From positions 1-64,000 of the forward strand of contig JAGQOW010000004.1 of the NCBI GenBank assembly GCA_020427155.1: a stretch of DNA of 64,000 bases, written 5' to 3'. Numbering within the stretch: the stretch's first letter is position 1; each line of letters starts with the position of its first letter. Below, piece by piece: positions 1-64,000 of the stretch. A model generated the notes under the pieces. The model was not told the DNA's origin. It did not search any database and worked only from the letters and a program-made list of their open reading frames with translations. Source of the DNA: Planctomycetales bacterium. GTDB taxonomy: Bacteria > Planctomycetota > Planctomycetia > Pirellulales > Lacipirellulaceae. A program made the position numbers and the translations under genes.

Positions 1-434
1 AACTCGGGGCGAGCAGACAACGGGATCTTGTCAGCCGTCGATTCGAGCGCGTCGCGCTGTTCCGTCAATTCAGCGGCGTCTTGCTGGATGGCCAACTTTA
101 AGCGGCTTTCCCAACTGGCGAGCGACTCGACCGGAGCACCTTTGCTTGGCGAGAAGTCGTCGATTGTTTGATCCGAAGCGTAAGTCGTCGTAGGAACTGA
201 CCTTGCCATCTCTGCTGGCGTTTGCTCATCGACCTCGGAAACGACTTCGGGAGTCTCTTCCGCTATCTCTGCCGCAGGTTCCAGGAGACGGACGATCGGC
301 AAGTCGACTTGGAAGATATTGCTGAGCAGAAAGGTCGCATCGCACTCAGGGCATTGTGCGCGGTCGTCGGGCGACGCCTCCTTGGGGATGGCGAGATGCT
401 TGGCGCAGAGGGGACAAGTGGCGAGCGACGCCAT
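1..434 (-). CDS. Zinc-ribbon protein, 3' part beyond window
   Basis: An open reading frame on the minus strand starts with ATG at 434 and runs without a stop to the window edge (144 codons seen). The N-terminus has a two-knuckle zinc ribbon: CPLC near residues 7-10 and CPEC near residues 33-36, the usual layout of MJ0042-type or related ribbons in planctomycete proteins. After it comes an acidic, low-complexity linker (many Glu, Val, Pro, Thr) and then a more helical stretch with charged residues near the window edge. The gene at 12405-13028 has a similar Cys ribbon followed by a GYF_2 domain and a membrane helix, so this could be a relative, but the diagnostic C-terminal part is missing. Function unknown. 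Confidence 0.75.
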   Translation of the reverse strand, partial: MASLATCPLCAKHLAIPKEASPDDRAQCPECDATFLLSNIFQVDLPIVRLLEPAAEIAEETPEVVSEVDEQTPAEMARSVPTTTYASDQTIDDFSPSKGAPVESLASWESRLKLAIQQDAAELTEQRDALESTADKIPLSARPE

Positions 435-615
435 ATTCGGTGTTTCCTTACGGTCGTTTACTTAAACGTTTTTGTCGGTCCGTACCTGCTGATGATCTCA
501 GGGCGGTTGGACGCTACAGGTTGTGTCCGAAGTCCGCCAATCCAGTGTACCACGGACAATGCGACTTGTCGGGGCTAGTCCCTCGCTTGCAAGCATGCTC
601 TTCAGGTATTACGGG

Positions 616-2160
616 CTACAGAGCGTAGAGTTCTCCGTATTTCTGGCCGAGATGGTCCATCAGCGGTTGGTGGGAAAGGGGCGAACCTGTAACCCGCTCT
701 GCGAGTTCGGCAGGGGTATAGCGCCGGCCCTGGGCGTGAATATGCTTGCGAAGCCACTCGCGGAGCAGAGAAAACTCACCTTGGCAGAATTGTGCGTCAA
801 GATCGCCCAAGTCCCGAGCTGCTTGCGCAAAGAACTGGGCTGAGTAGAGATTGCCTAGTGCGTAAGTTGGGAAGTAGCCAAAGAGGCCCGCGCTCCAGTG
901 GACATCTTGCAAAACGCCGTCGGCGTCGTTGGTGGGTTCAATACCGAGAAACGCCTGGTATTTTTCGTTCCAGGCGGCGGGCAAGTCGGCCACTTGCAGT
1001 CGATCTTCGAGCAAAGCTTGCTCCAACTCAAACCGAATCAGGATGTGCAGGTTATAGGTCACTTCGTCGGCATCGACGCGGATGAGCGAGGGCCGTACAT
1101 CGTTGATCGCGCCATAGAAGGCTCGCAAGTCCACGTCGCCCAGGGGGTCGGCAAAGGCGGATTGCGCTTGCGGGTAGAAATGTTCCCAAAAGGAAAGGCT
1201 CCGACCGACCTGGTTTTCCCACATGCGTGATTGCGACTCGTGAATCGCCATCGAAACATCCTCGCCGGTAGGCAATCCGAAGTACTCGCGTGGCAGGCCC
1301 TGGTCGTAGATGCCATGCCCGGCCTCGTGCAGAGTGCTGAAGAGCCCGTCGCAGAAATCGTGTTCGTCGTATCGCGTAGTCAACCGAACATCGCCAGGAC
1401 CGAGGCCAACCATAAACGGGTGATCGGTCTCGTCGATACGCCCTGCTCGGAGGTCAAAACCAATGGCAGCGACTACCTGAGCGCCGAATTGCTTTTGGGC
1501 TGCGATTGGATACTTTCGCGAAATGATCGAAACATCAGGCCGCTGCGAACTGCCGGCGATTGCTTGGACCAGCGGTATCAGGGCGTCGCGCAGGTCCCTA
1601 AGCACTCGAGTAACATTGGCGGTTGATTCGCCCGGCTCATAATCGTCGAGCAGCGGATCGTAGGGGGTAGTGTCGAAACCCAGTGCGGCCGCTTCTTGAC
1701 GTTTCAAGTCGACCGTTTTTTCCAGCAGCGGCTGGAAGCTGGTGAAATCATTGTCGCGCCGCGCATCGGCCCAAACTTGTTGTCCTGCGACAGCCGTGCG
1801 CGTGAGTTCTTCAACTAGCGATTGAGGCAGCTTGGTCTTCTTGTCGTAGTCGCGCCGCAGTTGCCGAATAACGGTTCCAGTGTCGCTATGCGGATCTGAG
1901 GCCAGAGGGCTTTCGCCAAGCTGTTCGAGCCAATCGCCGATGACCGGCGCCGTTTGCTTTTGATGAATCAGGCCTGCAAGATAGGCAGCCTGGTCGGCTC
2001 GGTAAGCGCTGCCCGCAGGCGGCATTTTGGTGCGCTCGTCCCATTCTAATAGTTCCTGGATGGTGGCGAGCATCGAGGCTTCTTTGGCCTTCTCGCATAA
2101 CAATTGATAGGTGGCGTCGTAGTCGGACATCGGCGGCGGATTGACTCTAGAGGGGGACAT
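616..2160 (-). CDS. Carboxypeptidase Taq (M32 metallocarboxypeptidase)
   Basis: Cytoplasmic zinc carboxypeptidase that removes C-terminal residues from peptides. The family signature is complete. HEAGH lies at residues 278-282 (two His zinc ligands and the catalytic Glu). About 27 residues later comes IHESQSRMWEN, which carries the third ligand. DEVTYNLHILIR follows towards the C-terminus. The length of 514 residues matches the usual 490-510. An in-frame ATG at 2130 would remove the first ten residues (a Pro-rich stretch), and neither start has a convincing Shine-Dalgarno sequence. The gene lies head to head with the BshB1-like gene, with 113 bases between the second start and that gene's ATG at 2274. 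Confidence 0.93.
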   Translation of the reverse strand: MSPSRVNPPPMSDYDATYQLLCEKAKEASMLATIQELLEWDERTKMPPAGSAYRADQAAYLAGLIHQKQTAPVIGDWLEQLGESPLASDPHSDTGTVIRQLRRDYDKKTKLPQSLVEELTRTAVAGQQVWADARRDNDFTSFQPLLEKTVDLKRQEAAALGFDTTPYDPLLDDYEPGESTANVTRVLRDLRDALIPLVQAIAGSSQRPDVSIISRKYPIAAQKQFGAQVVAAIGFDLRAGRIDETDHPFMVGLGPGDVRLTTRYDEHDFCDGLFSTLHEAGHGIYDQGLPREYFGLPTGEDVSMAIHESQSRMWENQVGRSLSFWEHFYPQAQSAFADPLGDVDLRAFYGAINDVRPSLIRVDADEVTYNLHILIRFELEQALLEDRLQVADLPAAWNEKYQAFLGIEPTNDADGVLQDVHWSAGLFGYFPTYALGNLYSAQFFAQAARDLGDLDAQFCQGEFSLLREWLRKHIHAQGRRYTPAELAERVTGSPLSHQPLMDHLGQKYGELYAL

Positions 2161-2273
2161 GATCAGATTGATAAGAGTTGGCGTTATCGTCTTCGCTCAG
2201 CATATCCGGTCTGGCGACCGGCGCTAACGCGGCCACACCAGGATTTCAGTCCCGCCACGATCGGACTACGTCT

Positions 2274-2963
2274 ATGCTCGATGTGCTTGTGATTGCTCCA
2301 CATCCCGACGATGCAGAGTTGGGGATGGGCGGGGCGATCCTGAGATTTAAGAACGAGGGCCTGCGCGTCGGAGTGCTGGACTTGACGAACGGCGAGCCGA
2401 CGCCCCATGGTTCGCTGGAATTGCGTCAGCAAGAGACTGCGGCAGCAACCGGAATCCTTGGTCTCGATTGGCGCGAGAATCTGGGCCTACCGAATCGGAG
2501 TCTGGAGCCGACGCTGGCGGCCCGCGAGCAGCTGGCGGGCGTCATTCGCCAGCAACGTCCGCGTTGGCTCTTTGCGCCGTACTGGGTGGATGCTCATCCT
2601 GATCACGTAGCGGCCACTCAGTTGGTCGAAGCCGCCCGCTTCTGGGCAAAACTCTCGAAGACCGCCATGCCGGGTGAGCCACACCATCCCGAGCGGATAT
2701 ATAACTACTACTGTGTACACCTGAAGCTGGCCCCTCAGCCGGCGTTTGTGCTCGATATTTCCAGCGAGTGGGAACGAAAGGCAGCTGCGATAGCTTGCTA
2801 TCAGAGTCAGTTTGTTACCGGGCGCGACTCCACGCCGCCCACGTTTCTCGACTCGCTGCGCGACGAGGCAGCCTACTGGGGCAAAACGATCGGCGCCCGC
2901 TATGGCGAGCCGTTTATGTGCCGCGAGCCGTTGGGGCTCAGCACGATGGCGGGACTGCTTTGA
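2274..2963 (+). CDS. bshB1: PIG-L/LmbE deacetylase, BshB1-type (bacillithiol pathway)
   Basis: Predicted zinc-dependent N-deacetylase of 229 residues. The PIG-L metal site APHPDDAELG is at residues 8-17, and the second motif HPDH with nearby helices is present (AHPDHVAATQLVEAARFW). The pattern around LRQQET, DWRENLGLPNR and YQSQF is that of BshB1, which converts GlcNAc-malate to GlcN-malate in bacillithiol synthesis; mycothiol and general PIG-L members differ there. I place the start at ATG 2274, because the upstream in-frame extension to 2178 has no family similarity and would put about 32 residues before the first beta strand. Whether the organism makes bacillithiol cannot be told from here, since bshA and bshC are not in the window. 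Confidence 0.85.
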   Translation: MLDVLVIAPHPDDAELGMGGAILRFKNEGLRVGVLDLTNGEPTPHGSLELRQQETAAATGILGLDWRENLGLPNRSLEPTLAAREQLAGVIRQQRPRWLFAPYWVDAHPDHVAATQLVEAARFWAKLSKTAMPGEPHHPERIYNYYCVHLKLAPQPAFVLDISSEWERKAAAIACYQSQFVTGRDSTPPTFLDSLRDEAAYWGKTIGARYGEPFMCREPLGLSTMAGLL

Positions 2964-3197
2964 GATGCATTCAGACAGGCCGCCGCGCGGTCCGCGGAGC
3001 CCAGAGGTAGGTGTGCCACTGGCTAAGCTCCGCGACAGCTAGCGGAGATAGCGTCGCTCGTGATTTCTTTTGTCGAAAAGTTGGAGCAGTTCTGCTGATT
3101 GAGCCGAAGATAGCGACAACGCGCCTAGTCCACAGGTGTGGTCTCGCGCGGCCAAAACTGAAAGGGGGGCCCCTTTCATTTTGGAATTGTCGCCCCC
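2964..3197. other. Intergenic spacer with small inverted repeat
   Basis: No gene is visible. The spacer holds a short inverted repeat, CTCCGC (3028-3033) and GCGGAG (3042-3047), with no T-run, so it is not a typical terminator. Confidence 0.3.
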
Positions 3198-4307
3198 ATG
3201 GGTGGAAAGCTCTTCATCGCGGTTGGTCTCTTTGCGATTGTCGCCTGCTCGGGCTGCAGTTTGGTGCTGCCTGAAGTTTCTCATCAGCCAGTGATTCGCA
3301 ATCCGTTTCCCCAACTGAGCCGGGTCGCGGTGGCGCCATTCTTCAATCAAAGCGACGAATCGACCCTTGACGGGCGCGAAGTGGCGATGGCCTACTTTGC
3401 TGAATTGCAGCGCACGCCAGGTTTCGAAGTTGTCCCGGTGGGCGTCGTCGAGGAAGCAATCATTGCACATCGAGTCGACCTGAGCGGTGCTGGCGAAGCG
3501 CGGCGGTTGGCCGAGATATTGAGCGTCGATGCCGTAGTTGTTGGCGCGGTAACCGACTACTCTGCCTATTATCCGCCGCGAGTCGGTTTGCGCGTGGAGT
3601 GGTACACGGCCAATCCGGGCTATCATGAGATTCCGGCTGGATACGGTTTGCCTTGGAACACGCCGGAGGAAGAGTATATACCCGACTCGCTGGTTTACGA
3701 ATCAGAAATGGCGCTGGCCCGAGCCCAAATGGCGACACAAACGCCCGATTGCAATGGTGCGTGTCAAACGCTGCCAGCGCCGCCAGTGATGTCAGACGGT
3801 GCTGGCAACGTAGGCCGAGGACGCGATCCGTTTGAAGAATCTGAAGTGCGCGTGGCGCAACAAGTAGAAGAGTTGCCTGCTGGCAACCTCGAACCGACGC
3901 CTGCGGACGGCGATACCAATGCGTCAGACGATTCGAACGTTGCGAGCGAAACGATCATTGCAGGTGAATCAATCGCTGCAACCGGTACGTTGCCACCCGA
4001 TTGGCCCAATGAAAGTTGTTTTTGCCCGGGCTCTCCCCAGGCAGAAAAGCCCCCCTGTTTGCCCTATCATGGACCTGTGCTCAGTCATACACGCATCTAT
4101 CGCGGCACCGATCCTGAGCTTACCCAGGCTTTAAAAAGCTATGTTTACTTTAGGGACGACATTCGCTTTGGCGGCTGGGAAGCATACTTGCAGCGTAGTG
4201 ATGACTTCTTGAGGTTCTGCTGTCACATGCATATCTCCGAGATGCTGTCGGCACGCGGCGGGAGTCATAAAACACGTCTGGTGTGGCGCTGGCCTGAAAG
4301 CCGATAG
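3198..4307 (+). CDS. Secreted lipoprotein with TolB/CsgG-like N-terminal domain
   Basis: A 369-residue protein with a lipoprotein signal: a hydrophobic segment at residues 5-16, then an IVAC lipobox at Cys17 (a second Cys at 20 is possible). Residues 40-125 read like the nucleotide-free alpha/beta fold of TolB-N/CsgG/GNA1162-type lipoproteins: a VAVAPFFNQS strand, a helix, a GFEVVPVG strand, then LSVDAVVVGAVTDY. After an aromatic stretch comes a low-complexity, acidic and Thr/Ser-rich linker (about residues 180-275). The C-terminal 75 residues are compact, with several Cys. It probably sits on the periplasmic face of a membrane. The exact role is unknown; assignment to the TolB/CsgG-like group rests on the strand pattern only. 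Confidence 0.7.
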   Translation: MGGKLFIAVGLFAIVACSGCSLVLPEVSHQPVIRNPFPQLSRVAVAPFFNQSDESTLDGREVAMAYFAELQRTPGFEVVPVGVVEEAIIAHRVDLSGAGEARRLAEILSVDAVVVGAVTDYSAYYPPRVGLRVEWYTANPGYHEIPAGYGLPWNTPEEEYIPDSLVYESEMALARAQMATQTPDCNGACQTLPAPPVMSDGAGNVGRGRDPFEESEVRVAQQVEELPAGNLEPTPADGDTNASDDSNVASETIIAGESIAATGTLPPDWPNESCFCPGSPQAEKPPCLPYHGPVLSHTRIYRGTDPELTQALKSYVYFRDDIRFGGWEAYLQRSDDFLRFCCHMHISEMLSARGGSHKTRLVWRWPESR

Positions 4308-4471
4308 ATCGTCTTAGAAGCCGAACTCGCCGGTACGACTTCCAAGCTGGCCGCCACTGCACCCGCGCCGCGGAGGCCAATCACCCGCAACGGTCTCCGC
4401 CTTGACGGCACCCGCTCTGTCGATGCTGAGACTACTTCCTTCGCTGCGTTGCCGCATGGAGAGCTGCTACC

Positions 4472-4714
4472 GTGAATGATGACGACATCAATGTGCTAGC
4501 GTTGGTCAAAGGACGAGAACGCTACATCTTCCTTTACGACGATAGTCAACGCGCCGAAACCTTGCGCGTGCTCGGTCGTTTTGCCTCGCGCCCCGATTTG
4601 AGCTTCTCCTGGTACGACGCGGCGGTGCTGAGCCGCAAAGTACGTCAGTCGAGTCCCACAGGAAAACTGCTCGATCGAATCTCCTTGCCGCAACAGAGTG
4701 ACTTGGACGAGTGA
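4472..4714 (+). CDS. Conserved-looking 80-residue protein of unknown function
   Basis: Small cytoplasmic protein that starts with GTG at 4472; an overlapping ATG at 4476 is out of frame. It is rich in charged residues and has an alternating pattern (RERYIFLYDD, then ETLRVLGRFASRPDLSFSWYDAAVLSRKVRQ) that looks like a genuine folded domain and not a shadow frame. I do not recognise the family. It lies 82 bases before xerC in the same direction and 164 bases after the lipoprotein gene, so it may be cotranscribed with xerC. The 7-nt-periodic palindrome at 4728-4790 sits in the gap. Confidence 0.65.
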   Translation: MNDDDINVLALVKGRERYIFLYDDSQRAETLRVLGRFASRPDLSFSWYDAAVLSRKVRQSSPTGKLLDRISLPQQSDLDE

Positions 4715-4727
4715 CTTTTTGAAGCGA

Positions 4728-4790
4728 TCAGGGGTCGGCGGTCAGCGGCTCGTACCAAATAGCTAACTCTGATCTTTCGACTGCTGATCT
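4728..4790. repeat. Heptad-periodic imperfect palindrome, copy 1
   Basis: Left arm: the word TC(A/G)G recurs at 4728, 4735 and 4742, exactly 7 bases apart. Right arm: CTGA/TCGA/CTGA words at 4769, 4777 and 4784 (steps of 8 and 7) are the approximate reverse complement of the left arm. A spacer of about 20 bases separates the arms. It ends six bases before the xerC start codon, so it would lie in the xerC leader. Compare 7433-7473, 9671-9745 and 13036-13111. Confidence 0.65.
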
Positions 4791-4795
4791 CTCTC

Positions 4796-5695
4796 ATGCA
4801 ACGCAAGATTGGTCGATTTCTGAAGCACTTGCACATTGAGCGGGGGGCTTCGCCATACACACTTAAGAGCTACCGCGAAGACCTGGAGTCGTTGGTCGAG
4901 TACTTTGGCGAGGAAGACGGCAGCTGTCCCGATCCGGCGAGTTTGACTTCAGTCGAGTTGCGCGGCTATCTATCAGCCCTGCACGAGGCGGGCTATGCCA
5001 AGACTTCGATCGCGCGCAAACTGGCGTCGCTGCGCAGTTTCTATCGGTATGGGCAGCGGGAAGGCTGGGCCGACAACAACCCGGCTAAGGCCTTGCGCAA
5101 TCCGCGAAAGGCGCGGAAGCTGCCGCATTTTTTGACGACCGAGGAGATCGGTCGCCTGCTCGCCGCCCCGCCGAACAATGCCCCGCTGGGACTTCGCGAC
5201 CGGGCGATTCTCGAAACGCTTTACTCGGGAGGGCTACGGGTAAGCGAATTGGTCGACCTCGATGATGGCGATCTGGATTTTGAGCAAGGGATTGTGCGTG
5301 TCCGTGGCAAGGGACGCAAGGAGCGGCTAGCCCCGTTGGGTTCCTTCGCCATCCGAGCGTTGCAAGCCTGGCTCAAGCAGCGTCAGCTTTCGGCCAAAGA
5401 ACCTCAGGAGCGAAAGGCGCCAGTGTTTGTCAACAAATTCGGCACACGTCTGACCACCCGTAGCGTGGGGCGCATGCTGGAGAAGCATCTGCGCGAGTCG
5501 GGGCTCGACAATCGGACAAGTCCGCACACGTTGCGACACAGTTTTGCGACCCACCTGCTCGATCGCGGGGCCGACATCCGGAGCGTCCAGGAATTGCTGG
5601 GGCACAAGAGCCTGGAAACGACCCAAATCTATACGCACGTCAGCACGAGCAATCTGCGGGCAGCTTACGAAAAAGCACATCCTCGAGCTCGATAA
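4796..5695 (+). CDS. xerC: Tyrosine recombinase XerC
   Basis: Site-specific tyrosine recombinase of 299 residues, the normal size for XerC/XerD, which resolve chromosome dimers at dif. The N-terminal SAM-like core-binding domain spans residues 1-90 ([12 protein letters not shown]). The catalytic domain has the full active site: Arg148 in GGLRVSEL, Lys172 in RGKGRKER, His244 and Arg247 in [12 protein letters not shown], His270 in [10 protein letters not shown] and the nucleophile Tyr279 in IYTHVS. XerC and XerD are hard to separate by eye; the XerC label is the more likely one because of the typical short spacing and end sequence. ATG at 4796 follows directly after the heptad palindrome and has no strong Shine-Dalgarno sequence. 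Confidence 0.92.
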
Positions 5696-6047
5696 GGGTC
5701 TCTCCTCCGTGCTGCCGGGCGGCACTCGGATTCGTCGCGCCTCGGGGGACTCTGTGTGTTGCCAGACAACACAGCTTAGGCAATTCGTTGGATAATTCGT
5801 TACGATTGTTGCAATTGTACAATAGTACCGGCTGTTGGCGCGTGCGAAATTGTTGACCCGACGCCTCCTGCAACGTACATATTTATCGACAACCCATGGT
5901 CAAATCTCCCCGTCGGTAGCATCATCGCCGCGCACCTCCCCAGCGCACGCTTGCCGAAGACCTCGGGTTGAAACCAAACCAATAGCCTGCGCTGGGGCCC
6001 CTCTGTAAGGGGCGTTCTAGTGCCTTATGCCGGGAGACGAAGGCGCG
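5696..6047. other. Intergenic spacer, small leader hairpin
   Basis: No gene is seen in these 352 bases. The stretch 5800-5830 is AT-rich for this genome and could hold a promoter. A hairpin with GCCCCT at 5997-6002 and AGGGGC at 6008-6013 lies 34 bases before the regulator start; it has no T-run. Confidence 0.3.
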
Positions 6048-7427
6048 ATGATACATGGATCTTTGTTGCTGGTCGACGACGATCAACAAGTACTCGAATC
6101 AATGGCCGAGTGGCTACGCGACCAAGGCCTGACGGTCGACACATCTTCCGGTTATGCTGACGCGCTCGAGCGGCTGCGGCAAAAAAGCTACGCCATGCTG
6201 CTCGTAGATGTACGGCTGCAAGACGGCGATGGCTTTGATCTCTTGGAGCAGGTGCGACGCAACTACCCCGAGAGTCACGTGGTACTGATGACCGGATATG
6301 GCGACGCCGACGCCGCCGTCGAGGCGCTGCGAGCTGGAGCTGCCGATTATCTGACCAAACCGTTGATCGACGACGAACTGCTGATGTGCATCGAGCGGGC
6401 CTTCGCTCAGCGCCAAGTGATCGAAGAAAACACACAGCTGCGAAAACAGCTCGACAAGCACAACGCGATGGACAACATCATCGGCCAAGACCCGCGGATG
6501 CTGAAGGTCTTTGATATGGTCGAGAGCGTGGCTGACACGAGGGCCACGGTGCTGGTCACTGGCGAGAGCGGTACCGGCAAGTCGATGATTGCCCGTGCGA
6601 TTCATCGACATAGTGATCGGTCGGCTAAGCCTTTTGTCGAGGTCGCTTGCGGCTCGTTGCCTGAGAACCTGCTCGAAAGCGAACTGTTCGGCCATGTCGC
6701 AGGGGCGTTTACCGGTGCTACCGGCGACAAGGTTGGTAAGTTTATGCAGGCCAATGGCGGCACCATTTTTCTCGATGAAATTGGCACCGCCAGCCCGGCA
6801 ATGCAGGTAAAGCTACTGCGTGTTTTGCAGGAACTCGAATTCGAACAAGTCGGTGGCAGCAAAACCTTTAAGGTAGATGTGCGGGTGATCTTGGCAACCA
6901 ACGAAGACCTGGCCGAGGCGGTTTCCAAAGGCACGTTCCGCCAGGATTTGTATTATCGCGTCAACGTGATCAATATTGAACTGCCCAGCTTGCGCCAACG
7001 GCAAAGCGACATTCCTTTGCTCGCACTGAGTTTCTTGCGAGAGTTGAAGGAAGACACGAATCGCCCGGTGAATGGATTCAGCGAAGAAGCGCTCGCCGCA
7101 CTAGAAGCATATCCGTGGCCGGGCAATATCCGTGAACTGCAAAACGTCGTTGAACGAGCTGTGCTGCTGGGCAAGGGAGACGTGATTTCGATTGGCGATC
7201 TGCCGCGGGATATTGTCGGCGGACCGAGCATCAGCCTGCCGCGTGTCGGCAACAAGACGCTGAAAGAAGCGCTCGAAGAGCCTGAACGTCAGATTATTCT
7301 TGACGTCTTGGAATCGAACAGCTGGAACCGCAACGCGACTGCCGATTCGTTGGGTGTCAATCGCACGACGCTTTACAAGAAGATGAAGCGGCTCGGCTTG
7401 GAGGATGGGAAGTACGCCTCGAGATGA
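6048..7427 (+). CDS. NtrC-family sigma-54-dependent response regulator
   Basis: Activator of sigma-54 promoters, 459 residues from ATG 6048, which has an AGG five bases upstream; an in-frame ATG at 6027 adds seven residues. Receiver domain: residues 5-120 with the acidic pocket Asp10-Asp12 and phosphoacceptor Asp54. AAA+ domain: Walker A GESGTGKS (172-179), an intact sigma-54 contact loop GAFTGA (219-224), Walker B IFLDEIG and the sensor/arginine-finger region. C-terminal Fis-type helix-turn-helix ends in [14 protein letters not shown]. The partner histidine kinase is not next to it, so this may be an orphan regulator or be served from elsewhere. Targets cannot be predicted from this window. 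Confidence 0.95.
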
Positions 7428-7432
7428 GGGGG

Positions 7433-7473
7433 ACAGACTTCAGTCGTCAGGGCTCGGAGATCTGAGAGACTGG
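7433..7473. repeat. Heptad-periodic array, copy 2
   Basis: Words of the form TCNG start at 7440, 7447, 7454 and 7461, preceded by ACAG at 7433 and followed by a CTG: six consecutive steps in one 7-base register. A weaker reverse-complementary set of words (TTGA, CTGA) follows at about 7492-7512. It lies between the converging regulator gene and the gene ending at 7542. Confidence 0.65.
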
Positions 7474-7541
7474 AAAAAGTCCATTGGATTGTTGACGGAT
7501 TGAGCTGAGAGGCCCCAGGCACAAAACCATCAGCGTGACAT

Positions 7542-7985
7542 TCAGTCAGCGGGCAACGGCTCCAGGCGCGCCTCTGATTCTCCCGAAGGAGGATCGACAT
7601 GGCGTAAGTCTTCTGCCGAGTAGAGCTTAGCAATCGGTTGGTCGTTTTCCTGTACCTGGTAGCGAATGCCGCGGCCGGCGACGTTCCAGAGCATTTCGCG
7701 AATTGTACCGGTGCGCGGCGTATTGCGTTGTCCGCGCGAGAGCACTTCGACCCAATCGCCGATCTCAAAACCCTCTGACTCGACTTCTTTCCAAAGCGTG
7801 CGGAGCACGCGCAGTCGCTCTGCACCATAGTGAAGAACTACAAAAGGCCCTTGCTCGCCGTCGCGGCGATAGATGCGCATGCTTGGCAAACGCTGCCGGG
7901 CCAGTTCGACATCCTCTGGATGGAGCCAGTCATCTCCATCCTCAGGCCACCAGGGGTAGTAACCGTAGCGGGGATCGGTTTTCAT
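7542..7985 (-). CDS. Hypothetical protein, 147 residues
   Basis: I place the start at ATG 7985, which has GAGG six bases before it; the longer frame to 8075 lacks such a site and adds 30 unlike residues. The protein is soluble and charged. The N-terminal half has YYPWWPEDGDDWLHPEDVELARQRLPSMRIY, and the middle contains a GDWVEVL segment and GTIREMLWN, suggesting a small beta-barrel fold. I do not recognise a named family. It is convergent with the NtrC-type regulator and divergent from the P-loop ATPase gene, whose start is 175 bases away. Confidence 0.72.
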   Translation of the reverse strand: MKTDPRYGYYPWWPEDGDDWLHPEDVELARQRLPSMRIYRRDGEQGPFVVLHYGAERLRVLRTLWKEVESEGFEIGDWVEVLSRGQRNTPRTGTIREMLWNVAGRGIRYQVQENDQPIAKLYSAEDLRHVDPPSGESEARLEPLPAD

Positions 7986-8159
7986 ATGCTGCCTCGGTTC
8001 CAAACTGCCCGTCAGCGTGCCCCTAAGAGCCGAGCGAGCCGCCGTTCCAATACTAAGAATACTCATTATCGGCATTCTGGGCCAGTTCGCGGCGCTACGA
8101 GCGATCTATACTTGATGGATCGATATCTCTCACGTTTCTCTCTCGGCTGACCGTTTGCC

Positions 8160-9659
8160 ATGAAACTCCACGACCTGCTCAACCACCACGGCATGGCGAA
8201 GAACCCATTTGCCGACGAAGATGCGCAGACCGATCCGGTGTTTCTCGGCCGCTGTCGCACCAGCACCTTTCATCCGAATTGGGACAAGGTTTACGGCGAC
8301 CCAACGAGCCCGGCAACCTCGTTGGTATTTGGCGAGAAGGGGGCCGGCAAAACCGCGATGCGGCTTCAGGTGGCAGCGCAACTCGAGGAACACAATCAAA
8401 CGCATGCAGATCGGCGGTCGTTTGTTATCGAGTACGACGACTTCAATCCGTTTCTCGATCGGTTTGCCGATCGACTGAGCGGCCGCAAACGGCGTAACCC
8501 GGCCAAGGTGCTCGCGGAATGGAAACTTTGGGATCACATGGATGCCATCCTCTCGCTGGGAGTCACGAGCATGGTTGATCGTTTGTTGGGCATCGCCCAA
8601 CCAAGCGGCTCGGCGGCCAACGCCATGCCAAACGACGCGGTCAAGCGGCTCGATCGATTTCAGAAACGCGACCTGTTGCTGCTGGCCGCCTGTTACGACA
8701 ACTCGCTGACAGAATCGTTTCAGTCGCGTTGGTATCGATTGCGGCGCAAGTTGTGGTACTTGCCATGGCAAAACTGGGCGACCCGCGGCATTGGCGTCGC
8801 GGTCAAGGCCGTGGTCTTAGGATACGTGTTCTGGTGGAAACGCGATTGGTCGCTCCTGCTCACGGTTTGGCCCTGGTTGATCATGGCCTTGGGCTGGGCT
8901 CCTTGGCTAGCGCAGGTTTGGAAGTGGTGGACACAGGCTTACGGAGTGTCGAAGAATCTACGCTGCGTGAATCGCGATGTTAACCCGCTGCGACAGGTCT
9001 TTATGCAGTTTGGCGCCCGAGACATCAATGGTCAGCCGCTGCCCAACAAGAAGCGCACCGACGATCGCTACGAATTGCTTTATAAGTTTCAGGGATTGCT
9101 CAAAGCCTTTGGTTTCTCGGGCGTGGTCGTACTGGTCGATCGGGTAGATGAGCCGCATCTAATCAATGGTTCGCCGGAGAACATGCGTGGCCTGGTGTGG
9201 TCGATGCTCGACAACAAGTTTCTCAAGCAACCGGGGCTGGGTTTGAAACTGCTGCTGCCAATCAGACTTTCAGAGTTTGTGCAGCGCGAGGGACACGATT
9301 TTTTTCAACGGGCGCGACTCGATAAGCAAAACATGATTCCGTCGCTCGAGTGGACCGGGCAGTCGCTGTACGACCTTGCCAACGCGCGGGTAGCAGCGTG
9401 TGCCCAGGAAGGTAGTTCGGCATCATTTCGTGAATTGTTTGCCGAAAACATCGAAGACAGTCGCCTGATCGAGGCGTTTGCCTCGTTGCGAGTCCCTCGG
9501 CAGTTATTCAAGTTTCTCTATCGCGTACTCGTGGCTCACTGTCAGACACATGTCGACAGCGCCCCCGTCTGGAAAATCGATGCCGCGACATTTGAAGCGC
9601 AGCTAGCACTTTTTCAGCGAGATCAGCAAGACGACCAGATCGGGCAAATAGCCGGCTGA
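8160..9659 (+). CDS. Membrane-associated P-loop ATPase
   Basis: A 499-residue NTPase with Walker A GEKGAGKT at 58-65 and a Walker B-like strand GVVVLVDRVDEP at 321-332, where the VDRVDE end recalls the DE of STAND/KAP-type ATPases. Between the two motifs lies a hydrophobic, Trp-rich block (about 211-256) able to cross the membrane twice, so the ATPase core is split by a membrane hairpin, as in KAP P-loop proteins. The N-terminal lead has FADEDAQTDP before the loop. The C-terminal third is helical with no recognisable sensor domain. The partner is unknown. The ATG at 8160 follows a pyrimidine-rich stretch without a clear Shine-Dalgarno sequence. Confidence 0.8.
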   Translation: MKLHDLLNHHGMAKNPFADEDAQTDPVFLGRCRTSTFHPNWDKVYGDPTSPATSLVFGEKGAGKTAMRLQVAAQLEEHNQTHADRRSFVIEYDDFNPFLDRFADRLSGRKRRNPAKVLAEWKLWDHMDAILSLGVTSMVDRLLGIAQPSGSAANAMPNDAVKRLDRFQKRDLLLLAACYDNSLTESFQSRWYRLRRKLWYLPWQNWATRGIGVAVKAVVLGYVFWWKRDWSLLLTVWPWLIMALGWAPWLAQVWKWWTQAYGVSKNLRCVNRDVNPLRQVFMQFGARDINGQPLPNKKRTDDRYELLYKFQGLLKAFGFSGVVVLVDRVDEPHLINGSPENMRGLVWSMLDNKFLKQPGLGLKLLLPIRLSEFVQREGHDFFQRARLDKQNMIPSLEWTGQSLYDLANARVAACAQEGSSASFRELFAENIEDSRLIEAFASLRVPRQLFKFLYRVLVAHCQTHVDSAPVWKIDAATFEAQLALFQRDQQDDQIGQIAG

Positions 9660-9670
9660 TAGCACGAGAG

Positions 9671-9745
9671 GCAGGCTTCAGAGACAAGTTTTCAGGCACC
9701 AGACCCCAGAGTTGGCTCTGAATTCTGATATCTGAGGCCTGACCC
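9671..9745. repeat. Heptad-periodic palindrome, copy 3 (clearest)
   Basis: Left arm: NCAG words start at 9671, 9678, 9692, 9699 and 9706, with CAAG filling the 9685 slot, so six steps keep an exact 7-base register. Right arm: CTG recurs at 9718, 9725, 9732 and 9739, again exactly 7 apart, and is complementary to the left words. The whole can fold into a long imperfect hairpin around 9710-9717. It lies between the ATPase gene and the lipoprotein gene starting at 9860. Confidence 0.75.
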
Positions 9746-9859
9746 TACCCAGCAGGATTGTCTTGACCGTTGTTGACGATTCTGAAACACTCCCGCCCGC
9801 AATGGGACCCGGGTTCTGAATTCCTGGGTGTTCAATCGAATGCCGATGGAGCGGTTGTC

Positions 9860-10390
9860 ATGCGAAATACCCTACTGTTGTTGGTGGCCGTGGTTTCTGT
9901 AGCAGCGAGCGGATGTTCCAAGCAGAGTTCGCCCGCAGATACAGTCGCCACATTCTTAGAAGCGGTTCGTGTGGGCAACTCGGAGCAGGCGAGCGCAAGC
10001 TTGACGCCCCTGGCGCAACAACGGATCAAAGAAAACGACATGGACTTTGCTCCACCGGCTAGCGAGACTGCCCAGTTTCGAGTCGGCAAGGTCGAGATGT
10101 TCGAAGAGGACAAGGCGTTTGTCGAGTCGGTTTGGATCGAGCAGGATGCCGACGGCAAAACTTACGACGAGTCGATGACTTGGGGATTGCGGCTTACTGA
10201 GGCTGGCTGGCGGATTTCGGGAATGGCGGCCCATATGGGCCCTGATCAGCCGCCGATCCTGGTCGACTTCGAGAATCCTGGCCAGATGGGCGGGGCTCCG
10301 AATACAACCCCCGCAGAGCAACAAAAGGGAGCTCCGCGCCAGGCCATGCAGACTTCCCAAGATCCGTTCAACCAGACCGTGCCACGCTGA
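9860..10390 (+). CDS. Small secreted lipoprotein
   Basis: Lipoprotein of 176 residues from ATG 9860; a longer frame from 9770 would add 30 residues before the signal peptide and is unlikely. The signal helix LLLLVAVVSVAA is followed by the lipobox ASGC (Cys at about 19). The following region (ADTVATFLEAVRVGNSEQASASLTPLAQQ) resembles NTF2-like or DUF4878-type lipoproteins, which begin with a helix carrying xVxxFLxAxxxGD and then a cone of beta strands; this is a pattern judgement only. The last 40 residues are Pro/Gln/Thr-rich and disordered. Role unknown. Same direction as the ATPase but separated by 200 bases with the heptad array. Confidence 0.75.
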   Translation: MRNTLLLLVAVVSVAASGCSKQSSPADTVATFLEAVRVGNSEQASASLTPLAQQRIKENDMDFAPPASETAQFRVGKVEMFEEDKAFVESVWIEQDADGKTYDESMTWGLRLTEAGWRISGMAAHMGPDQPPILVDFENPGQMGGAPNTTPAEQQKGAPRQAMQTSQDPFNQTVPR

Positions 10391-10847
10391 CCCCTGTCAC
10401 AAGCCCTAAGTCGTTACCTATCCGATGATTAGCGTCATCCTTCTCTGGCTCAACCGATTCCATACCTTTCGGGGCTTGGGGCTGTTTCGTTGAGGTTCTG
10501 AGGGCCAGCCAGTCTTGCAGAGTTTCGGTGGTTTGAGCCACTTGACACTCTACGCAGCCATGTTATCGTTTCGCCTAGATTAGCTAATCGGAAAAGTTGC
10601 TTGCAGCTTTTTCTGACCGGCTGAGACCGAGGTACTCGGGCTGTGAGCGCTGGATTGGCCACCGTGATCGACTTGAGCGCCCTTTAGCATAGAGCGTCGA
10701 CCCCGTTGCTGCAGGCCGCCGTAGCGCACAGGGGGGAAGGATTTTTGGCGGTCGCAGGGATCCCCGGCTGAAGTGGGGTCCTTTACAACGTCGTCTAAAC
10801 AAACAGTTTAGTAACCTAGTTTTTTGAGTCAGAGGGAGAAAACCAAG
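10391..10847. other. Long spacer before Cys-rich gene, with palindromes
   Basis: No gene is seen. Two perfect dyads are present: the 12-base palindrome GATTAGCTAATC at 10578-10589, and CTAAAC (10795-10800) with GTTTAG (10806-10811) about 40 bases before the Cys-rich gene. The second could be an operator or part of the promoter, but nothing identifies a regulator. Confidence 0.3.
10795..10811 (+). promoter_or_regulatory. Candidate operator dyad upstream of Cys-rich gene
   Basis: A perfect 6-base inverted repeat (CTAAAC-N5-GTTTAG) lies 37 bases before the start codon at 10848. The position suits an operator or a leader hairpin. No factor can be named. Confidence 0.25.
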
Positions 10848-11399
10848 ATGAATCGAATTATCACGTTGTCCGCCGCCTTGATGGTGTTGGTCGCTGGCAT
10901 GGCGGTTGTTGCTCCGAGCCAGGCCGAGGCCGGATTGTTCAATCGCAACAAGTGCTGCAAGCCAGCCAAGAAGTGCCGCAAGCCGCGCTGTTCGCGCAAC
11001 AAGTGCTGCGAGCCCGCCCCTTGCTGTGAACCAGCTCCTTGCTGCCAGCCTGAACCTTCCTGCTGCGAAGCTGCACCTGCTTGCGGTTGTGCCGCTGCCC
11101 CAGCTCCTGCTTGCGGTTGTGAAGTGGCATCCTGCGGTTGCGAGACCAAGTGCAACACTTGCTGCCTGAGCCGTCGCGAGCAGCGTAAGGCTCGTAAAAA
11201 CTGCTGTGCCCAGACTTGCGGTTGCGAGGTTTCGTCTTGCAGCTCGTGCAGTGCACCCGTCGAGAGCTGCAGCAGCTGCAGCTCTTGTGGTTCCGCTCCA
11301 GCAGTTGAAGGTTGCAGCAGCTGTGGTGGCGCCGCCCCTGCTCCTGCAGAAGCCGCTCCCGAAGCTCCTGCTGCTCCGGAAGCCGATGCCACGACCTAA
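10848..11399 (+). CDS. Cysteine-rich secreted protein
   Basis: A 183-residue protein with a clear Sec signal peptide (MNRIITLSAALMVLVAGMA..., cleavage near SQAEA-G) and 32 Cys in the mature part. The Cys come in repeated doublets (CCEPAPCC, CCQPEPSCC), in CGC triplets (ACGCE, SCGCE, TCGCE) and in SSCSSC runs. The tail is Ala/Pro/Glu-rich and free of Cys. ATG 10848 has the strong site AGAGGGAGAA upstream, which rules out the longer frame from 10824. Such proteins occur in planctomycetes and may be cross-linked cell-surface or wall components, but the role is not established. A strong terminator follows at 11441. The gene at 16465-16785 is a smaller protein of the same style. Confidence 0.88.
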   Translation: MNRIITLSAALMVLVAGMAVVAPSQAEAGLFNRNKCCKPAKKCRKPRCSRNKCCEPAPCCEPAPCCQPEPSCCEAAPACGCAAAPAPACGCEVASCGCETKCNTCCLSRREQRKARKNCCAQTCGCEVSSCSSCSAPVESCSSCSSCGSAPAVEGCSSCGGAAPAPAEAAPEAPAAPEADATT

Positions 11400-11440
11400 G
11401 CTAGTTTTCGTTAGCAAAAGTCGTTAGCGAAGAAAGCCAA

Positions 11441-11476
11441 TGCTGGACTTCGAGAAGTCGAAGTCCAGCATTTTTT
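11441..11476 (+). terminator. Rho-independent terminator
   Basis: Perfect 13-base stem (11441-11453 with 11458-11470) around a GAAG loop, followed by TTTTTT. It lies 42 bases after the stop of the Cys-rich gene. Confidence 0.92.
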
Positions 11477-11629
11477 GTGCGCGGAGCTTCTTAGGTCGTC
11501 CGCAAGACACCTCGAAGCGGTGAGTAGTTTCAATCTGAAGATTTCTAGCGCAGTGCCTCAAAGAAGTAAAGCAGACTGGTCTTGGCGTCTCGGCAAAAGC
11601 CGCTCCTTTGCCTAGGCGAGCAAAACACA

Positions 11630-12199
11630 CTATTCTGCTTTCCAGACGATTCCGTCAATCATTGCGTCAAAAGGTTTATTGGCTGCATCGATTGTTTCGC
11701 GCGGACCGTAAAGCTTGATGAACCAAGTGCCCTGACCGGGAGTCGGTACGATGGCGGCCAGCATGCGGTAATTGGGACGATTGATAGCCGTGGGGGCAAA
11801 AGGGCCTGGTTTGTCTTGATAGTCGCCCGCGATGTCGACTTGATGCACTTCGAGGCCGCTAATCTCTTTCTTGTCGACCTGCTTATCGTCGTCGCCGAGC
11901 GGTCTGCCATCGCTCGTCTTAAACTGGCCGACCCAGCGGGCGATGTTCGCTTCGAGGCCGCCGCTAGCCGCCATGATTGTCATCCGGCCCGGAGTCTTGT
12001 CGTCGCCGACGGCGGTAATTGAGAATTCGTGGGCGATTATCCTGCTACGTGGTTCCACCTGTTTCCACTCGCCAGGAACAGGCAACTGGAGGCGCCCGTC
12101 GGCCAAGTTGAGCAACTGCGGCTCGGCAGTCTCAGCTGCAATTGCGGCGGAGAAGTGTAACATTGCGAGCGACGCACAAACAATAAACATTCGTATCAT
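11630..12199 (-). CDS. Secreted protein of unknown function
   Basis: A 189-residue protein with a signal peptide (MIRMFIVCASLAMLHFSAAIAA, cleavage after AIAA). The mature part starts with LADGRLQLPVPGEWKQVEPRSRIIAHEFSI, continues with a GRMTIMAASGGLEANIARWVGQF segment and ends with TWFIKLYGPRETIDAANKPFDAMIDGIVW. This alternation of a short beta sheet and a helix carrying W-x-x-Q-F, then the end motif with a C-terminal helix, is seen in many planctomycete secreted proteins of unknown role. The start at 12199 has GAGAGG upstream; Met4 is a possible alternative. It is convergent with the Cys-rich gene, which ends at 11399 with its own terminator. Confidence 0.8.
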   Translation of the reverse strand: MIRMFIVCASLAMLHFSAAIAAETAEPQLLNLADGRLQLPVPGEWKQVEPRSRIIAHEFSITAVGDDKTPGRMTIMAASGGLEANIARWVGQFKTSDGRPLGDDDKQVDKKEISGLEVHQVDIAGDYQDKPGPFAPTAINRPNYRMLAAIVPTPGQGTWFIKLYGPRETIDAANKPFDAMIDGIVWKAE

Positions 12200-12404
12200 G
12201 ATTGCCAGGTTCCTCTCTTGAATTGCTTCTTTCCAGATTGAACAACAATTTTAAACATACTTCAGAAGAAGTTCACCGCCGAGTCTGCCGTGGAGTGCAG
12301 AGAGTGGTTGCGGTTTTTGTCTCCGCGCAACTTGACGATCTTTGCGGTGAGCATAGTGAATTCGATTCCAGTGCGAGGGTTTTCTTTCTCTATCCGTTTA
12401 GGCT

Positions 12405-13028
12405 TCAGTTCTGGAACCACAAGACCAGCACCAGGATGACGGCTAGCACTAAGACCAATGTTCCCAGCATCACTGTCATTTGACGGGCACGCTCTTGGCG
12501 GCTGTTGAGTCGAGGACGCCGAGGGCGGGTTGCCAGCGAAAGTGCAGGGCTGCTCGAAGAGTCGCCACTTGCTTCACCAAGCGGCGGATCGGGGGCAACT
12601 GGCTCAACGGGCGGCGGAACTTGAAAAGCGGGAAGGACTTCGCTGGCAGGTTTCCAATGTTCCCAACCGGTGCGCCAGACCATGCTGTCTGACGCCACGC
12701 GGCCCTCGTTTACCCAGTCGCTCATTAGTTCGGTGTTGGCTGGTCCGTATTGCTCGCCCGCGGCGAGACGCACGTACCAAGCTTCGGGCAAGTTCTGATC
12801 GCTCGCCGGGGGCAAAGGAGCGCCAGACGAAGTTGCTATTGAGGTCGATGGCAGTTCTGGATCGGGAATCTGGGTATCGGGAGTGGGTTCGACTGAAACT
12901 GCCTTGCCGCCACTTACCGTGGGGACAATGAAGCGAGCGTCGCAATCGGGACAGATCCCCCGCTTGCCGGCAAGAAATGCCTTCACGTTAAGCTTATGCC
13001 CGTTGGGGCATAGAAACCGAATTCCCAT
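12405..13028 (-). CDS. Zinc-ribbon and GYF_2 domain protein with C-terminal membrane anchor
   Basis: A 207-residue protein in three parts. Residues 1-36 form a zinc ribbon (CPNGH ... CPDCDARF). Residues 83-130 form a GYF_2 domain (AWYVRLAAGEQYGP, then ELMSDWVNEGRVASDSMVWRTGWEHWKPA), a peptide-binding module common in planctomycetes. A Pro-rich linker leads to Arg-rich residues (RPRRPRLNSRQERARQ) and a single C-terminal membrane helix at 185-204 (MLGTLVLVLAVILVLVLW). It is probably anchored in the membrane with its domains in the cytoplasm. The start ATG 13028 lies directly against the heptad palindrome at 13036, which fills most of the divergent spacer shared with uppP. Confidence 0.88.
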   Translation of the reverse strand: MGIRFLCPNGHKLNVKAFLAGKRGICPDCDARFIVPTVSGGKAVSVEPTPDTQIPDPELPSTSIATSSGAPLPPASDQNLPEAWYVRLAAGEQYGPANTELMSDWVNEGRVASDSMVWRTGWEHWKPASEVLPAFQVPPPVEPVAPDPPLGEASGDSSSSPALSLATRPRRPRLNSRQERARQMTVMLGTLVLVLAVILVLVLWFQN

Positions 13029-13035
13029 AAGGCTC

Positions 13036-13111
13036 TAGGTTTTAGGCTGTAGGCTGTCGGGTCGGGGAGCTATAGTCTTTTCAAGTCTACAACCTATCGC
13101 CTACAACCTGA
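13036..13111. repeat. Heptad-periodic palindrome, copy 4
   Basis: Left arm: TAGG words at 13036, 13043 and 13050 and TCGG at 13057, exactly 7 apart. Right arm: CCT at 13093, 13100 and 13107 (with TCT at 13086), again exactly 7 apart and complementary to the left arm. The loop is about 22 bases. The word differs from copies 1-3 (TAGG against TCAG) while both arms changed together. It lies between the divergent starts at 13028 and 13130. Confidence 0.72.
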
Positions 13112-13129
13112 AGTCACCTCGCCTGCTCT

Positions 13130-13927
13130 ATGTCGCTTTGGGAAATCATTTTACTGGCCATTGTTCAAGGCCTGACGGAGTTTTTGCCCGTCAGCTCCTC
13201 TGGACACTTGCTGGTCGCCAATCGGCTGCTGGAAACCCTGGGCCAACCGCCGGTGGCCGATCTGCTGGAAGTGAGTATTGTCCTGCATCTGGGAACTCTG
13301 GCGGCGGTGCTGGTCTTTTACCGTCGTGAAATCACGCGATTGTTTGGCTCCGACCGGCGAGTCATCGGGCTGCTGATCCTCGGGACAATCCCCGCTGCTG
13401 TACTTGGCATCCTGCTCAAAAAGGTTGTACCTGAAGAGCTGAGCAAGCTGATCCTCGAGAACGCGCTATTGGCAGGTTTCATGTTTCCTCTGACAGCCTT
13501 GCTGCTGGTGTGGTCCGAGCGACGATCGCCCGGCGAACACGACTATCCGCAGCTAGGCTGGGGCAAGGTGTTTTTCATCGGAATGTTTCAGGCCGTGGCT
13601 TTGTTGCCAGGGGTATCTCGCAGCGGAGCGACCATCGCTGCCGGATTGGCCGCCGGGCTGCAACGCAATGCCGCGGCTACCTTTGCGTTTCTGCTGGCGC
13701 TCCCTGCGATTGCTGGAGCGGGGCTGCTGGAATCGCTCGAAATCGTAGAGGCGGGCACGACCGGCACGCCGCTGGGGACGCTTGCTACGGGCTTTCTCGT
13801 ATCGATGGCGGTAGGTCTCGTGGCGCTACGTATGTTGATCTCCTGGGTCAATCGGGGCCGCCTCTCGCTGTTTGCCTACTACCTCGTGCCGCTGGGAGTG
13901 GTAGTGATTGCCTGGCAGCTCCAATAG
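13130..13927 (+). CDS. uppP: Undecaprenyl-diphosphatase UppP (BacA)
   Basis: Integral membrane phosphatase of 265 residues that recycles undecaprenyl pyrophosphate to undecaprenyl phosphate, the lipid carrier for peptidoglycan and surface glycans. The first family motif is at residues 14-27 (GLTEFLPVSSSGHL, with the catalytic Glu and Ser). The second, PGVSRSGATIAAG, is at about residues 160-172. About eight hydrophobic segments fill the rest, and the length is as expected for the family. The gene stands alone. Its promoter must lie within or beside the heptad palindrome upstream. A short hairpin at 13941-13955 follows the stop without a T-run. Confidence 0.96.
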   Translation: MSLWEIILLAIVQGLTEFLPVSSSGHLLVANRLLETLGQPPVADLLEVSIVLHLGTLAAVLVFYRREITRLFGSDRRVIGLLILGTIPAAVLGILLKKVVPEELSKLILENALLAGFMFPLTALLLVWSERRSPGEHDYPQLGWGKVFFIGMFQAVALLPGVSRSGATIAAGLAAGLQRNAAATFAFLLALPAIAGAGLLESLEIVEAGTTGTPLGTLATGFLVSMAVGLVALRMLISWVNRGRLSLFAYYLVPLGVVVIAWQLQ

Positions 13928-14254
13928 AACATGCGCCTTCCTGCCAAAATGGCAGCGGTCGCGGCTCAACATTTGGCCTAAGAACCGATTGGCACCTGTT
14001 TTGGCAGCGATGCCGATTCAGACCGATTTTGCTAATCCCTTACCACGTCTGCACTTGGCATTCTGCAACCAATTGGCGCGCTGATTGCTCTGTGTTGCCC
14101 GTCAACTGACTACCGCTGCGCAGAAGCTAGCGCCTTTGCTAACGTACGGCCCCAAGTTGTTCGGCAAAGGTGCCAGTAGAGCGGCAGGCCGCAGTTCCCT
14201 GCACATAGACTACTACCAAGTACCCATCTTACATCTCCCGGAGGACATCCCCCC
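13928..14254. other. Spacer before groES, no CIRCE element seen
   Basis: No gene in 327 bases. A hairpin CTGCCA/TGGCAG at 13941-13955 lies just after uppP. I looked for the HrcA operator (TTAGCACTC-N9-GAGTGCTAA) before groES and did not find it, nor a clear heat-shock sigma promoter. Confidence 0.4.
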
Positions 14255-14569
14255 ATGGCAACGGCCACGAAGAAGAGTAAAGTCGCTTTGCAACCCTTGG
14301 GCGACAAAGTCGTCGTCGAGCGAGACGAATCGCTCGACACCACCGCTGGCGGCATCGTGCTTCCCGATAGCGCTCGGGATAAGCCGTCGCGTGGCACCGT
14401 GGTCGCCGTAGGAACCGGCCCTCTGCTCGATGACGGTACCCGGGGCACGATGCAAGTCAAAAAGGGAGATCGGGTGCTATTCACCAGCTACGCTCCCGAG
14501 GCAATCAACGTCGACGATCAGGAGTATTTGCTGATGAGCGAAAGTGACATCCTGGCAGTGATCGAATAG
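14255..14569 (+). CDS. groES: Co-chaperonin GroES
   Basis: 10-kDa lid of the GroEL chaperonin, 104 residues. Family features include LQPLGDKVVVERDE near the N-terminus, the mobile loop (TAGGIVLPDSARDKPSRGTVVAVG) and the ending EYLLMSESDILAVIE. The N-terminal extension ATATKKSKVA is slightly longer than in E. coli. ATG 14255 follows a CCCGGAGGACATC site. It lies 108 bases before groEL in the same direction, the usual operon order. No HrcA/CIRCE site is visible upstream. Confidence 0.97.
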   Translation: MATATKKSKVALQPLGDKVVVERDESLDTTAGGIVLPDSARDKPSRGTVVAVGTGPLLDDGTRGTMQVKKGDRVLFTSYAPEAINVDDQEYLLMSESDILAVIE

Positions 14570-14662
14570 ACCGTCGCGAGTTTCGAGAGGTGAGCCTTTA
14601 GCGGCTTTCGCATAGTCCAACTCGTAACCTGCGCTCCAAACCAGTCTTCAACACACCTATAA

Positions 14663-16297
<1,635 letters not shown>

Positions 16298-16325
16298 GCC
16301 CGATCTGAGCAATAGTAGAACGATC

Positions 16326-16357
16326 AAGCCTCCGGTCGGTGACCGGGGGCTTTTTTT
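16326..16357 (+). terminator. Rho-independent terminator of groES-groEL
   Basis: Stem AGCCTCCGGTC with GACCGGGGGCT (one G-T pair), GGT loop, then seven T. It begins 28 bases after the groEL stop. Confidence 0.92.
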
Positions 16358-16406
16358 ATGTGATAGTGATTGCGCATTACAAGTAATGAACTTTTGTGTG
16401 CGCACA

Positions 16407-16440
16407 TAAAAAGGCGGGTACCGGAGCACCCGCCTCTTTT
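16407..16440 (-). terminator. Terminator of the 16465 gene (minus), possibly bidirectional
   Basis: AGGCGGGT (16412-16419) pairs with ACCCGCCT (16428-16435). On the minus strand the stem is followed by TTTTT, 25 bases after the stop of the Cys-rich gene; on the plus strand a weaker CTTTT follows. Confidence 0.85.
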
Positions 16441-16464
16441 GCTTGAAACTCTTGGCAATTGACT

Positions 16465-16785
16465 CTAGCCGCGAACTCTGACGTCTCCGCGTCGGGTAAC
16501 GACGACCTTCACCGAGTGGCCGCAGCAGGCCCAGGTGTAAGTGCCGATCTGGCGGCCCAGGAATCCCCTCTGCCAGCAAACCGTCGGTGCCTCGGTGCAA
16601 CAGCCGGGTACGCATACCGTAACGTTCTGCGAACAGCAGCTACATGGCGGAGCGACGCAAAGTGTGGTCTGAATCGGTGCTGGCGGGCAAACGCAGCAAT
16701 CATTAGCAAAGCTTGTTCCAGCCGTGGCTACTAATGAAACCACGGCAATAGCGGCAATAGCCGCGACGGTACGAACTCGAAACAT
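16465..16785 (-). CDS. Small cysteine-rich secreted protein
   Basis: A 106-residue protein with a signal peptide (FRVRTVAAIAAIAVVSLVATAG, cleavage near SFA-N) and 13 Cys in the first half of the mature part, grouped as CCVC, CSCC, GCC and ACC. The end is basic (KVVVTRRGDVRVRG). ATG 16785 has GGAGGGGG upstream, and a terminator lies just behind the stop, so this is a single-gene transcript. It shares style, not sequence, with the 183-residue Cys-rich protein at 10848. Likely an extracytoplasmic disulfide-rich structural protein; no family recognised. Confidence 0.83.
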   Translation of the reverse strand: MFRVRTVAAIAAIAVVSLVATAGTSFANDCCVCPPAPIQTTLCVAPPCSCCSQNVTVCVPGCCTEAPTVCWQRGFLGRQIGTYTWACCGHSVKVVVTRRGDVRVRG

Positions 16786-17464
16786 GGCTTGGTCCCCCTC
16801 CTCTCAAGGTGAAAATCAGATGCCCCAGCGACAAGCGTCTCCGCGCCTGTTCGCTGCTCATCCCCTATTTTACAACTTTAGATCAAACTGGCGGTAGTGC
16901 AAATCGTACGCAAAATACGCAAAATCTCCGGTCTACGGCGTTGCGGAAAAGCTACAGACGGCCTCCAACAACGTCCTGGGCGAAGTCTCCGCTCCACCTG
17001 TGCGGCCAGTATTCTGACGGGGTATTCCCTATTTCCCTGCCTCTTGATGGTGCTTGCGAAACTTGATGACCTCGTTGTCTATGTCGAGCAATTCGACATC
17101 GGCGGCCGTTTCGCATTCATCGCCAAATTGCAGAGGAAAGAAATGGCGTCAGACGGCATCTACCAACTCGGGCACCACTGGAGCCAAGTAGCTCGCCGAA
17201 CCGTAGATGACCTCGATATCCCCTAGGAAAACTCTATGAATTCGGCCAGATGCTGAAACCGATACGCCAGGTTCTTTTTGAGGCATGGTTCATTGATTCG
17301 ATCTACACAGGTAGTCCCTGTCGTTCGGGAGTTCATTTGCCCCCTCGCACGGCAAAGAACGCAAGAGTAACATTGATCGATACCAATCGCTCAAGAAGCG
17401 ATAGGTAAGAGAAGGATAGACGCCAAAAACAGGATGTCTAAATCCGATTTCTGGAGCTCGCCCG
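16786..17464. other. Spacer of about 680 bases with one interrupted ORF
   Basis: Apart from the broken frame at 17029-17286 (listed separately) I see no gene. Base composition at 16860-16960 is more AT-rich than the surroundings. Confidence 0.4.
17029..17286 (-). pseudogene. Interrupted small ORF with one in-frame TGA
   Basis: From ATG 17286 the minus strand reads 45 codons with protein-like composition (GDIEVIYGSASYLAPVVPEL), then TGA at 17151-17149, then 39 more codons in the same frame (FGDECETAADVELLDIDNEVI) to TAG at 17031-17029. Both halves look like coding sequence with alternating hydrophobic and acidic residues and would give an 85-residue protein if the TGA were read through. I take it as a gene recently broken by a nonsense mutation. 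It could also be chance, since the frame is short. Family not recognised. Confidence 0.35.
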
Positions 17465-17908
17465 ATGCTTTCCCAAACCGTGGAATACGCTCTTCGCGCA
17501 GTAGTGCACCTAGCTGCCGAAGCGCCCAACGGTTGCACCACGCAGCAACTGGCCAAGGTGACCCAAGTGCCGGCTGCCTATCTAGCAAAAGTGCTGCAAA
17601 ACCTTTCACGAGAAGGAATTGTCAGTTCCCAACGAGGCATTGGCGGCGGCGTCTCGCTGGCGATCGAGGCTAGTGAACTGACAATTCTCGACGTCATCAA
17701 TGCCGTCGACCCCATCCAACGAATCAAGACCTGCCCGCTCGAACTGGGAAGTCACAGCCCGGCACTTTGCCCGCTGCATCGCCGAGTCGATAACGCAATA
17801 GCCCAAGTCGAAACCGCCTTTAAGTCGACTACGGTAGCAGAGATCTTAGGCGAGTCAGGCCAACCGAAGCCGCTCTGCGATTCCCAAATCTCTAAACAGC
17901 GGTCCTGA
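17465..17908 (+). CDS. Rrf2-family transcriptional regulator
   Basis: A 147-residue winged-helix regulator. The start MLSQTVEYALRAVVHLA and the recognition region TQVPAAYLAKVLQNLSREGIVSSQRGIGGGVSLA are classical for Rrf2. Towards the C-terminus there are Cys in TCPLELGSHSPALCPLH, with one more in PLCDS. Rrf2 proteins such as NsrR, IscR and RirA bind an iron-sulfur cluster through three Cys in this area. Here two lie close together and the third is far downstream, so cluster binding is possible but not shown, and I do not assign a subtype. The gene stands alone. Its own operator would be in the spacer upstream, where no clear dyad was found. Confidence 0.92.
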   Translation: MLSQTVEYALRAVVHLAAEAPNGCTTQQLAKVTQVPAAYLAKVLQNLSREGIVSSQRGIGGGVSLAIEASELTILDVINAVDPIQRIKTCPLELGSHSPALCPLHRRVDNAIAQVETAFKSTTVAEILGESGQPKPLCDSQISKQRS

Positions 17909-17962
17909 ACACGCTGCAGAACGTCACAAGATGACGACGTAGCCCGTGACGCCGCAGCTAAG

Positions 17963-18033
17963 AGCGGGTGAAGGGAATCGAACCCTCGCCTAAAGCTTGG
18001 GAAGCTTTCGTTCTACCATTGAACTACACCCGC
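17963..18033 (-). tRNA. tRNA-Gly (anticodon CCC)
   Basis: Cloverleaf on the minus strand: acceptor GCGGGTG pairs with CACCCGC, D arm AGTTCAATGGTAGAAC, anticodon stem AAAGC/GCTTT around the loop TTCCCAA (anticodon CCC), and T arm GAGGGTTCGATTCCCTT. CCA is not encoded. The match to bacterial tRNA-Gly(CCC) is close. It reads glycine GGG codons. Confidence 0.97.
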
Positions 18034-18143
18034 ACACGGCGTTTGCGAGCCTTCAGTCTAAGAGCGAACGTGCGGGCTGGCAAGGATATGCCCCTAAGAG
18101 CAGGTTTTGGGCCGCCACTTCTTCCCTGGAGTCGATTACTTGC

Positions 18144-19088
18144 CTAGCGTGTACGATCTGCGATCGTAGTGAGCATTTGGCGGACCCTTTCAAGCCTTTC
18201 GCGGTAGGCAGGGTCGAAAGAGCCAAGAAAGTCGCCGCCCTCGGCTTGCTCGCTTAGGCGAAGTAGTCGGTCCAGTTCAGCCAAGGTCGCTTCCATCGAA
18301 CGCGGGGGACGGATGTTCCGGCGCTCGGCTTCCGAGAGCGATTCGTGGTACAGTCTGACGAAGCGAAAATCTCGGGTCAATTGTTCGAGCCGCTGAGTCT
18401 GATGCTCCAACAATTCAATGTCGGCCGTTTCTGCCAGCAAAAGAGTGGTTTCGATTTGATCGAGCCCTTCGTGATAGCCGGCAATACGGGCAGAGAGTTC
18501 CGTTAGATTGATCTTGACCGGTTCTGGATCGGGGCTGGGTAGTTCACCTTGTGGAAGAGCGGTACTCGCCAAGCGAGATTTGGGCGGGTGGGCCTTCTGC
18601 ACTGGCGATTGACTCTCCGACTGCCGAGGGTCTGGCTCTGTTGCCGAGGCGCTCTCCTTGGTTGCGACACTAGGGTCCAGCGACTGTTGCGACGTCAGCG
18701 AAACTGTCGCTGGTTGAGAAGTCGTAGCGGCCTGGGGCTGGTTGAATACTGGGATGCTTGGCAAGGGCTGGGTCGTCCCAGGCATCGAACGGATTGTGGA
18801 CTCAAGCAACCACGAAGCAAGCATTTTCTGGTTTTCTTGCGAGTGAGGCACATCGTTCCAGGCTTGCATGGTCGCTTCTAACTGGTCGATGCGGCGGGTG
18901 CGTTCCCCTTCGTCATGCCGAAACGCCTGGTCCAGCTGAAACCGCAGGTCCGATTCCATCTGGGCAAGCTCGTCTCGGGGGGCGTTGTGCGATTGGTGCG
19001 CTGTCACACCGGCTGCTAGAATTGCAATTGCAACCAGAGTGCTGACAACTGCTGTAAGACGCTCGCTGCTTGAAGTTGATTGGCTCAT
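18144..19088 (-). CDS. Membrane-anchored protein of unknown function
   Basis: I choose ATG 19088 (GGAG five bases upstream); a TTG at 19160 would add 24 residues. The 314-residue product has one N-terminal membrane helix (LTAVVSTLVAIAILAAGVTA), a helical charged region with possible coiled coil (DELAQMESDLRFQLDQAF, RRIDQLEATMQAW), a long Ser/Thr/Pro/Gln-rich linker, and a second helical domain (INLTELSARIAGYHEGLDQIETTLLL ... RERLERVRQMLTTIADR). This looks like a spacer-linked, periplasmic coiled-coil protein. No family recognised. It is divergent from the VTT-domain gene, sharing a 129-base spacer. Confidence 0.72.
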   Translation of the reverse strand: MSQSTSSSERLTAVVSTLVAIAILAAGVTAHQSHNAPRDELAQMESDLRFQLDQAFRHDEGERTRRIDQLEATMQAWNDVPHSQENQKMLASWLLESTIRSMPGTTQPLPSIPVFNQPQAATTSQPATVSLTSQQSLDPSVATKESASATEPDPRQSESQSPVQKAHPPKSRLASTALPQGELPSPDPEPVKINLTELSARIAGYHEGLDQIETTLLLAETADIELLEHQTQRLEQLTRDFRFVRLYHESLSEAERRNIRPPRSMEATLAELDRLLRLSEQAEGGDFLGSFDPAYRERLERVRQMLTTIADRTR

Positions 19089-19217
19089 CGGAGCTCCGAT
19101 TGATGCAGTGCCGTCGAGCGGCTGCGCGATGGGGATTTCACTCTCAACATGACTGTCCAAGTAAGACTAGAACGGCCTCCAGGCAAGTCAAAACCGCCGG
19201 AAAGAAGATCGCCCACG

Positions 19218-19859
19218 ATGAACAACCAATTGCTCAAACCGCTACTGCTGGTAGCAGTTGTATTGGTTCTACCCCTGGTAGCGATCGCCGTTTGGGGCGA
19301 GAGTTTTCGCTCGGTAGCCGAGCGCTGGCAGGAGTCGCCCCCCGCACGACCGACGATGGCGCTGGCCATTGTGGCCATCTTGGCCTCCGACGTGTTTCTG
19401 CCCGTACCCTCAGGGCCCATCAGCACGCTGGCAGGAAGCCAACTGGGCTTTGCCTTGGGTACCGCTGCTTCGACACTGGGTATGACACTGGGAGCAGGCC
19501 TGGCATTTGGCCTGGCACGGCTCTGGGGGCGGCCCCTGGCCGAACGGTTTTCTTCCACCGAACAACTCGTCGAGCTGGAAGACGCATGCCTGCAACATGG
19601 CCCCTGGATGCTCCTCCTCACTCGACCGCTACCGATCCTTGCCGAAGCGTGCGCGTTGCTGGTCGGCGCGCTGCAGATGCCCTGGAAGAGTTTCTTGCCA
19701 ACGGTGGTTGTCAGCAACTCTCTTATCGCGGCCACGTATTCGGCGCTGGGGCAGCAGGCAGTGCAACGCGGTTGGCTGCCCATGGCCATCTGTGCGTCGG
19801 TCGCGGTGCCGGTAGCGCTCTCCTGGTGGTGGCGCAAACGTTTGCAGCAAGCGGGCTGA
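19218..19859 (+). CDS. VTT/DedA-superfamily membrane protein (TVP38-like)
   Basis: A 213-residue integral membrane protein with about five hydrophobic segments. The sequence VFLPVPSGPISTLAGSQLGFALGTAASTLGMTLGAGLAFGLARLWG matches the VTT (SNARE-associated, TMEM64/DedA) core: a PxP re-entrant loop, a Gly-rich helix pair and the conserved Arg and Pro (TRPLPILAEACALLVGALQMPW). Members move or protect lipids such as undecaprenyl phosphate. ATG 19218 is preferred over 19149, which would overlap the divergent gene. It is followed by the large inverted repeat at 19872. Confidence 0.85.
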   Translation: MNNQLLKPLLLVAVVLVLPLVAIAVWGESFRSVAERWQESPPARPTMALAIVAILASDVFLPVPSGPISTLAGSQLGFALGTAASTLGMTLGAGLAFGLARLWGRPLAERFSSTEQLVELEDACLQHGPWMLLLTRPLPILAEACALLVGALQMPWKSFLPTVVVSNSLIAATYSALGQQAVQRGWLPMAICASVAVPVALSWWWRKRLQQAG

Positions 19860-19871
19860 GAAGGCTATGAA

Positions 19872-19973
19872 AAAGAGCCTCGTTTTCTAGGCGGGGAGAG
19901 GCTAAGAAAGGGGTTGAATAACCGGGGACTCGCACCCTCCCCCAACCCCTCCCCGCCTAGAAAAGAGGCTCTT
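19872..19973. repeat. Long imperfect inverted repeat (possible REP/MITE-like element or bidirectional terminator)
   Basis: A left arm starting AAGAGCCTCG at 19873 and reaching GCGGGGAG near 19898 is complementary to the right arm 19948-19973, with a single bulged G. Inside lies a second pair, AGGGGTTG (19909-19916) with CAACCCCT (19943-19950). Total length about 100 bases, located 12 bases after the VTT gene. No coding potential. Confidence 0.6.
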
Positions 19974-20227
19974 GCATTCTAAACGACCGGCTCGGCCAAA
20001 GCCAATTTTTTGATGGCGGCTCACTTTCCGGCCACAGCTCTGCAAATCTGCCTGCTTTCGATCAACCAATGCCGCCACAAGCAGGGCGCGGGTGGTACAA
20101 GGTGGCTGATTGACCACAGCCAGCTAGGTATCCCAATCGCAGTATTGCTAATGCTTTCCTGAAGTGGGATTTGCACTTACGGCAGGCCAGTCATGGGCAA
20201 CTGAGACATGCTCTGCTCAACCTATAG
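19974..20227. other. Spacer downstream of the PEP carboxykinase gene
   Basis: No gene or clear terminator was found here. Confidence 0.3.
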
Positions 20228-22165
20228 CTACGCACAATACTCCGCGACTCGCTTCTTGAAGGCCTTGTGCTCGTCCCAGATGGCCTGGGGAAGCTTCTTG
20301 GGTGCGCCACGGCCTTCGCTGCCCGACTCCAGGCCGTTCTCAAGCTCGTTGAGCCAACCTTCGCGGTTGGCAACTTCGCGTAGGAGTGCTTCTTTGTCAG
20401 GGACAAGAATCTCGGCGAGCTGCTCGGTAGTTGTCGTGAACTTGAGTCCGCTAATGTCAATGTACTCGGGTTTGGGAACCAGGCCGATGGGGGTTTCTTT
20501 CCACTGGTCAGCGCCGTCCAGCTGGCGGACTGCGGCATCGAGGACGCGGTAGTTGGCGCCGAAGCCGTCCCAGATGAATTTGCCGTCGTCATTGCGGCGG
20601 AACCAGTTCACCGAGTAAACAGCCGGTGGCTTGGGCGTCTTCTCCGCCATCTCCAGCCACTTCTCAGCGTAGTCGCTGATGTTGAAGGAGATAAAGGGCC
20701 GATTCGCCATGGGATCGTAGCGAGGCTTCTGGCCGACCGCAGCGGCGGTGGGTTCGCTGAACTGACACAGGGCGTGGTAGACCGCTTCGTTCCAAGTGCG
20801 CGCTCGCGAGATAAGCGGGTGCAACTTGCTGGAGCGGCCGCCGATCAGTGCGACATCAAGCGGGACGCCTTCAACGTTGTCGTAGTCGGCATCGAGGTTG
20901 GGGACCGAGCGGATGGGCATCGTGACCCGGGCATTCTTTTGGTCTTTTTCTTCGGCCGAGGCGTCGATCTCCTCCCCTAGCCAGTTCCAAGTGGTGATTC
21001 CGTCGCCAGCCGGGAAGTCTTCGCCGCTATCGCTCCACCAGACTCGCTTGCTTCCGTTGTCGTCTACGAAAACCTGGTTGGTGAAGATTGGTCCGCCTTC
21101 AAAGTTCTCGACCTCGGGCAGCGGGTTGCGCAGGGCCTCCATGAGCATTTTGTTGGCAAAGTCGCTCATGCCCTTGGTGACGCCGAACATACCGGCCTCG
21201 ATGTTATTGACGTAGAGACGTCCGTCGCCCTTCTTAGTGGCGCCGCCAATAATGTCGTCGCCTAGGGCGACCTGCTTGATACCTGCCTTGGCAATCGGAC
21301 CTTCGGTAACGCCGGTGGCAATGTTCGTCTTTCCGCACATGCTGGGGAAGGCAGCACCAAAGTTGACTCTGCGACCGCCGGGGTATTCCAGGGCGAACAG
21401 CGCCATGTGCTCGACCACTTCGATGCCGACGTCCTCATCGGGCGTAGATTTTCGCTTGGCATTTTCGAGTGCCTGGATGCCAACCAGCCGCAGGCCGAAA
21501 ATCTTCTTGGGCCCCAGCGCGTTGCCACCGTAATCGCTGTTGATAGTGCGTGAGTAGAGTTCCGCCGGGAAGTGGGTGATCCAACGGTCTTCCTTGCTGA
21601 GGGTTCCGTAACTGTGGCAAATGCGGGGGAAGCGGGTCTGCTTCTCGAGGATGCGCCAGCCGTCCTTGATGTTGCTCATCCGAAACAGGTTGCAGACCAC
21701 ATTCGCGCTGTCGGTAAGTTGAACGCCCGCTGTGGCAAACTGGCTGTCGGCAGGGTTGGTGACAAAGGGCATCACATACATGGTGCGCCCCTTCATGACG
21801 CCGTCGTAAAGCTTATCGAGTTTGGCATGCATCTCCTCGGGTTTCACCCAGAAGTTCAGCGGGCCCGCGTCGACGGGGTCTTCAGTGCAGATGACGGTGC
21901 GCTCTTCCACCCGGGCGACGTCATTCTTGTCGCTACGGGCATAAAACGTACGCTTGCCGTAGACATTCTCATCCAGACGGGTGTAGTCGCCTGATGCTTC
22001 TAGCTCGTTCTCAAGCCTGATGATTTGGTCCGCTTTCCCGGTGATGACCTCAACGTTGTCGGGTTTGCACAGGGCTACTTCCTTTCGAACCCAGTCCTGC
22101 ATGTGGGCAGGGAGTTTTGCGATCGTTGATTCAATGGCGTCCGTAAGTGTTGCTTGTGCAGTCAT
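20228..22165 (-). CDS. pckG: Phosphoenolpyruvate carboxykinase (GTP)
   Basis: Cytoplasmic gluconeogenic enzyme: oxaloacetate + GTP to PEP + CO2 + GDP. I place the start at ATG 22165, with GGAAAG just upstream, giving 645 residues; the frame extends to 22276 without support. The kinase P-loop with the GTP-PEPCK cysteine, FPSMCGKTN, is clear. The oxaloacetate-binding region (RTMYVMPFV) and YGGNALGPKKIFGLRL are typical, and GEEIDASAEEKDQ and NWFRRNDDGKFIWDGFGANYR mark the nucleotide-binding C-terminal part. The length is slightly above the usual 600-620 residues owing to the tail after residue 590. It stands alone with its own upstream spacer. Confidence 0.96.
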   Translation of the reverse strand: MTAQATLTDAIESTIAKLPAHMQDWVRKEVALCKPDNVEVITGKADQIIRLENELEASGDYTRLDENVYGKRTFYARSDKNDVARVEERTVICTEDPVDAGPLNFWVKPEEMHAKLDKLYDGVMKGRTMYVMPFVTNPADSQFATAGVQLTDSANVVCNLFRMSNIKDGWRILEKQTRFPRICHSYGTLSKEDRWITHFPAELYSRTINSDYGGNALGPKKIFGLRLVGIQALENAKRKSTPDEDVGIEVVEHMALFALEYPGGRRVNFGAAFPSMCGKTNIATGVTEGPIAKAGIKQVALGDDIIGGATKKGDGRLYVNNIEAGMFGVTKGMSDFANKMLMEALRNPLPEVENFEGGPIFTNQVFVDDNGSKRVWWSDSGEDFPAGDGITTWNWLGEEIDASAEEKDQKNARVTMPIRSVPNLDADYDNVEGVPLDVALIGGRSSKLHPLISRARTWNEAVYHALCQFSEPTAAAVGQKPRYDPMANRPFISFNISDYAEKWLEMAEKTPKPPAVYSVNWFRRNDDGKFIWDGFGANYRVLDAAVRQLDGADQWKETPIGLVPKPEYIDISGLKFTTTTEQLAEILVPDKEALLREVANREGWLNELENGLESGSEGRGAPKKLPQAIWDEHKAFKKRVAEYCA

Positions 22166-22328
22166 TTTCTTTCCGTCGTGTTTGGGACTGAATTCACCGG
22201 CAAAGTGCAAATTCGACAGTCTGTAGGATCTTTGGCCGACATTCTGGGGACGAATAGAGTAAGAGCCGCCTGGCACTTCACAGCGGCTCGGACAGAAACC
22301 ACGATGATACTGGTTTTCCAGAGTTTTT

Positions 22329-23693
22329 CTAGGGCTGCTGCGGATGCCTGGATGTGCGAAACCGCACAGTAATCGAAGAAAGCAACACTAAGAGACAGGT
22401 GGTCACTGATGAGGAGGGTTCGGGTACCGCAAGATCTACGCCGCCGACAGCGATAGCGAGCGAAGATTCCCAATATGCTAAATCGTCCTGGTCGATGTCG
22501 CCGTCTCGATCAGCATCCCCCGAGGAGAAAGCAGCCTCGATAGAGATTCCAAAACCCCGCTGCCAGGCCAGGAAATCGACTGCATCGATGTCATTGTCCC
22601 CGTCGAAATCGGCCGACGGATTGGCGGAAAGCTCGAAGGAAACGATCGTGTTCGAACTGAGTGTATCGCCATCGTCGACGACTCCCAGCAGAGTCCAATT
22701 TCCGTTAGGCAACCGCGGCCCCAGCGTGAGGCCTTCGAGGTTTTGCCCGTTACTCCCGTCGGCCGCGCCTGCCCACAGCAACTCTTTGCCTACCGACACG
22801 TAGGCTGGTTGATCTATCAAGCCCGACGAGTACCAAGCGACGCTAACATCAGTGGCCAGATCGAAGGAGACCTCAAAGATGCGGTTCAAGTACAGTGGGG
22901 AAGTGACGGCCACTGAACGCTCTAATGCCAGGAGAGTTCCATCAGGCAACGCGACAAGATCTGTCAGGCCGCTCTGGGGAGATCCAAAAGTGAGGCTGCC
23001 GTGAATTTTCTCGACCTGGTAGACGTACTGCCGACCAGCACTCACGGTGTTGCCGGCGACAGCCAGTTCGAGCAGCCGAACCGGACTACCTGCGGAACTC
23101 GTAGCAAGCGGCCCATCCACGGCGAGCGCTTCTTCGTTGGCAGTCCACATGACCGTTCCCGCTGGATTGCGAGCCAACGACTCGAAGCCTCGATTGCCTG
23201 CGATGTTTGTAAAAACGGCGGGAATGGCAATGTTCTGCAAAAGACTGCCGGTCGCGAGATCGTATTCCTGCACTCCAGGGTTGTTCTCTTCGCTGAGAAA
23301 CACGCTATTTCGCATCGGGTTTGTGTAAGCGGCGCCTTCGAAATCCAGGCTGGCTGCAAGCGTGGTCGCGCTGACCGTTGCTGCCGAAGTCAGTGCACCG
23401 GCGGCAGAAAACTCGACGTCGAACGAGATCAGTTGCCCGCCTGAATCTTGAACCGCAGCGAAACGGTGTTTGCCGGAAACGGGCGAGGGGCCCAGATATG
23501 TCACGCCACTCAATTCGGTCGCAGCGACTACGGAAGTGTCGAGAGCCAGGCTACTGATTCGGCTCACCGACCAGTTGCCTGCGCTGGCAGAACGCAGCGA
23601 ACAGGAAAGCACTGATGCGACGAGGGCGAATCGCCGCAGAATAGCAACCGAAGAAGAGATAACTGCACCCTTTCCCGCTAATTGCTTGGCCAA
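22329..23693 (-). CDS. Secreted phytase/esterase-like protein with dockerin and PEP-CTERM signal
   Basis: A 454-residue secreted protein. A signal peptide (RRFALVASVLSCSLRSASA) is followed by an esterase-like phytase domain (PF13449-type): FAAVQDSGGQLISFDVEF, FEGAAYTNPMRNSVFLSEENNPGVQEYDL, then GFESLARNPAGTVMWTANEEAL. This is a six-bladed propeller style. Near residues 375-425 lies a planctomycete dockerin (ADFDGDNDIDAVDFLAWQRG and DADRDGDIDQDDLAYWE). The C-terminus has the PEP-CTERM signal VPEPSSS, a hydrophobic stretch and Arg residues. The start at 23693 is TTG with a weak Shine-Dalgarno sequence, so the exact start is uncertain. Substrate unknown. Confidence 0.8.
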   Translation of the reverse strand: MAKQLAGKGAVISSSVAILRRFALVASVLSCSLRSASAGNWSVSRISSLALDTSVVAATELSGVTYLGPSPVSGKHRFAAVQDSGGQLISFDVEFSAAGALTSAATVSATTLAASLDFEGAAYTNPMRNSVFLSEENNPGVQEYDLATGSLLQNIAIPAVFTNIAGNRGFESLARNPAGTVMWTANEEALAVDGPLATSSAGSPVRLLELAVAGNTVSAGRQYVYQVEKIHGSLTFGSPQSGLTDLVALPDGTLLALERSVAVTSPLYLNRIFEVSFDLATDVSVAWYSSGLIDQPAYVSVGKELLWAGAADGSNGQNLEGLTLGPRLPNGNWTLLGVVDDGDTLSSNTIVSFELSANPSADFDGDNDIDAVDFLAWQRGFGISIEAAFSSGDADRDGDIDQDDLAYWESSLAIAVGGVDLAVPEPSSSVTTCLLVLLSSITVRFRTSRHPQQP

Positions 23694-23715
23694 ATATAAT
23701 GCTCGCTAACTTCTT

Positions 23716-24198
23716 CTACTTCGGTTCAAGATATCCCAAATGGTGAGCAGCGTGAAGCAAACTCACCTTTTCGAGCGATTCGCGATCGGTCGCTCCGAAA
23801 AGTGGCGATGGGAAGAACGGCCCTTCGTGCGCCTTGACCCGATCTATCGTCTGTTGCAGCAATTCGGCGGCTTCGCTATCCGTCATTGCGTCAGGTTTGG
23901 GAACGGTATCCGGAGCCGTTGGCATGCCTCCGCGAAAGCCTTCGGCCAGTATCTTTCGTCTCATCCCTGGCCCGACGGTATGTTTCATCACCCAGAAAAT
24001 CATTCGCATCAGCAGCGGCGGATTCGGAAATCCATCGATCGGGAAGCGCATCCAGTCGGCGATATGGCCACAAGCTTGCGAAAGCGTCCAGTTGCCGTTG
24101 CAGATGTAACCGCTAGCAATCAATGCGTGTACTTCCACCATCATCTCTTCGTAGTTCTTAAATGCAAGTTGACGCTTCTTCGGTTCGTTCGTGGCCAT
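23716..24198 (-). CDS. DUF1569 protein (DinB-like fold)
   Basis: A 160-residue cytoplasmic protein. The pattern NWTLSQACGHIADWM, RFPIDGFPNPPLLMRMIFWVMKH, GFRGGMPTAPD and SLLHAAHHLGYLEPK is that of DUF1569, a DinB-like four-helix bundle that usually keeps three His ligands (here His in GHIADW and in HAAHH). DinB-type proteins often use a metal or a thiol cofactor such as bacillithiol, which would fit with bshB1 in this window, but no link is shown. It ends 22 bases before the PEP-CTERM gene start and lies 45 bases from the CHAT gene stop, so it may be cotranscribed with the CHAT gene. Confidence 0.8.
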   Translation of the reverse strand: MATNEPKKRQLAFKNYEEMMVEVHALIASGYICNGNWTLSQACGHIADWMRFPIDGFPNPPLLMRMIFWVMKHTVGPGMRRKILAEGFRGGMPTAPDTVPKPDAMTDSEAAELLQQTIDRVKAHEGPFFPSPLFGATDRESLEKVSLLHAAHHLGYLEPK

Positions 24199-24242
24199 GA
24201 TGCTGTCTTTCTGGCATTCAGTTTCTTGAGAACAAGGTTCTC

Positions 24243-27200
24243 TTACGGACCCTCTGCTTCTGGCTCTGCACCCGCTTCTGCCCTCTCTTCCTCTGTCGTT
24301 TCCGCTGCCTCCTCCCCGGCTGCCACCGCCGCCTCCTTTGTCTCGGCAACTTCGGCAGGTGAGTCCTGCGGTTCAGCCTCGTCGGTTTCGGCAGGTGCTC
24401 CAGCATCGATCAGCAGATACCCTCCCCAGAAAAAGGGATGGGCGGCAGTAATCGGCGGGGCTTCCAGGTCGGCCTTCACTCGAGTCTCGGCATCGGGATG
24501 AATCGACATCTCCATGGCGACCTGGACGCTCCGCTGCCACGCGTCGGCGGCAGTCGTGTGAGGCAATTCCTGAATAAACTCGCGAACTAGGTCGAGCGTC
24601 GACTGCCCTCCAACGCTCCATCGGCTCAGCAAAACCGTTTGAGCGCCGGTCGACATCAAGCCGCAGCTGGCCAAGAAGAGTTCATGCCCAGGCGCTGCTG
24701 CCGAGGCTTTGCGTTTCGAAGTTCGGCCGCCTCGCTCGGCTATCGTGTGCACCGCCGGCAACAGAATGTTTTGGGGCCCGAATTGCGGCAAGCTCAGCCA
24801 ATGGCTGAGTGTATCTTCCTGAGCAGCACGCCCTCCTGGCACGGGCGACCAATCCAGGGGGCGTAGCGGATCGATCTCAATCTCGTCGAGCACAATCAAC
24901 GTTTCTAGCAGCGAAGCAAGCTGCGCCGTTGGAATTGGCGAAGGTGTGGGCAAAGCGATCGGGTTGAGCACCGCTTCGCGCAGGTCAGTCAACGACTCGT
25001 CCTGCAACTCTTCGGTATCTCCGGGGACGATGCCTCTGCCTACAATACCCGACCTTTGAACTCGCCGTCTGACTACGGCATTGCCCATCGCCAGGCCCAT
25101 TGTCGGGACAACTCGCAATTTGCTGAGAGAAATCATCGCCGCAGTGCGATCTTCAAGCTCAGCCGGCAGGGCTGCCAGGGGGACGTACCAGACCAGGTTG
25201 TCGGGCACAACTATCAATTCGTCGGTCGATTCCAGGTCGATCGAAGAACCATCAAAGAGAGCGCGATAGAGCTTTTTTCCCGTCGCCTGCCAATCGTCTG
25301 AGGCCAGATCCTTGGTGGTCATGTCGTGGCTGGCGTCGTAATTGCCGAGTGAACGCAAAAAGTCGTTGAGGGGTTTGTTAAGCCGACCAACAGGGCCACA
25401 GTTCCAGTGGGTCGAACCCTTGGCAGTTATTAAAAAGCCCAAAAGCCCGTTGGAAGTATCGTGGAAGACGACCACGGCCTGGCCGGGCTGAAGCTTTGCC
25501 TGGAGTTCCGCGGCTGTGCTCAGCGGCGGAAAAACCGGATCGACGGCAACCCGCTCCAAGCCTATCATGTTTAGCATTGCCTCGCGCCGCTGGAGGCTGG
25601 TCGACCAGGCTCTCCAATCTTTGTTGAGGTCGCTTTGGGACTGCTCGTCCAGGGCCGGCAACCATCTTGATTTGAGCGACGCCCACAATTGCTGGCCGGC
25701 TTTCTGTTCTTCGCCGTACCTAGGGTACTTCAGTAACAAGTCCTGACGACGGACTTGGATTTGTGGGGTGAGGGTGTGAGCAGGCAATTCGAGCGTATCG
25801 CGTAACGATGCGAGACGCCCTCCCCACGCTAGCGAACCGAGAAATCGGCGGCGCTTCGCCAAATCGGTCACTTCCAACGCAGTACCCAGGTCGTTGCGAG
25901 ACAACAGCGCATTCAACCACCGGTCGAAGGCAGCTTCATGAGGAGTCTGCAATACCGATAACGTTTCCAACGGACGAAAGACCCAGTCGGCAGGCGTCGG
26001 ATCGGCCAACAACGACTGATAGATATCGGCGGCCGATCGATCTCGAAGCAGTTGTTGATCGTAGCGGCCATTTGCCAGACCGATTTGGAAGTTCCTGGGC
26101 GTCATGACCAATTGTTGGTCGATGGCGGCGGCGAGCGCTGCCGGGGCAGTATCTCGACCTTGCTGAGCGGCAATCCGAGCCGCCAGGAACTGCGACCAGC
26201 TTCCCAACAAGCCGCTGCGCGCGTCGCGGAGGCGAGTCTGTCCAACTTCGATTGTGGCAGCCGCAGCGTCCCAATTTCCAAGCGTCATTTGTTCTTCGGA
26301 CAGTGCAAAACTGACACGGGCGAAGATATGGTCAAATCGCTCACGCCGCGCCCAGGCAGCGACGGAATCGAGGGCAGCACTCACGCTCTCGATACCACCA
26401 GCCAGCCGATTGGCCGCCCCCAGCTTGAAGGCCTCGTCGACGATGCCCGGATTGTCGTAGTAAAAGGCCGAGTAACTTGCTTCGGCAAAGTACTTGGCGG
26501 CAACACTGGTATTGCCTTGCTCCATATGGATTCGACCCTGCTCCAGCAAAGCGACGCATGTCAGCGGGTGATCGAACCTTCCCTGAATAAGTTCCGCTCT
26601 AGCCAACTGTTTCAGCGCCAGGTCGCTCTTTCCTTCTCCCGCGCTGACGAGTCCCTGCTGCAGGTCGATCCAAGCACCGGACCAATGATTGGGAGGTGCT
26701 CCTCCGCTGTTGAGCCTGGTAGCCATCTCGCGCGAGATCCGATCCTGCGCGGCCAAGGGCCCCAAGAGTTCACTTCGCCTTCGAATTGCGAGTGCGGTAC
26801 AACGAATCACCTCGATAACGTCGATTCTCCACAGCTGTGCTGACTGGACAACGCCTCCCTGCTGAGCCGCCCGATTGCCGCTCAGCAAGTCCCCTTGGCT
26901 AATAAGCATCTGCGAGGAGAACAGCCCAAGGGTAAACTGCCTTTCGCTTGTGCCCCAAGGCAACTGCTGGCGCCGCAGCCGACTAACGTCTTCGCGAGGA
27001 GGCTGTTCGAACCGTACCCTCAGCAGCCACTGGGGATACTGCAAAAACATGGTACAAGCCTGGTCGAACTGTTCTAGTGCCGGGCCAAAACGGCCCTGAT
27101 GGTAGAGTACCTCGCCCCACATTGCGTGATAGCAGATCGAATCGACCCAACGCCCCGTGACGCCAATCTTGATAGCGCCGCGCGTTTCGCTACGAAAAAT

Positions 27201-27380
27201 CCGTTCGGCATCCCGGTACTCTCCTCGGTAGAGTTCTTCGATGCCGCGGTAATACGCTTGAGAAGGAGTTGAATTGATGAGTCCTTGCGCAGAAGCCATG
27301 CTAGCTGGCCATATACGGGCAGACACCAGCAGAGCACATAGCAAGATCCACCGCAGCAATCGACATCTTGGTGCTAGCAC
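24243..27380 (-). CDS. Large TPR-CHAT protein
   Basis: A 1045-residue secreted protein from GTG 27380, which has GAGGAA seven bases before it; the in-frame TTG at 27431 has no such site. A signal peptide ends near ASAQG. The first two thirds are helical TPR-like repeats (for example YYRGIEELYRGEYRDAERIF, MWGEVLYHQGRFGPALEQFDQA). The C-terminal third is a CHAT caspase-like domain: strand VVFHDTSNGLLGFLI, VVPTMGLAMGNAV, a candidate catalytic His in LLPAVHTIAERG, then the Cys in ELFLASCGLMSTGAQTVLLSRW. The tail after the domain is acidic and Ala/Glu-rich. CHAT proteins are peptidases, and here the fusion to TPRs suggests a regulated scaffold. Its substrate is unknown. Confidence 0.82.
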   Translation of the reverse strand: MLAPRCRLLRWILLCALLVSARIWPASMASAQGLINSTPSQAYYRGIEELYRGEYRDAERIFRSETRGAIKIGVTGRWVDSICYHAMWGEVLYHQGRFGPALEQFDQACTMFLQYPQWLLRVRFEQPPREDVSRLRRQQLPWGTSERQFTLGLFSSQMLISQGDLLSGNRAAQQGGVVQSAQLWRIDVIEVIRCTALAIRRRSELLGPLAAQDRISREMATRLNSGGAPPNHWSGAWIDLQQGLVSAGEGKSDLALKQLARAELIQGRFDHPLTCVALLEQGRIHMEQGNTSVAAKYFAEASYSAFYYDNPGIVDEAFKLGAANRLAGGIESVSAALDSVAAWARRERFDHIFARVSFALSEEQMTLGNWDAAAATIEVGQTRLRDARSGLLGSWSQFLAARIAAQQGRDTAPAALAAAIDQQLVMTPRNFQIGLANGRYDQQLLRDRSAADIYQSLLADPTPADWVFRPLETLSVLQTPHEAAFDRWLNALLSRNDLGTALEVTDLAKRRRFLGSLAWGGRLASLRDTLELPAHTLTPQIQVRRQDLLLKYPRYGEEQKAGQQLWASLKSRWLPALDEQSQSDLNKDWRAWSTSLQRREAMLNMIGLERVAVDPVFPPLSTAAELQAKLQPGQAVVVFHDTSNGLLGFLITAKGSTHWNCGPVGRLNKPLNDFLRSLGNYDASHDMTTKDLASDDWQATGKKLYRALFDGSSIDLESTDELIVVPDNLVWYVPLAALPAELEDRTAAMISLSKLRVVPTMGLAMGNAVVRRRVQRSGIVGRGIVPGDTEELQDESLTDLREAVLNPIALPTPSPIPTAQLASLLETLIVLDEIEIDPLRPLDWSPVPGGRAAQEDTLSHWLSLPQFGPQNILLPAVHTIAERGGRTSKRKASAAAPGHELFLASCGLMSTGAQTVLLSRWSVGGQSTLDLVREFIQELPHTTAADAWQRSVQVAMEMSIHPDAETRVKADLEAPPITAAHPFFWGGYLLIDAGAPAETDEAEPQDSPAEVAETKEAAVAAGEEAAETTEEERAEAGAEPEAEGP

Positions 27381-27739
27381 GATTCTGTTCCTCAGGCGCT
27401 GGCGCGAAAGTTCAATTAACCATTCTACCAATTGCGCTCAAAAATACGATTTCTGCCGCAATTGCCGCAGATTAGCCCTCTTGGTCCAAGCTATGGCATG
27501 CTTTTCCTGCCGCCTGCTTTGCTATCAGAGAAAACAAAGGGCATTTTGTCAGCTTGTGTGAAAGTTTAACGATCAGGACGACGATAACGATTATGCTCAC
27601 CGGCGGCAGAGTCGGTGACGGCCAATGCGTGTCGCACATTTGTGGTTCGCCAGCCGTAGAGGAGCTTGAGATTCGGGCAACCTCTCGGCAGCGCGCCTAT
27701 GTGCTACTTGCTAAAAATCCTCGGTCAGGAGCATCGATT
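27381..27739. other. Divergent spacer with half-palindrome motif
   Basis: No gene. Around 27431-27440 lies AATTGCGCTCAAA, similar to the palindromes upstream of two PEP-CTERM genes (35767, 39086). Nothing else is identified. Confidence 0.35.
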
Positions 27740-27982
27740 GTGAGTAACTCGTCTTCGCAACCTTCACGCAGTTTGGCAGCGATCGTTGCCTCGCTACTGA
27801 TTCTCGCATCGCTGACTGCCATGGGGTGTCAATCGGACATTGCAGGGCAGACGCTGCCGAGCCCGACTTACCTCAGCGACGACGTACAATACTACGCGCC
27901 TGGCCCCGAATTTAAGCTTGCTCGCGAAGCTGCTGCCCTCAAAGAGCAAGCAGCCAACCAAATCAGCGAGCCCCAACGCTAA
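27740..27982 (+). CDS. Small lipoprotein
   Basis: An 80-residue lipoprotein. The start is GTG 27740 with AGGAG eight bases upstream; the longer frame from 27554 has no such site. The signal helix LAAIVASLLILASLT is followed by the lipobox AMGC. The short mature part reads LPSPTYLSDDVQYYAPGPEFKLAREAAALKEQ, with a conserved-looking strand-helix layout. Function unknown. It is divergent from the CHAT gene. Confidence 0.72.
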   Translation: MSNSSSQPSRSLAAIVASLLILASLTAMGCQSDIAGQTLPSPTYLSDDVQYYAPGPEFKLAREAAALKEQAANQISEPQR

Positions 27983-28114
27983 AGTGTAATCAGGTCGTTC
28001 CTCCTGCCTGCTTTCCAAGCCCTCTAGTCTACCAATTTATTGCCGCTTGTCGCGATCGTCCCCACAGTGGTGAGAAAGCGACAGGGAAGGGGGGACGGCA
28101 CCCTAAGTGGCAGG

Positions 28115-28156
28115 CGTCTGAGATGCGTCGCGCGAAAGTGTCGCGCGTCTCAGACG
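28115..28156. repeat. Inverted repeat with internal direct repeat
   Basis: Arms CGTCTGAGA (28115-28123) and TCTCAGACG (28148-28156) flank two copies of TCGCGCG (28128-28134 and 28141-28147). It lies between the lipoprotein stop and the acetyltransferase stop, so it may act as a convergent terminator structure, although no T-run follows. Confidence 0.5.
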
Positions 28157-28178
28157 TCGTTGCCCGAGGGCTCGGCGA

Positions 28179-29315
28179 TCAAGCTCCTTTCGGCGCTGAC
28201 ACTGGATCGTTCGACCGAAGCCGTTGCTTCATCCAACGCGAAAACCGCACACCTTGCGATCGCCACGACCTCCAAGGATAGCAGGCGTAGCGATAACTTG
28301 TTTCGACTTCGGTGCGGAAACGGCGTTTGAAGGCAAAGTCTCCAATTCCCAAGTCGAGGGTCTGGTCATTGCGTTCAAAACTGTCCTCAATCAAGCGATT
28401 CATGAGAATCTTGCCGACTCCCTGTTGAGAGAACGCAGGATCGTAACCCATCCGTAGACCGAAGACGCGGCCGTGACGGTGATAGTTGTACTGGTAGGCG
28501 GCAGGTCTGCCATCGATTTTCAGTACCGCCATGTCAAGCATGCCTATTCTTGCAGCAGTGGCGTGGCAGTCGTGCAAGAAGCCTCGAACGTGTGGATGAC
28601 AAAGCGTGTTGCCCGTGGTGGACTTGCTTTGCCAGCTCTGCTGGGAGATCTGCATGCAGTCGTCGAAAAGATCCCATCGTGGCTGCCCGTCGCCCCAACC
28701 TTTGCCGGCAGGACGGTGCCGATGGAAAGTCACTTTGCCCGCCCGTTCCAGAACTCGTGTCTGACGGCGTATCTCATGACGCCATTTCTTGTTCAAGCTT
28801 GCTAGGTACGATTCGTAATCGGTTCCGGCAAATCGGATGACCGAATTGCTTTGATAGGCAATCTTCCGCGGCTGCCATCCGACGGCTCGGATGGCGCGCC
28901 CCGTAGCATTTCGATCGTGAGGCCCAGCCGCACTCCAGCGCAGGTCGATCATGTCCCAATCACGAGAAGTTTGGCTGAGGTGCTTCAGTGCCATGAACAT
29001 GCACGCAGATTGATCGGGACCAATCGGACCGTACCACATTCCCCAATCGCTCAGTGGATAAGTTAGTACACGGACATCGCCCACATGATACCGCTCGCGA
29101 TTGATACACAGTGGTACAATGCCAAAAGGGGTGCCGTCCGATCGAACAACGAGCACGCGCAATTGTTTGTCGTGGCCAAAGTGTTTCCAATACAATTGCA
29201 GCCAGTCGTAGGTGTGAAAAAATGACGCCCGCGGCGTTTTCGGCAGCAGCGAGTTCCAAACCAGCTGGTATTGCTCCAGTTCGTCAGGATCGTTGATTTC
29301 TACTACATCGGCCAT
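28179..29315 (-). CDS. GNAT-fold acetyltransferase, FemAB/CelD-like
   Basis: Predicted acetyltransferase of 378 residues from ATG 29315 (AGGTG upstream); the frame reaches 29591 without support. N-terminal lobe: FFHTYDWLQLYWKHFG, RVLVVRSDGTPFGIVPL. Middle: YESYLASLNKKWRHEIRRQTRVLERAG, the FemAB/CelD (PF13480) signature. C-terminal GNAT lobe: MAVLKIDGRPAAYQYNYHRHGRVFGLRMGYDP, then GVGKILMNRLIEDSFER and LDLGIGDFAFKRRF. Such enzymes in planctomycetes sit near exopolysaccharide genes and acylate sugars or wall components; here the neighbour is instead a nucleotide-metabolism gene, so the acceptor is unknown. Divergent from 29608. Confidence 0.85.
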   Translation of the reverse strand: MADVVEINDPDELEQYQLVWNSLLPKTPRASFFHTYDWLQLYWKHFGHDKQLRVLVVRSDGTPFGIVPLCINRERYHVGDVRVLTYPLSDWGMWYGPIGPDQSACMFMALKHLSQTSRDWDMIDLRWSAAGPHDRNATGRAIRAVGWQPRKIAYQSNSVIRFAGTDYESYLASLNKKWRHEIRRQTRVLERAGKVTFHRHRPAGKGWGDGQPRWDLFDDCMQISQQSWQSKSTTGNTLCHPHVRGFLHDCHATAARIGMLDMAVLKIDGRPAAYQYNYHRHGRVFGLRMGYDPAFSQQGVGKILMNRLIEDSFERNDQTLDLGIGDFAFKRRFRTEVETSYRYACYPWRSWRSQGVRFSRWMKQRLRSNDPVSAPKGA

Positions 29316-29607
29316 CCACAGCACCTGAAGAGTTCGCGTATCGATCGTCCGCAGCCTCACACCGCAAGGGCTGTGCCGATCGTTGCCGACGAGTCGAAAC
29401 ATGCTACGATGCACTTGAAAACGAGCATTCGGGCGAGCATGCTGCTCTTTCGCAGCGAGGAGAATGTTGCGGCAAGGCATCATGTTGCGTCCGAGCCACA
29501 CTGCGGTATTCAACGGAGCCCAGAGTTGGCCAGCCGCCGCGCTGCCAACGATGCCTCGGACGATGGGGCCTCGGACGAAAAGTTCGGACAATTAGGAAAG
29601 AATCAAC

Positions 29608-30780
29608 GTGGGCGAAACGCCTTGGACATCACTGATTGGGCAGCTTCACGCTAGTGATTATCAAATGGTTCTGGCCGTGACAGGCGGAGGAAGTAAAGCA
29701 ATCAGCCAATTGCTGGACCAGGCCGGCGCTTCGCGAACGCTACTCGAGGCCGTAATTCCCTACTCGCACTCTTCGCTCGCCGAGTGGCTAGGCGGACCGC
29801 CGGAGAAGTCTTGCAGCGAGGCAACGGCTCGTGCGATGAGCATGTCGGCTTGGCTGCGCGCTCGGCATTTGGCCGCCGACACCGACCCTCGACGCTTGAT
29901 AGGTGTTGGGGCAACCGCAAGTCTCGCTTCCGACCTGCCCAAACGCGGCGCCCATCGAGTCCATGTTGCGGTGCAGACAACTGCGCAAACTGCTACTTGC
30001 TCACTGCAGCTTAGCAAAGGGTGCCGCGACCGCAAAAAAGAACAGTGGCTAGCCGCCAAATGGATCTTGCTTGCCATCGGACGAGCCTGCCAAATCGACG
30101 ACTCGATCGCTGGCGAGTCCTTCGACGCTCAACTATTCGAGGAGGATGAGCTTCAATTCCATGTGCAGCCAGCGGCGCCGGAATGGGCTGACCTGTTGAT
30201 CGGCAACCTCCGTTGCTTCGCGGCGTCAGGACGACTTTCCCAAGACGCGCCACGAATCGTTTTCCCCGGAGCGTTCAACCCTCCTCATGCAGGACATCGG
30301 CGAATGGCCGAGATCGCCGCTGCCAAGATCGGCCAACCTGTGACTTTTGAGCTTTCGATCACCAACGTCGACAAGCTTCCGCTCGACTACATTTCAATGC
30401 ACCAGCGCATCGAAGGCTTCCAGGGCTGGGATAATCAAGCCGAGCTGATACTGACCGACGCTCCCACGTTTCAAGCGAAGTCGATCCTGTTTCCCGGATG
30501 TACGTTTGTCGTGGGGGCCGACACGATCGTGCGAATTGCCGACCCCACGTACTACGCTGGCAATGTTGCAGCCCGTGACGCTGCGATACGAACGATCGCT
30601 GATCTGAAATGTCGATTCTTGGTGTTTGGCCGCCATCAGCAAGACAAGTTTCTCACCCTGTCCGAGATGCAGTTACCGGGCTCGCTGCAAGCCCTCTGCG
30701 AGCAAGTCTCACAGAGCGAGTTCTGCAGTGAAATCTCCTCGACAAGCCTTCGGCAAAGACGAGGCAGGCACGAAAACTGA
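29608..30780 (+). CDS. CinA-like domain fused to nucleotidylyltransferase
   Basis: A 390-residue fusion. It starts with GTG 29608 (AGGAAAG seven bases upstream). Residues 1-165 resemble the C-terminal domain of CinA/PncC (VLAVTGGGSKAISQLLDQ, ATARAMSMSAWLRAR, IGVGATASL), whose known activity is NMN deamidase. Residues 220-390 form a HIGH-type nucleotidylyltransferase: IVFPGAFNPPHAGHRRMAEIA carries the HxGH motif, and FVVGADTIVRIADPTYY fits the nucleotide-site loop. NMN/NaMN adenylyltransferases (NadD) share that layout. The pairing suggests a bifunctional NAD salvage enzyme turning NMN to NaMN and then to NaAD. The CinA-like active site looks altered (TGGGSKAI in place of the usual ESLTGG), so activity is open. 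Confidence 0.78.
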   Translation: MGETPWTSLIGQLHASDYQMVLAVTGGGSKAISQLLDQAGASRTLLEAVIPYSHSSLAEWLGGPPEKSCSEATARAMSMSAWLRARHLAADTDPRRLIGVGATASLASDLPKRGAHRVHVAVQTTAQTATCSLQLSKGCRDRKKEQWLAAKWILLAIGRACQIDDSIAGESFDAQLFEEDELQFHVQPAAPEWADLLIGNLRCFAASGRLSQDAPRIVFPGAFNPPHAGHRRMAEIAAAKIGQPVTFELSITNVDKLPLDYISMHQRIEGFQGWDNQAELILTDAPTFQAKSILFPGCTFVVGADTIVRIADPTYYAGNVAARDAAIRTIADLKCRFLVFGRHQQDKFLTLSEMQLPGSLQALCEQVSQSEFCSEISSTSLRQRRGRHEN

Positions 30781-30837
30781 GAAAACTTCTTCAATTACCT
30801 CTAGACGCAGAGACCGATTGGCACAGCGATTTCCACG

Positions 30838-31854
30838 TTAGCGATTCTCGGCCAGTCGCGGCGGGGCAATCATCAGATCTTCGATGACTCGGGCCAGCAC
30901 TCGGGGATTTCCTTTGATGTGGACGTACTGATGCGACTTGCGGTTATCGGCTATCCATTGCGTGTGGCCGTCCGAATCGACGACGACTCGACCGCGTCCG
31001 GAAATCCCAAAAAGTTCTTGTTGCGGACCTCGAATCGCCAGCAGCACCGCAGTTTGATCGTAAGCAGGCTTTCCCTGGTCGATAGAAAATCCATCGTGAT
31101 AGGGCCGAAGTTCGAAGGCACGTCGCACAGGATTGCCTGCAGGAGCGCTCTTGAGATCGCCGCCGCACAGGAGAACATAACCCACCTCGAAGCCTGTCCA
31201 AGTGATGACGGTAGGCCACTGATTGACTACCGTGACAGCTGCTGCCGGGTCTAGCATGATGTTGGTTTCGGGGACCCGTGTGCGGGGAAATCCTCCTCCC
31301 ATAATTACGGCCGATTGTACTTTGGCTTCTACAAGTTCCATTCCAGACAACGGACTGATGGAGTCGGGCGGCGATCGCAACAGATCTTCCAGATTGCTCA
31401 AAGCCCCAACGCTGCAAACGACAACGCTATGATCAGGCTGGGCTGCCAAAGACTGTCGATAGATCTGAAGCGCATCTGGCATTTGGTCGTCAGGCTTTGC
31501 CGTGTGGGGGAAATCGTCGCGCAGTGCAGGCGTAAAGCTGCTGGAGCGTTTTGCGACAATCTTGGCGCCATCTTTGTCGGTGCCGATCGGAATATCAGGA
31601 CGCCCATACCAGTGGTTGATCGCCGAAACGGCCGCCGCCGAAGCCCCGGCCAGGCCCTTGCGGTTGGTAACGACCGCGAGAATCTCGGCTTCTCCCAAGT
31701 CGGCCAGAGCGTGTAGCACAGCCAGTGCGCCGACGTCGTCACAGTCGCTCGCCATGTCGGTATCGAAAATGATCTTTACCGGCGGCTCAGCTTCGGCCTG
31801 CGCGGCTAGCATCAAGTAGCAAACGATCATCCAAGGTGTTACTCGTTGTGTCAC
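30838..31854 (-). CDS. Secreted nucleoside hydrolase (IUNH family)
   Basis: A 338-residue inosine-uridine-preferring nucleoside hydrolase. The catalytic Asp cluster is complete in IIFDTDMASDCDDVGAL (residues 27-43; the metal-binding DxDxxxDxDD). Later features match the family, including VVCSVGALSNLEDLL, SAVIMGGGFPR and the ETNIMLDPAAAVTVVNQW site. A signal peptide (CYLMLAAQAEAE) suggests an exported form, which is common in planctomycetes. GTG 31854 has AGAGAGGAAG upstream. It ends 57 bases from the convergent fusion gene at 30780. Confidence 0.93.
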   Translation of the reverse strand: MTQRVTPWMIVCYLMLAAQAEAEPPVKIIFDTDMASDCDDVGALAVLHALADLGEAEILAVVTNRKGLAGASAAAVSAINHWYGRPDIPIGTDKDGAKIVAKRSSSFTPALRDDFPHTAKPDDQMPDALQIYRQSLAAQPDHSVVVCSVGALSNLEDLLRSPPDSISPLSGMELVEAKVQSAVIMGGGFPRTRVPETNIMLDPAAAVTVVNQWPTVITWTGFEVGYVLLCGGDLKSAPAGNPVRRAFELRPYHDGFSIDQGKPAYDQTAVLLAIRGPQQELFGISGRGRVVVDSDGHTQWIADNRKSHQYVHIKGNPRVLARVIEDLMIAPPRLAENR

Positions 31855-31900
31855 GTCGTACTTCCTCTCTCCGTTAAGACTAATAGAAACATTGAACTGG

Positions 31901-32986
31901 CTAATTCTCCCAGTTTTCTATCGTGGCTCGCAAGTTCTCGATCGAGGTTTGCTGTATCGAAAGGCAGCGCGCCGCAGCGGCTTGCTCAAGCGTGGCAATC
32001 TGCTCGGACGAGCAGCGAATCGCTGCCCGCATTCCCTCGCTAAGCTTGCCGCCTTCATGCTCGATGCAGGCTCCCTCGATCCGGTAGGCTCGTGCCAGCT
32101 CCCGCTCGACGACGCTTGCCTTAGCCAATCCAAGAGCCACAAAAATGGCACTTGTGATCACATCGTGGTAATGCCTTTCGCTCACTTGCTCTTCAAAACG
32201 GTCGATGAGCGGAAGCACAAAATCGACGGCCTGCAGTTCTTTGAAATACTGCTCATGCGAGCTGTTCTCTACAAACTCGAAGTAGTCTCGCACGCCCCGT
32301 TCCTGGATTGCTTGCTGAAACCTCGCGCTGTCTGCCGTCGCGTGTCGCCCCAGGATCTTCACTCGGAAGTTCGTGTCTCCTGACTCAACTAGCTCGGCAA
32401 CAGCGCGCACTAGCGCAAGGTAGTTTCTCCCAGTAAACCGCAAGGTTCCTGAGACACAGAACACTCGCGGCTGCCCCTCCTCTCTTTCAATCGGCGTGGA
32501 AAACTCGGCATAGGTCAGTGGAGAAACCCAGGGCAGCTGATACTTCGCTCCGATTGCTTCGCTAAGCACCATGGCCTGATGCCCCTGCTTCAAAAAACTC
32601 TTCAGTCGCCGTTTGCGGAGGCCGCTCTCGGGAATATGCAAAACCGTAAGGACACGTCGGCAAAGCTGCGAAATGGCACTCGTCAGCGCCAGCTCGACTC
32701 GAAAAGTGTTCAAGTAAACCAGATCGTAGTTACGCAAGAACTGCAATGATCGATAGCCACGAAACCACCGATCGGCGAAGTAGGCGAAATCTCCTTTGCC
32801 GTACTCCGGAGGAAGGAACTCATGCACTTCGTACTCAAGATCGGGCAATAGCTGCGACACTTCCTTGAAGTTGGGCGTCGTACTATGGACCTCCACTTGA
32901 TAGCCCAGCGACTGAAAATAGTAAATCATCGAGGGAATAACGTGATCGTGCCCAGAAATCATTTCTACGATAGCACACGATTTCAT
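31901..32986 (-). CDS. Glycosyltransferase (GT-B fold, GT4-like)
   Basis: A 361-residue protein with no signal peptide. The N-terminal Rossmann part begins MKSCAIVEMISGHDHVIPSMIYYFQSLGYQVEVHS, with YDLVYLNTFR and VLHIPESGL. The C-terminal part has FCVSGTLRFTGRNYLALVRAV, KILGRHATADSARF and YFKELQAVDFVLPLID. This is the two-lobed pattern of GT4-type transferases without a full EX7E motif: GTLRFTGRNYL is the strand before the donor loop. Donor and acceptor are unknown. It lies 46 bases upstream of the nucleoside hydrolase in the same direction, but the functions do not suggest a shared pathway. Confidence 0.6.
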   Translation of the reverse strand: MKSCAIVEMISGHDHVIPSMIYYFQSLGYQVEVHSTTPNFKEVSQLLPDLEYEVHEFLPPEYGKGDFAYFADRWFRGYRSLQFLRNYDLVYLNTFRVELALTSAISQLCRRVLTVLHIPESGLRKRRLKSFLKQGHQAMVLSEAIGAKYQLPWVSPLTYAEFSTPIEREEGQPRVFCVSGTLRFTGRNYLALVRAVAELVESGDTNFRVKILGRHATADSARFQQAIQERGVRDYFEFVENSSHEQYFKELQAVDFVLPLIDRFEEQVSERHYHDVITSAIFVALGLAKASVVERELARAYRIEGACIEHEGGKLSEGMRAAIRCSSEQIATLEQAAAARCLSIQQTSIENLRATIENWEN

Positions 32987-33349
32987 CGCGATGTTTCTTT
33001 CTTGTCACTCAGGAGTCGTTGCTGTGCCGCCCAATTGCCAGTCGTTCGACCCGCAGCTTAATCGGTACGCGCTCGATCGTGGTAGACCGGAAACGGACAA
33101 TTGCAGCGATCAGTCCCAGTTGCTCTCCAGCAAGGGCAACTATGGTTTAGCGGCAGTAGCCGAATTATTCTGCTTTGTTCGACCTGCTGCTCAAATGGCC
33201 CACGGTTTGGATGCAGGACTACGAGTCGCAATCTACCTCTGCGCATCCCGGGTACCGCATTGGACAGCGGTTGCTTACACTTGTCTGCACCTTGCCGCAG
33301 CTCGAAGGCCGCGTTGCAAGGCGGCCTCTTTCCAAGAAAGCGAATTATC
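32987..33349. other. Spacer between glycosyltransferase and DUF5690 gene
   Basis: No gene is convincing here; the frame upstream of the GTG at 33350 is the only long ORF and has no domain. No clear promoter or hairpin. Confidence 0.3.
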
Positions 33350-34717
33350 GTGGACTCTAAGCAATCTCTCGTTACCGGCTTCCTCGAGCGTGCTCCACGC
33401 CCTGTGCTCAACAGCTACGCGGTGTTGTTTTCATTTTCGACTTATTTTTGCATGTACGCCTTCCGCAAGCCTTTTGTGGCGGGAACCTATGAAGGATTTA
33501 CTTTTCTGGACACGCAAATCGAGCTTAAAACTGCGCTGGTGATCAGCCAGATTGCCGGCTACGGTCTGGCGAAGTTCCTGGGAATCAAGTTCTGCTCGGA
33601 AATGACCCGGCAACGTCGGGCTGCCGTCCTTTGCCTGTTGATCGTCGCCGCCGAGCTTAGCCTCATGTTGTTCGCTGTGGTTCCCCAGTCGCTGAAACTG
33701 GCGGCGATCTTTCTCAACGGCCTGCCGCTGGGCATGGTCTGGGGGTTGGTGGTTTGGTATCTGGAAGGACGCCGCACCTCGGAATTGCTGCTAGCCGGTT
33801 TGAGTTGCTCGTTCATTGTTTCCAGCGGAGTTGTGAAAGACGTCGGGCGCTCGCTGCTGGCCGGCGATTCGTTTCGCCTCTATTTCTTGGTGATTCCTAA
33901 CCCCTTTGCGCAGGTCCCCGAATTCTGGATGCCGTGCGTGACAGGGCTACTGTTTCTCCTGCCCTTCTTACTGTCGGTATGGATGCTCGACAAATTGCCT
34001 GAACCGACCCTGGAAGATCGAGAGGAACGCTCGGCACGCGATCCGATGGGAGCTGCACAACGCACCGACTTCCTGAGGCGGTTCTTGCCAGGCATGCTGC
34101 TGCTGTTGGTTACCTATTTTTTTGTCACCGCGTTTCGAGACTTTCGCGACAACTATATGGTGGAAGTCTTCGATCAACTCGACTATCCCTACGAATTGAA
34201 CAAAGACATCATCACTCGTTCAGAAATGCAGGTCGCCTTTGGGGTGATCCTCTCGTTGGGATTGCTCTACCGCTTTCGGGACAACCGCCATGGGCTGATC
34301 GGCGTTTTTTCGGTGATGATCATTGGTCTCGCCATGCTGGGCGGCAGTACGCTGTTGCTTCAGCAGGGCGTCCTGAGTGGTTTCTGGTGGATGACGCTGG
34401 TCGGCTTGGGCTCCTATCTGGCCTATGTCCCCTTTAGTTCGGTGCTCTTCGATCGGTTGCTTGCTACGACGCGCACGGTAGGGACCGCCGTGTTTGCTAT
34501 CTACGTTGCCGACACCATCGGGTACGTGGGTAGCATCGCGGTGCAGGTGTTTCGCGACGTGGTGACCAGCGATACCTCGCGGCTAGACTTTATGTGCCAG
34601 TTCAGTTACTTCATGTCGGTATTTGGCACGGTGGCGATGGTCTTGGCCTGTATCTACTTTGTCGGCAAAACCAAGGCTGCCCCTCCCGCAGAGCCTTGCG
34701 CTGCCGACGGCAGCTGA
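33350..34717 (+). CDS. DUF5690-like MFS-type membrane protein
   Basis: A 455-residue polytopic membrane protein with 10-12 hydrophobic segments. The start FLERAPRPVLNSYAVLFSFSTYFCMYAFRKPF and the MFS-style loops fit DUF5690, a family seen in Bacteroidetes and planctomycetes; I recall it from memory and cannot check it here. The loop GIKFCSEMTRQRRA looks like the MFS signature between helices 2 and 3. The start is GTG 33350 with an AAGAAAG-type site; the frame reaches 33101 but its N-terminal 83 residues lack membrane character. Substrate unknown. It is followed by the convergent terminator of the PEP-CTERM gene. Confidence 0.65.
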   Translation: MDSKQSLVTGFLERAPRPVLNSYAVLFSFSTYFCMYAFRKPFVAGTYEGFTFLDTQIELKTALVISQIAGYGLAKFLGIKFCSEMTRQRRAAVLCLLIVAAELSLMLFAVVPQSLKLAAIFLNGLPLGMVWGLVVWYLEGRRTSELLLAGLSCSFIVSSGVVKDVGRSLLAGDSFRLYFLVIPNPFAQVPEFWMPCVTGLLFLLPFLLSVWMLDKLPEPTLEDREERSARDPMGAAQRTDFLRRFLPGMLLLLVTYFFVTAFRDFRDNYMVEVFDQLDYPYELNKDIITRSEMQVAFGVILSLGLLYRFRDNRHGLIGVFSVMIIGLAMLGGSTLLLQQGVLSGFWWMTLVGLGSYLAYVPFSSVLFDRLLATTRTVGTAVFAIYVADTIGYVGSIAVQVFRDVVTSDTSRLDFMCQFSYFMSVFGTVAMVLACIYFVGKTKAAPPAEPCAADGS

Positions 34718-34773
34718 TCTTCCCGCCCACTCTTGCTCCCGCGCGTTGGGCGACGATCCCACAATGGTCCTAC

Positions 34774-34806
34774 AAAAAAACCGCCATGCTGAGGGGAGCA
34801 TGGCGG
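34774..34806 (-). terminator. Rho-independent terminator of the PEP-CTERM gene
   Basis: CCGCCATGCT (34781-34790) pairs perfectly with AGCATGGCGG (34797-34806), and on the minus strand it is followed by seven T (34780-34774). It begins 68 bases after the stop at 34875. Confidence 0.92.
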
Positions 34807-34874
34807 CTTTGGGAGGGAGACTAGACTAAAAACTTGACTCGCCAATTGCCATTGCAATCAGCCCGTCTCTGCAT

Positions 34875-35612
34875 CTAGCTGCGGCGACGTCGCGACCCGG
34901 CAAGCAAGGCCACGCCACCCATACCGATCAATGCGATCGAAGTGGGCTCGGGAATCTGTTTTTCCCACATCACGCCAGCCAACCGCTGCGAAACGAAACT
35001 ATTCGCATTGGCATCTTGCGTCATCGTGTAAGTAACGCCGGCAGTCATTTGCACTGAACCGAGCAGGAACCACGCATTGTTGGCTCCGCCAACAAAGGCC
35101 GCGCCTGGGTCTAGGTCCGCGCCGGTACCGCCGTCGTTCAAATTAACGGCGTTCAAGACGACCGGTGCACCGTCACCTGTGATCGTAAAGTTCGAACCGG
35201 CCACGTTCACATTCGCCGAAGAAGGAACCGTAACGTACACATTGTACAAGCCTGAGCCGCCGCCGACGGCGCCGCTGGCCAGTTCGGTTCCAAAACCCGT
35301 GACAGAACCAAGCAGCGACCCTGCTGCGGGAAAGAAATTGTCGGCGTCCGTACCCGGGGTGTAAGACATGATGTAGGTGTCACCAAAGTTGAGGCCGTTG
35401 CCGCCAAAGATACTTTGGTGAGGTGGCAAACCGACTGCATAACTCAGAGCGCTAGAACTGGCTGAGGTCGTATCGCCGCCGAAGCTGAAATTCGGATGGA
35501 GCACCTGAGTTGCGCTCGTATCAAGATCAACCGCCGCGACAAAAGCCGCCTGCGACTGCGTCGCGCAGAGCAACATCGCGCTCAACGCAACAAGTAAAAG
35601 CTTTATTCTCAT
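34875..35612 (-). CDS. PEP-CTERM secreted protein
   Basis: A 245-residue protein from ATG 35612 (GGAGGG upstream; the longer frame to 35768 is unlikely). Signal peptide IKLLLVALSAMLLCATQSQA. The mature part is Gly/Ser/Asn-rich with no recognised domain: beta-rich stretches such as GSVTGFGTELASGAVGGG, NVYVTVPSSANVNV and VQMTAGVTYTM, ending in the PEP-CTERM signal IPEPTSIALIGMGGVALLAGSRRRRS. Probably cleaved by an exosortase and exported to the cell surface. A palindrome of possible regulatory role lies 155 bases upstream (35767-35782). Confidence 0.9.
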   Translation of the reverse strand: MRIKLLLVALSAMLLCATQSQAAFVAAVDLDTSATQVLHPNFSFGGDTTSASSSALSYAVGLPPHQSIFGGNGLNFGDTYIMSYTPGTDADNFFPAAGSLLGSVTGFGTELASGAVGGGSGLYNVYVTVPSSANVNVAGSNFTITGDGAPVVLNAVNLNDGGTGADLDPGAAFVGGANNAWFLLGSVQMTAGVTYTMTQDANANSFVSQRLAGVMWEKQIPEPTSIALIGMGGVALLAGSRRRRS

Positions 35613-35981
35613 TAGACCGGGACCCTCCAAAAGAGACACTAGAATTTCTGACCACGTCGCGAAAAGCTCTTTCCCCCCGCGACCCCAATAGGAACAAATC
35701 GCTAAAATCTCTTCAATCTGCTTTCCTACACTGTCTATCCTAATAGCATTCTGCCAAAGAATCAGCAATTTGAGCGCAAATTATTGTCTTTTCTGCGCAA
35801 GCGAGCTTCCTCGGCCATCTTCCTGACCTCGTCGAAAAACTTGGGCTGGCAAGCCCGCTAAGTCATTCCAGAAAACGCCTTCAAGAGCAGCAAAACTGCT
35901 TGAGCAAGGCGTCAGGAGCCCCAGCAGCGAAGCTAAAGGCAAATGCAGCATCGAGGAATGCCGGAGTTTCCAACCAGTGGG
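35613..35981. other. Spacer of 369 bases with one regulatory-looking palindrome
   Basis: No gene. The palindrome at 35767-35782 (listed separately) is the only notable site. A small hairpin of GGGCT/AGCCC type lies near 35845. Confidence 0.35.
35767..35782. promoter_or_regulatory. Palindrome shared with other PEP-CTERM promoters
   Basis: AATTTG-AGCG-CAAATT, a perfect 6-base inverted repeat around AGCG, 155 bases before the PEP-CTERM start. A near-identical site occurs at 39086-39101, also upstream of a PEP-CTERM gene, and a half site lies at 27431. Confidence 0.4.
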
Positions 35982-36443
35982 TCATTCCAACTCGATGTTG
36001 TACTCAACCGTCCCACCCTGAGGACCAACCGTGACGCTCAGCCCCGAAGTCTGAGCTCTCGTATACCGATCCGGCAAGGCGTTTGGATCAGGCGGCGGAG
36101 GCGTCTCGGCGTCGAGAACGCCAGCCGCTCCTTGCGGGGGCAGGCTGACGCTCACCTGATACTGCCCAGGCGGCAACTCGACCTCATAGGCGCCATCCTC
36201 GCCAATCACGCTGCCCACCGGTCGGCCCTCGCTGCCGAAAAATCGCAACGAGCCACGATCCAACACTTCTCCACGAAAACTAACCTTGCCCCTGACCGCC
36301 GATTGGCTATCTGACGCACCGCAGCCGGCCAATACAAACAGACACCAGCACGCCATGCTACTGCAAAGCAGCCAGGACTGACCGGCTGCTGGTCTGCGTT
36401 GGGAGCTAATTCGCAGGGAGCTTCGTGGCATCATCGGCAGCAT
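35982..36443 (-). CDS. Small lipoprotein with carboxypeptidase-regulatory (TTR-like) domain
   Basis: A 153-residue lipoprotein. The signal helix MACWCLFVLAG is followed by the lipobox LAGC. The mature part has VRGKVSFRGEVLDRGSLRFFG, DGAYEVELPPGQYQVSVSL and LSVTVGPQGGTVEYNIELE, a seven-stranded beta sandwich like the carboxypeptidase regulatory domain. In planctomycetes such proteins are the standard partner of DUF1559 pseudopilins, and here the gene starts five bases after the DUF1559 gene's stop, so the pair is one operon. Its role is structural or unknown. Confidence 0.87.
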   Translation of the reverse strand: MLPMMPRSSLRISSQRRPAAGQSWLLCSSMACWCLFVLAGCGASDSQSAVRGKVSFRGEVLDRGSLRFFGSEGRPVGSVIGEDGAYEVELPPGQYQVSVSLPPQGAAGVLDAETPPPPDPNALPDRYTRAQTSGLSVTVGPQGGTVEYNIELE

Positions 36444-36448
36444 CAGTG

Positions 36449-37501
36449 TTACTGGACCACTTCCTCGCCATCGGCCGAAGCCATGCCCAAGTAGGTGTCG
36501 AGGTCGATACTGTCTTGGACAAAGCGGGCGCTGCCGTCAATCAGGCCAAAGTGCGCCCCGCCCGGGTGGTGGCTGCCAAAATACAGGTTGTGCAGGCCCA
36601 CCTCTTCAGAGCCACCTGGCTCCAGCGGCGGCCGATTGCCAAACGCCACGTGGCTGATGTAGTAGTTATTAGGATACAGCGGCGCGTTGATTGGATATCG
36701 GCGGTCGATATTCTTGCAGGAGTAAAGCGTTACGCTTGTCGCCGAGCTTGCCCTGCCTCCAATGAGCCAAGCGCGCTTGGTATACCACCGCTCACCGACC
36801 AAAAACGTATTGCTCGTGCCGTCGCTCACCGACCGTAGTTCTGTTTGACTACCGTAGTAGAGCGCGCCATCTCGGTTCATCGCCCAGTTGCCCGAACTCG
36901 TGTAGTCGTCCGAGCCACGACTGTACGCCGAACCGGTCACTCCGTAATAAGACCGCGACGGTAGCTCTTCGCCAGTCGCTCCCGCCAGGTAATCATCAAT
37001 ATTATCATAGTCCGAAGGGCATAAATAAGGAGCCACGCGAGTCGCTCTCAGCTCTTTGAGCTTTACCAGGTTCGGATTACTGGAATCGTATTTGAGCACG
37101 TCGGGTTCTAACTCGAACGTCCCGCCGCCACCGCGTATCGTCTCTGTGGTCGCCTCTTGCTTGAGGATCGTCAAGATCGAGTCGCTGATCGTCGAGAACT
37201 CGGCATAGGGCAAGATCGTCACATGGAAGGAAACCCCGTTCGCTCCTCGGTATTGCCCTGCCTTCTCCGAGGGATTTGGCCTGGCCCCTTCTGGGAGTGT
37301 GCCCAGGGCCGATTCGTAGTTCAAGCACGCCAGCCCGATTTGCTTGACGTTGTTCAAACACTGCGTTCGGCGGGCCGCCTCGCGAGCTGCCTGGATAGCC
37401 GGCAGTAGCAGCGCCACCAGCACCCCGATAATGGCGATGACAACCAACAGTTCAACCAGGGTAAAGCCCGCTTCACTTCGCCGCACTGGGTTCGTTTTCA
37501 T
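36449..37501 (-). CDS. DUF1559 pseudopilin-like protein
   Basis: A 350-residue secreted protein with the type IV prepilin leader: after RRSEA comes GFTLVELLVVIAIIGVLVALLLPAI, with cleavage expected at the Gly-Phe junction and Glu at position 5. The mature part has the DUF1559 (SBP_bac_10) layout, ending in FGSHHPGGAHFGLIDGSARFVQDSID, the H-X9-DG signature. ATG 37501 has AGGAG nine bases upstream; a TTG nine bases before it is the alternative. It is cotranscribed with the downstream TTR-like lipoprotein. Planctomycetes carry many such paralogues, whose assembly system and role are not established. Confidence 0.94.
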   Translation of the reverse strand: MKTNPVRRSEAGFTLVELLVVIAIIGVLVALLLPAIQAAREAARRTQCLNNVKQIGLACLNYESALGTLPEGARPNPSEKAGQYRGANGVSFHVTILPYAEFSTISDSILTILKQEATTETIRGGGGTFELEPDVLKYDSSNPNLVKLKELRATRVAPYLCPSDYDNIDDYLAGATGEELPSRSYYGVTGSAYSRGSDDYTSSGNWAMNRDGALYYGSQTELRSVSDGTSNTFLVGERWYTKRAWLIGGRASSATSVTLYSCKNIDRRYPINAPLYPNNYYISHVAFGNRPPLEPGGSEEVGLHNLYFGSHHPGGAHFGLIDGSARFVQDSIDLDTYLGMASADGEEVVQ

Positions 37502-37628
37502 CGTTCCCAACTCCTTCTATTCGGCGTTCTCTCGCCCCTCTGAGAGTCACGGCAACCGCTGCTCGCTTGCCGAACCTGGGCGGCTCGACAAGCGAATCAG
37601 CGATTACCCAACAGGCAAAGATCCTTTT

Positions 37629-38900
37629 CTATCGCATCGCGCGGCAACGGCGCGAACGGCTCGCTACTGCGATCATTCCCACGTTCAACAGTACTAGCGC
37701 CAACGAGGTAGGCTCTGGAACTGCTGCAGCTGTCCCGGCAGACAGCGGCGTAGGTGGGCCACCAAACTGAGCCTCCCAAGCCGTTAGATCGACCCCGTCG
37801 ACCGTGCCACTGCCATCGGCGTCGCCGTTACTGTTGTCGGTCTGGCCCGTTAGCTGAAAGCCTCTCTGCCAGCGGAGAAAATCAAACCCCTCGACGATGC
37901 CACTGGCATTGAAATCGGCGCCCACGCCAACCGGCACATCCACCAGGTCCAAGCTGATATTGTCCACGACCCCTTCTTTGAGGTTTGTTTGGAGTCCCGA
38001 AGGACTCCCAAACCGCAAGCTTGTGAAAGGATCGAAGTCGAGACCATCGCCAGTATTAATATTCGTAGGAGCGATCGTCCAGGTGACCGAGGCGTCGACG
38101 CCGGCAGTTCCAACTCCTGCGGTCGCTTCAGAATTCTTCAGACCGTCACGAAATAAGTCTAGTTCCAAGGTAACTTGGGTCGTAGATATCGTAGCCGTAT
38201 AGCGATGCCAACCAACACCAATATCAGTCGGCGTTACCAGCCCATCGGGATTCGGCTGGGCTGAGCTGTCCTTGGTATCAAGCACCGGATCCAGCTGGAA
38301 GTATTGCCAGTTGGGAGTTTGAATCAGCGGGGCGCCAATGGTGCTTGAGTCAAACAGTGTTAGGCGGTAGGCGAAAGACGTAGGAGGAATAGGCGTGACC
38401 CCATCGGTGGGATCAACGACGTCGCTATAATTGATGTGGCCCAGCTCGATGAAGTTGTACCCAAAAACACCAAACGCGCGTTGCACGGTATCGTTACGTA
38501 ACCCGACCGAAAGTTGCTTGTTGCCTACCGCGTCGTCAAAGATATCTGCCGAGAACTGCACCGACTGGGTCGAAGACGGAACGAGCTGAAAAGGTTCGGT
38601 TGCCGGGTTGTTGTCGTTATCGTACTCGTTAATCCCACGATAGATATTAACGCCTTGTCCCTGGATGCCCGGTGGATCGTCATTGGGTGGAATTAGCCCA
38701 ATGCCAGTATTAGGAACAAGAATCCCATTTGGGCCTGCAACCGGGTTGTAACCCGTTCCCGAGTCGGGCCGCCATACCGCTTCCAGCGCTGCCTGATCGA
38801 CATAGGAATCAAAATCCTCGAAGACGATGTTCGTGTCGGCCCCAGCCGAAGTTGCCAGGCAAAAAGATACGGCCAAGGCCGCGATGATATGTACTCTCAT
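37629..38900 (-). CDS. Secreted protein with dockerin module and PEP-CTERM signal
   Basis: A 423-residue protein. Signal peptide IIAALAVSFCLATSAGA, then a beta-rich domain resembling concanavalin-type lectin/glucanase folds (FEDFDSYVDQAALEAVWRP, YRLTLFDSSTIGAPLIQ, WHRYTATISTTQVTLELDLF, VDNISLDLVDV). Near residues 330-400 is a dockerin with two calcium loops (ADFNASGIVEGFDFLRWQRG and DADGSGTVDGVDLTAWEAQ), and the end is the PEP-CTERM signal VPEPTSLALVLLNVGMIAVASRSRRCR. ATG 38900 has AGAGGGA upstream. A palindrome at 39086-39101 lies 186 bases before it. Role: probably a surface protein binding sugars, not shown. Confidence 0.85.
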   Translation of the reverse strand: MRVHIIAALAVSFCLATSAGADTNIVFEDFDSYVDQAALEAVWRPDSGTGYNPVAGPNGILVPNTGIGLIPPNDDPPGIQGQGVNIYRGINEYDNDNNPATEPFQLVPSSTQSVQFSADIFDDAVGNKQLSVGLRNDTVQRAFGVFGYNFIELGHINYSDVVDPTDGVTPIPPTSFAYRLTLFDSSTIGAPLIQTPNWQYFQLDPVLDTKDSSAQPNPDGLVTPTDIGVGWHRYTATISTTQVTLELDLFRDGLKNSEATAGVGTAGVDASVTWTIAPTNINTGDGLDFDPFTSLRFGSPSGLQTNLKEGVVDNISLDLVDVPVGVGADFNASGIVEGFDFLRWQRGFQLTGQTDNSNGDADGSGTVDGVDLTAWEAQFGGPPTPLSAGTAAAVPEPTSLALVLLNVGMIAVASRSRRCRAMR

Positions 38901-39085
38901 GGCAAGTGTCCCTCTGAAAAAGGTTGACTCTAAAGATTCCCGTTCCCTCGATACCCACGGGCCTCTCTCCCCTCGACACTGCCCATCCTAGCGACGCCGG
39001 AGAAGGATATCCCACGGTCACCTAGACCGATGATTCTCCTCTGTGCCCTCCCTTATTCTATCAAAGGGCACAAAAACGGCGCAGC

Positions 39086-39101
39086 GAATTGTGCGCAATT
39101 C
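39086..39101. promoter_or_regulatory. Palindrome upstream of PEP-CTERM gene
   Basis: GAATTG-TGCG-CAATTC, perfect 6-base arms, 186 bases before the start at 38900. It matches 35767-35782 in layout and core (NGCG). The surrounding 298-base spacer has no gene. Confidence 0.4.
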
Positions 39102-39198
39102 TTTATCGCTAAAGCGCAGAACAACTATTTGAGTTCCATCCCTTCGCACCAGCGAGAGACACCCATGAGGCGGTCATCGCGGAAACGAGCTCAGAGAG

Positions 39199-40365
39199 CT
39201 AGCTCTTTACCGTTTCCTTGCGATAGGCGAGCGGCGTCTGCCCAAAGCGTTTGCGAAATGCTACGCCAAAACGAGTCGCATTTGCAAAGCCACAAGACGT
39301 TGCAATCTCGCTAATCGACATGGTTGAGAGTGCCAGCAGTTCGCGCCCCTTTTCCAGTCGCACCCGGCGAATCTCCTCCGCCGGCGACCTGCCCAGATAA
39401 TTGCGAAACTGAATTTCCAGGCACCGACGCGACACCGGAATCTCGCGCAATATGTCTTTTACCACAATGTCCTGAAAAGCGTGGGTGCGAATGAATCGCA
39501 AAGCCCGCACGACGGTCTCGTCGTCGATCGCCAGGATATCTGTCGACTGGCGGCTTATCACTCCCTGCAGCGGGACCATCAACGGCTCGCGCGGGGGCTT
39601 TTCTCCTTGAATCAAACGGTCCAACAGCGCTAGCGCTTCGTAGCCCAGGCGCTGCCCTGCGGCGGCTACGCTCGACAGGGGCGGGGTCGATACATCGCAC
39701 ATCAGTTCGTCGGTGTCGCCAGCCAGGATCGCCACCTGATCAGGCACTCGGATCTGTCGCAGATGGCAGATCTCGGCGAGTTGTCTCCCGCGGTGTGCAT
39801 CGACCGTGAAAATCGCCACAGGAAACGGCAGCGAATCGAGCCAGCCGCTCACGCGGCGCTGTTGTTCCTCCCACCCGATCTTTCGTCCGGCTCGATAGCC
39901 GGGCTTGTATTCCCTACAATCGAAACCCGCTTGCCTTACCGTCGCAATAAACTCTCTACCACGCTTGCTCGAATACTGCCGACTGGGAGGTGCGAAATAC
40001 GCAAATCGCTCGAACCCCCGATCGCGCAAATGAGAGAATGCCAACTCCGCTCTCTGACGCTCGTCGGTGATCACATCCGAAATGCCTTTGGTCCCCTCAA
40101 ACACCGTATCGATGTTGACCGTCGGCACACCGCGATCGCGGATTTGGTCCAACTGCATGCGGCTGCTGATGCGGGCAATGATTCCATCCCCTTCCCACAG
40201 GTCGGGTAGTGCCGAGCGCAGATCGTGGTCGCGCGGGTCAATCAGCAAATGCCAGTGCCCGTGGTTCTGTGCATAGTCGGCAATCCCCCGAATGACGCTC
40301 GATTCCCAGCTGCCTTCCATCGCGATCAACACCGCGACGCGGCGAACTGAAAAACGCTGTGTCAT
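39199..40365 (-). CDS. XylR-type AraC-family transcriptional regulator
   Basis: A 388-residue regulator from ATG 40365; an upstream in-frame start at 40434 is less likely. The N-terminal two thirds form a periplasmic-binding-protein-like sugar-sensing domain (VRRVAVLIAMEGSWESSVIRGIADYA, FAYFAPPSRQYSSKRGREFI, VAIFTVDAHRGRQLAEIC). The C-terminal part is the AraC double helix-turn-helix (VKDILREIPVSRRCLEIQFRNYLG, then MSISEIATSCGFANATRFGVAFRKRFGQTPLAYRK). This is the E. coli XylR architecture. Its position at the head of the MurNAc-salvage block suggests an amino-sugar or muropeptide ligand, but the sugar cannot be told from sequence. Confidence 0.9.
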   Translation of the reverse strand: MTQRFSVRRVAVLIAMEGSWESSVIRGIADYAQNHGHWHLLIDPRDHDLRSALPDLWEGDGIIARISSRMQLDQIRDRGVPTVNIDTVFEGTKGISDVITDERQRAELAFSHLRDRGFERFAYFAPPSRQYSSKRGREFIATVRQAGFDCREYKPGYRAGRKIGWEEQQRRVSGWLDSLPFPVAIFTVDAHRGRQLAEICHLRQIRVPDQVAILAGDTDELMCDVSTPPLSSVAAAGQRLGYEALALLDRLIQGEKPPREPLMVPLQGVISRQSTDILAIDDETVVRALRFIRTHAFQDIVVKDILREIPVSRRCLEIQFRNYLGRSPAEEIRRVRLEKGRELLALSTMSISEIATSCGFANATRFGVAFRKRFGQTPLAYRKETVKS

Positions 40366-40708
40366 AAGTTTTCTAGCCGATGACAATCGGACTACGTTCT
40401 GGCATTTAAGAAAAACGGCCCGAGAGAAAAGCAAGAGAACAACAACTTGGGCAACCGCAGATCAGACCAATGGTTCTATTGTATGGGAAGACATGCGCAA
40501 TTTCGAGAGCTTTGTGCGTTAATTTATACTTCACTTATTCGGCCGACCGGCTAAGCTGAAGGCCGAGGTTGCGGCAAGTGCCTCTCCAATCAGAACTGGC
40601 GTCCCTTTGGGAAGTTGGACTATGCTGTCCAGTTAGTGGCTCTGGCTGGTGAGGTGAGCTCCGTGCAGCGCCATCCAGGTCATTGGGGATGTATAAGGGA
40701 TTGATCTA
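40366..40708. other. Divergent spacer between regulator and anmK
   Basis: No gene in 343 bases. A promoter for each direction must lie here, but I could not single out a site. Binding sites of the XylR-type regulator are expected here. Confidence 0.3.
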
Positions 40709-41797
40709 GTGAGTGCCAAACCCCTCTCAAAAGTTGCCGTCGGCTTGATGAGCGGTACTTCGGGCGATGGAGTGGATGCCGCTTTGCTAGAGACTGACGG
40801 AGAGAGCGAGATTTCCTTTCTCGGCGGGCTTACGCTTCCTTTCCCCGAAGACCTGCGCATGCGACTGCTGGAGGCTTCGCAGCACGATGTTCCTACCACC
40901 GAACTGCTACGACTCGAAAAAGAAGTCTCGCTGCACCATGTCGAGGCCGTGAAGCTTCTCTTCGAGAAGCACCCGCAGATCTCGAAAAAGGTCGAAGTCC
41001 TCGGTTTTCATGGCCATACCATTCGCCATGTTCCCAACGAGGGGTTGACGATGCAGATCGGCAATCCCTGGCTCCTTGCCAAGGCTTTTGGAGTACCTGT
41101 CGTCAACGATTTCCGACGGTGCGATATGGCCGCTTCAGGCCACGGTGCTCCGCTCGTGTCGATGTTCCATCGGGCACTTTTCCTCGACGTGCCTCATCCG
41201 ACGCTGGTACTAAATCTCGGGGGGGTGGCAAATGTCACCTGGCTTGGCCAGAACGAAGAAATCATCGCTGGAGATGCCGGGCCAGGCTGCGGCTTGCTCG
41301 ACGAGTGGGCTCAGGCTATGGCAGATTTACCCCATGATCGCGACGGACAGCTGTCGGCCGCGGGAAAAGTGCATTGGGAGACGGTTGAAGCTGCCCTGTC
41401 GGCCCCATTCTTCGAGCAGCCTCTGCCCAAAGCCGCCGACCGCTACGACTTTGACCACGTCGACGTGTCTCGGCTCACCATCGAAGACGGGGCGGCGACC
41501 CTCTGTGCCGTGACTGCCGAGGCAGTTTTTCGCGTGGTCAAGAAGCTGCCCGACATGCCCAAAAAAGTCTGGGTCTGCGGTGGCGGCGTACACCACCCCA
41601 TTCTCATGAAAATGCTCGCCGAGCGATTTGGCGAGATCAGCAATGTTGACCGGCGCGGGCTCAACCCAGATACGCTCGAAGCCGAATGCTTTGCCTGGCT
41701 TGCGGTCCGCCATCAGAAGCAATTGCCTCTGACCATCCCCGAAACTACAGGGTGTGAGAGGTCCGTCAGCGGCGGCGTCAGCGCATTTTTCTGCTGA
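40709..41797 (+). CDS. anmK: Anhydro-N-acetylmuramic acid kinase AnmK
   Basis: Cytoplasmic enzyme that opens and phosphorylates 1,6-anhydro-MurNAc to MurNAc-6-P with ATP. The family marks are clear: VGLMSGTSGDGVDAALLE near the N-terminus, HGHTIRH, GAPLVSMFHRALF, LNLGGVANVTWL, AGDAGPGCGLLDEW and the C-terminal VWVCGGGVHHPILM. Length 362 matches the usual 360-385. The start is GTG 40709. It faces the BadF-type kinase gene, whose stop is nine bases from its own. It supplies the anhydro-sugar branch of the salvage pathway encoded around it. Confidence 0.95.
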   Translation: MSAKPLSKVAVGLMSGTSGDGVDAALLETDGESEISFLGGLTLPFPEDLRMRLLEASQHDVPTTELLRLEKEVSLHHVEAVKLLFEKHPQISKKVEVLGFHGHTIRHVPNEGLTMQIGNPWLLAKAFGVPVVNDFRRCDMAASGHGAPLVSMFHRALFLDVPHPTLVLNLGGVANVTWLGQNEEIIAGDAGPGCGLLDEWAQAMADLPHDRDGQLSAAGKVHWETVEAALSAPFFEQPLPKAADRYDFDHVDVSRLTIEDGAATLCAVTAEAVFRVVKKLPDMPKKVWVCGGGVHHPILMKMLAERFGEISNVDRRGLNPDTLEAECFAWLAVRHQKQLPLTIPETTGCERSVSGGVSAFFC

Positions 41798-41805
41798 AGT
41801 CTTGT

Positions 41806-42807
41806 CTAATTGCCGCCAACGTCGCCCTTCGCAAGGTTTTCGGCAGCTATCTTCAGGCAGCCTGACACAGGATCGGGAACCAGTTCGACCCCCGTCGGTT
41901 GCAGACCGGCGGTACTTAGTGTCTCCATCAAGTAGTCTCGAACCGTCTGGCTGCCGCAAAGTACCCCTCCAGCTAACGCCAGAGGAAACCCTGGCCCCAA
42001 TGACAGTTCCTCAGCTACTCCCTTCACCAGGGCTGCCAGATCGCGTCCCGCTTGCTCGACAATCTCGCGTGCGACCCCATCTTGTTGCTCAGCGGCTTTG
42101 GTCACCAATCCTGCCAGTTTGGCGATGGCTCGACGCGTATCCCCATCGCGTGAAAGCACAGCTAACATCTCCCTCGGATTCTCGATCTCGAGATGTGCCA
42201 AGATTTCGCCCAGGAGTTGAGTGGCAGGGCCTCGGTGGTCAGCGGCGCGCGCTGCTAATTGCAGAGCCGCCTGGCCGAGACGAAACGCGCTTCCCTCGTC
42301 TCCAAACCAGTATCCCCAACCTCCCGATACGGCAGTCGCCGAGTTTTGGGCGCGGCCAAAAGCAACCGAGCCGGTGCCCGCCACCAAGGCAACTCCCCAC
42401 CCCGCAGGAGTTCCCGCCTTCAACACTACCTCGGCGTCGTGCACCACCTGCAGATGCTTCGCAAGATTTCGCTTTTCGGCCCAGGCGGCCACCTGGGCTT
42501 GAACCTCGGGTAGCCCCGCACCTGCCAGAGCCAATACTGCGCTCTCGACCGGACTGCATTGTTGCCCTGCAGCGTTCCACGCCCCATCGACAGCAACGTC
42601 CAGATTCTCTGAGGCCGAAACGAGCCCGACGGCTCGCAAATTTGCTGATCCCGCCAACCCGCGCCCAAGCACTTGAGTCTCACCCGAGGGGAGCAAGCGG
42701 GCCAGCCAAGCGACTGTTTTCGTCCCGCCGCCATCGACGCCAAGCACCAGCGGCTGCCCCAACGAGACATCGTCTGGTTGTCGCCGAGGGGCCGAAAGCT
42801 TCGTCAT
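41806..42807 (-). CDS. BadF-family amino-sugar kinase, MurK-like
   Basis: A 333-residue ASKHA kinase. N-terminal phosphate-binding strand LVLGVDGGGTKTVAWL, a second GTGSVAFGRAQ loop, GWGYWFGDEGSAFRLG (typical of GlcNAc/MurNAc kinases of the BadF/BadG group) and the C-terminal PLALAGGVLCGSQTVRD. The best-known relatives are human GlcNAc kinase and the bacterial MurNAc/GlcNAc kinase MurK. The start codon overlaps the murQ stop (ATGA at 42804-42807), so the two are translationally coupled. Given murQ, MurNAc-6-P production is the likely role, with GlcNAc as another possible substrate. Confidence 0.88.
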   Translation of the reverse strand: MTKLSAPRRQPDDVSLGQPLVLGVDGGGTKTVAWLARLLPSGETQVLGRGLAGSANLRAVGLVSASENLDVAVDGAWNAAGQQCSPVESAVLALAGAGLPEVQAQVAAWAEKRNLAKHLQVVHDAEVVLKAGTPAGWGVALVAGTGSVAFGRAQNSATAVSGGWGYWFGDEGSAFRLGQAALQLAARAADHRGPATQLLGEILAHLEIENPREMLAVLSRDGDTRRAIAKLAGLVTKAAEQQDGVAREIVEQAGRDLAALVKGVAEELSLGPGFPLALAGGVLCGSQTVRDYLMETLSTAGLQPTGVELVPDPVSGCLKIAAENLAKGDVGGN

Positions 42808-43703
42808 TGGTGGTTGTTTTCTAGGGCTTTCTTAAGATGCCCGCGCGAAGCCTGCAACTGTTGCCGGGCTTGCTCCGGATCGTAGCGCAGCCGATGAGCA
42901 ACGATGGCCGTTTTTAACTCGCCATTACAACGTTTCAGCAGTTCGGCAGCCTGCTCAGCAGAAAGGTCGGTCAGAGTGCACACGATCCTTCTAGCTCGCT
43001 CCGCAAGTTTTGTATTGGTGGCCTGTAAATCAACCATCAAGTTGCCATAGGTCTTACCCATTGCAACCATCGCGCCGGTCGAAAGCATGTTAAGAACCAT
43101 TTTGGTCGCAGTGCCTGCCTTCATGCGGGTCGAACCGCTGACCACTTCCGGCCCAACCACGGGATTGATATTAATATCAGCCTGGGCACTGAGCGCCGCA
43201 TCGCGATTGCAGCTTAAACCAATAGTGAAAGCGCCTTGACTTCGAGCATAGCCCAAAGCCCCCAATACATAGGGGGTACGCCCGCTCGTGGCGATCCCTA
43301 CCACTGCATCCCGGTTGCAAAGATTGATATTCCGCAGATCTTCGGCAGCCAACTCGGGAGAATCCTCGGCACCCTCGACGGCACGGAGCATCGCCTTCGG
43401 ACCGCCAGCAATAATGCCAATGACCTGTGACGGATCAGAGTTGAAAGTTGGAGGACACTCCGCAGCATCCAGCAGCCCGAGCCGACCGGAGGTCCCAGCC
43501 CCGATGTAGACGAGCCGACCACCTTTGCTAAGTCGCTCGGCAATAGCATCGATCGCCTCGGCAATCTCCTGAGCCTGCTCCTCGACGGCGCCCGCAACTA
43601 CCCGGTCTTCGGCGTTGATGAGCTTCACTATCTCAAGTGAACTTAGGCCATCCAACTGCTCGGAAGCGGGATTTCGCGCTTCTGTGGTTAAGTGTTCCAG
43701 CAT
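42804..43703 (-). CDS. murQ: N-acetylmuramic acid 6-phosphate etherase MurQ
   Basis: Cytoplasmic lyase that converts MurNAc-6-P to GlcNAc-6-P and D-lactate; 299 residues. The SIS-domain signature is strong: YIGAGTSGRLGLLDAAECPPTF (two phosphate-binding loops), GIATSGRTPYVLGAL, then the C-terminal STRMKAGTATKMVLNMLSTGAMVAMGKTYGNLMVDLQATN that is typical for MurQ. It is the first gene of a two-gene operon with the BadF-type kinase, and it is divergent from the symporter gene with 186 bases between starts. Confidence 0.96.
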   Translation of the reverse strand: MLEHLTTEARNPASEQLDGLSSLEIVKLINAEDRVVAGAVEEQAQEIAEAIDAIAERLSKGGRLVYIGAGTSGRLGLLDAAECPPTFNSDPSQVIGIIAGGPKAMLRAVEGAEDSPELAAEDLRNINLCNRDAVVGIATSGRTPYVLGALGYARSQGAFTIGLSCNRDAALSAQADININPVVGPEVVSGSTRMKAGTATKMVLNMLSTGAMVAMGKTYGNLMVDLQATNTKLAERARRIVCTLTDLSAEQAAELLKRCNGELKTAIVAHRLRYDPEQARQQLQASRGHLKKALENNHQ

Positions 43704-43889
43704 GACACCAATTCTAGTATGCCAGTGTTGTTCGATACAGATTTGATGCGCGAAAAAGAGATTTGTCTGCGCTGGTCAGCCTGTCGGCTCACTACAGCCC
43801 AATATAACCTAGTAAAAATGACAGCATTGAGGGACATTTTCCACTAAAGCAACGTTTCTTGACCGGCCTTCAACCCCCTATGCCTGCCA

Positions 43890-45380
43890 TTGAACCCCGC
43901 GATTGAACTTATCGACTTCTTGATCGTCATTGGCTACCTGGGGGGCGTCTTGGCCTTTGGGCTCTGGGTCGGTCGTGGCCAGCGAAGTACCGTCGATTAC
44001 TTTCTGGGCGGTCGCTCGCTCCCTTGGTGGGCTTTGCTGCTTTCCATCGTCGCCACCGAAACCAGCACCGTCACTTTTCTCAGCATCCCGGGCTACGCGT
44101 TCGCGCAAAATGGCGATCTCCGCTTTCTTCAAATCACACTTGGCTACATCGTAGGACGACTGTTGGTGGTCTTCATTTTGCTGCCACTCTACTTCAGCGG
44201 TAGCAACTTCACTTCCTACCAAGTGCTGGAGAATCGCTTTGGCACGACATCGCGACGCGCCACTTCGCTGTTGTTTCTTGTCACCAGAAATCTCAGCGAT
44301 GCCTTGCGATTGTTCCTCTCGGCGTTAGCCCTGCAGCAAGCCATCGGCATCGGCATCACCAGTTGCGTCGTTGGGTTGGGAGTTTTTACGATCGCTTACA
44401 CCGTCTTCGGAGGCGTCAAATCGGTTGTCTGGAACGACTGTATTCAGTTTCTCATTTACATGGTCGGCGCTATCGCCGCCTTGGGGGTGATCTTTTCACT
44501 GCTGCCGGAAGGATTCGAGCAGTTCTGGCAATTCTCGCAGGAGCAAGGCAAATTGCGCATATTTGATTTCGATCCTAGCCTTACCAAACGCTCGATGACT
44601 TTCTGGGCGGGTCTGATCGGCGGCATGTTTCTTACCGGGGCGACTCATGGCACCGACCAACTGATGGTCCAACGATACCTCTCGGCAAAGTCACAACGCG
44701 GCGCTGGTTGGGCCGTCGCGCTGAGTGGCTTGATCGTCTGCGCACAATTCGCCCTCTTCCTGCTCATCGGCGCTGCCCTCGCATGCTTCTACGATGCGTT
44801 TCCGCCGGTAGTTCCCTTTGGCGAGGCCGATGGCGACCGCGTATTCTCCCACTTCATTGTCAACAGCCTTCCTCAAGGTCTGGTGGGCCTTACGCTCGCG
44901 GCCGTATTTGCAGCGGCGATGTCGACGCTTTCCAGTTCGCTCAACTCGTCCGCCACCGCACTGGTCAACGACATCTATCTGCCTCTCGCGGAGCGCGAAC
45001 TCTCACCGGCCGAGCAACTTCGCGTGAGCCGGATGGCAACCATCGGCTTCGGTATCCTGCAAATCGCCATTGCGATCTTGAGCTATCACTTGGGTGTGAC
45101 CCAAGGCACCGTAGGCAAAGTGCTCGCCATCGCCGGTTTTGCCCTAGGACCCATGCTCGGACTTTACTTCCTGGCGGTGTTCACCCCGCGTGTAGCTCAG
45201 CAATCGGCACTGGTCGGTTTTTTTGTCGGCCTCGCGGTGCTATCCTGGATTTTTATTGCCACCAATCTGCATTGGGCTTGGTATGCCGCGGTGGGATCGA
45301 TCTCGACTTTCGCCGTTGGCTACCTCTTCAGTTGGTATTTCGACGAGTCGCAGACTGACAATCAGGTTTCAACTACATGA
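43890..45380 (+). CDS. Sodium:solute symporter (SSS family)
   Basis: A 496-residue integral membrane protein with about 13 hydrophobic segments. The beginning (GVLAFGLWVGRGQRSTVDYFLGGRSLPWWALLLSIVATETSTVTFLS), FGGVKSVVWNDCIQFLIYMVGA, and GLIGGMFLTGATHGTDQLMVQRYLSAKS are SSS marks that hold the Na+ and substrate sites. The start is TTG 43890, since the nearby ATG 43880 ends after nine codons. It ends with a four-base overlap (ATGA, 45377-45380) with the AmiE-NamZ gene, so both are coupled. I infer that it imports MurNAc or a related amino sugar; SSS proteins of this type also carry other sugars. Confidence 0.9.
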   Translation: MNPAIELIDFLIVIGYLGGVLAFGLWVGRGQRSTVDYFLGGRSLPWWALLLSIVATETSTVTFLSIPGYAFAQNGDLRFLQITLGYIVGRLLVVFILLPLYFSGSNFTSYQVLENRFGTTSRRATSLLFLVTRNLSDALRLFLSALALQQAIGIGITSCVVGLGVFTIAYTVFGGVKSVVWNDCIQFLIYMVGAIAALGVIFSLLPEGFEQFWQFSQEQGKLRIFDFDPSLTKRSMTFWAGLIGGMFLTGATHGTDQLMVQRYLSAKSQRGAGWAVALSGLIVCAQFALFLLIGAALACFYDAFPPVVPFGEADGDRVFSHFIVNSLPQGLVGLTLAAVFAAAMSTLSSSLNSSATALVNDIYLPLAERELSPAEQLRVSRMATIGFGILQIAIAILSYHLGVTQGTVGKVLAIAGFALGPMLGLYFLAVFTPRVAQQSALVGFFVGLAVLSWIFIATNLHWAWYAAVGSISTFAVGYLFSWYFDESQTDNQVSTT

Positions 45381-47791
45381 ACAGCATCTTGAACCGCCAT
45401 CGATACTTCACAGCGCCCTGGATTCACGCGCAGCGTTCCATGCAGCTCTTCCTCACCCTGCTCGTTGCATTTTGCTCTGTCTCGTTTGCCATGGGCGAGC
45501 AACCAGAGGATCAAATCCCAACGTGCCCTCCAGAACAACTCGGTCTCGACGCAAACCACTTACAGCGCATCGATGGACTCGTTCAGCAAGAAATTGAGAA
45601 GAAGAACATCCCCGGCTGCGTCGTCATGATCGGCCGCCAAGGCGCCATCGGATTCGCCAAAGCCTACGGCAATCGGCAGCTTCAACCTGAAACGCAGCCC
45701 ATGACCCTCGACACGGTATTCGATCTCGCATCGCTTACGAAGCCGATAGCCACTGCGACGAGCATCATGATTCTCGTCGAGCGTGGCGTCGTCCGATTGC
45801 GCGAACCGGCCGCTGACTACATTCCCGAATTCGGACAAAACGGCAAAGAAGAAATCACCATCGAACAGTTGCTCACCCATCAGGCGGGTCTGATTCCTGA
45901 CAATCCGCTGGCAGACTACGAGGAGGGTATCGAAAAAGCCTGGCAGAACCTCTGGCAGCTCAAACCAACCGACGCCCTCGGCAATCGGTTTGTCTACACC
46001 GATGTCGGCTTCATGGTTCTCGGCGAAGTGGTCCAGCGGATGACTGGCCAAAACGTCGCCCAGTTTGCCAAGGAGAACATCTATCAACCTCTGGCCATGC
46101 ACGATTCGGGATATCTGCCGGGCGAGTCGCTCGCCCCCCGCGCTGCGCCCACCGAACAACGCGAGGGCCGCTGGATGCGCGGCGAAGTCCACGACCCACG
46201 GGCTTACCTTCTAGGGGGCGTCGCCGGCCATGCGGGGCTTTTTTCTACCGCCCACGATCTTGCCCGTTATGCCAACATGCTGCTGGGAAACGGCGCCCTG
46301 GGCAAGGTGCAAATCCTTAGTCGTCAAACCTTAAAAGAAATGACCCGGCCCCGTAACATTGCCGGTCAGTTGCGCGGCTTGGGATGGGACATGGGCAGTA
46401 AGTACTCCAGCAACCGCGGCGAGTTCTTCAGTAGTCAGTCCTTTGGCCATGGAGGTTTCACCGGTACTGCCTTTTGGGTCGATCCCGAACTCGACCTGTT
46501 CGTCATCTTCCTCTCCAACCGCGTTCACCCCGACGGCAAAGGCAGCGCCAATCCACTGGCCGGCCGTATTGCCACTATCGCTTCTGCATCGATCCAACGA
46601 GCCAATCCGCACAACACTACCCTCTCAACAGAGGGCGCGCCGGCTTCCGCGTCGAAGCCGCCCGTGCTCTGTGGAATCGACGTGCTCCAGCGTGACAATT
46701 ATCAGGCCTTGTCAGGTCGCCGGGTGGGCCTGATCACCAACCACACAGGCCTCAACCGTCAAGGCAGTTTGACGGTCGACCTTCTTCACGCAGCGCCCCA
46801 AGTAACGCTAACTGCCATCTTCAGCCCCGAACATGGCCTGCGTGGGAAGCTTGACCAACCGAATATCGATAACACGCGCGACGAAGCTACCGGCTTGCCG
46901 GTATTCAGCCTCTATGGCAAATCACGCCAGCCCTCTGCAGCCCAATTTGAGAATATCGACACGCTCGTCTTCGACATCCAAGACATTGGCGCCCGGTTTT
47001 ACACTTTCGTCTCGACGATGGGTCTGGCCATGGAAGCGGCCGCCCAGCATGGTCTGCGGTTTGTGGTCCTCGATCGTCCTAACCCTATCGGCGGCACTAT
47101 CGTCGAAGGACCGCTGCTCGATGCAGGCAAAGAGTCGTTCGTCGGTTTCCATACGATCCCCGTCCGCCATGGAATGACCGCCGGCGAACTCGCGCGCATC
47201 TTTCGCCAAGAACGCGGCTGGAACCTGGACTTGCAAGTTATCGAACTAGAAAACTGGCGCCGTGCCGACTATTGGGACGCGACCGGGCTCACCTGGATCA
47301 ATCCTTCTCCCAACATGCGCAGCCTCACTCAAGCAGTCCTCTATCCGGGTATTGGTTTGTTAGAAACGACCAATCTCTCGGTAGGACGTGGCACCGATAC
47401 GCCTTTCGAAATCGTAGGGGCTCCCTGGATCGATGCCAACCAACTAGCCGCCATGCTCAACCAAGCGTCACTGGCTGGCGTCCGCTTTGTCCCGGTCCGA
47501 TTTACCCCCGACCAAAGCAAGTTTGCCGGCGAACTCTGTCATGGAATCAACGTGATAGTCGTCAACCGGAATTCATTTCGCTCGGTTCCTGTCGGCCTGG
47601 AGATCGCCCGGTCTTTGCGGCGACTCCATCCTGACCAATGGGATACTTCGAATTTCAACCGGCTTCTGTGCAATGACGAAGTTTACGAGAACATCCGCAC
47701 TGCGGCCGATCTTCCTTCACTCGACGCGTCCATCAAGCGTCAAGCTGAGCAATTCTTGCTCCGTCGCAGCCCCTACCTCATCTACCCTTGA
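45377..47791 (+). CDS. AmiE-like beta-lactamase-family hydrolase fused to NamZ-like exo-muramidase
   Basis: An 804-residue exported two-domain protein. A signal region (MQLFLTLLVAFCSVSFAMG) is followed by a serine beta-lactamase-type domain (about 55-395): SLTK (Ser119, Lys122), the YTD motif in the place of YxN, THQAGL and the FGHGGFTGT end. This family includes AmiE/YbbE, which removes the peptide from MurNAc. Residues 430-804 form a DUF1343/NamZ-type domain: GRRVGLITNHTGLN, FSPEHGLRG (482-490), DIGARFYTF, LDRPNPIGG and NMRSLTQAVLYPGIGLLETTNLSVGRGTD. NamZ releases MurNAc from the ends of glycan chains. The fusion would combine amidase and exo-lytic steps; activity is inferred. Confidence 0.88.
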   Translation: MNSILNRHRYFTAPWIHAQRSMQLFLTLLVAFCSVSFAMGEQPEDQIPTCPPEQLGLDANHLQRIDGLVQQEIEKKNIPGCVVMIGRQGAIGFAKAYGNRQLQPETQPMTLDTVFDLASLTKPIATATSIMILVERGVVRLREPAADYIPEFGQNGKEEITIEQLLTHQAGLIPDNPLADYEEGIEKAWQNLWQLKPTDALGNRFVYTDVGFMVLGEVVQRMTGQNVAQFAKENIYQPLAMHDSGYLPGESLAPRAAPTEQREGRWMRGEVHDPRAYLLGGVAGHAGLFSTAHDLARYANMLLGNGALGKVQILSRQTLKEMTRPRNIAGQLRGLGWDMGSKYSSNRGEFFSSQSFGHGGFTGTAFWVDPELDLFVIFLSNRVHPDGKGSANPLAGRIATIASASIQRANPHNTTLSTEGAPASASKPPVLCGIDVLQRDNYQALSGRRVGLITNHTGLNRQGSLTVDLLHAAPQVTLTAIFSPEHGLRGKLDQPNIDNTRDEATGLPVFSLYGKSRQPSAAQFENIDTLVFDIQDIGARFYTFVSTMGLAMEAAAQHGLRFVVLDRPNPIGGTIVEGPLLDAGKESFVGFHTIPVRHGMTAGELARIFRQERGWNLDLQVIELENWRRADYWDATGLTWINPSPNMRSLTQAVLYPGIGLLETTNLSVGRGTDTPFEIVGAPWIDANQLAAMLNQASLAGVRFVPVRFTPDQSKFAGELCHGINVIVVNRNSFRSVPVGLEIARSLRRLHPDQWDTSNFNRLLCNDEVYENIRTAADLPSLDASIKRQAEQFLLRRSPYLIYP

Positions 47792-47869
47792 TGATTGTTC
47801 GAGCGGCAGTCTGTCTGTCGCTGGCTCGATTTCGCTTTAGAAACAGTGGTAGCTTATGATTAAATAGCG

Positions 47870-50800
47870 TCATCGAGACAATGTCGAACCATATCTCGTG
47901 GTCGCAATGTTTCGATCGTTTCGCTCAACCTGACTGTTCGAACGGCATAGCCGTTTCGCGGTACGGTGACAGAAACAAATGGAGACGCTAGCCAAGATCA
48001 ACAGCAACGCCGCCGCAGACTCAGGCACGGCCACATCGGTACTGCCCGACAAGCTGGCATAGCCCCCCATCGGCAAGCTGCTTCCAAACTGGCGTTGCCA
48101 AATCAGGTAGTCGTTGCCATCGACATCCAAGTCGCCGTCGGCATCGCCTTGCGTGTGCAGTGTGCCAGCGCCGTAACCCGCCTGCCAACGGGCGAGGTCG
48201 GCGTCGTCCACGTCGCCGTCCTCGTCGAAGTCTGCAGAGAATGTGGTGGAGAGGATCAGGCTTCCTGCTCCGTTAGGATTCAAGTAATTCAAATAGTAGT
48301 AGACGCCTTGCCTGGACAAGAGCGGATCGACTACGATGTCGTCGAACGTTCCAACGAGCGAGCTTTGCCAGCTCATGATGACGAACTGATCGCCCGCTGA
48401 CGGCACGAAGTTATCCACAGACAAGAGGACCAGCGTCGGATCGTTGATCAGCTTGATCTGAGCCGTGTCGTTGATCTGGTCATGATTGCCATTGCCAAAT
48501 CCGGGAGTTGTACCGCCGAGATCAATCTCAACAATGCCGCTGAAAGCGGAGTTGGTCACCTCGACAATCGCAGGGCTCTCGCCCGGAGCAAACGTGCCCT
48601 CTACCAAGTAGTTCTCAAATGTCCCTTTGCCGGTCACGGTCCAAGAGGCGGAAAAGACGATCCGTTCCAGAGCACCAGTTCCATCGCCAATAACGTGGCC
48701 ATGGTTTTTGAAATGACCGTTGACTGTACCTCGACCAATGAGGTTCTTACCCTGTTCGAGCAGAAAGTGCGCGTGAGAATCGCTGGGATTAGCAGTGCCG
48801 GCAGTCAAAGTCCCCAACGCTGTACCTGCGCCAAGCTGAGTGAACGAACCGAGTACTGCCTCGTTCTGATCGTGGATCGTAACTTCGTTACTGCCGACCA
48901 GGAGTTCGCCATCGCTGAAGAGACCAGCAACCGATGTCGCATCTCCAAACACCAAGTCACCTGTGGCGTGGATCGTCGAACCGGCGAGCGCTGCGATCCG
49001 TCCATTGATCGTCCCCTGGGCATGGATGTTGTTTCCGGGCTGGATCGATATCCCTCCCGGCACATTGAGCGTCCCGCCGGCGATGTTTGTTGAGGAGCCT
49101 AGATTCAGGAAACCAAGTCTGTTAAGCGTGACCGTATGCGCACCGACGTCCAGACTACCGCCAATTTGCACCCCGGCATAACTGTTGGAGTTGCCAAGCG
49201 TCAGGTTGCCCGTGGCCGTGACGTCGCCGCCAATACTTACGTCTCCGCTCAGCGTTCCGTGCTCTGCAATGTCAAGGTTGCCGAAGTCAAAGGAAGGTGC
49301 GAAAAACTCGCCGCCGGCCAATGTCAGGGCATTGGAGTCGCTTACTTCCACTGCTCCGGAGGAGACAACGGTGGCAAATGTCGTGAGTGTCAGCGAGCCG
49401 ATCTTGCCGGCGCCAGCGGATGCAGTTCCCAACTCCAATGGTCCAGTACTGCTCCAGTTTGCATTCGATGCCACAGAGACATGAGTATTTCCATCGCCTA
49501 CGAGGGGACTCTCCAGATTTCCAAATTGGGCAACAACGACGTTAGCCCCGGAGACGTCAACCGAACTGGCTCCGCTTGCACTAAGTTCGCCGTGGACGGT
49601 CAGCAAGGTATCGACCTCCAAAAGCCCGCCGGTGAGAGTCACTGGAAAGTCGTACCAGACAACCATCTCCCCGCCGACATGCATTTCAGCACTGTCCTGC
49701 ATGAGCAGTTCGCCGCTGCCGCCGTAAGTCGCTGCATTGCCGCCCAGGTAAACTGAGCCGGCGCTAGTCCAAACCGTGCTATCTCGAAGTTCAACGATCG
49801 ACTCGGAGCCGCCATTCGAGGCCGCGAAAGCGTCGCCGGCAACGGCGATGGTACTCGGACCAGACGAAGTCAATCCGCTCTGGAGAGTCAACAAAGTATT
49901 GACGTCCAGCGAACCACCATTGACTGCCACGGCAAATTCGTCCCAGACCTGCATTTCACCGTCGACTCTCATTTCGGCTCCATTACTGATCGTCAGCGTG
50001 CCGTTTCCGTCAAAGAAAGTCGTCCCATTGCTGCCCAAAAAGACCGAGCCGCTGCTTTCCCACAACGTGATCGGATCGGAGAGGACGATGCTGGCAGAGG
50101 TTCCGGGGGCCGACGCCGCATAGGCAGTAGAATTCGACAGGCGTGCGCCTTGCTCGACAGTCACGTTCGACACACCGAGAGAGCGGAAGAGGACGATGCC
50201 CGTTTCCCAACTCGACTGACTGCCCTGCAATGTAAGCGTGGCGGTTGAATTCCAGAGATTACCGATCAGTCCCGAGTTGCTCTCCACTCGCCCGCCGCCG
50301 CTAATGGTCAGAGAGGCATCGCTTCTGGTGCCCACGTCGACGACGTCGACGTACGTCATCTTCTTGCCCGCACCCACCTCTAACGAAGTACCGAAAAGCC
50401 CGCCGTTGTCGATATCCAGGTCGGCGTTGCGACTTTCCAAGGTGCCGGCGGTCCAGTTAAACGTGGCGCCAGGTACGGCATAGAATCGGTCCAAGGCGAC
50501 CGCCAGGGTCGCATTGGCGCCGGCTAGGTTGACACTCCCGCCAGATGCGACGGTGAGTTCGTCTCCGATGGAAAGCGAGCCGCTGTTGAGATTCACCACC
50601 CCCGTGGAAGTCACATCCATGTCAACGCCAGGCAAGATGGCGACGGCACTGTCTCCGTTGAGCGTCAAATCCCCCTTGCAGGTGATGTGTCCGCTCGTCA
50701 TGCCCCCGTTACCACTCAAGGAGACCATCCCCGTCGACTCGATGGTGACATCGTTGTGGATGGTCGCCTGGCTGTCGGTGTTGAGCAAGAAACTCCCATG

Positions 50801-51805
50801 ACTGATCAGGTTGTCTGCCCATATGGTACCACTGTCGTTGACAGTAACGCCGCCGGTCGACCAGACCGTCATGGTGTCCTGCACATCAAGTTTTCCTGCA
50901 TCGTCGATCGTAAGTTGACCATTGCCTCCGCTGGCAGTTTGACTACCCCCCACATAAAGCGGTGCGTTACAGTCCCAAAAGCCCTCACTAAAAACGTGGA
51001 CAGTAGACGTCGAAACTGTGCGACGGGCAATCGCAGCATACGCGGCATTGGAAACATCGCCTTCGATCTCCAATTGGCCGTTGCCGTAATCTCCCACGAG
51101 CAGAGATCCGGTATTCGTCCAAATACTGCGATCTGGAAGATTATCCGCATAGACGGTCACCATACCTGTAGAACCAGGATTGGCCGCCAAGACCCCTAGA
51201 CTGTTGGTTAAGGTGCCCCTGAAAGACAATTCTCCGCTACCACTCACTCCGACGATAGTCGGCCAGGAACTGGTCCAATCCGTAGTTTCCCAATTCCCTA
51301 AATACTGAGTTTGGCCAAACCAGACACTTCCATTGCTTCCAGCGTCTCGTCCTATCCAGAGCGCGCCATCTGCCGTGATCTGTCCAGATCCCGCAAAGCC
51401 CAGTTCTGTCAAAGGACCGGTGGTCGTTCCGACGGTTACTGCAATTGTATCTCCATCGGGCACAACTGGTGGATCGATATCAACGGCGTAAATCGCGCTG
51501 CTAGCCCCAAAGAAGACGTCACCGGCGGAAACTTCGAGCTGGCTTACTATAGCGCTCTGCGGAGGATCGATGAATTCGACAGAAGAGTCTTGATTGAAGA
51601 GAATCCTGTCATTCACCGACGGGACTCCGTTCGGCGACCAAGCCAAAGGATCGTTGAAGTCATGGTGAAATAAGGCTTCCAAAAAGTAATAATCTGTTGC
51701 TTGGGCGTGGGGGTCGAGGACTTCGCAGGTTACAGCAAAAACCGTCATACTGACCGTGAACAGAATTCGTACAACAGATTGCCTGAAATCGTGAGTGGTT
51801 AACAT
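47870..51805 (-). CDS. Large repeat-rich surface protein with dockerin and PEP-CTERM-like end
   Basis: A 1311-residue protein from ATG 51805 (the frame reaches 51865). After a signal peptide (VVRILFTVSMTVFAVTCEV) it is almost wholly beta-rich and Gly/Ser/Thr/Asn-rich, with internal repeats such as LTISNGAEMRVDGEMQVWD and its later copy LLMQDSAEMHVGGEMVVWY, the pattern of autotransporter-associated beta-strand (PATR) passenger domains. Near the end comes a dockerin (ADFDEDGDVDDADLARWQAG, then DADGDLDVDGNDYLIWQRQFG) and VPESAAALLLILASVSICF. About 30 residues follow the hydrophobic stretch, more than usual after a PEP-CTERM signal. Third gene of a three-gene operon that starts at 54631. Confidence 0.85.
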   Translation of the reverse strand: MLTTHDFRQSVVRILFTVSMTVFAVTCEVLDPHAQATDYYFLEALFHHDFNDPLAWSPNGVPSVNDRILFNQDSSVEFIDPPQSAIVSQLEVSAGDVFFGASSAIYAVDIDPPVVPDGDTIAVTVGTTTGPLTELGFAGSGQITADGALWIGRDAGSNGSVWFGQTQYLGNWETTDWTSSWPTIVGVSGSGELSFRGTLTNSLGVLAANPGSTGMVTVYADNLPDRSIWTNTGSLLVGDYGNGQLEIEGDVSNAAYAAIARRTVSTSTVHVFSEGFWDCNAPLYVGGSQTASGGNGQLTIDDAGKLDVQDTMTVWSTGGVTVNDSGTIWADNLISHGSFLLNTDSQATIHNDVTIESTGMVSLSGNGGMTSGHITCKGDLTLNGDSAVAILPGVDMDVTSTGVVNLNSGSLSIGDELTVASGGSVNLAGANATLAVALDRFYAVPGATFNWTAGTLESRNADLDIDNGGLFGTSLEVGAGKKMTYVDVVDVGTRSDASLTISGGGRVESNSGLIGNLWNSTATLTLQGSQSSWETGIVLFRSLGVSNVTVEQGARLSNSTAYAASAPGTSASIVLSDPITLWESSGSVFLGSNGTTFFDGNGTLTISNGAEMRVDGEMQVWDEFAVAVNGGSLDVNTLLTLQSGLTSSGPSTIAVAGDAFAASNGGSESIVELRDSTVWTSAGSVYLGGNAATYGGSGELLMQDSAEMHVGGEMVVWYDFPVTLTGGLLEVDTLLTVHGELSASGASSVDVSGANVVVAQFGNLESPLVGDGNTHVSVASNANWSSTGPLELGTASAGAGKIGSLTLTTFATVVSSGAVEVSDSNALTLAGGEFFAPSFDFGNLDIAEHGTLSGDVSIGGDVTATGNLTLGNSNSYAGVQIGGSLDVGAHTVTLNRLGFLNLGSSTNIAGGTLNVPGGISIQPGNNIHAQGTINGRIAALAGSTIHATGDLVFGDATSVAGLFSDGELLVGSNEVTIHDQNEAVLGSFTQLGAGTALGTLTAGTANPSDSHAHFLLEQGKNLIGRGTVNGHFKNHGHVIGDGTGALERIVFSASWTVTGKGTFENYLVEGTFAPGESPAIVEVTNSAFSGIVEIDLGGTTPGFGNGNHDQINDTAQIKLINDPTLVLLSVDNFVPSAGDQFVIMSWQSSLVGTFDDIVVDPLLSRQGVYYYLNYLNPNGAGSLILSTTFSADFDEDGDVDDADLARWQAGYGAGTLHTQGDADGDLDVDGNDYLIWQRQFGSSLPMGGYASLSGSTDVAVPESAAALLLILASVSICFCHRTAKRLCRSNSQVERNDRNIATTRYGSTLSR
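48069..48232 (-). repeat. Dockerin-coding block duplicated at 51971-52137
   Basis: The bases encoding the dockerin of this gene are nearly the same as those of the neighbour gene (by eye, about nine in ten bases match), while the rest of the two genes differs. Confidence 0.75.
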
Positions 51806-51880
51806 GGCTCTCACCCTTATGATTTTGAGTATTGAACACTGAGTGGGCAGGGCCCTCGTGCCCATTTCTCATGCATGCAA

Positions 51881-54103
51881 TTACAGGCATCTCCTTCTGA
51901 AAACCAGAAAGATCGTAGTCCAGCACAACACCAGTGCACTCGGCTCGGGTACAGTCTCAGGGGTAGTGCCCAACGGCAAGCTGCTACCAAACTGGCGTTG
52001 CCAGATTAGGTAGTCGTCGCCGTCGACGTCCAAGTCGCCGTCGGCATCACCTTGCGTATGCAGGGTGCCGGCGCCGTAACCAGCCTGCCAGCGGGCGAGG
52101 TCGTCGCTATCGACATCGCCGTCCTCGTCGAAATCGGCCTCAAAGACCGGCGCGACTGACAACAGCACGCGATCCACAATGGTGTCATACTCGACGAGCC
52201 ATTCCAGTCCAGGCTTGCCGGGAATGGCAGGAAAGGTCTTGGTGGAAAACTCTCCCTGCAGGTCACCTAATGTCGCAATAATCTCAAACGTTTCCCAAGC
52301 ACTGGGTGCAAATGGGCTGCCTCCGCCTAGCGGGTCAATTAGCGAGACGCTAATCTCACCGTTGAGTTCAGTTGAGTTCATGACGATCACATGGTCGTAC
52401 TCACTGGGATCTGTACCGCCGATTTCGATATTGAGAATTCCTGTGCTGCTCTGCAGGAATCCATCCACAACAATCTCTGCCGGCGAGTTGCCGAGATTAA
52501 TCTCACCTTGGTTCCAAAGCGTTACGTCTATATCAGCTCCATCTTCGATCTGCATTGTCCGATCCGGCATATTCACTAGTCGACCTGAACCGAAGAAAAT
52601 GGCATTCGCTCTGATGAGTGAATTCCCCTCCATATTCAAATCGGCGTTAATTACGTTCAAGCTGGGATTCGCCAAAGTGTCGCCAAATGTTGCAATGCCG
52701 CTGTCTTCAATCGTCGATGCAGCCGTTCCATTCACTTGCAAATTGCCAAAGAGATTCAGGTTCGTGCAGCTAATGGTTCCCTGGTTCAGATCAAGCAGTC
52801 CAGGATTCGCCGCTGAATAGGAGAAAGTGAATCCCAGAAGAATATCGGGGACAAATGTACCTCCGTTAATGTCCATCGTACCGTTAAACAGACCGGAGTC
52901 TCCTTGGTCATTGTCGATCGCAAACGCATGAAGGGTCAGTAGGGCGCCGCTGTTGATCACGATTGAATTCGTTTCGGAATCGCCATCCAGATCAAAATGG
53001 GAAAGAGTGCCACTGTTGATCTCTGTCGTCGCATTGATGATCAGCTCGGCAGCCCCGTTCAGGTCGAGCTCAGCAGCTTCATCAAAGGCAACGTTGCCAT
53101 CGAGCTGTAGCGATGCATTTACGACGCAATTCCCAGAATTGAACATCAGATCACTCTCGATAACCGCGGTTCCCGAATTCACTTCAAATCTTGAAGCGTT
53201 TACCGTGCCTTGTGCACCAGTTAACGTGGCCACACCGGAAGAAAGTCCGTTGAATTCGATATGCGCGTTGCCCGCGGTCCAGGGTTGGCGGAAATCAACC
53301 TTGTCGCCCCTTCCAATTAGAATGGTGCCGCTAAAGCTATCTGAAAGTGGACCATCGACAACAAGCGTCAATTCTTTCTCTGGATAGAACTGGGTGTCGT
53401 CGACATCGAGAATTCCGTTCCCAGTGGTGCCATCCAAATCGAGTTCACCATCATTATTGGCTTCGAGCGTCAACGTTGCGCTGGGCTGTGTACGATCAAC
53501 CTGGATCGTACCATTGTTTACGAGCACCGTGTCTCCGGAGGAAATGGCCCCTGTGCCAAAACGTACGGTACCCCGTCCCTGAATGCTGCTGCTGGAATCG
53601 ACATCGGCTCGAATGTCGATGTCGGCGATCCCATCATTCATCACAAGAGCGCCGCCGTTCTCGACCCACAGATAGTCGGAGTCGAATCCTCGGTCGTTGG
53701 GATCGGCTAAGAGTTCGTCTACGGTAATCGTTGAATCTGGACCACTGATCGTCGAAACCGCAGTTCCATATTCGGACACATGCAGCAAATAGCCGTTTGT
53801 GTCCATATTGAATCCATTTTCGACAGTCAGCCCATCGATCTCGTCCGTGTCTCCATAATATGCGGGCCATGCCCCAAGCGTCACTTCCGATCCGTTGGTT
53901 GTGTCGCTGAGAGTAGCTGTATCTCCATCGGTAGGCACTCGATAACTAAGCAGAGTGTAGGGATCCCAATTCATCTGGTAGTGCCAACGGTTAGAATATG
54001 ATCCACTCCAAGTGATGTCTGCCGCGATGGTATACTCTTCAAGACATCCATATATTGGCCCGATCAGAACCAGCATGTAAGCGAACGGCCTGAAGTTGCA
54101 CAT
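51881..54103 (-). CDS. Repeat-rich surface protein with dockerin and PEP-CTERM signal
   Basis: A 740-residue protein from ATG 54103 (GAGG six bases upstream; an in-frame ATG at 54148 with AGAGG also has a good site). Signal peptide CNFRPFAYMLVLIGPIYG. The middle is a beta-helix-like series of short strands (VTLGAWPAYYGDTDEIDGLTVENG, LTLEANNDGELDLDGTTGNG, INSGTLSHFDLDGDSETNSIVINSG), similar in style to PATR passengers. Near residues 680-725 is the dockerin that is nearly identical to that of the next gene, and the end is VPEPSALVLCWTTIFLVFRRRCL, a PEP-CTERM signal. Second gene of the three-gene operon. Likely a surface scaffold; function unknown. Confidence 0.85.
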   Translation of the reverse strand: MCNFRPFAYMLVLIGPIYGCLEEYTIAADITWSGSYSNRWHYQMNWDPYTLLSYRVPTDGDTATLSDTTNGSEVTLGAWPAYYGDTDEIDGLTVENGFNMDTNGYLLHVSEYGTAVSTISGPDSTITVDELLADPNDRGFDSDYLWVENGGALVMNDGIADIDIRADVDSSSSIQGRGTVRFGTGAISSGDTVLVNNGTIQVDRTQPSATLTLEANNDGELDLDGTTGNGILDVDDTQFYPEKELTLVVDGPLSDSFSGTILIGRGDKVDFRQPWTAGNAHIEFNGLSSGVATLTGAQGTVNASRFEVNSGTAVIESDLMFNSGNCVVNASLQLDGNVAFDEAAELDLNGAAELIINATTEINSGTLSHFDLDGDSETNSIVINSGALLTLHAFAIDNDQGDSGLFNGTMDINGGTFVPDILLGFTFSYSAANPGLLDLNQGTISCTNLNLFGNLQVNGTAASTIEDSGIATFGDTLANPSLNVINADLNMEGNSLIRANAIFFGSGRLVNMPDRTMQIEDGADIDVTLWNQGEINLGNSPAEIVVDGFLQSSTGILNIEIGGTDPSEYDHVIVMNSTELNGEISVSLIDPLGGGSPFAPSAWETFEIIATLGDLQGEFSTKTFPAIPGKPGLEWLVEYDTIVDRVLLSVAPVFEADFDEDGDVDSDDLARWQAGYGAGTLHTQGDADGDLDVDGDDYLIWQRQFGSSLPLGTTPETVPEPSALVLCWTTIFLVFRRRCL
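51971..52137 (-). repeat. Dockerin-coding block, copy of 48069-48232
   Basis: See 48069-48232; the two copies are 3.9 kb apart in neighbouring genes of the same operon. Confidence 0.75.
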
Positions 54104-54169
54104 GATAGCCTCGCTTTCTTCATCTAGATCGAGAGAACGGAAACTCATGTATCCTCTCTCTTACTCTTA

Positions 54170-54631
54170 TTATTCTTGTTCGCTACGTAGCCCCACTCTC
54201 GTCGCCGACAAAACCTGACAGGTTTGCAATGAAGGATCCCACTGCAACCAAGTTCGACGACTTAGGTTCTCTTGACTTGCGGCCGAAGTGTCCTCTTTTG
54301 CTCCGACCACGTCTTGAATCACTTCCCTCCTTTCACGACCGAGCGCTGCCATTTCAGCAAGCGAGGATCCAATTGCCGTTGCTGGTTTGAACACAGCATC
54401 GTCGGCTGACGTCATTAATACGTTGCTGCCCCAAGCATTTAGATAATTGACTTCACCTGCGGCCGGCACCGCTATCAGGAAGATGACTATTGCCAAGAAG
54501 AGGCAACGTTGGATCTTCTTGTGAAGTGAGCAGTTCAAGAGAGCTCGCCTTCCGAAGAGCAAACGTCGCGCTGCAATTGATCCGTCTAGCGCGACAGTCA
54601 TCAGAAACGAACGGCAAACAGTCGACCGCAT
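54170..54631 (-). CDS. Small protein with signal/membrane segment, first gene of surface-protein operon
   Basis: A 153-residue protein starting at ATG 54631 with a strong GGGAGGGGG site upstream. Residues 1-42 are basic and contain a RRLLFGRRALLNC stretch, then a hydrophobic segment (CLFLAIVIFLIAVPAAG, 43-59) leads to the mature part EVNYLNAWGSNVLMTSADDAVFKPATAIGSSLAEMAALGRERREVIQDVVGA. The end is polar. I do not recognise a family. Its stop is 21 bases before the next gene's longer start, so it probably starts the operon 54631-47870. The upstream spacer is highly structured. Confidence 0.55.
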   Translation of the reverse strand: MRSTVCRSFLMTVALDGSIAARRLLFGRRALLNCSLHKKIQRCLFLAIVIFLIAVPAAGEVNYLNAWGSNVLMTSADDAVFKPATAIGSSLAEMAALGRERREVIQDVVGAKEDTSAASQENLSRRTWLQWDPSLQTCQVLSATRVGLRSEQE

Positions 54632-55603
54632 CGTTCACCCCCTCCCGATCACGAAGCGTCGGGAAATCCGCAGGGCAGCCGGTCTGGTGACACGCGAGCC
54701 TCACCCGTTTTCTCTCGCGTGTGACTCCCCCTATCGATGGGGCATTGTCAAATACTGACTCGCCGTAGCACCCCTCTCGTGCGATTCCGCACGTCCATCC
54801 CGCTCCCCCAGGTCATCCTGGCTAGGGAATGCCAACTGCCTATGAATATGGCATTGAAAGGTGCAAATCGCGTTCCCCAAACGCTTTCCACGACACCAAG
54901 AGCGCCTTCTCCCACAACTGAGGCACCGTAGCCTACCCAGCATCGAATCACTCCAATCAGGTCCTTAGGCTCTCACGGGAGAAAGCGACCAATGTCTTTT
55001 ACCTATGCAGCCCGTTTAGCGAGGTGGATGCCACGGAGAGGAGTGGCTAAGACTGGGACAACTCTTCTGATCAGAGGGATAGGTTACTATTGATCCCTGC
55101 GCTGCTAAGGAGCCCCCGCCAGAGACGTTTGCTGGTGGGTAGGAAGGCGTTTCCGGCGGGGGCCCTGGGCCCATTCGAAGCGCAGGGTTCAATAGATGCC
55201 TGGAGGATGGTATTACTTGGCCACGATTAGCAATGAAAGCCGTCGCAGGTGGGTGGACGCCAATCAGGGCGGCTTCTTCAAAGCTCTCGAACTGGCCAAC
55301 AACAACTTGGGAATTGAGCAACACCCAAAGGGGGGGATTTGCCAAAGCGGAAGGGGAAAAGGCCGAATGGCGTCAAAAAGCATTACCTGTCAGATGTCGG
55401 GAGCGACTTATGACGTTCCATTGACACGGTGCTTGGGCAGGTGAATTACCCTTCGGCAAAGATTGGCAGCCGGGAAGAAAATGAGAAAAAACCTTCATTT
55501 ACTTGCCACAGCAGATTGTCTTGGCATTACAATGAGCGCCGTCTAGGGCCTGTGGCCCTTGCTGGGCATTCCGAAGGTTTTTTCTATTTCTCAGGGGGAA
55601 CTA
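54632..55603. other. Spacer of about 970 bases with many strong hairpins, no gene
   Basis: No convincing gene. Hairpins: 54690-54722 (9-base stem ACACGCGAG/CTCGCGTGT), 54778-54793 (CGTGCG-ATTC-CGCACG), 54808-54821 (CCAGG-TCAT-CCTGG), 55030-55047 (GCCAC/GTGGC), 55062-55078 with the palindrome TCTGATCAGA, and the long one at 55092-55189. Together they suggest a structured RNA, but neither strand nor family could be fixed. Confidence 0.5.
55092..55189. ncRNA. Candidate structured RNA element
   Basis: An outer stem of about nine bases (CCTGCGCT near 55095-55102 with AGCGCAGG near 55179-55186) encloses a perfect inner stem GCCCCCGCC (55112-55120) with GGCGGGGGC (55155-55163). Neither strand matches RNase P RNA, tmRNA, SRP RNA or a common riboswitch core by eye. 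It may be a regulatory leader for 54631 (minus) or for 55604 (plus), or an independent RNA. Confidence 0.35.
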
Positions 55604-56122
55604 ATGATGCGACTTTTCTGTCTGCCGTTCGTGCTGCTACTGCTCCTCAACTCCTCATCCGCCATCGCCGAACAAGAATTGATCGGCACCACCCAGATCG
55701 TAACCGGGCAGATGCTCGACGCGCACTACCCGAACCTTGTTTTCGATCCCGGTCGCAAGGTGCTTTCCTTTACAGGCGAAGCCCGGGTGGTCAATGCCCC
55801 GCTCACTCAAGCGGCAATCCTAGGAATTCACTTTGATTATCTCGATCAGAATGGCATCGAGCAGATCGTACCCTTGCCGAATTTCTATCAGGAAGCGATT
55901 CCCGCCGACGGCACGTTGGTAACGATCAACGCGGGTCCCGTGATTCTCCCTTACTGCCCTGATCTGGTAAGCATCCACTTCGAACTGATCCAGCCAGAAG
56001 ATGCCATCGTCGAGTTTCAAGGTATCTTCGACCACACCTGCATCCCCATCCCCGAGCCAACGACACTGTCGCTAGCCTTGCTCGGCGGGATCGTCGCCGT
56101 GCGGCGACGTCGCGTGGGTTAG
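55604..56122 (+). CDS. Small PEP-CTERM secreted protein
   Basis: A 172-residue protein from ATG 55604 or 55607 (GGGGGAA upstream). Signal peptide MMRLFCLPFVLLLLLNSSSAIA. The mature part is beta-rich (LVFDPGRKVLSFTGEARVV, AILGIHFDYLDQNGIEQIVPL, LVSIHFELIQPEDAIVEFQGIF) and the end is IPEPTTLSLALLGGIVAVRRRRVG, the PEP-CTERM signal. No named domain. The terminator at 56194 marks the end of the transcript. Confidence 0.88.
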   Translation: MMRLFCLPFVLLLLLNSSSAIAEQELIGTTQIVTGQMLDAHYPNLVFDPGRKVLSFTGEARVVNAPLTQAAILGIHFDYLDQNGIEQIVPLPNFYQEAIPADGTLVTINAGPVILPYCPDLVSIHFELIQPEDAIVEFQGIFDHTCIPIPEPTTLSLALLGGIVAVRRRRVG

Positions 56123-56193
56123 TGCAAGGCGACTCGATAGCCACTGCTGCTTTCACAGCAACCGTGGCCTTATAGTTAAAACTTACGAAAGCC

Positions 56194-56236
56194 CCGCGCC
56201 AGTAGACCCAGTCAGGTGCTATCGGCGCGGTTTTTT
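56194..56236 (+). terminator. Rho-independent terminator
   Basis: CCGCGCC (56194-56200) pairs with GGCGCGG (56224-56230), followed by TTTTTT; the loop is about 23 bases. It lies 71 bases after the PEP-CTERM stop. Confidence 0.85.
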
Positions 56237-56364
56237 ATTTCTAAGTGCCATTGTCCATGGCAGCCGGGGCTAGAAGAGTAAACCCCACATCCCGCACCGC
56301 GTTTGAGTACGAGAAACCAATAGAAGGCTGAGTAAATAACCATACGGAAAAAACACGTCAGCAA

Positions 56365-56405
56365 TAAAAAACCCCGCCGAACACCGAGGTGTTTGACGGG
56401 GCCGG
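56365..56405 (-). terminator. Terminator for the minus-strand small ORF
   Basis: On the minus strand CCCCGTCAAACACC pairs with GGTGTTCGGCGGGG (one mismatch) and is followed by a TTTTTT run. It begins about 50 bases after the stop of the 29-residue ORF at 56451. Confidence 0.85.
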
Positions 56406-56450
56406 AACAGAGAAGAGGCCAAGGTGTCTACCGTGGGGGGATAAAAGAGA

Positions 56451-56540
56451 TTAGGCAATTGCCTTCCGCAAATCTGCGGACAGGAAACGCTGGTAAACTC
56501 CTTTAGCCAACAACTGTTCTGCTAGGAAGATCATACTCAT
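56451..56540 (-). CDS. Candidate 29-residue small protein
   Basis: A minus-strand ORF from ATG 56540 to TAA 56453-56451. The product (MSMIFLAEQLLAKGVYQ, then RFLSADLRKAIA) is an amphipathic helix with a basic end, too short for most ORF callers. No strong Shine-Dalgarno sequence is seen. The rho-independent terminator 46 bases behind it supports a real transcript that carries nothing else. It may instead be a small RNA gene, since the transcript of about 170 bases is short. Family not recognised. Confidence 0.4.
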   Translation of the reverse strand: MSMIFLAEQLLAKGVYQRFLSADLRKAIA

Positions 56541-56699
56541 TTAGTGGCTCGTGTCCAGCTTTCTGGCCAACTTCTTTGTGAAAAAAGCGGTAGATGAGAC
56601 CGAGTCGATCTGCTGTAATCGACGTTATTGCTTGAAACGTAAAGCTTTACGGCGCTCGACCTGTGCCTGGCTTGTCCATTTAGGAAGTTGACGCGAAAT

Positions 56700-57488
56700 A
56701 TGCCGAATCTCGACCACTTGAGTGCCACTTGTGAGGCTGCCATACGTGCTGGGGCTCGGGAGCTGATGGCTTGGAAGGGCCGGTTTTCGACTCGCGAAAA
56801 GGCTGCCCGTGATCTGGTGACCGATGCCGATTTGGCCTCTCAAGAAGCCATTCGTAAGGCAATTCGTCAGGAATTCCCCGATCACGGTTTTCTGGGTGAG
56901 GAAGATCCCAATATGGAGCAACTGGATCGCCCTTACTGTTGGATTGTCGACCCACTCGATGGAACTACCAACTACGTTCATCATTACCCTTTCTTTGCAG
57001 TATCTGTAGCAGTAGCTCAAGCTGGCCAATTAGTAGCAGGGGGCGTTCTCGATCCAATTCAGGACGAGTATTTTGAGGCCTCTTTGGGGCAAGGAAGCAA
57101 ACTCAACGGGCAGCCGATTGCTGTAAGCAACACGGTTGCTCTGGAAGAATCGTTATTGGCTGTGAGCCTCCCCCCAAGCCCCCAACTTGACGATCTTGAC
57201 GTGAGGGCATTTCTTCAGGTGGTCCCCCGGTGTCAGGCAGTCCGCCGGACTGGCTCGGCGGCACTCAATCTGGCCTATGTTGCTTGTGGGCGGTTAGACG
57301 CACATTGGGCTCATTTCATCCATCCCTGGGACTCGGCGGCAGGCATCTTATTGGTCCGCGAGGCAGGGGGAGTCGCCACAGCCGCTGCGGGCGGAGAATT
57401 TCGGCTGGCCGAGGCTGACTATCTTGTCGGTGCCACCCGCCAACTTCACGAGACGCTTCTACCGCTGATTTCCGGCACAAATGGCTGA
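56700..57488 (+). CDS. Inositol-monophosphatase family protein (SuhB-like)
   Basis: A 262-residue Mg2+-dependent phosphatase of the IMPase/FBPase superfamily. Motif 1: GEED with WIVDPLDGTTNYVHHYPFF, holding the metal-binding Asp residues. Motif 2: HPWDSAAGILLVREAGG near the C-terminus. The first part has DLVTDADLASQEAIRKAI, typical of IMPases. ATG 56700 follows AGGAAG at 12 bases; a TTG at 56688 lies too close to that site. Substrate could be inositol-1-phosphate or a related sugar phosphate; from sequence the substrate cannot be told. It lies 133 bases before the giant protein gene in the same direction. Confidence 0.93.
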   Translation: MPNLDHLSATCEAAIRAGARELMAWKGRFSTREKAARDLVTDADLASQEAIRKAIRQEFPDHGFLGEEDPNMEQLDRPYCWIVDPLDGTTNYVHHYPFFAVSVAVAQAGQLVAGGVLDPIQDEYFEASLGQGSKLNGQPIAVSNTVALEESLLAVSLPPSPQLDDLDVRAFLQVVPRCQAVRRTGSAALNLAYVACGRLDAHWAHFIHPWDSAAGILLVREAGGVATAAAGGEFRLAEADYLVGATRQLHETLLPLISGTNG

Positions 57489-57621
57489 ATTAGGCCAAGA
57501 TTCTAGCCTCCTGGCACGAATTGAGTTTTGACGATTGTTCCCGAGCATAGGATAATGAGCTTGGGTAGCTCATCTTTCCCGCCGACTCAATACGATCCCT
57601 GCCTTTGCTTCTGGTTTCGCC

Positions 57622-60600
57622 GTGCGTCTCGGTATTTTAACCCTTTGGTTCCTCGCAATATGCGCGGCCATCACTCTGTGTCGACCGGCTCCAGCACAAG
57701 AGCCAGCAGCAGGGTCGAGCGCCGATCCGCCTATACAATCGGAGTCAGTGGCCGAGGAGGAGAAGTCTCTGGGCGAGTCAGCCGAGAACTCTGCCGCGCT
57801 CTGGGAGGCGGCGGACTCCCCATCCGTTTCTGGCCCAGACGTTTTCCTACTGCCCGACGAGCAAGGGACCTTGCGGAAAGTCCTCGGTTTTCGGTACGAG
57901 GACTTCCTGAAGGCCTGGCAACAGCGCAACCAGATGGCAGCTGGGAGACCACCCACGCACTTGCTCGAGCGCATCGAAGTAACGGGAGACACCACCGACA
58001 CGCATGCCAATCTGCAAATCAACGTGGAGATTCTGCCCCAAGTCGGCGGTTGGATCAAGGTTCCTCTAGATTTGCCAGCTTTCCTGGTGCAGGAATGGGA
58101 TCTCAGCGAAAAAACCGAGAACGAGTGCCTGGTCTTCGATGTCGAGTCGGATAGCCACCTGCTATGGATGAACTGCAAACCCGATGTGGTCAGAAAACTA
58201 CGACTCCAAGGCCTTTCTAAGCTCAACCTCACTCCGACCGATCTAAGTTTGGAACTGAAGCTCCCTCATGCTGCAAAATCAGAGTTTGTTCTGCAGGTAC
58301 CTAGCGAGAATGCCCAGTTCGAGGTTTCGCCAGGGGTAGATATTGAAACCATTGCCATCGATGAACCAGGCACAAAAGTCCGGATCTTTGGGCAAGCCCG
58401 ACCGTTAAGACTCCATTGGAACACTTCGGAACGAAAAGAGTCTACAGGCGACACCGTGGTCGAAGTGCTGGATCAATTGGCCGTTCAGATTGATCGACAA
58501 CGCTCGTACTACGAGGCCGAACTTAAGATCAATAGTTATGGCAAGCCTCTCGAACGATTGCAGGTGCGGCTTCCCATTGGTGCAAAGCTGACGGAGAGGC
58601 AACAGACTGAAGAGTTCCGGATCGTCGAAAAATCGCTAGATGCCGAACTGGGAGACATTGTTGAGATTGAGCTATCCCAACCGCACAGCGATCCCTGGGT
58701 TTTGCGGCTTTCTGCCGAGCAGCCGCTGTCGACCGGCCAAGTCGATCCTGACAGCGCTGAAGCCGATGCGGAGTATCGGCTTACGGGCTTCAAGGTGTTG
58801 AACGCTTTCAGGCAGTCGGGCACGCTCGCACTTCATGTGGAAGAACATCTACAAGCCTATTTCGACCTTGAGGGAGACATCGAACAGACGCCCAAACATC
58901 CCATCTCTTGGGCGCTGCCATCGAGCACTCCTTTGGCCAGCTTCAATTACTCGAGGGCCCCTTGGGCATTAGTGGTTCACACACTCGGACGACAACAGCG
59001 AGTCAGCGTTACGCCTGACTACAAGATACAACTACGGCAAGGCGAAGCAGATTTACGGGTGGGACTCGACTATCAGTTCGCCGGAGCGCAGACGTTTACT
59101 GTCCGCATCGACATGCGCGGCTGGGAGCTGACCGATGCCCCAATCGAATCGAATGGATTGATCGACCCTGACAAGGTTTTCGAGAAACCGGGGGGACTAC
59201 TTGTGCTGTCGTTGGTCGACCCCAATGTCCAGCAGCTTCGACTCGGACTGTCTCTAAGACGTAGCGTCGAACTTGGACACCGGACGATCCCGCTGCCTGC
59301 CGTTCAGGAGGCATTCGTTCTCCCGGGGCAGTTAAGCGTAGCGGTCGATCCCTCGATCCAGGTGACCCCAACGATTGTCGCTACCGAAGGAGTCAGCGTG
59401 GTCACCGATTCGGAAGTCATGTCCAATTCAAATGGTAACGACGATGCCAGTGACACGATCTATTTGCGTACCTTCCTTCCACGTGCGGCCTTGAGTGCAG
59501 AACTCAAGCTGCGAGATCGCCAGGTTGCCACCAATATGTCAACCCTGGTTGAGGTGTCCCAGCAGTCACTCCAGGTCCGCCAGCAGTTGAATTACGAAGT
59601 GAAGTATCGACCCACCCAACTGTTACTACTTCAACTTCCTGAATCATTGTGGGACAACGAAACTCTCGAAGCTCAGCTTGATGGAGAACCTTTGCAATTC
59701 CATATCGACAGCTTGAACGGAAGCCCTGCTGCCGACGAGCGCATTGCTCCACCAGCAGCTCCCGATGCCAAGGTGCGTCAACTGCGAATTCCCCTGCCCA
59801 GACCTCGGGAGGATCGATTTCAGCTTGAATTCAGTTATGCAGTTCCTTGTCCCGATCTGGCGGCAAAGTCGATCTCGCCATTAGTGCTTCCGCTGATCTC
59901 TCCCGACGACTTGGTGCGCACCAACCAAGTCGTAATCCACACTTCGAAACCGATTCGCGCAAGTCTCAATCAAACCGCCGGCGAAGGTCCCTGGAGTGCG
60001 AATACCGAAACTGAACCGGCAAGCTCGGACAAGACGTCGATGCAGATCAAAGGTGGAGGAAGAGCCACTTCTTTGCCGCTACTGCTGCAAGTCGACTCCT
60101 TAGAAGACGTCGAGTTCCCCACCCTGGAGAGCGCGTGGCTACAGACATGGATGGTGGGCGATCAGCAGCAGATACGATCGGCTTTTCGCTTTCGCACTTC
60201 GCAACAGACCGTTTATGTCCAACTCCCCACGAACCTCCAAAAGGAGTATGTGGAAGTCTTGATGGACGGTTCGCTTGCCGAATTCGAACTGCAAGCCAAC
60301 CGCAGAATTGCGATCGCCGTAGACGGCCATGAGGAACGCACGTGGCACACAATAGAAATCCGATACCAACAGCCGGCACGTATCTCTAGCTGGAGTCCCT
60401 TGAGATTGCGGCTCCCACGTCTAGAGTGTCGTTCGACCAGCGCTCATGTCTACTGGCAATTAGTCCTCCCTCGTGGCTGGCATACCGTTCGCTCCCCGAG
60501 CCAACTCATTGCAGAAGCCCATATCGGTTGGAACCAGTTCCGCTGGGGACGCCAACCGACACTTTTCCAGCAGGATCTAGAGAGTCTGACGCGCGCTACG

Positions 60601-61056
60601 GCTGCTCCGCCACCGCCGGAATCGACCAATCAGTACTTGTATCATGGATTAGCGCTTCCCCACGAGATCGACGTCTGGGTTGTCTCTTATCTGTGGCTCG
60701 TGATTTTGAGTTCGCTGGCGATGTTTTGCCTCGGACTGCTGTGGCTCTACACCTCAGTGGCAAAGCAAGTCCCCTTCTGGCTTGTCGTGGGCTTGTTATT
60801 GGCCTCAATCGTGGTTAGTTATCCTGAGCTGTCGCTCTTGGCGGTCCAAGCTATTTTCTGGGGCGGGCTCATGACCTTTGCAGCTGTCTCGCTGCGCAGA
60901 TCGCTAAGTGATCGGCTTCGACCCGACCTGCTCTCTACCCCGATCAGTCGCCCAGCCTCGACCGCCGTTACAGAGTCGTGGATTCATGGCCAGGGCGACC
61001 TGCCCTTCGACGAAGAATCGGAAACCACCTCGATCCAGGCCGGTGGTCCTGTGTAA
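57622..61056 (+). CDS. Giant secreted/membrane protein of unknown function (1144 residues)
   Basis: A 1144-residue protein starting with GTG 57622. A signal peptide (RLGILTLWFLAICAAITLCRPAPAQ) leads to an acidic linker and a large beta-rich ectodomain (residues about 90-1010) with many short strand pairs (for example LQVRLPIGAKLTERQ, VVIHTSKPIRASLNQTAGEG). At 1015-1100 three to four hydrophobic segments (WVVSYLWLVILSSLAMFCLGLLWLY and following) anchor it, ending in a basic Arg-rich then acidic tail. The next gene starts in a TAATG overlap. Both look like one system of cell-surface proteins. I recognise no domain with certainty. Confidence 0.82.
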   Translation: MRLGILTLWFLAICAAITLCRPAPAQEPAAGSSADPPIQSESVAEEEKSLGESAENSAALWEAADSPSVSGPDVFLLPDEQGTLRKVLGFRYEDFLKAWQQRNQMAAGRPPTHLLERIEVTGDTTDTHANLQINVEILPQVGGWIKVPLDLPAFLVQEWDLSEKTENECLVFDVESDSHLLWMNCKPDVVRKLRLQGLSKLNLTPTDLSLELKLPHAAKSEFVLQVPSENAQFEVSPGVDIETIAIDEPGTKVRIFGQARPLRLHWNTSERKESTGDTVVEVLDQLAVQIDRQRSYYEAELKINSYGKPLERLQVRLPIGAKLTERQQTEEFRIVEKSLDAELGDIVEIELSQPHSDPWVLRLSAEQPLSTGQVDPDSAEADAEYRLTGFKVLNAFRQSGTLALHVEEHLQAYFDLEGDIEQTPKHPISWALPSSTPLASFNYSRAPWALVVHTLGRQQRVSVTPDYKIQLRQGEADLRVGLDYQFAGAQTFTVRIDMRGWELTDAPIESNGLIDPDKVFEKPGGLLVLSLVDPNVQQLRLGLSLRRSVELGHRTIPLPAVQEAFVLPGQLSVAVDPSIQVTPTIVATEGVSVVTDSEVMSNSNGNDDASDTIYLRTFLPRAALSAELKLRDRQVATNMSTLVEVSQQSLQVRQQLNYEVKYRPTQLLLLQLPESLWDNETLEAQLDGEPLQFHIDSLNGSPAADERIAPPAAPDAKVRQLRIPLPRPREDRFQLEFSYAVPCPDLAAKSISPLVLPLISPDDLVRTNQVVIHTSKPIRASLNQTAGEGPWSANTETEPASSDKTSMQIKGGGRATSLPLLLQVDSLEDVEFPTLESAWLQTWMVGDQQQIRSAFRFRTSQQTVYVQLPTNLQKEYVEVLMDGSLAEFELQANRRIAIAVDGHEERTWHTIEIRYQQPARISSWSPLRLRLPRLECRSTSAHVYWQLVLPRGWHTVRSPSQLIAEAHIGWNQFRWGRQPTLFQQDLESLTRATAAPPPPESTNQYLYHGLALPHEIDVWVVSYLWLVILSSLAMFCLGLLWLYTSVAKQVPFWLVVGLLLASIVVSYPELSLLAVQAIFWGGLMTFAAVSLRRSLSDRLRPDLLSTPISRPASTAVTESWIHGQGDLPFDEESETTSIQAGGPV

Positions 61057-64000
61057 TGACTGAACCTTTAAAAGAAGCTCAACGGGCAGTAACGCCCCGG
61101 TGGCCTCTGATTGTGGCCCACTGCCTGGTTGTGCTGTCTTTGACTCTTGCTTGGGCGCCTGTGACTTTTGGGATCGAGGCAGCCAGTTTGAAGCATGCGG
61201 CTGAGGCAAATCATGCCAACGGCTTTCGACGAGTTTTTGTTCCTGCTGATGAGCCTGAAGAGTGGCCAATTGGCGAAGAGCACTATCTACCGATTTCAAA
61301 GGCCGAGTTTCAACGTTTGATTGAACAGCTTGAATTGCGTCTTGCTAACAACGGCATCGCGAGAGCAAGATTAACCGGGGGCGTTTATCACGCTGAGCTT
61401 TTGGAAGATCAACTCCTCGTTGGCCATGCCGTCCTGGAAGTTCAGAATTCGTCGGACGAGCCCCAATTATTACCCCTGTCTCCGCTCAACGTGTCGGTCT
61501 CTACTGCTTCCTGGAACCATAATGCCGCGGAACAGGCGGAGATGGGCATTTGGCAGTTGGCTGATGACCAACAGGTCCAGGGAGTTCTGGTAGATCACAC
61601 GGGTAGCTTGCAGATAGATTGGCAACTCCGTGCTTCTGCCTGGAACTCATCAAGCACCGAGTTCGCCCTGGAGTTGCCTGTCGCAGTGCCTCAAACTTTA
61701 GCGATTGTCGTACCAGCCAGTCACACGGTCGTCGTCAAATCGGGTGAACTCTTTCGGACCGACGAGCTACCTGAGGGCACGGCCCGGTGGTGGTTCCATT
61801 TGTCGCCGACACCGGCTCATCAGATAAGAATCCTCCGGCAATCGGAATCGACTTCCAAACGCATCCTGCCGCAAGCTTCCCGTTCGACGACTTACCGCTT
61901 CGATCGAGGAGGATTGTCGCTCGAGACTTCGCTACGACTGGATTCGCATGAAGCTCCTGTGGGTGACTTGGCATTCGCGCTTAGCGGTGGTCTAAAAGTC
62001 GTATCGGTTGCCATTGACGAGTCGGCTGCCTCCTGGCGGATCGATGAGAGCCCGAACGGCACTAGATTGATTATTGAACGAACGCCGTCGCGCGAGTCAC
62101 TGGCAGTCGAGGTCCGCGCCATTGCCCAACACCAATACGACCAGCCTTGGCAGCTTCCAGCCATTCGACCCCAAGAAGTATCCTGGTCTGAAGGAAGCAT
62201 TCGTTTATCGATCCCTCCCGACCTGGAACTCTGTTCGCTTGTTCCCCGGCAGGCGTCCTTGCTCCGAATCGACGGGCTCTATGGAAGCCCTGCGCTTGAA
62301 GAGATTTACGACGTTCAGGAGTGGTCGAGCGACGCCTCTTTGGAAGTTGTCTTGTCTCAACGTGAACAGCAATTGACAATTCGCTCGGGAACAACGATCG
62401 CCGTCGATCCTGAAGATTCGGAATTAGGCGGCTCTGATGCGAATGAGTCGACGGGACTGACTGCGGTCGAACTCACTTCGCTTGGCCGAGACGTTTATCA
62501 ACTCGAATTAGATGTTTCTCCGCATTGGACCATTGAGTCGGTCAAAGCAACTCCTCCGTCAGCACTCAGCGATTGGCATTTGCTCGAAGAGCGTGGGCGT
62601 CGCACCATGCGTATTCAGCTCAGCGAACCCGTTCGACTCGCCAATCCGTTGAAGCTAGAGATCGCTTCTCGAGCCGCCAAGCCGGGCCCTCTGCTGCCAA
62701 CGAGTGCAGGGAAACTTTCGCCGCTCAGATTCCTCAATGGGAGGTACGCCCGCCGACTGCTGCTACTGAAAAGTCGTCAACGAGGGCAGCTCGAGCTTAT
62801 TCGCGGCTTGGATCATCTGCATGTGGCAGCAGAAGCGATTGATGCCGGCGACTTGCAGATCCTCCCCGAATCTGGCGACGGTGTGTTGCTGGACCTGACG
62901 CATCTTAGCGAAGAAGAACCTATTGAATTGCTCGCACGGTCGGATCGCTATCACGCTGTGGTAAACGCCGAAATTGAGATGCTCGCCGACTCGTTCAACC
63001 AGCGCTACCAGCTCGACTGCAGCCCGATTTCAGGAGTCGTTTCCGAAGTCGTCGTTCAGTTCGATGAACCGCTTCCAGATACCGTGCAGTGGAACCTGGT
63101 CGGGCGCCGAGGAGGGGTCGTAGCGACACGAATGGACTCACGGGATTCTGACGAATCTACACCGAGCAAAGGAACTGTCTATCGCCTGCAACTTCCAATC
63201 GCACTCGATGGCCCGTTCAGCCTCGAAGCCGAGCATTCCAGCTCCAACGGGAATTCCCTGAGTTGTAATTTGCCCTCGCTTCCAGAAGCATCCGACTGGC
63301 GTGGACAGGTAATCGTACGAGGTCCGCTTGAAGGCACAAGAATCGACGATCGGAACTGGACTCCGATTGCTTACCAAGAAGTGGCAGGGGAAGAATCAGA
63401 TGCTCCGGAAAGGCCTTTTCTGCCTGTTCTCGGATGCTATCGCTTGGAATCAGATCAGAGCCAGCGAGCCACTCTGACAGAACGACTGGTTGTAAGTCGA
63501 ATTATACCTAAGCCTTCCGAATCGAGTCTTTTTGCCTGGATGGCAGACTTTCAATCGTATTATGCCGTTGATGGCGCTGCGATCTATTTGGCAACTTACT
63601 ACCTGGAGAACTCCGGCTCGACAGGAGCCGATCTCCTTTTGCCTGACAATTCTCTCTTACAGGAAGCTTGGATTGATCAGCAACATTTTGAACCGCGTGA
63701 AGTGCTGGTTGAAAACCAGATTTGCCGATTTCATTTCGACGGCAATCGACGTTTTCTTACTCTCTCAGTCAAGTACGCCGTTCGCCACGTTCCACTCGAA
63801 CATCAGGCGACGTTGAAACCTCTGCTGCCAGAATGTTCGTTTTCTGCTGATTTAGGAAGATTGACGTTGTGGACTCCTGCTCAGTACCAGCTTGGACTTG
63901 CTGGAGAAGAAAAACTACGCCTCTCGTGGTTTGAGCGACTTTTCGGACCGCTTTCACGATCGACTTCCCGATTGATCTTTAACCCCCTGCGGATTGACGA
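61056..64000 (+). CDS. Giant secreted protein, truncated by window end
   Basis: The ATG at 61056 overlaps the stop of the previous gene (TAATG), and the frame stays open to the window end (981 codons seen), so translation is coupled. An N-terminal hydrophobic segment (VAHCLVVLSLTLAWAPVTF) is a signal peptide or membrane anchor. The rest is strand-rich and similar in style to the previous protein: QRLIEQLELRLANNGIARARL, LEVQNSSDEPQLLPLSPLNV and FALELPVAVPQTLAIVV. It is probably a partner of that protein. The C-terminus lies beyond the window, so family and anchor cannot be judged. Confidence 0.85.
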   Translation, partial: MTEPLKEAQRAVTPRWPLIVAHCLVVLSLTLAWAPVTFGIEAASLKHAAEANHANGFRRVFVPADEPEEWPIGEEHYLPISKAEFQRLIEQLELRLANNGIARARLTGGVYHAELLEDQLLVGHAVLEVQNSSDEPQLLPLSPLNVSVSTASWNHNAAEQAEMGIWQLADDQQVQGVLVDHTGSLQIDWQLRASAWNSSSTEFALELPVAVPQTLAIVVPASHTVVVKSGELFRTDELPEGTARWWFHLSPTPAHQIRILRQSESTSKRILPQASRSTTYRFDRGGLSLETSLRLDSHEAPVGDLAFALSGGLKVVSVAIDESAASWRIDESPNGTRLIIERTPSRESLAVEVRAIAQHQYDQPWQLPAIRPQEVSWSEGSIRLSIPPDLELCSLVPRQASLLRIDGLYGSPALEEIYDVQEWSSDASLEVVLSQREQQLTIRSGTTIAVDPEDSELGGSDANESTGLTAVELTSLGRDVYQLELDVSPHWTIESVKATPPSALSDWHLLEERGRRTMRIQLSEPVRLANPLKLEIASRAAKPGPLLPTSAGKLSPLRFLNGRYARRLLLLKSRQRGQLELIRGLDHLHVAAEAIDAGDLQILPESGDGVLLDLTHLSEEEPIELLARSDRYHAVVNAEIEMLADSFNQRYQLDCSPISGVVSEVVVQFDEPLPDTVQWNLVGRRGGVVATRMDSRDSDESTPSKGTVYRLQLPIALDGPFSLEAEHSSSNGNSLSCNLPSLPEASDWRGQVIVRGPLEGTRIDDRNWTPIAYQEVAGEESDAPERPFLPVLGCYRLESDQSQRATLTERLVVSRIIPKPSESSLFAWMADFQSYYAVDGAAIYLATYYLENSGSTGADLLLPDNSLLQEAWIDQQHFEPREVLVENQICRFHFDGNRRFLTLSVKYAVRHVPLEHQATLKPLLPECSFSADLGRLTLWTPAQYQLGLAGEEKLRLSWFERLFGPLSRSTSRLIFNPLRID

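Follow-up and report, generated by a model that had tools for sequence, protein, structure and literature searches.

Rehm et al. (2015; PMC4692102) report heptamer repeats of the form GGGNATC in Xanthomonas and GGGGA(C/T)T in Nostoc, with unknown function. According to that study, the Xanthomonas repeats form pairs that face each other from opposite strands (70 and 75 cases), 83% of the repeats keep their place, and they are discussed largely as G-quadruplex formers. Heptads also build the stems of the P6b loop in the Nostoc trnL intron (TDNGATT and NNTGAGT), as given in PMC4476775. For planctomycetes, PMC6749651 includes Rhodopirellula baltica in its satellite counts and mentions heptamer satellites for other bacteria. 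A search of the open-licence literature returned no account of such heptads in planctomycetes or Pirellula, which is no proof that none exists.

Here we analyse an element at 9671–9742 of a 64,000-nucleotide stretch of planctomycete DNA (the window). Its closest known kind, as PMC4692102 describes it, is the convergent heptamer repeat of Xanthomonas: both are 7-base, degenerate, mostly intergenic, near ORF ends and facing. Unlike the repeats of that study, the window element has a word, NCAGNNN, without GGG runs, and words vary among the elements of a genome. Its left arm contains no GGG, so the unit is not of a G-tract or quadruplex type. Certain planctomycete words do contain G runs (TCAGGGG, TCAGGGT), but many do not (TCAGCNN, TCAGTNG), and quadruplexes therefore cannot explain the form in general. 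Further, against the 83% place-keeping reported for Xanthomonas, the window array is missing in the nearest orthologous gap.

Other described systems share single features with the element. As in the trnL P6b loop presented in PMC4476775, 7-base repeats flank a stem-loop and change by whole units; that loop is part of a group I intron, whereas at the window element there is neither an intron nor an Rfam match. Like REP and REPIN sequences, described in PMC3733652 as short intergenic palindromes and reported there in Planctomycetes too, it is a short palindrome between genes, but it has heptad arms, no firm tag and no demonstrated link to a RAYT gene. It has one copy, where REP/REPIN elements have many near-identical genomic copies, and a scan for REP-type tags returned one GTAG, at 9745–9748 on the minus strand, and no CGTC. 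Finally, the parS heptads of pSM19035 in the account of PMC9499535 are likewise contiguous 7-bp repeats in both orientations; they consist of one fixed word on a plasmid, whereas here the DNA is chromosomal and the words are many.

Architecture of the element

The element consists of tandem 7-base units converging on opposite strands, with both arms built on one word and lying 2 bases apart (Table 1). Direct reading agrees with the initial annotation, which had described six NCAG slots in steps of 7, one of them CAAG, followed by CTG in steps of 7: the slots at 9671, 9678, 9685, 9692, 9699 and 9706 read GCAG, TCAG, CAAG, TCAG, CCAG and CCAG, and CTG stands at 9718, 9725, 9732 and 9739. Its statement that the palindrome itself is 7-periodic holds for the TCAG/CTGA words. 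The right-arm words pair with left words 1–4 in a single stem register (i+j=19413), in which 5 of 12 variable bases match between the arms by eye. The left arm lies fewer than 50 bases from an ORF end, on the strand pointing away from that ORF (+12 from stop base 9659).

Table 1. Coordinates in the window of the element and its flanking features
Feature	Position	Strand	Description
Upstream gene	8160..9659	+	499 aa; ATPase-like; P-loop-like motif GEKGAGKT by eye
Left arm	9671..9712	+	Six heptads, GCAGGCT TCAGAGA CAAGTTT TCAGGCA CCAGACC CCAGAGT; direct reading
Centre	9713..9714	.	TG, separating both arms; direct reading
Right arm	9715..9742	-	Four heptads, minus-strand reading TCAGGCC TCAGATA TCAGAAT TCAGAGC
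GTAG tetranucleotide	9745..9748	-	Immediately beyond right arm; possible REP tag, doubtful
Promoter-like site	9763..9791	+	TTGACC-N17-AACACT; putative promoter of downstream gene
Downstream gene	9860..10390	+	Lipoprotein-like; ATG 9860 chosen by comparison with relatives; longer TTG start also listed

Neither Tandem Repeats Finder nor an inverted-repeat search lists the array, and Rfam gave no match there, with one tRNA elsewhere in the window. A three-frame stop element, in which CTGA in steps of 7 would place TGA in every frame of one strand, was rejected by reasoning from sequences, with no count: the class word CGAGTNG (L098) has no stop.

Among runs of at least 4 words at steps of 4–12, the window holds one CAG run and one CTG run at step 7. 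It also holds one CAG run at step 9, two CTG runs at step 6 and one each at steps 9, 10 and 12. Because such runs occur at other steps too, either arm alone is less remarkable than the two together. Order-2 Markov simulation of the window (300 copies) produced a left arm (at least 5 CAG in 6 slots) 0 times, a right arm (4 of 4 CTG) 4 times, and both arms within 60 bases 0 times. The DNA fold of the array is unremarkable (z -1.25, with 23 of 200 shuffles equally good), and the RNA fold beats most shuffles (z -2.68, with 2 of 200 equally good). No intrinsic-terminator-like site (G+C-rich stem, short loop, T run) was found in 9600–9900.

Other heptad runs are visible in the window. At 7433–7464, a single-arm run (ACAGACT TCAGTCG TCAGGGC TCGGAGA TCTGAGA) begins 6 bases past the stop of a response-regulator/sigma-54 activator gene (6027–7427). 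Heptads of a different word (CTCTAGG TTTTAGG CTGTAGG CTGTCGG) lie at a gene border at 13025–13070, and a weak run (TCAGGGG TCGGCGG TCAGCGG) at 4721–4745 stands directly ahead of an ORF that by eye is XerC-like integrase. A very cysteine-rich ORF at 10824–11399 carries an 18-base tandem repeat at 11004–11050.

Flanking genes and orthologous gaps

Neither flanking protein has a Pfam match at E 0.001. The upstream gene is present in 52 of 59 genomes, our own included, and named homologues of its product come from Planctomycetota metagenome-assembled genomes (87%), Bythopirellula sp. (82%) and Bythopirellula polymerisocia (74%), which suggests a Bythopirellula-like source within the order Pirellulales. 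Sites similar to the promoter-like sequence (TTGAC...CANACT) occur in 11 of 52 distinct orthologous flanks under a search pattern that misses the window's own site, and a consensus promoter scan found none at 9763–9791.

The initial annotation had proposed counting heptads gained or lost at this locus in close relatives. The nearest orthologous gap (L016, 87% protein identity) lacks the array; indels of 7 bases were found in one pair of copies elsewhere (L129/L130), and a gain of 14 in another copy (L345). Three orthologous gaps from other genera contain, by eye, heptads of other words: TSRGAGG in L017, AATGGGG facing CCCCATT in L034, and CATTNNN facing NNNAATG in L036. Overall, a lag-7 segment is present in 7 of 52 distinct downstream flanks drawn from 84 loci, the window counted and with three of the 7 (L172, L186 and L203) GC-rich and weak; in the same 52 flanks lag 18 occurs in 5, lag 14 in 4, lag 15 in 2 and the remaining lags in 0–1. 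Soon after the upstream stop, TAGCAC or TAGCA can be seen by eye in the window (9660–9665), in L016, L017, L023 and L025, and in others.

The annotation had further named uniqueness, with no similar locus in the genome, as counting against its account. The exact sequence is indeed unique, the next best match among 14 genomes of the genus having E 0.18, but its grammar recurs in relatives.

A class of heptad arrays in Planctomycetota

We counted TCAGNNN ×4 against the same pattern read backwards, a control that may itself match other heptad words, so that the background is possibly overstated. Allowing up to 2 mismatches, our own genome (a 5.5-Mb assembly in 665 contigs) shows no excess, with 14 matches vs 16. 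Allowing up to 1, the pattern is present in 14 of 14 genus genomes, with summed counts of 205 vs 76; in our own genome the excess is negligible (3 vs 2), and G011, G007 and G003 show none. Here, too, the window differs from the repeats reported in PMC4692102: TCAGNNN is not a many-copy word in its genome, although it is in other genomes. Exact TCAGNNN ×4 occurs in 109 of 246 Pirellulales genomes, reaching 520 vs 3 in G039, 302 vs 2 in G237 and 221 vs 5 in G022, and in 47 of 159 genomes drawn from Planctomycetota. Preferred words vary by species and include TCAGTGG, TCAGCNN, TCAGAGG, TCAGGGT and TCAGTGT. TCAGGTG arrays sit at the starts of four G022 contigs (C7, C104, C153 and C280); such repeats therefore probably break assemblies and are undercounted.

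In fetched regions, most of them chosen for containing TCAG hits and with one genome compared per species, 81 of 103 TCAG arrays lie outside ORFs, which hold 88% of the bases. By eye, TCAG heptads also lie within called ORFs near a possible ATG, as if in first codons (L124:9040–9081 and L114:9901–9949). Lag segments between ORFs were scored in 21-base windows with a minimum of 15 matches. In the window together with 20 stretches of our own genome, lags 7 and 14 have 10 segments each, lag 15 has 6 and no other lag exceeds 3. In 200 kb of unselected sequence from each of two further genomes, G006 has 4 segments at lag 7, 3 at lag 14 and no more than 1 at any other lag, and G027 has 6, 7 and 5 at lags 7, 8 and 9. 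Period 7 is thus special in two of the three sets, and in G027 lag 8 is equally common.

The facing layout is nearly constant. TCAG pairs face each other in 16 of 17 cases, as do 7 of 8 multi-array groups from other genera, the remaining one being two runs on the same strand. Across 146 genomes, exact TCAG ×3 arms gave 182 facing matches (29 genomes) vs 2 back-to-back (2 genomes), as summed matches in which overlapping registers of an element are counted repeatedly. A word-independent search yielded 261 intergenic lag-7 arrays and from them 59 adjacent pairs, for which the window pair is too degenerate to qualify. With at least 6 of 7 consensus bases required to match, the arms are inverted repeats in 35 of the 59 pairs and direct repeats in 0; at the same threshold, cross-element pairs from the same genome match in 18% of cases inverted and 4% direct. 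At 5 or more of 7 bases the inverted matches rise to 48, of which 18 have no TCAG consensus and 2 (L258 and L259) come from unselected sequence. In one G027 element, TCAGCAT ×6 abuts TCAGTTG ×6 face to face. Words differ among elements, and the arms of one element usually share theirs.

Placement, turnover and constraint

Elements lie nearer the stop side than expected under uniform placement (mean fraction 0.31, P 0.002, 20 usable elements). From 51 placed pairs this test took 35, leaving out 8 in divergent gaps, which have no stop side, and 8 overlapping a called ORF or in a tiny gap; a further 15 with fewer than 20 free bases were then dropped. Distances to gene starts were not used because arrays end open frames and so bias the called starts. 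Of the 51 placed pairs, 8 lie between divergent genes, a position that makes up 224 of 874 gaps of 80 bases or more; avoidance of it is not clear.

Two copies from different places in the genome of a sister species (L129 and L130 in G008) align over ~150 bases at 83% with unrelated flanks; this single alignment has two gaps, each of exactly 7 bases, one per arm. We also studied 16 of the 31 matches in G048 and G064, chosen for their common form, and 4 of the 61 in G039. In the 16 copies, the 31-base arms match one consensus exactly in 12 left and 14 right arms, and the cores, of 11–20 bases, are divergent. One copy, L345, from another genus, has two extra heptads (+14). L344 and L347 are the same site seen in two species (88% over 659 bases); their arms are alike and their cores unlike. 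Near-identical arms combined with diverged cores in G048 and G064 point to constraint or conversion. The copies L337–L352 from these two genomes are palindromes of ~83 bases, certain cores of which look inverted between copies. In G039, the heptad arms of L354–L356 are nested, by eye, in a larger inverted repeat (gtagggtgggaccagcgagct...).

Within the unit, conservation is uneven. Each of 92 TCAG-class arrays from the genus was compared with its own consensus: mismatches are rarest at G (0.07) and most frequent at the final two positions (0.32), an unevenness equalled in 0 of 2,000 random rotations. For the three variable bases, the 12 pairs of G002 show no better agreement within elements than across them (self 2.32 vs cross 2.10). 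When all 29 pairs are taken, there is a weak within-element match, reached by 40 of 1,000 permutations, to which G027 and G017 contribute most. Selection of every base for a hairpin is thus unsupported in G002; perfect palindromes such as L258 remain compatible with it.

Discussion

The window element is one member of a class common in Planctomycetota that resembles known heptamer repeats and has its own words. At a probability of roughly 0.5, we favour reading it as a heptad-armed intergenic palindrome in slack DNA whose arms gain and lose whole heptads. The second arm would start as an inverted copy of the first or, alternatively, the arms would copy each other through fold-back or a cruciform during replication. 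Slippage would then add and remove 7-base units, so that the register survives as some bases of each unit drift, and the slack DNA from stop codon to promoter would tolerate the element. The initial annotation took the intact register to suggest recent origin or selection on spacing; this is one option and is not required, since whole-heptad turnover also keeps register. Whole-heptad change of the arms is observed in one pair of copies, L129/L130; the inverted-copy step we infer. A constant layout with a free word shared by the arms fits inverted copying and 7-base turnover and does not fit a single-word protein. Against the favoured reading, our own genome, G011, G007 and G003 have no TCAG excess, and lag 8 rivals lag 7 in G027. 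Something else acts besides slippage, in that conservation is uneven within the unit, unlike what plain slippage predicts.

That unevenness would suit a small DNA-binding protein occupying each heptad by analogy with Omega/ParB of pSM19035, a protein of ribbon-helix-helix type, for which PMC9499535 describes one dimer on each 7-bp repeat, the repeats being contiguous and mixed in orientation. We regard such a cooperative array as quite unlikely: arms are often 10–70 bases apart, and the word changes from element to element within a genome, 18 of the 48 pairs having no TCAG, so that one recognition word fails to cover the class. If the element were instead retained for an RNA stem-loop that terminates or shields the transcript of the upstream gene, the RNA fold, the start of the element 12 bases past the stop, the preference for the stop side and the near-perfect palindromes seen in certain elements (L258, G048/G064) would follow. 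No terminator-like site was found at 9600–9900, however, the variable bases are unmatched between arms in G002 and reach only the 40-in-1,000 level over 29 pairs, and divergent gaps are not clearly avoided, leaving this explanation possible but unlikely; under the favoured reading, an RNA hairpin at the 3′ end of the upstream transcript would be a by-effect. Coincidental register with no history behind it can draw on the uniqueness of the exact sequence and the missing TCAG excess in our own genome, but the pair appeared in none of the simulated windows and the class recurs among relatives, and we give chance almost no credence.

Movement also has to be weighed, as a REPIN- or MITE-like palindrome whose arms were heptad-expanded and which was moved by a Y1 (RAYT-like) or other transposase. 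Dispersed copies do exist (L129/L130 and the 16 examined places in G048 and G064), Y1_Tnp counts correlate with TCAG counts across 146 genomes (rho 0.53, uncorrected for genome size or kinship), and a GTAG lies immediately beyond the right arm in the window. Yet GTAG is only mildly common in the flanks of 48 other pairs (13 of 96, where the median tetramer has 5 and the commonest 22), and the window element is single-copy. Our own genome has 1 Y1 match; in relatives, a TCAG array, even of two slots, occurs within ~3.4 kb of only 4 of 20 Y1 loci, three of these 4 being in the heptad-rich G039 and G048. Three genomes with at least 5 TCAG matches have no Y1, and 6 with at least 8 Y1 have no TCAG match. 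Because most Y1 neighbourhoods are without arrays, we set the RAYT link aside and judge a mobile origin unlikely. More speculatively, and in our view very improbably, since in Planctomycetota the 7-base step and the facing layout persist and the word varies freely, some enzyme or repair route may write 7-base DNA steps whatever the sequence. A broken or stalled DNA end, for example, could grow through a series of short realignments, of telomerase-like or slippage type, before folding back or joining, which would yield two facing arms with a common word. By analogy, DRT10, a bacterial reverse transcriptase that PMC12632851 describes as able to make tandem-repeat DNA, may serve as a precedent. 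TCAGGGT-like words look like telomere repeats, a resemblance only.

Planctomycetota are rich in such elements, and why the units have seven bases and why the arms face each other become testable through strain comparison.
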